Assembly (NCBI GenBank): GCA_903944895.1
Contig: CAJATL010000015.1
Span: 1 to 33,744, forward strand
DNA from: an uncultured Bacteroidota bacterium
Lineage (GTDB): Bacteria > Bacteroidota > Bacteroidia > Bacteroidales > 4484-276
Reading direction: 5' to 3'
Length of the DNA: 33,744 nt
Under the pieces are notes generated by a model. The model was not told where the DNA came from. It saw only the letters and a list, made by a program, of their open reading frames with translations, and ran no database searches. Both the position numbers and the translations under genes were made by a program. Shown piece by piece: positions 1 to 33,744 of this stretch (positions are counted from its first letter, which is position 1; every line of letters begins with the position of its first letter).

Positions 1-2096
1 ACACCAACAAAACCAATATAATTGTTGCCGGCAGCAGCAGTTACATCAACTTCAAAATAGTTAAACTGGCTCGATCCAAGTGGGATGTATTCTAAATCTG
101 ACCATTGGCCTGTTTCGCTGTTTTTCCACATAATTCTTAAATTACCAGGCCACCAGAGTGTAGTTGAAGCCCAAAATGTGAGTTTATCACCGGCATGAAT
201 CACAAGTTGTGGTGTAACCAGTGTATCTTCCTCAAATGTATTAACATAACATCCTGCTGCCCCTGTTCCGGTATAAGCGTTTGAACTGCCTCCCCATGCT
301 GGTCCGGGAGTCCAGTCCTCGGGTGGGAAATAGCCATCATCAAACATCTCTACTAACAAGCCATTCTGGTAAACTAAGCTTTGGATGGTTTTATAATTAT
401 TTTCAGGATCAGTTCCTCCATCAGAGGGGACAGCAGCTTTTATAACCACACTGCCCGAAGCCGGGAACTGATAAACATAATTTACGGTTGCATATTCTGT
501 CGAATTTACCAAACCGGTATTTACAACACCAACAGGAACATCATTTACGTAAAAAGTTACATCTTTGGCTTGTGCCTGCGAACCGATATTTCTTACAGTA
601 GCTGTAAAAGTTATGTCACGATCAGTAAAAATGAGTGTAGGATTGATCGCAAAAGAAGTCATTTCAAAATCATCACCAGGCTGCTGATAACAGTTTATGA
701 ATGCTGACCATCCTTCTCCAAAATCCCAGGCCGGGGCAACGAACCTGATTGTCATGGCACCCGTTGGTCCCAATGCCTTTAAAACATCGGGTTTGGTCGG
801 TGAATTGTCGCTCCATTCGCCGATTACCGGGGCATTAACATCAGTGCCGTCATAAACGGTGAGTGCCTGATAAGGTCCATCACCATAAGAAACATCAAAA
901 GCACCGAAAAATGTTAGCATGATTTTCTTGCCAGCTTCACCCGGGAAAATGGTAACAATGCCATTATCGCCTTCAACAAACCCGCCATTAATGCCCCCCA
1001 TATCGGTAAACGTGCCTGAGCAGGTTGTAAATTCAGTAGTTTCATAATTTACCATCCTATAAATGGCGCCGTAGTTTACTACTTCTTTCTCAAAGTTGTC
1101 GTTTGACGGTTTCTGATCGCCAACGAGGAGTGTAGCTGCATTAATTGTGTAAAATCCGCCAGCCGAAAGATTGGCCTTTGTTGTAAACGAATATTCGACT
1201 GCACTTTCAGATTGCACGGAGAGCGCGCCAACATTTTCGATCACCATCGCACCGCCGTTGATGGTGTAACCAACATTAAAACCGGTTTGTGGAAGCTTAC
1301 CTTCGTTCTTAATTTTTATGGTAACGGTTTCGTTTGCGGTTAATTCGCCATCTTCCGGGTTTGTAATGTCAAGCACAGCAAGGTCATTATTGTATGATTC
1401 GCCGTAAAGGGCAAATCTTAAATCGAGATTGTAACCAAATGGATGCACCGATGTACTTGGTGTCCAGTTAATAAATCCATAACCAAATCCATCAAGCGGG
1501 TTACGCCAGTGCCAGGGTTCTCCGTTCATTTTGGACTTGTCTTCCCAGCCCCATTGTCCTGCAATATCGTAGCTATCATGAACCTGGAAACTGATCCAGT
1601 AATGACCTGCCGTAAATGTAACCGGTGTGGGGAACTTAAGATTATAATAGCTTTGAAGTTCATTATCAGCATTAACCCATTCCTCTTTGTAAAATTTGTT
1701 TTGTTCCACATAGGAAGTAATTACTGTCCCGGGTTTCCCATTGTCGTCGTTATAGATGAAAACATCAACTTTGGCAGGATTTCCCGCACTTCCTTCCCAC
1801 CAGGTTCCCCAAACACCAAACGAACCAACGTTCCAGGTTTCTCCATCAGGTACAATAAAATCATCAGCAGCCTGGCAAGATAAAGATGCGCTGGCTGCGT
1901 CGGTAAAAAACTGTGATACGATGTATCCACCGTATTCCTCATCTGAAGATTGGTCGTAAATAACATCTCCAATCTTAATGTTAAGTGAATGCTGGCTTGC
2001 TTTTGAAGGCTCACCAATAAATGTTCGCTGTGCTGTGGTGGTCTGTAAAACCACGGCACCAAGCATCAAAACTAAAAATAAGTACAACGTTTTCAT
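1..2096 (-). CDS. Secreted CUB/adhesin-like multidomain protein, 5' part (3' end off window)
   Basis: An uninterrupted minus-strand reading frame of 698 codons starts at ATG 2096-2094 and leaves the window without a stop. Residues 1-22 form a signal peptide (MKTLYLFLVLML then ...TTTAQ). Residues about 238-345 look like a CARDB/Ig-type adhesive domain. Residues about 357-468 match a CUB domain: a Cys near 357 (TTCSGTF), the pattern YQALTVYDG, and a closing INC near 468. A second CARDB-like stretch follows. From about residue 580 (MFDDGYFPPEDWTP) it resembles the beta-sandwich domain of gingipain-type cleaved adhesins. Such proteins are usually exported by T9SS, but the C-terminus that would carry the sorting domain is missing. 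Likely a cell-surface or released adhesin or a non-catalytic part of a hydrolase; no catalytic motif is visible. A small Lys-rich ORF ends 2 nt upstream and may be cotranscribed. Confidence 0.85.
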   Translation of the reverse strand, partial: MKTLYLFLVLMLGAVVLQTTTAQRTFIGEPSKASQHSLNIKIGDVIYDQSSDEEYGGYIVSQFFTDAASASLSCQAADDFIVPDGETWNVGSFGVWGTWWEGSAGNPAKVDVFIYNDDNGKPGTVITSYVEQNKFYKEEWVNADNELQSYYNLKFPTPVTFTAGHYWISFQVHDSYDIAGQWGWEDKSKMNGEPWHWRNPLDGFGYGFINWTPSTSVHPFGYNLDLRFALYGESYNNDLAVLDITNPEDGELTANETVTIKIKNEGKLPQTGFNVGYTINGGAMVIENVGALSVQSESAVEYSFTTKANLSAGGFYTINAATLLVGDQKPSNDNFEKEVVNYGAIYRMVNYETTEFTTCSGTFTDMGGINGGFVEGDNGIVTIFPGEAGKKIMLTFFGAFDVSYGDGPYQALTVYDGTDVNAPVIGEWSDNSPTKPDVLKALGPTGAMTIRFVAPAWDFGEGWSAFINCYQQPGDDFEMTSFAINPTLIFTDRDITFTATVRNIGSQAQAKDVTFYVNDVPVGVVNTGLVNSTEYATVNYVYQFPASGSVVIKAAVPSDGGTDPENNYKTIQSLVYQNGLLVEMFDDGYFPPEDWTPGPAWGGSSNAYTGTGAAGCYVNTFEEDTLVTPQLVIHAGDKLTFWASTTLWWPGNLRIMWKNSETGQWSDLEYIPLGSSQFNYFEVDVTAAAGNNYIGFVG

Positions 2097-2098
2097 AA

Positions 2099-2245
2099 TT
2101 ACTTGTTTTTGTTAGTATTCAGTGATTTAAGAATTTTCTTATAGGCTTCATTCTCGAGTTTTTTCTGCTCGATCAGTTTCTCGAAGGTGGTTTCAAGTTT
2201 CTTACCCTGTTCTTTAGAGATTTCGGTTTTTTTCCCCGTTTTCAT
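2099..2245 (-). CDS. Small lysine-rich helical protein (hypothetical)
   Basis: A 48-aa ORF starts at ATG 2245-2243 and ends TAA two bases before the start of the CUB/adhesin gene, so the two would be translated together. The product is about one third Lys/Glu and reads as a single charged helix (LETTFEKLIEQKKLENEAYKK). No signal peptide or known family was recognised. The frame is open further upstream, to 2374, but that extension is Cys-rich and unlike a Bacteroidota N-terminus, so the internal Met is preferred. The tight spacing supports a real gene; the short length and low complexity argue against it. Confidence 0.35.
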   Translation of the reverse strand: MKTGKKTEISKEQGKKLETTFEKLIEQKKLENEAYKKILKSLNTNKNK

Positions 2246-2768
2246 TTTTCCCTGTTTTTGTTGCAAAGAAAATTCACGAATGAAGCGAAAACAAATTTTC
2301 AGGCTTACAATGAATTTACACTCAGGGGTTTTGTCATTACAAAACATAATTCGTTGGTTACAATTGCCATACATGGCATCGTAAGAAACTGAAAATTAAG
2401 AAGATAAAAATGGGTAAGCTTTGGCTTGCTGACCTCATATTGTTGGTTTTCAATAACTGAGAAGAACATAGCCGCAAACATCCCGCTGGTTCGTGATAAG
2501 GTAATAAGGTTTAAAAATTTATCGGTAATAATTTTGTACTAAGGTTAAAAATGCAATTTAAAACCTTATTTATCAAATATTTAACCTTAGTATAAGGTTT
2601 AAAGATAAGCTCACCCGACCTTATTACCTTATTTATTAATTCATATCAACGACATTGCTTTGTGTGAAAGGTCAGGCAGTCTGAAGCTAAATTCAGATGA
2701 AATTTTAAGTGAATTTGGCCTGACAAGGCAAAACCCGTTTGGTTTCATGAAAAAATGTAGGTGTATTT
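2246..2768. other. Intergenic region with AT-rich palindromes
   Basis: No convincing gene is seen. It holds the nested inverted repeat at 2496-2632, listed separately. To its right is a second fold: GTCAGGC (2671-2677) pairs with GCCTGAC (2718-2724) and encloses a small hairpin TCTGAA-gctaaa-TTCAGA (2680-2697). That fold sits just beyond the 3' end of the TPR gene on the minus strand and could act as its terminator, although no T-run follows. Confidence 0.5.
2496..2632. repeat. Nested inverted repeat (15-bp outer, 13-bp inner arms)
   Basis: Outer arms ATAAGGTAATAAGGT (2496-2510) and ACCTTATTACCTTAT (2618-2632) are perfect complements. Inside them TACTAAGGTTAAA (2537-2549) and TTTAACCTTAGTA (2580-2592) are also perfect. 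The word AAGGTTTAAA occurs as a direct repeat within the element. The whole 137 bp can fold into one long AT-rich hairpin. It has no coding capacity; it may be a MITE-like element or a multi-site regulatory palindrome. Confidence 0.7.
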
Positions 2769-4487
2769 TTAGATACCTTCCAAAAATGAAATCAGGCTTT
2801 CGTCAGTTTCGAGGCCTATCTTTTTGCGAAGCCGTGAACGTGCTACAGTGAGGCTGTTAACAGATTGATAGGTGATGGCAGAGATTTCTTTGGTCGACAT
2901 ATTGAGCCGGAGAAAAGCACAAAGTTTCTTTTCGTTGGCAGTGAGGTTGGGGACTTTTTCGTGAAGTTTATTGTAAAAATCGTTATAAACCTGCTGGAAC
3001 CTGATTTCAAAATCTGTCCAGACATCTTCGTCGGTTGTTGATTGAAGTTCGCGGATAATTTCGTCGATAATGGGCTGGTTTTCCTTTTTAAATGCAATTT
3101 TCGATTTGATGAGTTTTTCGGAAATACTCGTGATGAGTTCATTTTTCCTTACCAGATACATCACATTGGTTGCCAGTTCTTTATTTTTAAATTCCAACTG
3201 CTCAACAAGGTTCAGCTTTTCCAACTGCAGGTTTTTGGTTTCGATGTTTGTTTTTTCGGCTTCAAGGCTGAGCCGCTGCGATTTGCTCCTTTGAAGATAG
3301 TACAACAGGACAAGAATGATTAATCCCATTACCGAAAATACTGTTATCAGCCCAAAAATCATTTCACGGGTTTTCTGATCTGCTTCCTTTTTATTCTGTA
3401 TCAATTGGGTTTCCTGTAATCGCCTGTTAAATTTTTCCTGCATCTCAAGCTGCGTAATTTGTCTGATTTTCTCAATATTCATCAGGCTGTCGCTGGTTTG
3501 CTTGAATAGTACATGGTATGTGTATGCTTCTTCAAAATTGTTGAGTTCGGCATTAATACCACTGATCATTTCCAACGAAATCAATGCAGATGACTTAAAG
3601 TCCCTTTTTTGACAAATTTCATAAGCCAGTTGATAATTCAGAAGGGCTTCGACTTCATTTTTTTCGGTTAAATAACAGTGCCCTAAATTGTTGTATGCCT
3701 GAACCATTCCGCGTTCATCGTTATTCTCCTTCCACACATTAAGCGCTTTCCTGATCAGATCGAAGGCTTTTTCGAGGTCGCCGGTTTCACGTGCAATGAT
3801 TGAAAGATTATTTAACAGCGTGGCATATGAACGATAATCATCAGCATCGAGGTATTGCATGGCTTTGGTAGCATAAATACCAGCTTTTTTAAAATCCCTC
3901 AGCTTCAAATATCCACCGCAGATATTCAGGTTGAACCTGAACATCATGTCCTGATTTGCCTCCGGAAATTGTTGATTGATATGCTGATTAAAATAATTTA
4001 TTCCGGACTCAAAGTACTCGATAGCCTCGGTCATTTTGCCGGTGGTAAAAAACAGGATTCCAATGCTGTTCAGGGTGTTTAGATAAAAATTGGTAACGAT
4101 GGTGTCGTTAATTGTTCCTTCGTAATTTTCGAGCTTGTTTTTAACCTCATAAAAATATTGAAGCGCCTCGGGGTATTTTTCAATTTTTTGAAATAGCAGC
4201 GCCTTCTGATAAAGTATTTTAGCTGTCAAATAACCTGCGCTTTTTTTTGAACTGATTGTTTCGGCCTGAATCAGAACCACCATAGCCGAATCCGGGTATT
4301 TTTCCGACAAAATACCGGAAAGCTTTACCATTTCGATGATGCGCGCACTATCGCTCGTAGCTGAACTGATAACCTGATACAGGGAATCAACGTTCTGTGC
4401 TGTCGAATTTTTTGAAACTGACAATATTTGCAGCAAAACGAACAAGGCTACCAACCGACTGATGTTGAAATTATTGATTCCTGGCAC
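2769..4487 (-). CDS. Membrane TPR protein with C-terminal LuxR-type HTH
   Basis: 572 aa. A signal peptide or anchor (LVALFVLLQILSV) is followed by tetratricopeptide repeats over roughly residues 60-330, with clear TPR helices such as ARIIEMVKLSGIL, GDLEKAFDLIRKALNVW and ERGMVQAYNNLGHCYL. One transmembrane helix (FGLITVFSVMGLIILVLLYY) lies near residues 378-398, then a coiled coil rich in Glu, Lys and Gln. The last 60 residues (LTANEKKLCAFLRLNMSTKEIS... VARSRLRKKIGL) form a LuxR/GerE-like helix-turn-helix. This architecture is common in Bacteroidota, where outside TPRs are thought to sense and the inside HTH to regulate transcription. No histidine kinase domain is present. The target is unknown; it is monocistronic, with a 3' fold at 2671-2724. 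Confidence 0.88.
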   Translation of the reverse strand: MPGINNFNISRLVALFVLLQILSVSKNSTAQNVDSLYQVISSATSDSARIIEMVKLSGILSEKYPDSAMVVLIQAETISSKKSAGYLTAKILYQKALLFQKIEKYPEALQYFYEVKNKLENYEGTINDTIVTNFYLNTLNSIGILFFTTGKMTEAIEYFESGINYFNQHINQQFPEANQDMMFRFNLNICGGYLKLRDFKKAGIYATKAMQYLDADDYRSYATLLNNLSIIARETGDLEKAFDLIRKALNVWKENNDERGMVQAYNNLGHCYLTEKNEVEALLNYQLAYEICQKRDFKSSALISLEMISGINAELNNFEEAYTYHVLFKQTSDSLMNIEKIRQITQLEMQEKFNRRLQETQLIQNKKEADQKTREMIFGLITVFSVMGLIILVLLYYLQRSKSQRLSLEAEKTNIETKNLQLEKLNLVEQLEFKNKELATNVMYLVRKNELITSISEKLIKSKIAFKKENQPIIDEIIRELQSTTDEDVWTDFEIRFQQVYNDFYNKLHEKVPNLTANEKKLCAFLRLNMSTKEISAITYQSVNSLTVARSRLRKKIGLETDESLISFLEGI

Positions 4488-5175
4488 AAGATTTATCTAA
4501 AAAATATTTAAAGCAATACAAAGACTTCTCACCTGTAAACCAAAAATGTTTGTACCAAACTTACCCATTACTCATATTTGGTATTTGGCGGAAAACTTCA
4601 AGCAAATGTAAACAATTATCTTATTGGCAATATCCGGCTATTTCCGAAAGCGGACAGCCTGATCAAGTGTTCAATAATGTACTGGATCAATATTTCTTCC
4701 TGATCAGGGTGAGGATGAATTCAATTGTATCAGATTTCCAGACCTCCCGCAGAATGTTATGTCACAGTTTTAGCCTAAGCGATAAAGATAATGCAGTTTT
4801 AATGCCCATTAAAGAAATTTTTAAAGCGGGGTTGTTGCAGTCCTTCAGACAGCAAAATCTGGTTTGGATTTTTACCCGGGATGTTTCGCCGGTAAAAAAA
4901 ATCCCGAAAAATCACATCAGGCTGTAAGCCTGAAACAAATTATAGCGAATTTATGAATTGAGCGGCAAATTAATCTACAACGGATTTTTTCATAAACAGT
5001 ATAAATTTAACCTGTTTAGTGCAATGAGTCAGTAAGTCTGAACCTGAAATCAAAAATCAAAAATCAGCAATCTGAAATCATAAATCATCAATCAGCAATT
5101 CCATCCTGTTTATTAATAATTCCCCAATGTTAAACAAAACCCTCTTTTTTATTGTTTAGACACTAAAATAAAAAA
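4488..5175. other. Intergenic region, no convincing gene
   Basis: 688 bp between the divergently oriented TPR gene and the carotenoid operon. It should hold both promoters, but no exact TAnnTTTG element with a partner could be placed. A 125-codon plus-strand frame at 4550-4927 has passable codon use but no recognisable protein. A heptanucleotide tract occupies 5046-5100. Confidence 0.5.
5046..5100. repeat. Degenerate heptanucleotide tract, AAATCNN words
   Basis: The sequence is a run of 7-nt words of the form AAATCAA, AAATCAG, CAATCTG, AAATCAT. The words differ in their last bases but keep the 7-nt register for about eight units. The same word family reappears at 31261-31460. Confidence 0.75.
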
Positions 5176-5454
5176 ATGAGTTTTAAAGTTTTCGATATCG
5201 TTATCAGCGTGTGGTTGATTCTTTTTGTGGTTTGGGGATTGCCGCTGACACATTACCGCAGCCGTTTCCGTAAAATCGTTTATCAGACCGAAAGCTGGGT
5301 TATAAATATCAAACCTGTTTTTGTTGATGAAATCAGGGCACTTTTTGGAAATACCTATCCCAACAATCCGGAATATCTGAAAATGAGAAATTTTTACAGG
5401 TTTTATCTGATCGTTTACACGCTGCTTTTTGCAGTTTATCGTTTGGTAGGATAA
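5176..5454 (+). CDS. Small two-helix membrane protein, first gene of the carotenoid operon
   Basis: 92 aa with two predicted membrane helices: residues about 5-25 (FDIVISVWLILFVVWGLPL) and 74-91 (FYLIVYTLLFAVYRLV). Between them is a soluble loop containing a basic stretch (HYRSRFRK). It begins 12 nt before crtI and shares its strand, so it is probably cotranscribed. No family was recognised. Its place suggests a membrane partner for carotenoid or terpenoid synthesis, or an unrelated passenger; nothing in the sequence decides this. Confidence 0.7.
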   Translation: MSFKVFDIVISVWLILFVVWGLPLTHYRSRFRKIVYQTESWVINIKPVFVDEIRALFGNTYPNNPEYLKMRNFYRFYLIVYTLLFAVYRLVG

Positions 5455-5466
5455 ATAATAAATGAA

Positions 5467-6939
5467 ATGAAAAAGAAAGTAATTGTTATCGGGGCTGGAT
5501 TTGCTGGTTTATCGGCAGCATCAGGTCTAGCCGCCAAGGGTTTTGATGTGACCATTCTCGAAAAAAACTCAACACCTGGAGGCCGTTCCAGAAAGTTTGA
5601 AGCCGCAGGCTATATTTTCGACATGGGGCCAAGCTGGTACTGGATGCCCGACATTTTTGAAGACTATTTTCATGCTTTCGGAAAAAAGGTTTCCGATTAT
5701 TACGATTTGAAAAGACTCGACCCGTCGTACCGCATCTTTTTCGATAAAAATGATATTGTTGATTTGCCCGCCAACATTGACGAAATGGTGGCTTTGTACG
5801 AATCCATCGAAACCGGTGCAGGCGAAAAATTAAAGGAGTTTTTAAAAGAGGCGGAATATAAGTACGAAGTTGGTATGAAAGAATTCGTGCACAAACCCAG
5901 CCTTTCTTTCCTTGAATATGCCGAGCCAAAATTGCTGGGTGCCGCGCTGAAGCTGCACCTTTTTCAGTCGTTTCACGATTACACCCGGAAATACTTTAAA
6001 CACCCGAAACTGCTGCAGATGCTCGAGTTCCCGATTTTATTTCTGGGCGGAACCGGCAAAAAAACGCCCGCCCTCTACAGCCTGATGAATTACGGCGACA
6101 TCAAACTAGGTACCTGGTACCCAATGGGCGGCATGTTTAAAATTATCGAAGGCATGGTAAAACTTGCGGAATCACAGGGCGTAAAATTTGTTTACGATGC
6201 CGAAGTCGAAAGTTTTGAATTTGAAAATACTGCGATAAAAGAAGTCTTTGCCGGTGGAAAATCCTACCCGGCTGATTACGTGGTTGGCGCAGCCGATTAT
6301 CATCATGTCGAACAAAAAATTCTGCCCCGGGAATACCGGAAATATTCGGAAAAATACTGGGATAGCCGCGTGATGTCTCCTTCGTCGTTGATCTGGTATG
6401 TTGGTGTAAATAAAAAACTCGACAAACTTGAGCATCACAACCTGCTTTTTGATGAAGATTTTAAAGTTCATGCAGAGGCCATTTACGAAAATCCCCAATG
6501 GCCTGAAAAACCGTCTGTTTATGTTTGCATGACTTCAAAAACCGACGACACCGCCGCCCCCAAAGGGCACGAAAACCTCTTCATCCTCATCCCGGTTGCT
6601 GTGGGCTTAAAGGATTCCGACGAAATCCGTGAAAAATATCTCAATCTGGTATTAGACAGGCTGGAAAAACTGACCGGCGAAAAAATCGGGCCCTTTATTG
6701 ATTACAAAAAAAGCTATGCTCAAACCGATTTTATCAACGATTACCACGCCTTTAAAGGAAATGCTTACGGCCTGGCCAATACGCTGATGCAAACGGCATT
6801 TCTGAAGCCATCCATCAAAAGCTCCAAAGTGAAAAATCTTTACTATGCCGGACAGTTGACGGTTCCGGGTCCTGGTGTGCCACCAGCTTTAATTTCGGGG
6901 CAAATTGTTTCTAAACTTATTGCCGAAAATGAAATATAG
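5467..6939 (+). CDS. crtI: Phytoene desaturase (CrtI type)
   Basis: 490 aa, the usual CrtI length. The FAD-binding Rossmann motif GAGFAG is at residues 9-14, with the acidic end of the second strand in TILEKN and the typical GGRSRKFEAAGYIFDMGPSW region after it. The C-terminus has the CrtI signature (YYAGQLTVPGPGVPPALISG), which closes the FAD site. CrtI enzymes desaturate phytoene stepwise to neurosporene or lycopene, at the membrane, using FAD; the number of steps cannot be read from sequence. crtB follows after 6 nt, and a small membrane protein precedes it by 12 nt. A diapophytoene or other carotenoid desaturase remains possible, but the adjacent crtB supports the C40 pathway. Confidence 0.93.
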   Translation: MKKKVIVIGAGFAGLSAASGLAAKGFDVTILEKNSTPGGRSRKFEAAGYIFDMGPSWYWMPDIFEDYFHAFGKKVSDYYDLKRLDPSYRIFFDKNDIVDLPANIDEMVALYESIETGAGEKLKEFLKEAEYKYEVGMKEFVHKPSLSFLEYAEPKLLGAALKLHLFQSFHDYTRKYFKHPKLLQMLEFPILFLGGTGKKTPALYSLMNYGDIKLGTWYPMGGMFKIIEGMVKLAESQGVKFVYDAEVESFEFENTAIKEVFAGGKSYPADYVVGAADYHHVEQKILPREYRKYSEKYWDSRVMSPSSLIWYVGVNKKLDKLEHHNLLFDEDFKVHAEAIYENPQWPEKPSVYVCMTSKTDDTAAPKGHENLFILIPVAVGLKDSDEIREKYLNLVLDRLEKLTGEKIGPFIDYKKSYAQTDFINDYHAFKGNAYGLANTLMQTAFLKPSIKSSKVKNLYYAGQLTVPGPGVPPALISGQIVSKLIAENEI

Positions 6940-6945
6940 CTGATT

Positions 6946-7782
6946 ATGAAAGAATTATTTGACATGATTTCGAAAAAATCGAGCAAGATGACCACGGTGA
7001 TGTACAGCACTTCGTTTTCGATGGGGATACGGTTTTTCAGCAAGCGTTTCCACGATCCGATTTACGCCATTTATGGTTTTGTGCGCTTTGCCGACGAAAT
7101 AGTTGATTCGTTTCATGGCTTCGATAAAGAGCGGTTGCTTGAAACCTTTAAACGCGACACGCACCAGGCCATCGAGGATAAAATCAGCCTGAACCCGATT
7201 CTCAATAATTTCCAGTGGGCCGTTAACAAATACAAAATCGAACCCGAACTTATTGATACTTTTTTACGAAGCATGGAAATGGACCTGCATAACGAAACCT
7301 ACGATCGTTCAGGCTATGAAGCCTACATACTAGGATCGGCTGAGGTTGTTGGTTTGATGTGTCTGCGTGTTTTCTGCGAAGGCGACGAACAAAGCTACGC
7401 CGATTTAAAACCTTCGGCCATGCGGCTGGGCGCGGCTTTCCAGAAAATTAACTTCCTGCGCGATCTCAGCCACGATTACAACGGCCTCGGCCGTTCCTAT
7501 TTTCCAAACCTCAACATCAATGAGTTTAATGAAGCGGCAAAATTGAAAATTGAAGACGAGATTGAAGCAGATTTCCAGGCTGGTTTGGAAGGAATCCGCC
7601 GGCTTCCTGATGGCGCCAGATTCGGGGTGTATGTGGCTTATGTATACTTTTATGCGCTCTTCCAAAAAATTAAGAAATCCCGTTCAGAGCGGCTTTTGAA
7701 GGAAAGAGTCCGGATTCCAAACAGCCGTAAATACGGGCTTCTGGTTTCATCGTACCTCAAAAGTCAAATGAACCTGATATGA
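6946..7782 (+). CDS. crtB: Phytoene synthase
   Basis: 278 aa, trans-isoprenyl diphosphate synthase fold. Both Asp-rich motifs that bind Mg-diphosphate are visible: DEIVD at residues 50-54, preceded by YAIYGFVRFA, and DLSHD at 173-177 within NFLRDLSHDYNGLGRSYFP. CrtB joins two geranylgeranyl diphosphates head to head to make phytoene, the substrate of the upstream crtI product. It lies 6 nt after crtI and overlaps the next gene by 4 nt (ATGA), so the genes are translationally coupled. It is slightly shorter than most bacterial CrtB proteins but no key segment is missing. Confidence 0.93.
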   Translation: MKELFDMISKKSSKMTTVMYSTSFSMGIRFFSKRFHDPIYAIYGFVRFADEIVDSFHGFDKERLLETFKRDTHQAIEDKISLNPILNNFQWAVNKYKIEPELIDTFLRSMEMDLHNETYDRSGYEAYILGSAEVVGLMCLRVFCEGDEQSYADLKPSAMRLGAAFQKINFLRDLSHDYNGLGRSYFPNLNINEFNEAAKLKIEDEIEADFQAGLEGIRRLPDGARFGVYVAYVYFYALFQKIKKSRSERLLKERVRIPNSRKYGLLVSSYLKSQMNLI

Positions 7783-8315
7783 TAAAAAAAACCATGTTGT
7801 TCTTCATTTTTGTCCCGCTTTCGCTGATGGGATTTTCACAAACGAATATTGGCGAAATCAGAAAATCATTTTTTAAAATGGATGCTGATACCTGCGCTGC
7901 TTTCAGGCTTTTCGAAGCTGTTCAAAAGCTGGATTACCAGGATTCGCCTTTGTTGCTGGCTTATGCCGGAGCTACCGAAGCAGCCTCTGCACCTTGCATT
8001 AAAGGAGCTTTTAAGAAACTTGAGTATTTCAGCCGCGGCAAAAAAAATCTCGAAAAAGCCGTTCAAGCAAGTCCCAAAAATGCCGAGATCAGGTTTTTAA
8101 GATTCGCCACACAAGCCAATATTCCTTCTTTTATCGAATACAACAACTTAGACGAAGATAAACCGATAATTTTAAAGCAGTTGCCTGTTTTACTTGCTGA
8201 CGTAAAGCTGAATACGTTTTGGTTTAAAGCTTCCGATTTTATGCTAAAATCGGGCAAACTAAATAAAGAGGAAGAAAAAACCGTTAAGTCAATCATCGAA
8301 AAACACCAAAAATAA
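7779..8315 (+). CDS. Secreted helical protein of the carotenoid operon, unknown function
   Basis: 178 aa with a signal peptide (MIKKTMLFFIFVPLSLMGFSQ). The mature part is mostly helical, with TPR-like pairing (KKNLEKAVQASPKNAEIRFLRF) and two Cys residues, about 38 and 73. No domain was recognised with certainty. It overlaps crtB by 4 nt and idi by 1 nt (TAATG), so it is firmly inside the operon although a periplasmic protein is not needed for the known chemistry. It might help move or place carotenoids or belong to the outer envelope; this is inference only. Confidence 0.8.
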   Translation: MIKKTMLFFIFVPLSLMGFSQTNIGEIRKSFFKMDADTCAAFRLFEAVQKLDYQDSPLLLAYAGATEAASAPCIKGAFKKLEYFSRGKKNLEKAVQASPKNAEIRFLRFATQANIPSFIEYNNLDEDKPIILKQLPVLLADVKLNTFWFKASDFMLKSGKLNKEEEKTVKSIIEKHQK

Positions 8316-8836
8316 TGATGATCGAAAAAGTAATTCTGGTTGATAAAAACGACAATTCCATTGGAGAAATGGAAAAAATGGAAGCCCACGAAAAGGCACT
8401 TCTCCACAGGGCTTTCTCGGTTTTTATTTTCAACAACAACCACGAGCTCATGTTACAACAACGGGCTTTATCAAAATATCATTCACCCGGTCTTTGGACC
8501 AACACCTGCTGCAGCCACCCACGTCCCGGCGAAAATACCGAAGCCGCTGCTCACCGTCGTCTAATCGAGGAGATGGGCTTTGATTGTGAAATCCACAAAA
8601 TTTTCGATTTTATCTATAAGGCCAAACTCGATCAGGGCCTCACCGAACACGAGTTTGACCACGTTTTTGGGGGTACTTTCAACAGCAATCCAAAAATCAA
8701 CCACCATGAAGTCGAATCCTGGAAATGGATGCACATGGACGACATTGCGACCGACATGAAAATGAATCCCGAGCAATACACTGTTTGGTTCAAAATTGCT
8801 TTTGAGCGGGTTAGGGAGTATTTGAGGAAGGAGTAG
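8315..8836 (+). CDS. idi: Isopentenyl-diphosphate delta-isomerase, type 1
   Basis: 173 aa Nudix-fold enzyme that interconverts isopentenyl and dimethylallyl diphosphate, feeding the carotenoid genes upstream. Visible features are the WTNTCCSHPRPGE segment, whose Cys66 aligns with the catalytic Cys of E. coli Idi; the Nudix-like helix AAAHRRLIEEMGF; and the metal/catalytic Glu pair in TEHEFDHVF (E111, E113). The start overlaps the previous stop by 1 nt. A second ATG follows directly (8318) and could also serve. It is the last gene of the operon, with a hairpin terminator at 8870-8888. A decayed copy of its 3' half lies 425 bp downstream. Confidence 0.94.
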   Translation: MMIEKVILVDKNDNSIGEMEKMEAHEKALLHRAFSVFIFNNNHELMLQQRALSKYHSPGLWTNTCCSHPRPGENTEAAAHRRLIEEMGFDCEIHKIFDFIYKAKLDQGLTEHEFDHVFGGTFNSNPKINHHEVESWKWMHMDDIATDMKMNPEQYTVWFKIAFERVREYLRKE

Positions 8837-8869
8837 GTTTCAGATTATCTAAATCAGCCAAATCCTGAG

Positions 8870-8888
8870 GCCTGCCGGAGGCTTTTTT
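8870..8888 (+). terminator. Rho-independent terminator of the crt-idi operon
   Basis: GCCT (8870-8873) pairs with AGGC (8879-8882) around a 5-nt loop, followed by six T residues. The stem is short, but the position 34 bp past the idi stop and the T-run support it. Confidence 0.55.
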
Positions 8889-8904
8889 GTTCATTTTTAA
8901 ATTT

Positions 8905-9009
8905 TCATGATCGATTGAAACCAACGGCATACCCGCCAACAATCAAATATTTTACGCCATTATCGTTTAACGATCCTATAAACTCTCTGAAATCCTTGTT
9001 CAGCGCCAT
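8905..9009 (-). pseudogene. Truncated MNT-type nucleotidyltransferase (toxin-antitoxin-like)
   Basis: From ATG 9009-9007 the minus strand reads MALNKDFREFIGSLNDNGVK then YLIVGGYAVGFNRS and stop, 34 aa. This is the start of the small nucleotidyltransferase family whose members begin with a helix, then a VGGYAV strand, and continue HGYPRYTKDID, where the catalytic Asp residues lie. The frame ends before those residues, so the protein cannot be active. Its first 50 bp overlap the end of the 8960-9160 gene in another frame. The rest of the gene is gone; the idi terminator and idi 3' end occupy the space. A remnant of a two-gene module. Confidence 0.65.
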
Positions 9010-9160
9010 ATTTCCATGTATTATATTCTTGCCTTATTTGCTCGATTGTCGCTAATCGGACCTCAAAGGGCTGCGATTGCCAAAAAAGGAAATCGTTACC
9101 TTGTTGTTTAATCTTTCCTTGTCGGAAAAATGTTTTGTCCAATTTCTCACTATCTGCCAT
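8960..9160 (-). CDS. Small protein encoded upstream of a nucleotidyltransferase remnant
   Basis: 66 aa, starting MADSEKLDKTFFRQGKIK, with conserved-looking DFLFWQSQPFEVRLATIEQI and a C-terminal YNTWKYGAEQGFQRVYRIVK. From memory it resembles a small uncharacterised Bacteroidota family often found just 5' of VGGYAV nucleotidyltransferases, possibly the partner of a toxin-antitoxin pair. A promoter-like arrangement precedes it on the minus strand: TTTG at 9216-9213, then TAATTTTA at 9189-9182, with 23 bp between. The small gene is intact while its partner at 8905-9009 is truncated. Confidence 0.65.
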   Translation of the reverse strand: MADSEKLDKTFFRQGKIKQQGNDFLFWQSQPFEVRLATIEQIRQEYNTWKYGAEQGFQRVYRIVKR

Positions 9161-9260
9161 TGGCTTTTGTTTGATGGAGTGTAAAATTACAGCTTTTATC
9201 CTTACCTTAAGTCAAACGATGAAGAATTACTTAACGCTTTAGGCTGCTGAAACCAGGAGT

Positions 9261-9476
9261 GATCTAAGATTTATTAAACACGAATTCGACTACGTTTTTG
9301 CGGGTACTTTCGACAGCAATCCAAAAATTAGCCACCATGAAATCGTATCCCGGAAATGGATGCGAACAAACGACATTGCCACCGGCATGAAAATGGATCA
9401 CGAAAAATGCATGGGTTGGTTTAAGCTCGCTTTTGTTTGGGTAGAGGATTATTGGGGAAAAAGAAAAATTTTTTGA
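9261..9476 (+). pseudogene. Decayed duplicate of the idi 3' half
   Basis: In one open frame this stretch encodes a peptide aligning with idi residues 106-173. By eye about 37 of 61 positions from the HEFD motif onward match: KHEFDYVFAGTFDSNPKI against EHEFDHVFGGTFNSNPKI, and later DIATGMKM against DIATDMKM. It ends at TGA 9474-9476. The first Glu of the catalytic EHE pair is Lys here, and the half bearing the catalytic Cys is absent. There is no start codon at the left edge. It lies in the same orientation as idi and is separated from it by the terminator and the nucleotidyltransferase remnant, so it looks like one half of an old tandem duplication. Confidence 0.85.
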
Positions 9477-9753
9477 GAAACCGGGTGAAGTGTTTTCCCC
9501 CGTCAATAGCCACCTGATCCGCAAACCGTTCAGCGTTGTCTGTAGAAAAAAAATCAAGCGTTTCAGAGCTTTTGGGGGATTTGCAGGCAAGTTGTTTTCA
9601 AAATATTTGATTTGTCTTTGTAAAACGAAGAATTAATAGCAAATTTGTCAATTCATTCAAAAATGGCTTGTGATTTCCTTATTTCGATATTTACCAGTGG
9701 ATGTTTTTTAATAGTTGGAGGATTTTTGGATATTAACTTTTTAAAAATATGAT

Positions 9754-10209
9754 ATGAAAAGAGTAAAGTTTAAACTACTTTGGGTGCTTGCAGCTTTTTT
9801 GCTACCAGGCATACAGCCCATTATGGCGCAGGAATTTATGAAAATTAACCTGAGCAATGGTTCGGTTATGGAAATCCCGATAGCCGATATTCAAAAACTA
9901 ACTTTTGACCTTTCAACGGGCATTCAGCCGAATAGCCAGGTGTTAACGCAGCTGCTTAAGTTCAAAGCCTACCCAAATCCTGCAAAGGATTACTTAAACC
10001 TTGATTACACCCTTGTTAATGAGGGTGAGGTTTTGCTTGAAATATTAAATATTGGAGGGGAGCGTGTTTTTAGCAAAACCCTTGGCCAGCAGCAGCCCGG
10101 AGATTACCAGCACCGCTGGCAAACACAAAATGTACCTTCAGGAACATACATTTGCCGGATACAACAAAATAAAGAAATTGTCAGTGAAAAAATTATTATC
10201 AAAAAGTAA
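9754..10209 (+). CDS. Small secreted protein with T9SS type A sorting domain
   Basis: 151 aa. A signal peptide (LLWVLAAFLLPGIQPIMAQ) is followed by a short motif, MKINLSNGSVMEIPIADIQK LTFD, and then by a C-terminal T9SS type A domain from about residue 73 (FKAYPNPAKDYLNLDY, ending GTYICRIQQNKEIVSEKIIIKK). Almost nothing lies between the motif and the sorting tail. The tail predicts export across the outer membrane by the type IX system, usually with removal of the tail and surface attachment. It is 12 nt upstream of the lamin-tail protein, with which it shares the N-terminal motif type, so the two are probably cotranscribed. Confidence 0.85.
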   Translation: MKRVKFKLLWVLAAFLLPGIQPIMAQEFMKINLSNGSVMEIPIADIQKLTFDLSTGIQPNSQVLTQLLKFKAYPNPAKDYLNLDYTLVNEGEVLLEILNIGGERVFSKTLGQQQPGDYQHRWQTQNVPSGTYICRIQQNKEIVSEKIIIKK

Positions 10210-10221
10210 AAACATAAGATC

Positions 10222-10797
10222 ATGAAAAAACTATTTTACACATTATTTCTTGCAACCATGATGGTGGCAAACCTTTCGGCCCAGGATCTGGTTATTCATA
10301 AAACAGATGGCTCAGTTGTCAATGTAGCTTTAAATGCCATCGACAGCATTACCTTTTCTAATGCAACCCCCGTCGAAAATTACATCCTGATGAATGAAAT
10401 CTTTTCAAGGGGCACGGATGAAGATCCTGATTGGATTGAAGTTTACAATACTTCTGCTGCTTCAATCGACATCAGCGGATATAAGATTTACGACGGTGGA
10501 GGACAATCGGGTTCAAAGCCTAAAAAAGAGTTTTCTGCAGGGACGATAATTCCCGCCAATGGATTTGTTGTAATCGTTACCGATGATGCCGACCCAAGTG
10601 GTTTTGGGCTTTCAAGCGGTGGTGAGGAAGTCTGGCTCGAAAATGCAACGGGTGTTGTGATTGATGATGTGGTATTTCCGGCAATGGCTGAAGTAACCTA
10701 TTCGTATGGTCGTCAGCCCGATGGCAGTGCTAATTTCTTCATTTTTACCGAAATCACCAAAGGCACTTCAAACAACGATGCTACGATACTTCCATAA
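10222..10797 (+). CDS. Secreted lamin-tail-domain protein
   Basis: 191 aa. A signal peptide (MKKLFYTLFLATMMVANLSAQ) is followed by the short motif LVIHKTDGSVVNVALNAIDS ITFS, then a lamin tail domain (LTD) from about residue 53: ILMNEIFSRGTDEDPDWIEV, YNTSAASIDISGYKIYDGGG, FVVIVTDDAD. LTD domains in bacterial secreted proteins are small immunoglobulin-like folds, often attached to nucleases or adhesins; here the domain stands alone and no enzyme is visible. No T9SS tail is seen. It follows the small T9SS protein by 12 nt, and a strong terminator follows at 10821-10852. Confidence 0.85.
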   Translation: MKKLFYTLFLATMMVANLSAQDLVIHKTDGSVVNVALNAIDSITFSNATPVENYILMNEIFSRGTDEDPDWIEVYNTSAASIDISGYKIYDGGGQSGSKPKKEFSAGTIIPANGFVVIVTDDADPSGFGLSSGGEEVWLENATGVVIDDVVFPAMAEVTYSYGRQPDGSANFFIFTEITKGTSNNDATILP

Positions 10798-10820
10798 CAC
10801 GAAATATATTGCATTTTTAA

Positions 10821-10852
10821 AAAATAAGGCCGGCTTTCGCTGGCCTTATTTT
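10821..10852. terminator. Strong hairpin terminator
   Basis: A 14-bp stem (AAAATAAGGCCGGC, 10821-10834, with 10839-10852) has one G-U pair and a TTTC loop. The A-rich left flank and T-rich right flank would let it work in both directions, ending the lamin-tail transcript on the plus strand. Confidence 0.85.
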
Positions 10853-11037
10853 ATTCTAGGCCTTAGACCCCGATTGCAAAAATAGTCCGGCGAAACATAT
10901 CAGGAAGTAACAAATGGATTGTTAAGTTTTGCAAACGTATTAATATTCTGTTCTTTAATCAATTTACACTTCTTCCGTAACGGAATTTCCGTAATTCAAA
11001 TTATGGGCAGTTGAAAAAAGCCAACGAATAATTGTGA

Positions 11038-11158
11038 TGACCTCAGAGAGGTCACATGTTTGTAGAAAATGATAAAGATTAAGGAGTTCGACCCCGGCTG
11101 GGGTCGCATATCTATTATTTTGAATCCTTTCTACAAACATTTCATCCCTTCGGGATGA
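11038..11158. repeat. Three-hairpin composite repeat
   Basis: Three hairpins sit in a row: TGACCTC-aga-GAGGTCA (11038-11054), CGACCCC-ggct-GGGGTCG (11089-11106) and CATCCC-ttc-GGGATG (11143-11157). Between them ATGTTTGTAGAAA (11056-11068) and TTTCTACAAACAT (11128-11140) form a perfect 13-bp inverted repeat, so the middle hairpin is held at the tip of a longer stem. From memory, similar words occur in many Bacteroidota intergenic regions, which suggests a dispersed element. The rest of 10853-11239 shows no gene. Confidence 0.7.
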
Positions 11159-11239
11159 TTATTCTAAGACAACTTAAAATTATCGGAGGTCATTTTGGAG
11201 ATTAACCAAAGTTCATGAAAAGAGAATCTCCTTTTTAAT

Positions 11240-12985
11240 CTATGCCTCCCGCCATTCTCCGTTTTCCTTGATCAGATCAATCAAACGATCAACCGCTTCG
11301 CTTTCAGGAACAGATTTTATAAGCATTTTCTTTCCTTTGAAAAGAGCGACTTTGCCATTTCCCATACCCACGTAGCCATAATCGGCATCGGCCATTTCGC
11401 CGGGACCGTTTACGATGCAACCCATCACGGCAATTTTAAGTCCGGGCAGATGCGAAGTTTTCGATTTGATTTTCTGAAGCGAAGCCTGAATATCGTACTG
11501 CGTGCGGCCGCAGGATGGACATGCAATAAATTCGGTTTTTGAAATCCGGGACCCACAGGCCTGCAATATTTGAAAAGAAATTTCAACCAGTTTTTGAGGG
11601 TTTTGATTTTCGGCTTCAAGCCAGATTCCATCCCCGAAGCCATCAATAAAAAGCGGCCCAAAATCAAGTGCAGCCTGAATCCCTAATTTTATGGGATCAG
11701 TTTCGGAATAGACCTTTTTCAGGATAACAGGAGTTTTCAGATTTTCGTGATGCAGCATTTCGAAAACCTTCCGCCATTCTTCAACCGGGTTTTTGGTGGT
11801 TGATTCAACAATTAAAATAAAATTTGCAGGCTGATACAGGCTTTTGAGCCAGTCCACCGAAATTACGGAAGCATTAATTTTGACAAAACCTTCCGGTAAA
11901 TGCTTTTCAAAACCTGATTTGGCTCCTTCAAGAAATTCATAAACACGGCCTTTTCCATGGATTTTATCTTCGGAGAAAACCAAATCCGGGGCATGAGCTT
12001 CATTTGCTTTTTCCTTCCCGATAACAAGTGGGAAAGTAAAATTTCCGGATAAAAAGTTTGGATTAATTTCTCTTTTTGTAAAACTGAAAGGGTCATAAAA
12101 AAACCCGTCAAAAGGCTTGTCAGTAAAAGAAGGAATATTTGAAAAAGCTTCACAAATCTGCTGTGCCACCGGAATTTCAAACACAGGGTCTTCGGTAAGC
12201 GAAACGCGGATGGTGTCGCCTATTCCATCGGTAAGCAGGGCACCAATTCCAGCGGCTGATTTGATGCGGCCATCCTCGGCATCACCGGCTTCGGTAACGC
12301 CCAGATGGATAGGATAATCCATGCCTTCGGCGATCATTTTTTGAACCAGAAGTCGTGTTGCATGAACCATCACCCGCACATTGCTGGCTTTCATGGATAA
12401 AACGATGTTGTGAAAATCCATTTTCCGGCAAATCCGAACAAATTCGAGGGCTGCATCCACCATGCCTTCCGGAGTGTTTCCAAATTTGCTGATAATCCTT
12501 TCGGACAAAGAGCCGTGGTTGGAGCCGATTCGCAAAGCTGCACCATGCTTTTTAAGTTCAGCAATCAAGGGTGCAATCCGCTCTTCGGTTTTACGAATGG
12601 CTTCCTGAAATTCTTCTTCTGTAAAATCAGCCTTGCCAAGGTTACGGTCGGTGTAGTTTCCCGGGTTTATCCTTACTTTTTCGACAATGGAAGCGGCTAT
12701 CAGTGCGGCTTTTGGGTTAAAATGAATGTCGGCAATCAAAGGAACATCATAATCTTTTTTCAGGAGTTCTTCTTTTATGAGCGCCAGGTTTTCGGCTTCA
12801 CGGATTCCGGGAGCGGTAATCCGCACCATTTCGCATCCGGCATCAGCCAAAAGCATCGTCTGACGCACCGTTGCCGCAATATCAGCGGTATTTGTGCTGG
12901 TCATCGATTGAATTGTTACCGGGTTTTTGCCTCCGATAATGATCTTCCCAACTTTTACTTCCCGCGTTTTGAATCTGCTGCTCAT
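11240..12985 (-). CDS. ispG: 4-hydroxy-3-methylbut-2-enyl-diphosphate synthase, long form
   Basis: 581 aa. IspG (GcpE) is the iron-sulfur enzyme of the MEP pathway that reductively converts MEcPP to HMBPP. The N-terminal TIM barrel starts MSSRFKTREVKVGKIIIGG and contains GSNHGSLSERI and GVTEAGDAEDGRIKSA. Ligands of the 4Fe-4S cluster are Cys489 and Cys492 (CPSC) and Cys523 with Glu530 (GCIVNGPGE). The roughly 200 extra residues between barrel and cluster domain are the insertion domain found in Bacteroidota, chlamydial and plant forms. It supplies isoprenoid precursor to the crt/idi operon 2.4 kb away but is on the other strand. A broken copy of its first 50 codons lies 450 bp upstream. Confidence 0.95.
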   Translation of the reverse strand: MSSRFKTREVKVGKIIIGGKNPVTIQSMTSTNTADIAATVRQTMLLADAGCEMVRITAPGIREAENLALIKEELLKKDYDVPLIADIHFNPKAALIAASIVEKVRINPGNYTDRNLGKADFTEEEFQEAIRKTEERIAPLIAELKKHGAALRIGSNHGSLSERIISKFGNTPEGMVDAALEFVRICRKMDFHNIVLSMKASNVRVMVHATRLLVQKMIAEGMDYPIHLGVTEAGDAEDGRIKSAAGIGALLTDGIGDTIRVSLTEDPVFEIPVAQQICEAFSNIPSFTDKPFDGFFYDPFSFTKREINPNFLSGNFTFPLVIGKEKANEAHAPDLVFSEDKIHGKGRVYEFLEGAKSGFEKHLPEGFVKINASVISVDWLKSLYQPANFILIVESTTKNPVEEWRKVFEMLHHENLKTPVILKKVYSETDPIKLGIQAALDFGPLFIDGFGDGIWLEAENQNPQKLVEISFQILQACGSRISKTEFIACPSCGRTQYDIQASLQKIKSKTSHLPGLKIAVMGCIVNGPGEMADADYGYVGMGNGKVALFKGKKMLIKSVPESEAVDRLIDLIKENGEWREA

Positions 12986-13206
12986 GTTGCTGTATGATGA
13001 ATTAATTACAAAAGAAAGGTTTTTTGGGCTACCAGATTGAAGTTCAATTCATATTTTAAGATAGAAGTTACCTGTTGTTACGAAAAGCATCCTTGGAAAG
13101 GAATTTAAAAACACTTGTTTTGTATTGAAAATCCTTGCGTGGATTGAAATTTCCAGAATGATGGATTAGTCTGGTCTAATAAGGCATAAAAAATTAAAAA
13201 AAATGT

Positions 13207-13293
13207 GGCTAAAGCCCTGAATATCACGGACATCAATTGCCCCGACCTTAAGGTCGGGGCAATTGAAAACCAGACAGTTACCGGGCTTTAGCC
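13207..13293. repeat. Nested palindromic element
   Basis: Outer arms GGCTAAAGCCC (13207-13217) and GGGCTTTAGCC (13283-13293) are perfect complements. In the centre a 32-nt perfect palindrome spans 13234-13265, each half reading CAATTGCCCCGACCTT or its complement. From memory, GGGCTTTAGCCC with an inner CCCCGACC hairpin recurs in other Bacteroidota intergenic regions. It has no coding capacity. It lies between ispG and its broken copy. Confidence 0.75.
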
Positions 13294-13324
13294 CAAATCC
13301 AACCAGTTTTTAGTCTTGACTCAT

Positions 13325-13410
13325 GGATGAAACAGGTACCTGTTATTTTCATTTATTGCCGAAAACAGGTACCTGTTTTCGGACTTATTTGGATGAAACA
13401 GGTACCTGTT
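13325..13410. repeat. Three palindromes AACAGGTACCTGTT at exact 33-bp spacing
   Basis: The 14-bp palindrome occurs at 13331-13344, 13364-13377 and 13397-13410, so its starts are exactly 33 bp apart. The middle copy extends to a 24-bp perfect palindrome (13359-13382). Copies 1 and 3 share a longer left flank (GGATGA, from 13325 and 13391). Equal spacing near three helical turns suggests three operators for a dimeric regulator on one DNA face, or a small tandem repeat. It lies 340-425 bp upstream of the ispG start. Confidence 0.8.
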
Positions 13411-13432
13411 TTGTCTAAAGAGAAACAATTAT

Positions 13433-13585
13433 TCAAAACATTTCAAAGCCAGCATCAGCCAACAGCGGTGTCTGACTCATTGTTGCTGTAGTATCAGCGG
13501 TGTTGGTATTGGTCATCGATTGAATCCTCACCTGATTTTTGCCTCCGATAATGATCTTCCCAACTTTGACTTCCCTGGTTTTAAA
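13433..13585 (-). pseudogene. Decayed duplicate of the ispG 5' end
   Basis: Read on the minus strand from 13585, this encodes FKTREVKVGKIIIGGKN, then QVRIQSMTNTNTADTTATMS and QTPLLADAGFEMF, ending in TGA at 13435-13433. It matches ispG residues 5-54 closely, and the DNA around GGAGGCAAAAA and AAGATCATTATC is nearly identical. The ATG is missing: the codons before Phe do not match ispG and contain no in-frame start. It stops after the segment equivalent to ADAGCEM. Substitutions such as PVT to QVR and TM to TP show it is not under normal constraint. It has the same orientation as ispG, so it looks like the leftover of a tandem duplication. Confidence 0.88.
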
Positions 13586-13626
13586 TTTGGTGTTCTTTAT
13601 TTTGTTTGACGAATCTATTCTTCAAT

Positions 13627-13666
13627 TCCCGCCAAAGCGGGATTTCGGCAAACGCCTCAACATTCC
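13627..13666. repeat. Dispersed 40-bp repeat with CCCGCC-GCGGG hairpin, copy 1
   Basis: A hairpin CCCGCC-aaa-GCGGG is followed by ATTTCGGC and AACGCCTCAACATTCC. The same 40 bp, with two mismatches, occur in inverted orientation at 21172-21211. Both copies run on into a short-word tract of CATTCC/TTCCAAT type. Confidence 0.75.
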
Positions 13667-13687
13667 ATCATTCCAATCTCCCAATTT

Positions 13688-14728
13688 TTACCTCAAAATA
13701 CTGTCAGCATGTTGAATCAGCCTTTCCGGAATTATCCAGTTTTCTTTCAGGTTTTTCAATGCATTAAGATTTATAAATAGTTTTTCAGGAACCACGTTTT
13801 CGATAGGGATTTCGGAAGGCTTTTTTCCTTCGAGTATATCCGCAGCAATATTACCGCCAGCCAGTCCCACTTCATAATAATTAGCTCCCAATCCAAACAA
13901 AGCACCTTTTTTGGCATGTTCAGGATCGTTACAAAAAACCGGAATTTTACCATTTTGGCCGGCTTTAACCATCAGATCAAAAGCTAGTTCCACTGTGTTG
14001 TCGCCACCAATCCAGAGCGCCTGAACGCCTCTGGCAACCAGTGAATTTGAGACTTCCAGCACGGAGGTGGTGTTTTCGACACTTGCTTCCAGTAATTCGA
14101 TGCCAAGGCTGTCGCAAACCTTACGCGCAATCATAACACAAGCCTCGGAGCAGCTTTCATGGTTGCACCAGGGAACCCCAAGTTTTTTCAAACCAGGGTT
14201 TATTTGCAGGGCAATCAGGATGGCATCTTCGACAGGTTGAAAGGTCCCAAGCCCTGCCAGATGTTCAGGCCTCAATTCCGGATGTTCCCTCTCAAGCCCG
14301 ACACCGGAGCGAAAAGGGTCGGTAACGGCCGCAAAAACATGGATCACCTCTCCGTTTTTGTTGGCATTCGCCATCACCTGGAGTGCGGGAGTGCTGGCAG
14401 TAAGGACAATGTCAAATTTTTTGTTGATGATTTCCTTTGCGATGGTGTTGGCTGTAGGCAGATCGTTTTCGGCACAATAACGGGTAAGCCGGATGTTTTT
14501 CCCATCGTTAAACCCTCTCTGCGAAAGGCCATCAATAAATCCACGCTCCGTAATGTCGAGCAGCGGACGTGACGAAAACTTAAAGACGGCAATATTTTTA
14601 TAGCCCGACTTACCGGTTTGTTTACCTGGCAAATCCGAGAGCAGTAAAATACCCGAAACAAGCAATAACAGCAGGATTCCCAGCCAGATTCCCTTGATTG
14701 GTGAGGTAAATTTTTCAAGATTTCGCAT
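13688..14728 (-). CDS. ABC transporter substrate-binding protein (pfam04392/COG2984 type), divergent
   Basis: 346 aa. An N-terminal hydrophobic helix (GIWLGILLLLLVSGILLLS) probably anchors it in the inner membrane; no lipobox Cys is seen. The rest has the periplasmic binding fold of the ABC_sub_bind family: YKNIAVFKFSSRPLLD, FDIVLTASTPALQVMANAN, VFAAVTDPFRSGVGL, VQALWIGGDNTVE. Proteins of this family serve COG2984/COG4120/COG1101 importers, one of which (TrpXYZ) takes up tryptophan; the ligand here is unknown. It is transcribed away from a second, different member at 14841, and no permease lies on its own side, so the two may share one transporter. A TATTTTTG -7 element lies just upstream. 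Confidence 0.85.
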   Translation of the reverse strand: MRNLEKFTSPIKGIWLGILLLLLVSGILLLSDLPGKQTGKSGYKNIAVFKFSSRPLLDITERGFIDGLSQRGFNDGKNIRLTRYCAENDLPTANTIAKEIINKKFDIVLTASTPALQVMANANKNGEVIHVFAAVTDPFRSGVGLEREHPELRPEHLAGLGTFQPVEDAILIALQINPGLKKLGVPWCNHESCSEACVMIARKVCDSLGIELLEASVENTTSVLEVSNSLVARGVQALWIGGDNTVELAFDLMVKAGQNGKIPVFCNDPEHAKKGALFGLGANYYEVGLAGGNIAADILEGKKPSEIPIENVVPEKLFINLNALKNLKENWIIPERLIQHADSILR

Positions 14729-14747
14729 CGGATAATTTTATTATTTT

Positions 14748-14755
14748 CAAAAATA
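14748..14755 (-). promoter_or_regulatory. -7 element TATTTTTG for the leftward substrate-binding gene
   Basis: On the minus strand TATTTTTG matches the Bacteroidota TAnnTTTG consensus and lies 20 bp before the ATG at 14728. No clear -33 TTTG is seen. Confidence 0.5.
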
Positions 14756-14791
14756 CGTAAACCTTTTAAATGTGCAGCATTTTATTGATGG

Positions 14792-14820
14792 TTGTCCGAA
14801 AGAATTATTTCCTAATTTAG
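14792..14820 (+). promoter_or_regulatory. Promoter of the ABC/STAS operon
   Basis: TTG (14792-14794) and TAATTTAG (14813-14820) are 18 bp apart, within the spacing of Bacteroidota -33/-7 promoters; the -7 box differs from TAnnTTTG at one base. A start point near 14827 would lie downstream of ATG 14772 and just before ATG 14841, which supports the latter as the true start. Confidence 0.45.
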
Positions 14821-14840
14821 CCAGATCAAATCAAAAAAAA

Positions 14841-15896
14841 ATGGCATTTTCGATTAAACCACTTTCGCGTGGATTTGGGCTGCTCTTTCTGGTTGCCCTT
14901 GTTTTGCTGATATCCGATTTAAGCAACCGGAATAATGAAGTGAAAAACAAACCTGTAAACATTCAGTCAGGCGCTGATCAGGCTTTCAGGCCGGCACAAA
15001 AACTCAGGTTAGCATTGATTCAATACAGCGATGCACCCATTTCGGAACAAACCCTCGAAGGAATTCTTGCCGGCCTTGAAGAAAACGGCCTGGTAAAAAA
15101 TACGGATTATGACCTGGATATTTCAAATGCACAGGGTGATGTAGGCACCTTGAACAGCATTTTCGACGCTGTAAAATCAACCAAATATGATCTGATTTTC
15201 GTTTCTTCGACGCCAACTTTACAGGTTGCTATTCGCAAAATTACAGATACTCCCGTTGTTTTCACAACCGTTGCCGATCCTGTGAAAGCTGGTGCCGGAA
15301 CAGATTTTGAGAATCATCTTGCAAATATCACAGGAATTTCGACAACGGGCGCCTATCCGGAAATGGCAGACCTGGTGATGAAAATTTTGCCCGGAACAAA
15401 GGTCATTGGAACGCTCTATTCGCCGGGAGAAGCGAACTCGGTAGTAAACCGGGATGCGTTGGAAAAAACTGCTGTCTCTCAAGGCCTCCGGCTTATCTCG
15501 GTTCCCGTTAATTCGAGTTCCGAAACCACCGACGCAGCACTTTCGTTGTGCTCCCAAAACATCGAAATTGTAGTTCAAATCGTGGATAATCTAACTTCGG
15601 CCTCATTTTCATCGATCCTCAAAGTTGCTACCAAGGCAAAAATTCCTGTGTTTGGTTTTGTCGAATCGCAGGTTAGCGATGGTGCTGTTGCTGCCGTTTC
15701 GCGGGATTATGTGCAGGCGGGCAAAGATGCAGTGAGGCTTGCGGTAAGGATTTTCAGAGGAGAGAATCCCAAAAATATCCCGTTCGAATATGTTTCGAAA
15801 ACAAACCTTGTCATCAATAAACTTGCTGCGGCTAAGGCCGGAATAAGCATTCCAGCCGAAATTTTAGAAAAAGCTGATAAAATCATTACCGAATGA
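14841..15896 (+). CDS. ABC transporter substrate-binding protein (pfam04392/COG2984 type)
   Basis: 351 aa from ATG 14841. The frame opens 23 codons earlier, but that part is not signal-like and the putative promoter lies inside it. An N-terminal membrane helix (FGLLFLVALVLLISDLS) is followed by the binding-protein fold: KLRLALIQYSDAPISEQTL, YDLIFVSSTPTLQVAIRKIT, PVVFTTVADPVKAGAGTDFE, IPVFGFVESQVSDGAV. The STPTLQVA and TVADPVKAG segments parallel those of the divergent protein at 13688. It captures a small solute, possibly an amino acid or other organic molecule, for the permease and ATPase downstream. It overlaps the STAS gene by 4 nt (ATGA), so the two products are coupled. Confidence 0.87.
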   Translation: MAFSIKPLSRGFGLLFLVALVLLISDLSNRNNEVKNKPVNIQSGADQAFRPAQKLRLALIQYSDAPISEQTLEGILAGLEENGLVKNTDYDLDISNAQGDVGTLNSIFDAVKSTKYDLIFVSSTPTLQVAIRKITDTPVVFTTVADPVKAGAGTDFENHLANITGISTTGAYPEMADLVMKILPGTKVIGTLYSPGEANSVVNRDALEKTAVSQGLRLISVPVNSSSETTDAALSLCSQNIEIVVQIVDNLTSASFSSILKVATKAKIPVFGFVESQVSDGAVAAVSRDYVQAGKDAVRLAVRIFRGENPKNIPFEYVSKTNLVINKLAAAKAGISIPAEILEKADKIITE

Positions 15897-17134
15897 AAGA
15901 TAAATTAGAAATTAAGAAAGTTGACCACGGGCATTATCTCACCATCGTCCTCGATGGCAGGGTTGACGGACATTGGTCGGGTTTTTTAAACGATGCCATC
16001 ACCGATGAAATCCGCAATGGTTTTTATAATATTGTGCTCGATTTTGGTGGTGTCGATTACCTGAGTTCTGACGGAATACGCGTGCTTGTGAAGTTTTACA
16101 AAGAACTCAAAAAAGTGAATGGCTCCTTTTATCTGACCGAAGTTTCGGAAAGTGTGCAGACGATCATCAATTTGGTTGGACTGCAAGATCTGATGAAGGA
16201 GAGAGTGGACGACACACCAGCCCGGGAAACCAGCGCAAAAACCATTGCACGCGACAGCTTTTTGTTTGTGATGGAACAAAATCAGGCGAATGAAACAATC
16301 ACACTAAAGTTAAGCGGTGATCCTGAGAAAATTCATTCGAAGGATTTTTCGGTTTCTGATGTTAAAACAGCATTTTTTGATGGACAGAATTTTGGCATCG
16401 GGCTGGGTGCGATAAGCAGCGAAAATGCCGATGCTCTTTCGAGAATGGGCGAGTTTGTGGGACCTGGCAATGCGGTGGCCTATCTTCCCACCGATGGCAC
16501 CAACAGCCCCGATTACTCGCTAAAAACCGGAAATCTCATCCCCGAAATCAGGTATTTGTACGGCCTCTTTTTTAACGGGAGTTTTACCGGTAATTTCAGA
16601 TTCGATCCTCAAACAGCGGGCGAATCCATCAAACTCAGCCGCATTGTCGAAAATCTGTTGGATTTTACTGGTTTCTCCACCCTGGCTTTGGTGATGATTG
16701 CGGAAACATCAGGATTGGTCGGCGTTTCGTTAAGCAAAGCACCTGGTCAAAAACCGGATACATCCTTATTTGGTTTTCCGCAGGTTCGGGATGGGATAAA
16801 TTTTACCATCGAACCGGCACACAGCAAAATGCTGACAATAACAGTGGGCGTAGCCTCACGCAAAGCGGAAAGTTCACTTCTAAAATTTTGCCGGCCGCTG
16901 CATAAAAACAACGGAACTATCGGTCATTTTCATACCGCGGTTTTCAATTTCCGTTTGCTCAAAAAAAGCTGCCTCGACCTTCAGGAAACCATTCAAAATA
17001 TTTTCGAAAATGAGCATCTCTACGAGGTCATGCACCTGATCAACGATGAGCGGGAAGCCGTTGGAACCGGCGAAAGCGAATTTTTTCACGGCACCTGCTG
17101 GGTTGGCGAAGTAAAAGAAATTGTAACAAGTTAA
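15893..17134 (+). CDS. STAS-domain protein with large uncharacterised C-terminal domain
   Basis: 413 aa, cytoplasmic. Residues 1-108 form a STAS (anti-sigma antagonist) domain: LTIVLDGRVDGHWSGFLNDA, IVLDFGGVDYLSSDGIRVLV. The residue before the conserved Gly is Asp60, where phosphorylated members have Ser. Residues about 120-413 form a second domain not recognised: GIGLGAISSENADALSRMGE, GNAVAYLPTDGT, GHFHTAVFNFRLLKK. It overlaps the substrate-binding gene by 4 nt and precedes the permease by 10 nt, in the middle of the transporter operon. STAS domains act in some transporters (SulP tails; MlaB on the MlaFE ABC complex), so a regulatory or structural role on this importer is likely. An anti-sigma role is possible, but no kinase or phosphatase is near. 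Confidence 0.8.
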   Translation: MKDKLEIKKVDHGHYLTIVLDGRVDGHWSGFLNDAITDEIRNGFYNIVLDFGGVDYLSSDGIRVLVKFYKELKKVNGSFYLTEVSESVQTIINLVGLQDLMKERVDDTPARETSAKTIARDSFLFVMEQNQANETITLKLSGDPEKIHSKDFSVSDVKTAFFDGQNFGIGLGAISSENADALSRMGEFVGPGNAVAYLPTDGTNSPDYSLKTGNLIPEIRYLYGLFFNGSFTGNFRFDPQTAGESIKLSRIVENLLDFTGFSTLALVMIAETSGLVGVSLSKAPGQKPDTSLFGFPQVRDGINFTIEPAHSKMLTITVGVASRKAESSLLKFCRPLHKNNGTIGHFHTAVFNFRLLKKSCLDLQETIQNIFENEHLYEVMHLINDEREAVGTGESEFFHGTCWVGEVKEIVTS

Positions 17135-17144
17135 TTCTAAAATC

Positions 17145-18086
17145 ATGACTTTACTCATCGGTTCTTTAACAATCGGATTAATCCTGGCACTGTTGGCGCT
17201 TGGGGTGTTTATCAGTTTCAGGATTTTTAATTTCCCGGATATCACCGTGGAAGGTTCGGTAACTTTTGGGGCTTCCATTGCTGCTGCACTCATCGCAACC
17301 GGCTGGAATCCGCTGTTTGCAACGGTACTGGCATTTTTTGGAGGTATGCTTGCCGGGGCAGTAACGGGAATTCTTCATACCAAATTTAAAATTAACGGCC
17401 TGCTGGCAGGAATTCTGGTGATGACTTCGCTGTATTCGATAAACCTGCATGTGATGGGCAAAAGCAATATTCCGCTAATGTCGGGAGTAACCCTCATTTC
17501 GTGGTTTGAAGGCTGGACCCCTGCATTTTTTGGAGGCACTGCCGAAGTAAATGTGCTGGGATGGATGGTAAATGGTGCCGACATCATTGTGATGTTTTGC
17601 ATGTTTATCATCACCATATTTTTTGGAATTCTGTTGTTTTGGTTTTTCAGAACCGACATTGGAACGGCCATGCGGGCAACTGGAAATAACCCGCAAATGA
17701 TTCGTGCTTTGGGTGTAAATACGCAGGCGATGATTATTCTCGGACTTGCACTTTCCAACGGGATGATTGCGGTTTCGGGTGCTTTGCTCGCCCAATACCA
17801 AGGTTTTGCTGATGTTCAGATGGGCATCGGCATGCTGGTCTGGGGGTTGGCGAGTGTGATTATCGGTGAAGCGCTGATCACGAAAAAAACGCTCGGATTC
17901 ATCATTACCGGGGCAATTATGGGTTCGCTGCTTTTCAGATTACTGGTGGCTATCGCGCTGAGATGGGGCATGAATCCCAACGACCTCAAACTGATCACGG
18001 CTGTTTTCGTTTTCATCGCACTGATCTTACCCGGATTTATCGAAAAGACAAAGAAAACAAAGCTGTCGGTGAATATTAAAATGTGA
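17145..18086 (+). CDS. ABC transporter permease (COG4120 type)
   Basis: 313 aa integral membrane protein with about eight to nine hydrophobic helices, of the branched-chain/ribose permease superfamily (BPD_transp_2). The start MTLLIGSLTIGLILALLALG, the FNFPDITVEGSVTFGASIAA segment and the loop FRTDIGTAMRATGNNPQMIR ALGV (the coupling-helix region) are typical. It forms the channel for the solute bound by the upstream binding protein and is energised by the ATPase 40 nt downstream. The start lies 10 nt after the STAS gene. Confidence 0.9.
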   Translation: MTLLIGSLTIGLILALLALGVFISFRIFNFPDITVEGSVTFGASIAAALIATGWNPLFATVLAFFGGMLAGAVTGILHTKFKINGLLAGILVMTSLYSINLHVMGKSNIPLMSGVTLISWFEGWTPAFFGGTAEVNVLGWMVNGADIIVMFCMFIITIFFGILLFWFFRTDIGTAMRATGNNPQMIRALGVNTQAMIILGLALSNGMIAVSGALLAQYQGFADVQMGIGMLVWGLASVIIGEALITKKTLGFIITGAIMGSLLFRLLVAIALRWGMNPNDLKLITAVFVFIALILPGFIEKTKKTKLSVNIKM

Positions 18087-18126
18087 GTTTTGGATGTTAA
18101 GCGTCAAATCGAAAAGCAAACAGGAA

Positions 18127-18939
18127 ATGTTAAAAATCGAAAATCTATATAAAACCTTTAATGCAGGCACTGCCAACGAGGTAAAAGCGCTGCAGGGAGT
18201 GAGTTTTGAGTTGTCAGAAGGCAGCTTTGTTTGTGTTTTGGGAACCAACGGTTCGGGCAAATCAACCTTGCTGAACGCTGTTGCAGGAACCTTTTATCCG
18301 GATGAAGGCAAGATTTTTCTGGATGGCGAAAACGTAACACACTGGCCTGAACATAGGAGAGCACAGCATATTGGAAGGGTTTTCCAGAATCCTTTCAGCG
18401 GCACCGCTCCCGATATGACCATTGCCGAAAATCTTGTCATGGCAGCAAAGCGCGGAAAACCACGTGGGCTGGGCTGGGCGCTGAACGAAAAGTACCTAGG
18501 CGAATTCCATGACCGGGTAAAACCGCTAAACATGAAGCTGGAAGATCGTCTTGATAATCCCATCGGAAAACTCTCGGGTGGGCAAAGGCAGGCTTTAACG
18601 CTGCTGATGGCAAGCTGGCTGAAACCAAAATTGCTGTTGCTCGACGAACATACCGCCGCCCTCGACCCGAAAACTGCCGCCAAAGTCATCCAGCTTACCG
18701 AGGAAGTGATCACAAAAGATAATCTGACAACGTTGATGGTGACTCATTCGATGCAACAGGCCGTAAACCTGGGCGACCGCATTTTGATGATGCACAACGG
18801 AAAAATTGCTTTCGACTTTTCGGGTTCTGATAAGAAACGGCTCAAGGTAAACGACCTGCTGGCTTTGTTTGATGAAATCCGTCGCAAAGAACAAATTGAT
18901 GCCTCCGTTTCGGAATTGCTGGTGAAAAGCTATGTGTAA
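18127..18939 (+). CDS. ABC transporter ATP-binding protein (COG1101 type)
   Basis: 270 aa from ATG 18127. The frame opens 11 codons earlier at 18094, but family members start MLKIENL.KTFNAGT.NEVKAL, which favours the internal Met. Walker A is GTNGSGKST at residues 39-47, the signature motif is LSGGQRQAL, Walker B is LLLLDEHTAALD, and the switch His is in MVTHSMQQ. It is the nucleotide-binding subunit for the permease at 17145, completing a four-gene set: binding protein, STAS protein, permease, ATPase. COG1101 ATPases with COG4120 permeases serve TrpXYZ-like systems; the substrate here cannot be read. Confidence 0.92.
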   Translation: MLKIENLYKTFNAGTANEVKALQGVSFELSEGSFVCVLGTNGSGKSTLLNAVAGTFYPDEGKIFLDGENVTHWPEHRRAQHIGRVFQNPFSGTAPDMTIAENLVMAAKRGKPRGLGWALNEKYLGEFHDRVKPLNMKLEDRLDNPIGKLSGGQRQALTLLMASWLKPKLLLLDEHTAALDPKTAAKVIQLTEEVITKDNLTTLMVTHSMQQAVNLGDRILMMHNGKIAFDFSGSDKKRLKVNDLLALFDEIRRKEQIDASVSELLVKSYV

Positions 18940-18978
18940 TTAGTAAAATCGCGCTGATTTTTTTGCCATAGATTACGT

Positions 18979-19656
18979 ATGAGAACAATCCTGACAATTT
19001 CAATGATTATTGTTTTTGTTGCTGTTACCTTAGCCCAGCAGTTTAACGGAAAATATTATGACAATGAGGATTATCTCCTTTTTGAAGGCGATTCAGTGAA
19101 AATTGATATTCAGAGCGATGGAGGTTTAACTTGTCAGATAAGAGGAATCGGCAAATACGAAATCATCGACGAATTTTTGCTAATAAATACCGGGGAATAC
19201 AATCTGAGCAAATCAATATTTACAACTTCTGAAAAGGACGAAAAATTCACAAAAGTGCTTGTTAGGGATGAAAACGGAGATTTTATCCCATTTGTAAATA
19301 TCTCCTATCTTGACAAACAGGATAAAATATTTGGTGGGGGAGTTACAGATTTTGATGGGATTTGTGTTATTGAAAATCATGAGAGGATCGTTAAAATTCG
19401 TGTTTCATTTGTGGGTTATAACAGTTTGATAATTGATTTTAAAAGTAATTTCGATTATCAGGTAATTCTTGCTAATGGTCTGATATTAGAGAATCAGGTA
19501 TTGGTATTTAAAATTAACGCCATGGAAATGAATAGAATAAATCTGACACTACTTTCAATTAATTTTAATCCTAATCGAAACATTGTCAAAAGTCTGAAAA
19601 GACTGGATCGAAAGGCGAATAAATCCGATAATCACGTTAGGTTATTCGTTAAATAA
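18979..19656 (+). CDS. Secreted protein with CarboxypepD_reg-like domain
   Basis: 225 aa. A signal peptide (MRTILTISMIIVFVAVTLAQ) leads into a beta-rich N-terminal part and a carboxypeptidase-regulatory-like Ig domain at about residues 92-160: VLVRDENGDFIPFVNISYLD, GGGVTDFDGICVI, IRVSFVGYNSLIIDF. This domain is typical of the N-terminus of TonB-dependent receptors, but no plug or barrel follows. The C-terminal 50 residues are basic. It starts 40 nt after the ATPase gene. Codon use is more AT-rich than the operon before it, so it may be a later arrival or an independent gene. Confidence 0.75.
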   Translation: MRTILTISMIIVFVAVTLAQQFNGKYYDNEDYLLFEGDSVKIDIQSDGGLTCQIRGIGKYEIIDEFLLINTGEYNLSKSIFTTSEKDEKFTKVLVRDENGDFIPFVNISYLDKQDKIFGGGVTDFDGICVIENHERIVKIRVSFVGYNSLIIDFKSNFDYQVILANGLILENQVLVFKINAMEMNRINLTLLSINFNPNRNIVKSLKRLDRKANKSDNHVRLFVK

Positions 19657-19772
19657 AAATCATTGAAAATAGATAGTAAAAATAGAATTTCACTCCATTA
19701 GGTACAATAGATGAGATTTGTAAAAAATTGACTTGATTAAGGCTAATTATTCTTCAAAATAAACTCAGAAAC

Positions 19773-20276
19773 ATGAATACCATCGAAGCCATTCTCAACC
19801 GACGCAGCATCCGGAAATACACCGATAAACCGGTTGACAAAGAAGTGATCCTGCAACTTTTAAAAGCAGGTATGTACGCTCCAACCGCCCGAAACAGCTG
19901 TGCCTGGCAATTTGTGGTGATACAAAAGCGTGAAATACTGGATCATCTTTCACAACTTCATCCTTACGGGAAAATGCTCAATCAGGCTCCGCTTGCCATC
20001 GTGGTTTGCGGCGACCGTAATATTGATAAAGAGGAAGGATATCTAACCATCAATTGTGCCGCAGCAACACAGAATATTCTGCTGGCAGCCCATGAACTTG
20101 GCCTTGGAAGTGTGTGGCTCGGCCTTTACCCAAGAACCGACCGGATGAAAGATATTTCAGAATTCCTTCAGTTGCCGGATCATTTAATGCCGGTTTCGCT
20201 TATTTCGATTGGATATTCCGCAGAACAACGGCCATTTCCGGAAAGGTTTGAATTGGGGAAAATTATTTGGAAATGA
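19773..20276 (+). CDS. Nitroreductase family protein
   Basis: 167 aa, short nitroreductase fold. The N-terminal RRSIRKYTDKPVD and the YAPTARNSCAWQFVVI segment contact FMN in this family; the C-terminal VWLGLYPRTDRMKDISEFLQ and LISIGYSAEQRPFP complete it. Family members are FMN flavoproteins that reduce nitroaromatics, quinones or similar compounds with NAD(P)H, usually as dimers in the cytoplasm. The native substrate is not evident. A Cys sits where many relatives have a small or polar residue (NSCAWQ). It stands alone, and a heptanucleotide tract follows directly. Confidence 0.9.
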   Translation: MNTIEAILNRRSIRKYTDKPVDKEVILQLLKAGMYAPTARNSCAWQFVVIQKREILDHLSQLHPYGKMLNQAPLAIVVCGDRNIDKEEGYLTINCAAATQNILLAAHELGLGSVWLGLYPRTDRMKDISEFLQLPDHLMPVSLISIGYSAEQRPFPERFELGKIIWK

Positions 20277-20277
20277 G

Positions 20278-20400
20278 GCGTTAGGCATAAGGCATAAGTG
20301 GTAAGGCGTAAGACGTAAGTCGGCAGGAAAAAGCCGGAAGTTGAATGATTTAAGTTTGAATTTTGAGTTTTGTTATTTGCGTTTTGCGTTTTGAATTTTG
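20278..20400. repeat. Heptanucleotide tract, GCATAAG and TTTTGCG words
   Basis: 20278-20320 runs through words such as GGCATAA, GGCATAA, GGCGTAA and GACGTAA in 7-nt steps. 20371-20400 has TTTGCGT, TTTGCGT, TTTGAAT, TTTG. The tract fills the space between two convergent genes. Confidence 0.7.
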
Positions 20401-20408
20401 TAATTTTC

Positions 20409-21068
20409 TTAAAACCTTATCTTCATTTTGGTGCTGATATTTTCTTCCAGAATGTCAGAAATAAAATTGCTTGATTTTAATGTTAATTTGTCCTTTGACA
20501 CCTGGATTCCTTTGCCGGAATATCCCTTTGCCGGATTTGGAAGATGAACGATGGTGGTGATTTCGACCAAATCGAAAACGACTTCATCGGGCATTTCGTC
20601 TTTGTTGGCTTCCAGCATCAATTTAGCCCAGGTGGTCATGTTTTTTTTAACAAAACTGTTTTTTCTTACTTTGTAAATGGCCGGATTAAATATCGTCTTT
20701 TCATTCCCGGTAACGGCATACAAAGCCTTATTCAGGTTTTTGTGATTGTCAAAATCAAACGATAGTTTCATTTTCCGGCCTTTTTCAAAAACCACATTGC
20801 TGATGCCTTTCTGCTGTTTGAGCACATAAATGGTTTTCCCAACCTCATCTTCAATTTCATCCATGAACGAGAGGTCGGCAAACTGACTGATCAGTCCAAA
20901 TAAACCATTTTCCTTGCCGATATTGAGCGACAAGACCACCTTACCTGAGCGGTCGTTGTTAACGGTTACTTCTTCGACGATCTCAACACAACTTTGCAAA
21001 AAAAGCAATATTACCACCGAAAAAAGCAGGATGGTTTGCGACAAACGATATTTTTTTATCAATTTCAA
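20409..21068 (-). CDS. Lipoprotein, unknown function
   Basis: 219 aa with a lipoprotein signal peptide ending LLFLQSC, giving lipidated Cys27. The mature part starts VEIVEEVTVNNDRSGKVVLS, a pattern seen in small Bacteroidota lipoproteins that carry beta strands, and continues with mixed alpha/beta sequence (FVKKNMTTWAKLMLEANKDE). No known domain was recognised. It is probably held in the outer or inner membrane. It stands alone, flanked on both sides by short-word repeat tracts. Confidence 0.78.
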   Translation of the reverse strand: MKLIKKYRLSQTILLFSVVILLFLQSCVEIVEEVTVNNDRSGKVVLSLNIGKENGLFGLISQFADLSFMDEIEDEVGKTIYVLKQQKGISNVVFEKGRKMKLSFDFDNHKNLNKALYAVTGNEKTIFNPAIYKVRKNSFVKKNMTTWAKLMLEANKDEMPDEVVFDLVEITTIVHLPNPAKGYSGKGIQVSKDKLTLKSSNFISDILEENISTKMKIRF

Positions 21069-21121
21069 AACAGGTCATTTTTAATGATGAGTCTTATTAA
21101 CGAGTGAGGTGGGATTTCATT

Positions 21122-21415
21122 ACAGAAGAATGAGTTAATTCGACAATTCGACAATGGAAGAATGGAAAATTGGAATGTTGAGGCGTTAGCCGAAATCCCG
21201 CTTCGGCGGGAGAAGAATGGAAAGATGGAATTCGACAATGAAATAATTCGGCAATTCGACTATGGAAGAATGCGAAGAATGGACGATTGGAAAAAATGCG
21301 ACCCCCGATAGCTATCGGGGCGACAATGTGATAATTCGACAATGGAAGACTTCTGACTTCCGACTCCCGACTCCCGACTCCCGACTTCTGACTTCCGACT
21401 CCCGACTTCCGACTC
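21122..21415. repeat. Short-word tracts with embedded palindromes
   Basis: The stretch begins with 8-nt words (ATTCGACA, ATGGAAGA) near 21137-21170. It then holds the second copy of the 40-bp CCCGC-GCGGG repeat (21172-21211) and the 18-bp palindrome CCCCGATAGCTATCGGGG (21303-21320). It ends with a regular heptamer array (21348-21415) of GACTTCT, GACTTCC and GACTCCC words, nearly ten units without loss of phase. The array ends 3 bp before the stop codon of the truncated efflux gene. Translated frames here are only repeat artefacts. Confidence 0.85.
21172..21211. repeat. Dispersed 40-bp repeat, copy 2 (inverted)
   Basis: Reverse complement of 13627-13666 with two mismatches. The CCCGC-ttc-GGCGGG hairpin is kept, one arm having changed with its partner (CCAAAG in copy 1, CTTCGG here). 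Confidence 0.75.
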
Positions 21416-21417
21416 TA

Positions 21418-22065
21418 TTAAGCCCCTTTTTTAATATCCAGCAAAACTTTCCCTGAATCTTTCAACAGACCAACCGACCATCTGATAATTACAAAGGAGC
21501 TGATGATTGCCCCAAGTGCATCGAGCCAGACGATGTCATAAATCATTGCAGCGGTCAGTCCAACAATGGCAGTTATGCTGTTAAGGGCATCGGCAATAAC
21601 ATGAAGATAGGCAGCACGGATGTTGTGATCGGAATGTTCGTGTTTATGGTTCAGCACAAAAGCACTGGCGATGTTTACCAAAAGGCCGATTATCGCGACC
21701 AAAATGGCATCCTGATAATTGATTGGCGCAGGATTATAGAGCCGTTGGATGGCTTCAAAAAGAATGACAAATGCAAAAATCAGTAACATCATTCCGCTGG
21801 TGTAACCAGATAAAGAAAGGATTTTATCAGAATTGCCGGTGAAATTTCCTTTTACCGAAACCCTTCTGACAAAAACATAGGCAAGCCAGCTCAGTCCAAT
21901 GGCCAGAACATGCGAGCCCATATGGATTCCATCGGCAAGCAAAGCCATCGAATGCGTTGAAATACCAAAAAATATCTCGACAACCATCGTAACCGCAGTA
22001 AGCAGAACAACCCATTTTGTTTTGTGCTCGTTGTGGTTATTGGTGTGATTAAGTTTTCCTTTCAT
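21418..22065 (-). CDS. Cation diffusion facilitator (DmeF-like), C-terminally shortened
   Basis: 215 aa with six membrane helices. Metal-site segments are LLADGIHMGSH in helix 2 and HVIADALNS in helix 5, the DmeF-like pattern; a His-rich N-terminus (HTNNHNEH) and loop (NHKHEHSDHN) fit metal handling. CDF proteins export divalent metals such as Zn, Co or Ni in exchange for protons. The protein stops just after helix 6 (LLKDSGKVLLDIKKGA), where relatives continue with a cytoplasmic metal-binding domain of about 80 residues containing DLHxWR. The stop lies 3 bp from the end of the heptamer array, so the domain was probably lost through that repeat. Some CDF proteins naturally lack this domain, so activity is possible. 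Confidence 0.85.
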   Translation of the reverse strand: MKGKLNHTNNHNEHKTKWVVLLTAVTMVVEIFFGISTHSMALLADGIHMGSHVLAIGLSWLAYVFVRRVSVKGNFTGNSDKILSLSGYTSGMMLLIFAFVILFEAIQRLYNPAPINYQDAILVAIIGLLVNIASAFVLNHKHEHSDHNIRAAYLHVIADALNSITAIVGLTAAMIYDIVWLDALGAIISSFVIIRWSVGLLKDSGKVLLDIKKGA

Positions 22066-22357
22066 TTGCTCCGGTTTTCAAATATCATAAAGTGTGACTA
22101 ATTAAAGCATTCAGGGTATCAACTTCAGTTTTTCGTGCTTGACGCGAAAGTAAAAAATATCGGTAAGCTGATGCGGTAAACCATTTTAATATTTTGGCTG
22201 CACCGTTCAACGCAAATACCTTGCTTAAACGGCTTGCGCTGTTCTTAAACATTTGACCGCATTTTATTGTCGTAATCATTTCACATTCACTAAGCTAAAC
22301 CCGGCATTCAAAGTTGTTAATAATTTGTTAATAAATTTCATATTTTAGATATTTGAA

Positions 22358-22365
22358 TACTTTTG
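22358..22365 (+). promoter_or_regulatory. -7 element TACTTTTG
   Basis: An exact TAnnTTTG match, 37 bp upstream of ATG 22403. A convincing -33 element at standard spacing was not found. Confidence 0.45.
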
Positions 22366-22402
22366 TCTGTTTTTTATTGTCGAATGCTAAATGCTAAATT
22401 AT

Positions 22403-23179
22403 ATGAAAAGACTCATTTTTGCTTCTGTTTTTACCCTGATGTTCAGCATCAGTTTTGCGCAAACCGCGGTTAATTTTAACTGTAATGATTGCACCGGTGC
22501 AAATCACGACCTTTTTACCGAACTTGACGAAGGAAAAGTAATTGTTATTTGCTGGGTGATGCCGTGCAGCGCCTGCGTTGGACCTTCACTCACAACCTCA
22601 AATGTTGTAAGAAGTTTTGCAACTACGCATCCCGATAAAGTCCACATGTATCTTGTTGATGATTATGCAAACACAAACTGCAACTCGATAAATAGCTGGG
22701 CCAACAGCAATGGAATTTTACCATCAGCCATGTTTTCGAATTCAGTTATTAAAATGGAAGATTATGGCTCGGCAGGAATGCCGAAAATTGTTGTTGTTGG
22801 AGATGTAAACCATGCCGTTTTTTACAATGCCAACAACTCGGTAAATGCCAGCGCGCTTCAGACGGCGATCAATTCGGCAATTGATGCCACCATAACAGGA
22901 ATTCCTGAAGATTTTGGAAAATTGTCGAATATAAGATCTTTCCCTAATCCTTCAAATACAAGTTCAACGGTAGTTTTTTCGTTGGAAAAGCCCTCAGATG
23001 TTAAAGTCGAAATTCATGATCAGCTTGGACGGGAAGTTTCCGAAATGTCATTTACCAACCTTCCTCAGGGAGAAAATAAAATTGATGTCAGCACTGCCGA
23101 TTTGAGTAATGGGGTTTACTTTATCAAATTAACCGAAGGTACCCGCAGCCGGATGATAAAAGTTGCTGTGGCTCACTAA
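22403..23179 (+). CDS. Secreted thioredoxin-like protein with T9SS type A tail
   Basis: 258 aa from ATG 22403, whose signal peptide is MKRLIFASVFTLMFSISFAQ; an earlier in-frame ATG would add four residues. The body resembles a thioredoxin fold with an active-site-like CxxC (VICWVMPCSACVGPS), a helix, and a cis-Pro-like strand (SAGMPKIVVVGD). Extra Cys residues occur near the N-terminus (NCNDC) and in NTNCNS. The last 80 residues are a T9SS type A sorting domain (IRSFPNPSNTSSTVVFSLEK, DLSNGVYFIKLTEG). It is likely exported to the cell surface, where it may handle disulfides or bind metal. It precedes the HMBD beta-barrel gene on the same strand, 102 bp apart. Confidence 0.82.
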   Translation: MKRLIFASVFTLMFSISFAQTAVNFNCNDCTGANHDLFTELDEGKVIVICWVMPCSACVGPSLTTSNVVRSFATTHPDKVHMYLVDDYANTNCNSINSWANSNGILPSAMFSNSVIKMEDYGSAGMPKIVVVGDVNHAVFYNANNSVNASALQTAINSAIDATITGIPEDFGKLSNIRSFPNPSNTSSTVVFSLEKPSDVKVEIHDQLGREVSEMSFTNLPQGENKIDVSTADLSNGVYFIKLTEGTRSRMIKVAVAH

Positions 23180-23281
23180 CTTTACATTTTAACAAATTTT
23201 CATTTTCAGCATGTATTGCAAAAGCATGTTTATGAATTAAAATAGTTCCGGGTTTCTATTATTACTAAATCATCGCTCCGA

Positions 23282-24388
23282 ATGAAAGCACTTACGCTTA
23301 CCCTTTTTGCCATCGTCTTATTTTCCGGTATCTCATTTGCACAATGTTGTGCAGGCGGCGCAGGAAGCCCGATTGCCGGAGGAACTTCCCAGGGTGTTTT
23401 AGCCGCCCAACAGTTCGAACTGAACACAAACCTGCAGTTTATCAATAGTTCGGTATTTTACACCGGCGATTCCCGCGACACCAACAAGTATTTCGACCAG
23501 TTCAGAAGTGCCTACCAATATTTGAGGTTTGCTTACGGCGTAACCAGCGATTTTACGATGTCGATCGAAACAGGTAATTTTTTCCATAAAGAAGAAATCG
23601 GGCTCAATGATGATCCTTCAAAAACTTACAAATCATCCGGTATCGGCGATCTGATTATTTTTCCGCGTTACGATATTCTTAACCTGACCACCGATAAATC
23701 AAAAACAGAAATTACCGTGGGGCTTGGATATAAAATACCCATCGGCAGTTACAACGATTCGACAGGAAATGTTGAGCCATTTTCGGGTGAAACGTATTAT
23801 GTTACCAATCCACAGGCTGTGCAGCTTACCACCGGTGCCCAGGATATCATCTTTTACACATTTTTATACAAAGGCTATCCAGCAAAGAATATCCGTTTTT
23901 TTGCCAACGCACTTTACATAAAAAAGGGCTGGAATCCGCTTGGCGAAAAGATGGGTGATTTTGCCAGCATAGGACTTTTTGTGGGGAAATCGTTTTTTGG
24001 GAACCTCGGAGCTACTTTGCAGTTGAGGGGTGAATATATGGCCGAAATGAAGCTTAACCCGGATATTCTCATGTACGCATATCCAAATTACGATCCCTAC
24101 GCAACCGGTTACAAAAAAGTTTTTGTAACACCCCAGGTTAGCTACACTCTTGGGAAGTTTTCGTTTTACGCCCTTGCCGATATTCCCGTTTATCAATATG
24201 TGACCAAAACACAGGTAGGGACTCAATTTCAGGCTACCGCAGGGATTTCGTTCAGGTTTTTTGCCATGAAGAGCAAATTCGATAAAATCGAAATGGGCGA
24301 TTATTCCTGCCCGATGCATCCCGATGTCACCTCATCCTTCAAAGGCGCCTGCCCCAAATGCGGGATGGATCTGGAGTTGAAGAAGTAA
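23282..24388 (+). CDS. Outer-membrane beta-barrel protein fused to heavy-metal-binding domain
   Basis: 368 aa. A signal peptide (LTLTLFAIVLFSGISFAQ) is followed by CCAGGAGSPIAGGTSQG and a long series of amphipathic beta strands (FELNTNLQFINSSVFYTGD, EITVGLGYKIPIGSYND, GATLQLRGEYMAEMKL). The last 35 residues (YSCPMHPDVTSSFKGACPKC then GMDLELKK) match the heavy-metal-binding domain (HMBD, a YHS relative) found on CopA/CusA-type metal proteins. So a barrel carries a metal-binding tail, probably on its periplasmic side. With the CxxC protein upstream and the CDF gene nearby this points to copper or other metal sensing, binding or export. The barrel alone could be called a hypothetical transporter. 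Confidence 0.85.
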   Translation: MKALTLTLFAIVLFSGISFAQCCAGGAGSPIAGGTSQGVLAAQQFELNTNLQFINSSVFYTGDSRDTNKYFDQFRSAYQYLRFAYGVTSDFTMSIETGNFFHKEEIGLNDDPSKTYKSSGIGDLIIFPRYDILNLTTDKSKTEITVGLGYKIPIGSYNDSTGNVEPFSGETYYVTNPQAVQLTTGAQDIIFYTFLYKGYPAKNIRFFANALYIKKGWNPLGEKMGDFASIGLFVGKSFFGNLGATLQLRGEYMAEMKLNPDILMYAYPNYDPYATGYKKVFVTPQVSYTLGKFSFYALADIPVYQYVTKTQVGTQFQATAGISFRFFAMKSKFDKIEMGDYSCPMHPDVTSSFKGACPKCGMDLELKK

Positions 24389-24790
24389 CCTGCTCCCGAA
24401 AATGGTTGTCACAATTTGTGATTTCCAATTTAAGGTATCGCATTTTATGCTACCAACGTTTTTTGTTTATTTTCACCCCGCCGCCGCCATCACTGGGTCA
24501 GTATCATCGGTTTCATAAGGTTCCGTTATTGCCTTTTCAATGGTTTTCTCCCCAAACCTCCGCTATCCGGTCTTTGATTTTTTTTAGCGTTGCGGGCGCT
24601 AAATTATGGCAGCAATTTGGTTATACCTTTTTTATTAGCCTCGGAGAATCGGCATTTCAGTATTTGCTATTTTTTTCTGTTCCCGGCTTTGATTGTTACA
24701 CATTGTGATTGTGATTTTATGGAATCTCAAAATGTAATGCTTTGGCATTTTGCATAAAAATTGTCTGCTCCTTTCATTCACGCCCATCCT
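24389..24790. other. Intergenic region, nothing recognised
   Basis: The 400 bp hold no convincing gene on either strand. A 116-codon frame that starts inside the previous gene has no coding character. No strong hairpin stands out. Confidence 0.5.
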
Positions 24791-24823
24791 TTTGTTAATG
24801 CCATTTTAGATTTCTTACCTTTG
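24791..24823 (+). promoter_or_regulatory. Bacteroidota-type promoter of the patatin gene
   Basis: TTTG (24791-24794) and TACCTTTG (24816-24823) match both consensus elements exactly, 21 bp apart. Transcription would start near 24830, some 27 bp before the ATG. Confidence 0.7.
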
Positions 24824-24856
24824 TAAAGTTGGTGAAGAAGTCAAAAAAATGTGGAT

Positions 24857-25738
24857 ATGAATCAAAAAATTGCCTTGGTTTTGGGAAGTGGTGGCGCCCG
24901 CGGAATCGCTCATATCGGTGCAATTCGTGAACTTATCAGAAACGGATTTGAAATAGCTTCAATCGCCGGAACTTCGATGGGCGCCTTGATTGGCGGCGTT
25001 TATGCCTGCGGTAAAATGGATGAATATGAAGCATGGATGTGTTCACTCGGCAAAATGGATGTGTTTAACCTGGTCGATTTTACCCTGAGTACCAGCGGAA
25101 TTATTAAAGCTGACAAAGTTTTTAAGGAGATCCATAAATTTATTCCTGACCAAAAAATTGAAGATTTGCCGGTGAAATATGCTGCCGTTACTACCGACCT
25201 CCATCATGGAAAAGAAATTGTAATCAGGGAGGGAAGTTTGTTTGAAGCCATACGTGCTTCGATTTCGATTCCATTAATCATAACGCCGGTGCTAAAAAGC
25301 GATACGCTCTTCGTTGATGGCGGTGTTTTGAATCCCGTTCCGGTAAACAGGGTTTTTCGTAACAATGGCGACATTCTGGTTGCTGTTAATGTTAGCGCTC
25401 AAATCCCTTATCAGCCGGCAGTCGCCGAAAATCCTGACTGGCATTTTCTCGAAATAATCAACAGCAGTAAATTAAAAGAGTTTCAGGAAAAACTATCGAC
25501 CCTTTTCCCACCCTCCAAAAAGGAAAAATCAGGATATTTTAATCTGATCAGTGAAACATCTAACCTGATGTTAAAACACATTCTGGATTTGACGCTGGAG
25601 ATGAATCCACCCGACATACTCATTGAAGTTTCGAGGCAGGCCTGCGGCACCTTCGATTTTTACAAAGCCACCGAACTTATTGAGCTTGGGAAACAAGCTA
25701 CCATAAAAGCTTTGGAAAGTCATTTAGCCCTGAAATAA
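24857..25738 (+). CDS. Patatin-like phospholipase (RssA type)
   Basis: 293 aa from ATG 24857; the frame also allows a GTG two codons earlier. Catalytic features are all present: oxyanion loop GSGGARG (residues 10-16), nucleophile Ser40 in GTSMG (38-42), and Asp154 in VDGG for the Ser-Asp dyad. Such enzymes hydrolyse phospholipids or other acyl esters in the cytoplasm or at the membrane. No signal peptide is present. It has its own consensus promoter (24791-24823) and ends before a strong hairpin at 25784-25818. The native substrate is unknown. Confidence 0.92.
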   Translation: MNQKIALVLGSGGARGIAHIGAIRELIRNGFEIASIAGTSMGALIGGVYACGKMDEYEAWMCSLGKMDVFNLVDFTLSTSGIIKADKVFKEIHKFIPDQKIEDLPVKYAAVTTDLHHGKEIVIREGSLFEAIRASISIPLIITPVLKSDTLFVDGGVLNPVPVNRVFRNNGDILVAVNVSAQIPYQPAVAENPDWHFLEIINSSKLKEFQEKLSTLFPPSKKEKSGYFNLISETSNLMLKHILDLTLEMNPPDILIEVSRQACGTFDFYKATELIELGKQATIKALESHLALK

Positions 25739-25783
25739 GGTGGTTTTAAACAGAAATCTAAAGGAGTAATTAGCCATCTGAAA

Positions 25784-25818
25784 AAAGGCCTCATGGAAGT
25801 CAATTCCATGAAGCCTTT
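25784..25818. terminator. Hairpin terminator between convergent genes
   Basis: A 15-bp stem with one mismatch (25784-25798 with 25804-25818) has loop GTCAA. Its AAA/TTT ends let it serve both the patatin gene (+) and the beta-barrel gene (-). Confidence 0.8.
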
Positions 25819-25841
25819 CGGTTTTGTTGAACAACGATTTT

Positions 25842-26432
25842 CTAATAAACCCAGATAAAGCCAACATTGATCCCGAGGGATGAAAATGCCTTGGTTTCGC
25901 TGGTTTTTGTTCCCATATTATATTTACAATTTAGCGTAAAACCAGTGCCGCTTTCGGTTTCGATCAAAACACCGACTTCCGGGCCAAATCCAAATTTTGC
26001 GGGTTTTTCCTGAATAGTATAAAGACCAACGTCATTGCGGTACTCGGTAACGATAAGTCCGACATTTGCAGCCACGTATGGCCTGATGTAGCTTCCTTCG
26101 TTGAGGTAATAAGCAGCATTTACAAAAATCGGAAAAGCGTTGAGATAGCGGTAATGTGTGCCTGTAAAGGTTATGTTTTCATACTCGGTGGTAAGTTTAT
26201 CCTTTTTTTCATAAAAGGTATTCCAGCCCACGCTGCCACCTAACGAAAAATTGTTGTCGATAAACTGCCGGCCTTCAACGGCAATTCCCCTGAAGCTTGT
26301 TTTGCCAATAAAATCGGCGGTTTCTCCCATCGGAATGGACATGTTGTAGGTGAGCGACCACATGGATGTTTCCTGCGCAAAGGCCATTGAGCCAAATGCT
26401 GCAAATATGATGATGATGAATATCTTTTTCAT
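25842..26432 (-). CDS. Outer-membrane beta-barrel protein, small
   Basis: 196 aa. A signal peptide (MKKIFIIIIFAAFGSMAFAQ) precedes eight or so beta strands typical of the OmpA-like barrel family (OMP_b-brl): MWSLTYNMSIPMGETADFIG, FSLGGSVGWNTFYEKKD, YIRPYVAANVGLIVTEYRND, GFTLNCKYNMGTKT. The end at VGFIWVY, with a terminal aromatic residue, is the usual outer-membrane signature. It lies 37 bp after the lipoprotein gene at 26470 on the same strand, so the two probably form an operon. Specific function unknown. Confidence 0.85.
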   Translation of the reverse strand: MKKIFIIIIFAAFGSMAFAQETSMWSLTYNMSIPMGETADFIGKTSFRGIAVEGRQFIDNNFSLGGSVGWNTFYEKKDKLTTEYENITFTGTHYRYLNAFPIFVNAAYYLNEGSYIRPYVAANVGLIVTEYRNDVGLYTIQEKPAKFGFGPEVGVLIETESGTGFTLNCKYNMGTKTSETKAFSSLGINVGFIWVY

Positions 26433-26469
26433 GCTATAATTTATTTCAGATTATTAAAAACACTACCGA

Positions 26470-27144
26470 TTAATGTTTAAGATAAGACGACTGTTTAAAA
26501 GCCTGGTCAATGCTGGTTGTCAGACGGGAGGCGATATCCGACACATTTGTGCTGCCCATGAGGCCGTTAGCAGCGCCAAGCCAGACTGCACGAACGCTGT
26601 CAGATTCAGCAGTAACATTCCGCATATCGTTCATTTGCATGATAAGAGTTCCTGAAGTATAACTCGAAACATAGGTGTAACCACCCCACGGATAATACGG
26701 ATAGTAAGGATAATATTCGGTACTTTTCCAGTACCAGCCACCATACCAGCCCCAATAATAGGGATAATACGACCATGCATAATAACTGGTAGTTGCCATG
26801 GCAGAAACCGTAACGATTACGTCCGGTTCGGTTAGTTCCTGATTTGATACATCTTCAAAACCATTATCGACCATGTTTTGTCTTATCCGACCTAAAATCA
26901 GGCCATCATAAGCACGGGATATTTCGTCGTTGTTTGAAGCTTCAAGTGTGTCCTTAATGTGAACAATGGTATCAGGCATTGCAAAGGTTGCAAGCTCGTT
27001 AAAATTCGTTTCCTTGTCGTAAACTGTGGTAACCAGATCGAGGTCGGCGTACGAAACAGTATCTCCGGGATAACAGGACGATAAAAACATGATGGCAACA
27101 GTTGCCATCAGCCCGGTTATTGTTAAAAGTATTTTCTTCATCAT
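26470..27144 (-). CDS. DUF4136-type lipoprotein with aromatic-rich insert
   Basis: 224 aa with a lipoprotein signal peptide (LMATVAIMFLSSC), giving lipidated Cys24. The pattern NFNELATFAMPDTIVHIKD, ILGRIRQNMVDNGFEDV, DVIVTVSAM fits DUF4136 lipoproteins of Bacteroidota. An insert at about residues 118-160 is made almost only of Tyr, Trp, Gly and Pro (SYYPYYWGWYGGWYW, YYPYYPYYPWGGY). It ends with VSDIASRLTTSIDQAFKQ. Function unknown; likely an envelope protein. A TAAATTTG -7 element lies upstream, and the small beta-barrel gene follows. Confidence 0.82.
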   Translation of the reverse strand: MMKKILLTITGLMATVAIMFLSSCYPGDTVSYADLDLVTTVYDKETNFNELATFAMPDTIVHIKDTLEASNNDEISRAYDGLILGRIRQNMVDNGFEDVSNQELTEPDVIVTVSAMATTSYYAWSYYPYYWGWYGGWYWKSTEYYPYYPYYPWGGYTYVSSYTSGTLIMQMNDMRNVTAESDSVRAVWLGAANGLMGSTNVSDIASRLTTSIDQAFKQSSYLKH

Positions 27145-27191
27145 AAAAAATTTAGTGTTAGTTAATTTTAAAAAAATATGTGAAACGTGGT

Positions 27192-27199
27192 CAAATTTA
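27192..27199 (-). promoter_or_regulatory. -7 element TAAATTTG for the lipoprotein gene
   Basis: An exact TAnnTTTG match on the minus strand, 47 bp before the ATG at 27144. The -33 element is not clear. Confidence 0.4.
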
Positions 27200-27289
27200 A
27201 TGCCAGCTAAAAATTTTTAAATACTCACTTTTAAGTAAATTTTCCGTGCTGCAACAAACCGTTTTCGATTGGCTTGAATATTTAATGGC

Positions 27290-28003
27290 CTAGTAGAGCG
27301 CAGCCGATTTTGTGTCTCTTGCTTCAACAGGATCGACCAGTTGGGTGTTTTTAAACAGATCGAAACTCAGTGCGAAATAAAACACATTTGCTTCAAGGAA
27401 TTCATAAGGCTTACTTTTGCTGCCATCGCTATTAGTTTCCTCAAAATCCTTGTTATGGAAGTTGGTCAGATAATATTTAAACTTCAGATTGGCGCCATAA
27501 GGTAAATTAACTCCAAGAAACAGCGTGTGATAAAGTGCAGGAACCCGGTTGCTAAACCAGACATTAAACTTGTCTTCTTTAATTTCGTTGTCGAATGTTT
27601 TTTCCTTGTAATTCAACGGAAACTCGATTTCGTAGCCGGCATAAACAAAGGCACCATCTAATTTCCCAACCTTTAAGCCAACCGGGATACCAATGGTATA
27701 ATTACGGAACTTTTTACGGACGGATGACGAATTTGGATCGTCGTAAATGAAACCGACGTTCCTGATTGCTAATCCGGTATAAACTCCAAAATTTTGGTTT
27801 GGATCGTAATTAAGATTACTCTGGAGGTTAAAAAATGGTGAAAACCTCATGATGTTTCCAGTTTCATTTCCCTGGTTGTTGATGTCGGCAAACGAAAAAA
27901 TTATTTCGCCTCCGGAAGTGGTGTAAGCTTTTTTGGTTTGGGCATTAAGGCTCAATACCGCCAAAACGAAAAATGCAAGAATAAATGTAAATTTCTTTTT
28001 CAT
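27290..28003 (-). CDS. Predicted outer-membrane beta-barrel protein
   Basis: 237 aa with a signal peptide (FTFILAFFVLAVLSLNAQ). The body has repeated amphipathic strands (NFGVYTGLAIRNVGFIY, NYTIGIPVGLKVG, GAFVYAGYEIEFPLNY, ANLKFKYYLTNFHN, ANVFYFALSFDLF). The C-terminus (VEARDTKSAALY) extends past the last strand. No named family was recognised. It is separated from the lipoprotein gene by 145 bp and has its own TAGTTTTG -7 element upstream. Confidence 0.78.
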   Translation of the reverse strand: MKKKFTFILAFFVLAVLSLNAQTKKAYTTSGGEIIFSFADINNQGNETGNIMRFSPFFNLQSNLNYDPNQNFGVYTGLAIRNVGFIYDDPNSSSVRKKFRNYTIGIPVGLKVGKLDGAFVYAGYEIEFPLNYKEKTFDNEIKEDKFNVWFSNRVPALYHTLFLGVNLPYGANLKFKYYLTNFHNKDFEETNSDGSKSKPYEFLEANVFYFALSFDLFKNTQLVDPVEARDTKSAALY

Positions 28004-28028
28004 AAACTTTATAATTTAATTTGATGGG

Positions 28029-28036
28029 CAAAACTA
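28029..28036 (-). promoter_or_regulatory. -7 element TAGTTTTG
   Basis: An exact TAnnTTTG match on the minus strand, 25 bp before the ATG at 28003. No good -33 partner was seen. Confidence 0.45.
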
Positions 28037-28117
28037 TGTATTTTTTAGGAATGTTGGATTTATGTTATCAAGTTAAATGTGGTTTTTCGTGATGCCAGAA
28101 TAATGTTCCTCAAAATT

Positions 28118-28150
28118 TTTGTCCTTGCGAAACTAAAAGCACTATTTTTG
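28118..28150 (+). promoter_or_regulatory. Promoter of tRNA-Arg
   Basis: TTTG (28118-28121) and TATTTTTG (28143-28150) match both consensus elements, 21 bp apart. The tRNA begins 9 bp past the -7 box, so transcription would start at or just before its 5' end. Confidence 0.7.
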
Positions 28151-28158
28151 CAAAAAAT

Positions 28159-28230
28159 GGCCCCATAGTTCAATGGATAGAATTTCAGATTCCGGTTCTG
28201 ACGATATGGGTTCGAATCCCTTTGGGGTCA
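28159..28230 (+). tRNA. tRNA-Arg (anticodon CCG)
   Basis: A 72-nt cloverleaf. The acceptor stem GGCCCCA pairs with TGGGGTC (one G-T pair), with discriminator A at 28230. The D stem is GTTC with GAAT. The anticodon stem TCAGA/TCTGA encloses the loop TTCCGGT, giving anticodon CCG, which reads the Arg codon CGG. The T arm contains GGGTTCGAATCCC with one T-T mismatch below it. CCA is not encoded. Intergrative elements often use such genes, and defence-gene remnants begin about 330 bp downstream; no repeat of the tRNA 3' end was found inside the window. Confidence 0.92.
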
Positions 28231-28252
28231 CGTTCATTAAATGTAAGTTGTT

Positions 28253-28283
28253 AAAAGTCACTGTTTTAAATGGTGGCTTTTTT
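28253..28283 (+). terminator. Terminator after tRNA-Arg
   Basis: AAAAGTCAC (28253-28261) pairs with GTGGCTTTT (28273-28281), one wobble, and a T-run follows to 28283. Confidence 0.65.
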
Positions 28284-28558
28284 CTTTTATAGCTTTTTAC
28301 CTACGGTCCAACCTACAGCTTTTGTTCTTAATATTCTTTTCAGCTCAAATTGTTTTGAAAATTCCAACCAAAAAACATTACCACAAAATCCAGCAATATT
28401 TTTTTGTTCTGCAAATTAGCCCCAACCTTTTGCATTTTTTTGTTTAGCAATGGAATGCGCTACCCTGTCATGCAACCGATTAACTGCACATCCCTCGAAG
28501 ACCCTTGCAAATTTCTCGTGGAATCCTGTTGAATGTTTAACCTGATTAAAGTTACCTC
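28284..28558. other. Gene-free stretch between tRNA terminator and defence remnants
   Basis: No open frame of note on either strand. On the minus strand a short frame ends in KAVGWTVGKKL and might be a trace of an older gene, but it is too short to name. No integrase remnant was found. Confidence 0.4.
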
Positions 28559-28690
28559 TTAATGGGGATTGTTCAGCACTGGCATTGCTTCTTTCCGGCT
28601 TACTTTCCTAGTCTCCATAATATCTTGCAAAACTTCCTCGATCAGCTTGTCGTCCCGCTCCTTAGCCAGTTGTTTCGCGGTCTTCTGCAA
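28559..28690 (-). pseudogene. 3' fragment of an unidentified gene
   Basis: The minus strand reads QKTAKQLAKERDDKLIEEVL, QDIMETRKVSRKEAMPVLNN, PH and stop. This charged helical peptide looks like a genuine protein C-terminus. The frame continues to 28852, but beyond about 28690 it is only antisense to the DUF3883 fragment, which has the better coding signal there. So the real gene was cut at about 28690 and joined head to head with another fragment. Family not recognised. Confidence 0.5.
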
Positions 28691-28942
28691 AATGAGTTGA
28701 AGCACTATACCGAAGTCAAAGGCAGAAGTGGTTCGGATGGAAGTGTGATGTTGAGTGAGAATGAGGTGAACCGCCTGGCACAATTGGGGAATGCTGCTTG
28801 GCTTTACATCGTCATGAATTGTAAAAGCGATCCCGAAATTTATCGCATTCAAAATCCATCCAGGTCGTTGAATTTTGAATTAAAAACAAAAGGGGTTCAG
28901 TACTTTCTTCCAATGGAAGAATGGAAACATAAAGCATTGTAA
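28686..28942 (+). pseudogene. C-terminal DUF3883 fragment of a defence helicase
   Basis: In frame this encodes KHYTEVKGRSGSDGSVMLSE, NEVNRLAQLGNAAWLYIVMN, IYRIQNPSRSLNFELKTKGV, QYFLPMEEWKHKAL and stop. The pattern (x-EVKGR, GSVMLSENE, WLYIV, IQNP) is that of DUF3883, a nuclease-like domain (EVK core) at the end of large SNF2/DEAD helicases in anti-phage islands. The helicase body, normally over 1,000 residues, is absent. The frame stays open to 28562, but the upstream residues are antisense of the fragment at 28559-28690. A relic, probably not expressed. Confidence 0.75.
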
Positions 28943-28944
28943 TT

Positions 28945-29202
28945 GTGACAAAACGAGGTCTAAAATTTAAAGCTATTTATCATTCATCCGGAGTTTCCAT
29001 TCATAATGATACTGACAATCCTTCTTCGATTACTTTTAATAGTAATTGTGGAGCTGATATTATGGGTAGAGTAATAATTCCGTCTGGTGATTCCGGACAA
29101 GTTCATCGTTATGCTTATTTAAATGCTGTTGGTATTAATAAACGTTGTAATATTGCACATGCAATTAACCCTTTTATTCGGGGTTTAGTGCAGGTCAAAT
29201 AA
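28945..29202 (+). CDS. Hypothetical AT-rich ORF before the AbiE pair
   Basis: 85 codons from GTG 28945, directly after the DUF3883 stop and 12 nt before abiEi. Third codon positions are strongly A/T (tct ggt gat, gct tat tta aat), unlike the carotenoid or ispG genes. Segments are FKAIYHSSGVSIHNDTDNPS, ADIMGRVIIPSGDSGQVHRY and NIAHAINPFIRGLVQ. No domain was recognised and there is no signal peptide. The composition and place suggest an acquired gene, perhaps part of the AbiE cassette. Confidence 0.45.
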   Translation: MTKRGLKFKAIYHSSGVSIHNDTDNPSSITFNSNCGADIMGRVIIPSGDSGQVHRYAYLNAVGINKRCNIAHAINPFIRGLVQVK

Positions 29203-29214
29203 TTTAATGATGAC

Positions 29215-30021
29215 ATGACTACCGAGGCTAATAAAAACACTATAGATTTTCTAAGAGATATTCGTAGTAATGGAAGATATGCCTTTACTTTCGAAGAAAT
29301 TGTCGAAACCATTGGTAAGCCTGCAAAAAATATCCGAAAAGATATTGACCGTTTAAGAGAAAAGGGCATGGTCAGGAATATCAGAAAAGGTTTTTTTATA
29401 ATTATTCCTGACGAATACAGTAAAATGGGCGTGATTCCTGTTGAATTTTATGTGGACGACCTCATGAAATATCTCTCCAAACAATATTATGTCGGACTTT
29501 TCAGTGCTGCCATGTTTCACGGCGCCGCTCATCAGCAGCCACAGGAGTTTTTTATTATATCCGAAAGTCCGAAAACCCGCAATATTAAGAACCGGGATAT
29601 TATGATTAATTTCTCCGAAAAAAAGCATTTCCCCCAGGCTGGTATCGAAACCCGCAAAACAGATACCGGGTATTTTAAAATCTCCGATAAAGCGCTGACC
29701 TTTCTTGATTTAATTTATTTCGAATACCTGATGGGAGGCTATAACCGGATTACAACTATTCTCGAAGAGCTGTCGGAAGATATAAAACCTGCTTCAATGA
29801 AAATCGCTGCCGATAATGGTTTCCCAGCTTCTGTATTCCAAAGGGCTGGTTGGGTTGCCGAAAATATTTTGCAAAACAATAAACTGGCAACAGTATTTGA
29901 GCAAAAACTGGCTTCAATGAATTTTCAGGCTGCATACCTTAAAGCATCCGGACTAAAATCTGGAGCTAAAGATAATAAATGGAGGCTGTTTATTAATACG
30001 AAAATCGAAACCGGCGTATGA
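29215..30021 (+). CDS. abiEi: AbiEi-type antitoxin
   Basis: 268 aa. An N-terminal winged-helix domain (FTFEEIVETIGKPAKNIRKD, RLREKGMVRNIRKGFFIIIP) is followed by the AbiEi core (KQYYVGLFSAAMFHGAAHQQ, PQEFFIISE) and a C-terminal domain. AbiEi antitoxins counter the AbiEii nucleotidyltransferase toxin and repress their own operon by binding inverted repeats upstream; this type IV system was found as phage abortive infection in lactococci. The start at ATG 29215 follows family members (MTTEAN...FLRDI). It overlaps abiEii by 4 nt (ATGA), the standard arrangement. No frameshift or missing core segment is seen, so it is likely functional. Confidence 0.88.
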   Translation: MTTEANKNTIDFLRDIRSNGRYAFTFEEIVETIGKPAKNIRKDIDRLREKGMVRNIRKGFFIIIPDEYSKMGVIPVEFYVDDLMKYLSKQYYVGLFSAAMFHGAAHQQPQEFFIISESPKTRNIKNRDIMINFSEKKHFPQAGIETRKTDTGYFKISDKALTFLDLIYFEYLMGGYNRITTILEELSEDIKPASMKIAADNGFPASVFQRAGWVAENILQNNKLATVFEQKLASMNFQAAYLKASGLKSGAKDNKWRLFINTKIETGV

Positions 30022-30809
30022 TTCCAAGAGCATTTATTTTTGAATGGCAAAAATTTGCTCCCTGGCAAAGCAATGCTCAAGTCGAACAAGACCTCGTTAT
30101 CGAACGGGCTTTAATCGAGTTATTTTCGAATAAGGTTATCCGCGAAAACCTTGCTTTCAGAGGTGGTACTGCGCTTCACAAACTGTTTATGAAACCTCAG
30201 GCACGTTATTCAGAAGATATAGACCTTGTGCAGATCAATCCCACTCCAATTAAACCACTTATGGTCGAAATAAGAAAAGCCATGATATTTCTTGGGACAA
30301 AAAGGGACACTAAGCAAAACGACAGGATGAACACCATTGTTTACCGCTTTGATACTGAAATTGCCCCGGTAATTAAGTCACGTCTGAAAATTGAAATTAA
30401 TTGCAGGGAACATTTTTCGATCCTTGGCTATAAAAAAATGGACCATACCATAAACAACACATGGTTTTCGGGTTCTACGGAATTAATAACTTATGAAGCA
30501 GAAGAATTGTTGGGTACAAAAATCCGTGCTTTGTACCAACGTAGCAAAGGCCGCGATCTGTTTGACCTGTATTATGCCTTGGTACATTTAAAACCCGATT
30601 GTGAAAAAGTAGTACATTGTTACCGGGGATACATGATAAATAGCAATGGCAGGGCAAAAACAGCCAAAGAAATTTTGCTGAACCTTGATGAAAAAATGAA
30701 TGACACCGAGTTTACAGGCGATCTCAAAGCCCTGCTGCGCCCCAAAATTGAGTATGATATTCAAAAAGCATATCACCTTGTTAAAGAAGAACTAATCGAA
30801 AAAATCTGA
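30018..30809 (+). CDS. abiEii: AbiEii-type nucleotidyltransferase toxin
   Basis: 263 aa. The nucleotidyltransferase motifs are present: FRGGTALHKL (GG.AL, residues about 48-57) and RYSEDIDLVQ with the two catalytic Asp residues, then the conserved C-terminal part TYEAEELLGTKIRALYQRSK and GRDLFDLYYAL. Family members transfer nucleotides to RNA (for some, the tRNA acceptor end) and halt growth when freed from the antitoxin. It is coupled to abiEi by the ATGA overlap. Both genes look intact while defence genes on both sides are fragments, as expected for a cassette that resists loss. Confidence 0.9.
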   Translation: MIPRAFIFEWQKFAPWQSNAQVEQDLVIERALIELFSNKVIRENLAFRGGTALHKLFMKPQARYSEDIDLVQINPTPIKPLMVEIRKAMIFLGTKRDTKQNDRMNTIVYRFDTEIAPVIKSRLKIEINCREHFSILGYKKMDHTINNTWFSGSTELITYEAEELLGTKIRALYQRSKGRDLFDLYYALVHLKPDCEKVVHCYRGYMINSNGRAKTAKEILLNLDEKMNDTEFTGDLKALLRPKIEYDIQKAYHLVKEELIEKI

Positions 30810-30811
30810 TA

Positions 30812-30961
30812 ATGATCCAACCCAAAAAACTCATCAAAGTAGCCATGTCGATTAAGGAAATTTCGGCTGAAAGTGTTCGCGATAAATCCATCAGACATGA
30901 CCATATTTCAATGCTACACTTATGGAAGGCAAGTCAGTCTTTTCCACATGTTGTTAAATAA
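30812..30961 (+). pseudogene. 5' fragment of a DUF1156 methylase gene
   Basis: 49 codons: MIQPKKLIKVAMSIKEISAE, SVRDKSIRHDHISMLHLWKA, SQSFPHVVK and stop TAA. This matches the start of DUF1156 proteins (adenine-specific methylase relatives), which read EISAESVREKSIRHGHISTL HLWWARRPLP. The WWARRP motif has decayed to WKASQS and a stop follows at once; the remaining several hundred residues are absent. It begins 3 nt after abiEii. DUF1156 genes travel with DUF499 and DUF3883-helicase genes in anti-phage islands. Confidence 0.7.
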
Positions 30962-31015
30962 TCAAATGATCCAACAGTACTTGGAAAAAGCGGTGAAACC
31001 ATTCCATCAGCGTAA

Positions 31016-31240
31016 AGATTCAATGCTATTTCGATATCCGGTAAAGTGCCACTGGAAAAGTACATCGAACTGTGCAATTATTTCATTACGCCCTTTGCCA
31101 TGAGCGGCAACAAGATTGAGATTAAAGTAAAGTTCAGAATCAAATCATCCGAAAGCAGCCCGATTGACGAAAGCAAACAGCATTACAAGTCAGCCAAAGA
31201 AGCAGCAAAACAATTGGGGTTGCATTTTGAGGAGGAGTGA
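31016..31240 (+). pseudogene. 3' fragment resembling a DUF499 defence ATPase
   Basis: The frame is open from just after TAA 31013 to TGA 31238-31240, reading NAISISGKVPLEKYIELCNY, FITPFAMSGNKIEIKVKFRI, KSSESSPIDESKQHYKSAKE, AAKQLGLHFEEE. From memory this resembles the C-terminus of the large DUF499 ATP-binding proteins that accompany DUF1156 methylases: ISGKVP, a KIEIEVKF strand, then a helix before the end. There is no start codon suited to a stand-alone gene except GTG 31046. The segment between this and the DUF1156 fragment (30962-31015) has stops in this frame. Confidence 0.5.
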
Positions 31241-31260
31241 TCCAACAGGATAAAGCAGTC

Positions 31261-31460
31261 GGCAGTCTATAAATTCAAATCACAAATCTGAAATCCTAAA
31301 TCAACAGTCGCCAGGCAGCAGTCAATCAAAAATTTCAAATTTCAAATCACAAATTTCAAATCCAAATTGATAGTTGGCAGTCAACAGTCGCCAGGCAGCA
31401 GTTGGACAGTTGGACAGTTGGTCAATCTGAAATCATAAATCTGAAATCATAAATTAAAAA
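31261..31460. repeat. Heptanucleotide and octanucleotide word tract
   Basis: 7-nt words of the AAATCNN and AATTTCA types (AAATCAC, AAATCTG, AAATCCT, AAATCAT) run through most of the 200 bp. An octamer, ACAGTTGG, repeats at 31398-31420. A 22-bp segment containing CAGTCGCCAGGCAGCAG occurs twice, at 31301-31322 and 31381-31402. The rest of 31241-31537 shows no gene. Confidence 0.8.
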
Positions 31461-31537
31461 TTTTATTAAAAGATTTTTGCCATCAAACAAATCCATATTT
31501 TTACTTTTGATTTATAATCCATTCAAAAAGCTGAAAA

Positions 31538-32224
31538 TTGGCAAAAAGAGGTTCTACATATTTCCTGATTCATTGCTTCACATTGCTGATTCTGACCATT
31601 TTTACACTCCCTGTATGCGGTCAGGATTCTGCTTTGGTCTCGCCTTTTACAAAGGGACGGACGCTCGTGCTGGTTGGCGGAAGTATAAGTTCATCATCGG
31701 TTAACAAAGGGTCAGGTTTTAGCGGATTTAAGTACATTACCAACGATTATTCGCTGGGAATGAGTGCATTAAAGCTCATAAAAAACCGCTTTGGCGTTGG
31801 CGGGCAATTTTACACGGGTCGCTCCGAATACACCGAATTGGTTAAACTTGAAACCGAAATGCTGTATTTCGGCCCCTGGGCGCGATATTACTGGAACAAT
31901 AGCCGGATGGGCAGCATTTATCCGCAGCTTTCGGTTTACTATGTTAACTATTTTTCGAGCAGTGAATTCGAAAGTCAGGGAATCAATTATAATGAATCGT
32001 TGATTGGTAAAGGTTTTGGTACTTCTCTTGGCATCGGTTATTCCTATGTTGTGAATAACCATATTAATCTGGAGGTTGGCATGATTTACAATCTCTTTTA
32101 TCTCTTCGGAAATTTGCATAACGAATTGTCGCAGTCGGATCAGGAAGTTAATTTTTTGCGCACTCAGATTATGTTTTCGGTGGCTTTTGGAGTTTTGTTT
32201 GACAAAAAGGTAAGTCCAAAATGA
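31538..32224 (+). CDS. Outer-membrane beta-barrel protein
   Basis: 228 aa. The frame has no ATG before the signal peptide; a TGA lies two codons upstream, so TTG 31538 is the only near start. The signal peptide is FLIHCFTLLILTIFTLPVCG. Amphipathic strands follow (FGVGGQFYTGRSEYTELV, IYPQLSVYYVNYFSSSEFES, TSLGIGYSYVVNNHINLEVG, TQIMFSVAFGVLF). It overlaps the Omp85-like gene by 4 nt (ATGA). Function unknown; the coupling suggests shared envelope work. A frameshift from an upstream frame starting near 31477 could also explain the missing ATG. Confidence 0.75.
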   Translation: MAKRGSTYFLIHCFTLLILTIFTLPVCGQDSALVSPFTKGRTLVLVGGSISSSSVNKGSGFSGFKYITNDYSLGMSALKLIKNRFGVGGQFYTGRSEYTELVKLETEMLYFGPWARYYWNNSRMGSIYPQLSVYYVNYFSSSEFESQGINYNESLIGKGFGTSLGIGYSYVVNNHINLEVGMIYNLFYLFGNLHNELSQSDQEVNFLRTQIMFSVAFGVLFDKKVSPK

Positions 32225-33336
32225 AGCATCAAAAACGTCATATCGTCTCTGTCCTTTTTATCCTGCTAACGCTGGGTTTATCCGGACAACAAAAAGAAGC
32301 CAAAAAAATCGAGACCGACACCATCAGCATCCGGAAAAAAATACAGCTCATTGGCGTGCCTTTGGTGTTTTACACGCCTGAAACCGACTTTGGATTTGGC
32401 CTTGGCGCACAGGTATTTTTTCTCAACCAAACCAACGTTTACAATTCGCGGCTGTCGAATGTTTTTATTTCGGGCATTTACACCACCAAAAACCAACTGA
32501 TGCTGGAGGCCCGTCCCCAGATTTATTTCAATGCCGGAAATCTTTTCCTGGATGGTTATCTCAAATACCGTGTTTTTCCCAACTCTTTCTGGGGCATTGG
32601 CAATTATGCAAAGGACGATGCGCTGGAAGAATACAACATGAAATCTTACGAAATAACGGCAGCCCTTTTAAAAAGGCTTCCGCCGACATTAAATTTCGGT
32701 TTGGAATACAAATATGAAAATCATACCATGCTCGAAGTTGCCGAAGGAGGGCTTTTAGCTGCGGGCGATATTGCCGGTTCGGAAGGCGCCATCATTTCCG
32801 GATTGAGCCTCATGTTTAACCTCGACACCCGCGACAACGTTAATTCGACCATTAAAGGTGCCCTTATTCAGATGAAATCCGGATTTTCGAGCAGGGTTTT
32901 TGGCTCAACCTACAGTTTTAACAAATATACTTTAGACATCCGGAAATACTTCAAACATCTGGCCAACAATACCATGGCCTTGCAGTTTTACGGTGAAAGT
33001 ACTTACGGAAATGTGCCTTTCCAAAGCATGGCCTGGCTGGGTGGTGGCGAAAAGATGCGCGGATATTTTAAAGGACGGTACATGGATAAAAGTATGTACG
33101 TTTTACAGGGCGAATATCGCGCCAGGTTTCATCCACGCTGGACAGCAGCAGGATTTGGCTCCATTGGCGAAGTAGCCGATTTTCCGCTCTCCTTTTTCGA
33201 AAACCCGAAAATCAGTTTTGGTGGTGGTATCAGATTTAAGATTTTAAAAAGCAATCCCACCGTGGTGAGGTTTGACATCGGTTTTGATAAAAACGGAAAC
33301 AACGGAATTTACTTTGGCGTCAATGAAGCCTTCTAA
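32221..33336 (+). CDS. BamA/TamA-family outer-membrane protein without POTRA domains
   Basis: 371 aa. A signal peptide (VSVLFILLTLGLSG) precedes a 16-strand-type Omp85 barrel. The hallmark (V)RGF/Y motif is seen as LGGGEKMRGYFKGRYMDKSM, followed by GEYRARFHPRWTAAGFGSIG; other strand segments are TDFGFGLGAQVFFLN and NLDTRDNVNSTIKGALIQMK. The protein has only about 25 residues between signal peptide and barrel, so no POTRA domains. Short Omp85 relatives of this kind in Bacteroidota have unknown roles, possibly export or lipid traffic. It overlaps the previous barrel gene by 4 nt. Confidence 0.85.
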   Translation: MKHQKRHIVSVLFILLTLGLSGQQKEAKKIETDTISIRKKIQLIGVPLVFYTPETDFGFGLGAQVFFLNQTNVYNSRLSNVFISGIYTTKNQLMLEARPQIYFNAGNLFLDGYLKYRVFPNSFWGIGNYAKDDALEEYNMKSYEITAALLKRLPPTLNFGLEYKYENHTMLEVAEGGLLAAGDIAGSEGAIISGLSLMFNLDTRDNVNSTIKGALIQMKSGFSSRVFGSTYSFNKYTLDIRKYFKHLANNTMALQFYGESTYGNVPFQSMAWLGGGEKMRGYFKGRYMDKSMYVLQGEYRARFHPRWTAAGFGSIGEVADFPLSFFENPKISFGGGIRFKILKSNPTVVRFDIGFDKNGNNGIYFGVNEAF

Positions 33337-33523
33337 AATTTAATCTACCTGATTCCACTTTATGAACAAATTCATTTAAAAATATTTGTAAAAGAAGGCA
33401 TCGCAAATTTCAGGATGACCTTATGAAAATTTCCGTTGTTTTCAAGGGAAGGCTCAAAGCGAGGGCCTTTTAAAGCGATACAGTAGCAAAGGCCGGCCTG
33501 TACGATGGCGCGGCTTGTATCGT
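33337..33523. other. Intergenic stretch after the Omp85-like gene
   Basis: No gene seen. Around 33453-33472 the words AAGGCTC and GAGGGCCTTTT could form a weak terminator for the barrel operon. Confidence 0.3.
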
Positions 33524-33538
33524 CCCGCTTTAGGCGGG
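33524..33538. repeat. CCCGC-GCGGG hairpin, third occurrence
   Basis: CCCGC-tttag-GCGGG. The same kind of stem occurs in the repeats at 13628-13641 and 21198-21210, here without the flanking 27 bp. Confidence 0.55.
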
Positions 33539-33591
33539 AAGCCAACCCGTAGAAAACAGGAAATTTTCATGAAGTCTTGACTTTTTCTTTC

Positions 33592-33625
33592 TTACTTTCT
33601 TTTGTGTCAAGACAAAAGAAAGTAA
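33592..33625. terminator. Perfect 14-bp hairpin overlapping a gene end
   Basis: TTACTTTCTTTTGT (33592-33605) and ACAAAAGAAAGTAA (33612-33625) are perfect complements around GTCAAG. T-rich and A-rich flanks suit a two-way terminator. Its right arm lies inside the last codons of the minus-strand gene at 33607. Confidence 0.6.
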
Positions 33626-33744
33626 TTCAATTGATCAAGTCCATCCTTCCAACCTTCCTGGATATTTCGGTGTGCTGCATCTCCAAATCCTACAATGTTC
33701 ACTAATTCTACCAACATTTCGCCACGCCTGCCCCGTTTATCGGG
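33607..33744 (-). CDS. C-terminal end of a minus-strand gene, possibly AHSA1/SRPBCC-like
   Basis: The minus strand is open from the right edge to TGA 33609-33607 and gives 45 residues: PDKRGRRGEMLVELVNIVGF, GDAAHRNIQEGWKDGLDQLN, YFLLS. The end pattern (GFGD, then GW..GLDQL..FL) resembles the last strand and helix of SRPBCC/AHSA1-like proteins, in which a long C-terminal helix carries GW...L..L. That assignment is tentative. The gene body lies beyond the window. Confidence 0.45.
   Translation of the reverse strand, partial: PDKRGRRGEMLVELVNIVGFGDAAHRNIQEGWKDGLDQLNYFLLS

Follow-up and report, generated by a model that had tools for sequence, protein, structure and literature searches.

MlaB, the STAS protein of the Mla lipid ABC transporter, is a lone STAS domain of about 100 residues on a transporter family different from the one considered here. 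It is thought to regulate the ATPase of this transporter, and its Thr52, at the position of the phospho-site, is found close to the middle of the contact surface between MlaF and MlaB (PMC7367683). In the partner-switching systems RsbU-RsbV-RsbW and SpoIIE-SpoIIAA-SpoIIAB, a PP2C phosphatase and a HATPase_c_2 kinase are combined with a STAS protein that has a Ser at the phospho-site. The streptococcal tryptophan importer TrpXYZ consists of three co-transcribed genes (PMC9382623) for a binding protein, a permease and an ATPase. The locus described here, from an uncultured Bacteroidota bacterium, resembles the first system in that a STAS protein belongs to an ABC transporter, the third in that its importer genes share one operon, and the second through genes found near the importers of its relatives. 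The window (the whole stretch of 33,744 nucleotides that was analysed) contains the following genes:

13688 to 14728, minus strand: second PF04392 binding protein, 346 aa, divergently transcribed (Pfam, 166.2 bits)
14841 to 15896, plus strand: PF04392 substrate-binding protein (SBP) with an N-terminal membrane anchor (Pfam, 186 bits)
15893 to 17134, plus strand: 413-aa protein with a STAS domain and a C-terminal domain (CTD), cytoplasmic, without transmembrane segments predicted from hydrophobicity
17145 to 18086, plus strand: permease (PF02653; Pfam, 92.2 bits)
18127 to 18939, plus strand: ABC ATPase (PF00005; Pfam, 105.7 bits) with Walker A and LSGGQ

As an earlier sequence-only reading had described, the gene for the 413-aa protein with its STAS and large second domain lies between the binding-protein gene, which it overlaps by 4 nt (15893-15896), and the permease gene, which follows after 10 nt (17135-17144); both distances are read directly from the sequence. 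The binding protein starts at 14841, the same start as in the close relative L038. The ATPase reading frame opens at 18094, but its likely start is 18127, the position to which the beginning of its 270-aa relatives corresponds. Relatives of the operon proteins are grouped in all 14 other loci fetched for the CTD (with the ATPase gene lost at the contig end in L020 and shortened in L027, and with SBPs and permease forming one fusion protein in L032), which shows that the genes are real. Since the permease has eight hydrophobic segments and the ATPase carries both of its motifs, the transporter looks functional.

The SBP, PF02653 permease and ATPase form a single operon-like run, as is characteristic of the PF04392 importer family. 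At this family level the label 'TrpXYZ-like', given by the same reading, holds, but not at the level of the TrpX equivalog: NF041285 scores 174.4 and 172.4 bits on the two binding proteins (cut-off 390), and on these scores an identity as tryptophan importer was rejected. Unlike TrpXYZ, the operon has a fourth gene inserted, and many of its relatives have tandem or permease-fused SBPs (tandem in L019, L020, L024, L027, L028 and L029; three SBP domains in L031).

The divergent second PF04392 gene had not been reported in the earlier reading. Its product has a hydrophobic segment at residues 13-31 (an N-terminal membrane anchor), and relatives are found beside the operon in L022 (59% identity) and L038 (79%) and after the ATPase gene in G164 (51%). 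Contig C100 has one further, third match to PF04392 (36.6 bits), with no genes of the operon in its surroundings. An Rfam scan of the window yielded one tRNA only.

The STAS-protein gene is located directly upstream of the importer permease gene in 19 of 19 homologues (not all from independent genomes: L027 and L029 share one genus, as do L026 and L030). In a sample of the order (198 genomes; here as in the other genome searches, scores were given only to candidates from a loose first look) the CTD is present in 15 genomes and a permease of at least 50% identity in 15, and these are the same 15. Position and co-occurrence together rule out a chance neighbour and strongly support the STAS protein as a constant fourth component of the importer; the opposite pattern, homologues occurring mostly without the transporter, was looked for and not found. 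Genome G164, counted as domain-free, is probably a missed case, since its contig, which has an ATPase of 74% identity, begins inside the operon. In the phylum sample, by contrast, the STAS protein is missing in 17 of 21 genomes with a permease of at least 43% identity, which makes it a lineage-specific add-on to related importers. The proposed 'four-part transporter type' therefore has to be qualified. No relative of the protein was found on viral contigs, and the four plasmid records that matched all did so through the STAS part only.

The STAS domain has the following features:

15920 to 16207, plus strand: STAS domain (residues 10-105), by sequence nearest SpoIIAA
16067 to 16069, plus strand: Ser59, aligned with the phospho-Ser of SpoIIAA/RsbV, Ser in 19 of 19 homologues
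16070 to 16072, plus strand: Asp60, next to the phospho-site and variable (Asp in two of the 19 homologues)

The domain is recognized by PF01740 (59.2 bits, cut-off 22.6) and by the TIGR00377 superfamily model (66.3 bits, cut-off 53.45). The scores of the SpoIIAA equivalog TIGR02886 (51.0 bits, cut-off 114.75) and of the MlaB model NF033618 (20.5 bits, cut-off 90) remain below their limits, and a SulP/SLC26 protein is not indicated either, there being no hydrophobic membrane segment and no Pfam domain besides STAS. The best phmmer match is SpoIIAA, and the top Foldseek rows are SpoIIAA and RsbV from kinase complexes; MlaB structures rank under both in the structure comparisons. In the VIA comparison the modelled domain aligned to SpoIIAA (1thn_B) with Z 15.8, rmsd 1.8 and 104 aligned residues, a match nearly equalled by the STAS domain of SLC26A11 (Z 14.7).

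When the 413-aa protein is aligned residue by residue to SpoIIAA (1th8), the DSSG motif has its Asp opposite Ser58, its first Ser opposite Ser59 and its second Ser opposite Asp60. The first Ser (Ser58 of SpoIIAA, Ser56 of RsbV) is the phosphorylated one; the 1tid/1til sequence has Ala at this place. The suggestion that Asp60 stands at the usual phospho-Ser position was therefore wrong: alignment and full conservation both point to Ser59, which provides a Ser/Thr at the phosphorylation position. Residue 60 is Ala in 13 homologues, Leu in two, Pro in one, Thr in one and Asp only in the window and its near relative L038, and this variability together with the 1th8 alignment rules out Asp60 as a phospho-site substitute.

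Rsb-type partner-switching genes, absent from the sequence-only reading, were found beside the importers of relatives. At least one is present in 10 of the 19 loci (PP2C in nine, RsbW-like kinase in seven, small STAS in six; all three nearby in six) against none of 17 control loci, at score limits fixed before that run. The controls, whose importers are relatives lacking the STAS gene, were selected as the phylum-sample genomes that combine a permease of at least 43% identity with the absence of a CTD match; they represent few families, the loci are shorter, and the side upstream of the permease is lost at the contig end in L134 and L141. For a selection of loci the domains were verified with Pfam (PP2C as SpoIIE domain, kinase as HATPase_c_2). 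The other nine loci, the window's included, have no partner-switching gene nearby; L019, L020 and L038 lie on contigs of 5.7-10.3 kb. The window's genome has a PP2C (173.2 bits, PF07228) and a kinase (94.6 bits, PF13581) adjacent on contig C247, and its only two PF01740 matches are the 413-aa protein and a small STAS on contig C383. The latter shares 61% identity with the small STAS next to the L021 importer.

Similar tendencies are seen for whole genomes of the order. The kinase profile (A6) reaches at least 140 bits, a limit picked after the lists were seen, in 15 of 15 genomes with the CTD against 12 of 183 without; as seven of the 15 had supplied kinases to this profile, the comparison is cleaner without them, at 8 of 8 against 12 of 183. 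For the small STAS (profile A7, with sequences from six of the 15 genomes) the counts at 130 bits or more, likewise chosen afterwards, are 14 of 15 (G094 missing the limit with 104.7) and 9 of 183. PF07228 (SpoIIE family) is unspecific, occurring in 148 of the 198 genomes (15 of 15 with the CTD, 133 of 183 without). The kinase link loses strength beyond the order: three further CTD-bearing genomes have best scores of 178.7 (G462), 137.7 (G413) and only 105.0 (G393), while the 17 genomes that possess the importer and lack the STAS protein reach 53.3-103.3. The module is also present in genomes lacking a protein of the 413-aa type, for instance beside a nucleotide-cyclase-like gene, and is thus not dedicated to the importer. 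Wherever the module is complete, the locus includes a small STAS as well, and the real partner of the kinase may be this protein.

The sequence-only reading had held that a place beside sigma-factor kinases would argue against a tie to the transporter. RsbW-like kinases are indeed neighbours in the seven loci counted above, but they accompany the transporter, so that the presumed mechanism changes whereas the importer link is kept. In contrast to the Rsb and SpoII systems, an ABC importer goes with the module, and among the scanned neighbours only one linked locus (L041) has a sigma gene, of the ECF type. In L041 and L042 the ATPase gene is followed at a short distance by one for an ECF sigma factor. 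This fits a transcriptional output and leads to an alternative that we consider unlikely, namely that information flows outward: importer and binding proteins would serve as the sensor and the STAS protein would report ligand occupancy or import to the kinase, the output being a sigma factor, a cyclase or another target while transport itself is unregulated. Such a role is consistent with the extra SBP domains in seven loci, with the importer-free module beside a cyclase-like gene, and with the partner-switching systems covered in an excerpt of PMC8256260, which end in sigma factors or other regulators. Yet in the other 17 loci no sigma factor gene was identified among the partly scanned neighbours, and the transporter, as noted, looks functional.

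It might also be argued, from the constant operon position, that the protein is an MlaB-like subunit needed for assembly or stability of the ATPase, without phospho-switching; ATPase stability in the Mla system does require MlaB (PMC7367683). We regard this as very improbable, given the low score of the MlaB model and the rank of MlaB structures behind SpoIIAA and RsbV. Unlike MlaB, the window protein combines a SpoIIAA-like STAS domain and an invariant Ser59 with a second domain of about 300 aa, its gene is frequently linked to kinase and PP2C genes, and related importers manage without it.

This second domain matches no Pfam or NCBIfam family. Its features are:

16229 to 17131, plus strand: C-terminal domain; similar to the ALDC/PPC/PTD012 fold in a low-confidence model that was made for the domain of a relative
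16925 to 16933, plus strand: His345-x-His347, invariant in 19 of 19, candidate metal ligands
17033 to 17035, plus strand: His381, invariant in 19 of 19, candidate third metal ligand

E187 and D207 are invariant as well. With low confidence, the fold predicted for the CTD is the metal fold with three histidines that acetolactate decarboxylase (ALDC) and PTD012 share. The domain model is poor (mean pLDDT 49, pTM 0.60), as is the full-length model in this part; it matches the acetolactate decarboxylase 5yho_A (Z 9.5, rmsd 4.7, 170 aligned), 3htn_A (Z 9.4, rmsd 3.4, 123 aligned) and PTD012 1xcr_A (Z 5.4, rmsd 4.6, 181 aligned; in the range under Z 8, for which the tool gives a warning about common arrangements), with unrelated rows at Z 3.9 and below. 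By title, 12 of the first 17 rows belong to the ALDC/PPC/AF0104/PTD012 group, and the remaining five, of which two are titled 'putative DNA binding' and three hypothetical, are PPC-like; ALDC, PPC/DUF296, AF0104 and PTD012 are grouped together in one wider fold. Sequence searches give no support for this fold: ALDC (PF03306), DUF1907 (PF08925) and PPC/DUF296 (PF03479) do not appear at E<=10 in 15 members or five distant ones, in a search whose HMMER filters drop weak matches. PF08925 is given for DUF1907 in PMC12435205, where the relation between ALDC and PTD012 is also stated.

Other origins of the CTD were considered. A degenerate PP2C, kinase, STAS or SBP finds no support (profile-comparison probability <1% each), profile comparison reveals no internal repeat, and a FIST-type sensory domain, still conceivable, gave no match at E<=10 after the same filters. 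No weight was given to single weak matches, namely Csm5 (E 0.0043, in 1 of 15 members), three other NCBIfam families (E 0.079-0.19), Pfam families (two at E 0.079-0.087, two at 0.043-0.13) and two unrelated PDB chains (E about 1).

As a further alternative, the CTD could be a zinc-dependent decarboxylase or hydrolase-like enzyme acting on the imported compound at the membrane, with the STAS domain serving only to tether or tune it. The ALDC and PTD012 matches and the five invariant residues (H345, H347, H381, E187, D207) are in line with this, and PTD012, in which three conserved His bind Zn, has been identified as a beta-ketogulonate decarboxylase (PMC12435205). Nonetheless we find an enzyme quite unlikely, in view of the low-confidence model and the PTD012 row under Z 8; moreover, a common fold is no proof of activity. 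PPC proteins of this fold are not known to be enzymes. The third His follows after roughly 10-12 residues in ALDC and PTD012 but 34 residues after the HxH here, and the CTD further differs from the whole group by its STAS fusion and the lack of a detectable sequence relation.

The reading that we tentatively prefer, a little short of calling it probable, is that the 413-aa protein acts as a dedicated cytoplasmic regulatory subunit of the PF04392-type importer, with a phospho-switched STAS domain and a metabolite-linked CTD. An RsbW-like kinase would phosphorylate Ser59 of the SpoIIAA/RsbV-type domain, and a sensor-controlled PP2C phosphatase would dephosphorylate it. In one phospho-state the kinase would hold or release the STAS domain; in the other, the domain would engage the importer ATPase or permease and alter its activity, as MlaB engages MlaF. 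The CTD would sense or process a small molecule of the cytoplasm, for which the imported compound or a product are plausible candidates. Of all this, the identity of the genes, the constant place in the operon, the co-occurrence, the link to partner-switching genes and the conservation of Ser59 and of the three His are observed; Ser59 phosphorylation, importer contact, the direction of control, metal binding and the ligand are the elements that we infer. A fuller version, possible though doubtful, is partner switching with ABC importer activity as output: its sensor would be either a Cache-PP2C or a histidine kinase whose target is a receiver-PP2C, followed by the RsbW-like kinase and the importer-bound STAS subunit. 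The latter would also read a cytoplasmic metabolite through its decarboxylase-fold zinc domain, so that uptake would be under dual, external and internal, control without transcription.

The MlaFB paper describes the regulation of ABC transporters at the post-translational level as poorly understood, and whether phosphorylation switches the STAS subunit MlaB is left open there (PMC7367683). Among the best matches of a limited literature collection, no title describes a partner-switched ABC importer. Here the genomes of many relatives link an importer STAS subunit with a kinase and a phosphatase that match it, so that the question of phospho-switching can be tested directly. A transporter would be added to the possible targets of partner switching, and for a family-less domain there would be a fold hypothesis, that of the three-His metal fold. 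Overall, some Bacteroidota possess a nutrient importer with an additional cytoplasmic protein that combines a zinc-enzyme-like domain with what looks to be the target of a known type of bacterial phosphorylation switch, and this suggests that signals switch the importer by an as yet undescribed mechanism.

The importer operon of the window, together with the binding-protein gene beside it, comprises:

Window 14841-18939, four adjoining genes on one strand: membrane-anchored PF04392 binding protein, 413-aa STAS protein, PF02653 permease, ABC ATPase
Window 13688-14728, opposite strand to the operon: second PF04392 gene

The four-gene layout claimed by the sequence-only reading, with the STAS gene overlapping the binding-protein gene by 4 nt and ending 10 nt before the permease gene, is borne out by the sequence and by Pfam. 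The observation as a whole holds for layout and junctions, but its placement of Asp60 at the phosphorylated-serine position is wrong: aligned with SpoIIAA, it is Ser59 that matches the phosphorylated residue, the first Ser of DSSG, and Asp60 matches the second. Ser59 is invariant across 19 homologues and residue 60 is variable (Asp in 2 of 19). The STAS domain retains the residue required for a phospho-switch. Since hydrophobicity analysis found no membrane segment in the 413-aa protein, it is best read as cytoplasmic. The window is an entire contig (33,744 bases) of a 7.17-Mb genome, the 424 contigs of which may stem from more than one organism (4.21% contamination); its sole Rfam match is a tRNA gene at 28159-28230. 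A close relative, an uncultured Bacteroidetes MAG (locus L038), has the same gene order, divergent PF04392 gene included, and a C-terminal domain 79% identical to that of the window.

A sequence search with this domain picked out 15 of the 198 order genomes, and a profile search 4 of the 395 phylum genomes, the window's own among these. The resulting set of homologues holds 19 loci, L038 included, with L039 and L040 left out as repeats of L019 and L021, judged by the length of their contigs and their gene layout. The permease gene lies immediately 3' of the STAS gene in all 19; a binding-protein gene immediately precedes the STAS gene in 15, and in four (L032, L041, L042, L043) the permease itself carries fused binding-protein domains. 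The reverse search with the permease gave at least 50% identity in exactly the same 15 order genomes, and only distant matches (25-38%) in four others. The proposed tie between STAS gene and importer is therefore constant, which supports the earlier interpretation in part, its Asp60 argument being lost. In the phylum sample, a permease at least 43% identical occurs in 21 genomes, 4 with the C-terminal domain and 17 without. These 17 control loci yielded neither a STAS gene nor one for the C-terminal domain (upstream side cut off in two), and five, all from one genus, show a plain three-gene operon; hence the STAS protein is a lineage-specific addition to the importer. Four control loci (L131, L132, L133, L141) have another unusual layout within the same importer family, in which the related permease is followed by a protein of 120-141 aa (BLAST finds it receiver-like in three of the four) and one of 770-811 aa whose C-terminal part resembles an ABC ATPase.

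The importer served by the STAS protein often has extra binding-protein domains. Those preceding the STAS gene form a tandem pair in six loci and are single in eight, and L031 carries three; the four permease fusions span 945-1247 aa.

L031 3199-6087: triple binding-protein fusion, PF04392 importer
L032 7069-9912: permease-binding-protein fusion
L041 4795-7632: permease-binding-protein fusion
L042 8212-11049: permease-binding-protein fusion
L043 3034-6777: permease-binding-protein fusion

By Pfam, recurring neighbours are receiver-SpoIIE and Cache-HAMP-SpoIIE phosphatases, sensor histidine kinases, an HATPase_c_2 kinase, a STAS protein of ~108 aa and an NMT1-like binding protein. At fixed score limits, at least one partner-switching gene stands at 10 of 19 loci (kinase 7, small STAS 6, PP2C 9) against 0 of 17 control loci; among the 15 families that the search tables distinguish, 8 include a linked locus, with L038 counted together with the window. 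A kinase profile score of at least 140 bits is reached in 15/15 order genomes with the C-terminal domain versus 12/183 without (Fisher p 1.4e-15, or 3e-9 after dropping the profile-building genomes, both ignoring relatedness). Outside the order the link is weaker: genomes G462, G413 and G393 score 178.7, 137.7 and 105.0 bits, versus 53.3-103.3 in the 17 control genomes. No partner-switching gene was found on the window contig at the fixed limits. Elsewhere in its genome, contig C247 (L059 6767-10195) carries an NMT1-like binding protein, a Cache-SpoIIE phosphatase and an RsbW-like kinase in one run, and the only PF01740 match besides the 413-aa protein lies on contig C383. In genome G164, a contig starting inside the importer operon (L087 24-1876; ATPase 74% identical) continues after the ATPase with a relative of the divergent binding protein (51%) and, beyond it, genes of the NMT1, PP2C, kinase and STAS types.

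The partner-switching module is not exclusive to the importer, since elsewhere its neighbours are genes resembling nucleotide cyclases, a STAND/WD40 gene or genes of zinc ABC transporters. In eight loci (L089, L090, L093, L099, L101-L104) a ~215-aa protein of one BLAST cluster is encoded 3' of the small STAS gene, with an intervening ORF in L102; one of two scanned members exceeds the guanylate-cyclase cut-off. Another BLAST cluster groups ~1040-aa proteins near partner-switching genes; the single member scanned, that of L104, is assigned to nSTAND1-WD40 by Pfam:

L104 8066-11188
L105 7880-11002
L101 3500-6619
L097 1737-4784

The C-terminal domain has no convincing match in Pfam or NCBIfam, and sequence search gave no relative of solved structure. 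A model of the L039 domain alone, from four sequences, was poor (mean pLDDT 49, pTM 0.60). With it, the first 14 Foldseek matches were acetolactate decarboxylases or a similar protein, AF0104, PPC proteins and PPC-like entries titled 'putative DNA binding', at a best E of 2.8e-3, none reaching 0.001. A second structural comparison of this low-confidence model gave 5yho_A (Z 9.5, rmsd 4.7, 170 aligned), 3htn_A (Z 9.4, rmsd 3.4, 123 aligned) and human PTD012, 1xcr_A (Z 5.4, rmsd 4.6, 181 aligned), with unrelated structures from rank 18 on (Z at most 3.9). H345, H347, H381, E187 and D207 are each invariant in 19/19 homologues. H381 sits further along the sequence than the third His of the acetolactate decarboxylase/PTD012 enzymes; a helix is predicted between H345/H347 and H381, where confidence in the model is low. 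PTD012, a relative of acetolactate decarboxylases, is described as binding zinc by three conserved His (PMC12435205). Given these fold matches, this zinc site and the three invariant His, a metal-binding domain of acetolactate decarboxylase/PTD012-type fold is our leading hypothesis, not a result.

The recorded example of an ABC ATPase bearing a STAS protein is MlaB; the authors of that study reported no further STAS-ABC entry in the PDB and did not settle whether MlaB is phosphoregulated (PMC7367683). A STAS review names sigma factor and other regulatory outputs, and the term ABC is absent from its main text (PMC8256260). Within the limited literature collection searched, none of the paper titles listed concerned a partner-switched ABC importer.

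Judged by sequence, the Ser59 switch may control transport, or the importer itself may report outward by way of it. The latter reading stays alive because ECF sigma genes lie close downstream of the ATPase in two loci of the distant subgroup:

L041 3374-3913: ECF sigma factor gene, next to the importer ATPase gene
L042 13034-13573: ECF sigma factor gene, beyond a PAS histidine kinase gene near the importer ATPase gene

The best-supported reading is that the 413-aa protein is a cytoplasmic regulatory subunit of the importer. The STAS domain would be its switchable part, with kinase and phosphatase setting the phospho-state of Ser59, and the C-terminal domain may be its metabolite-sensing or enzymatic part.
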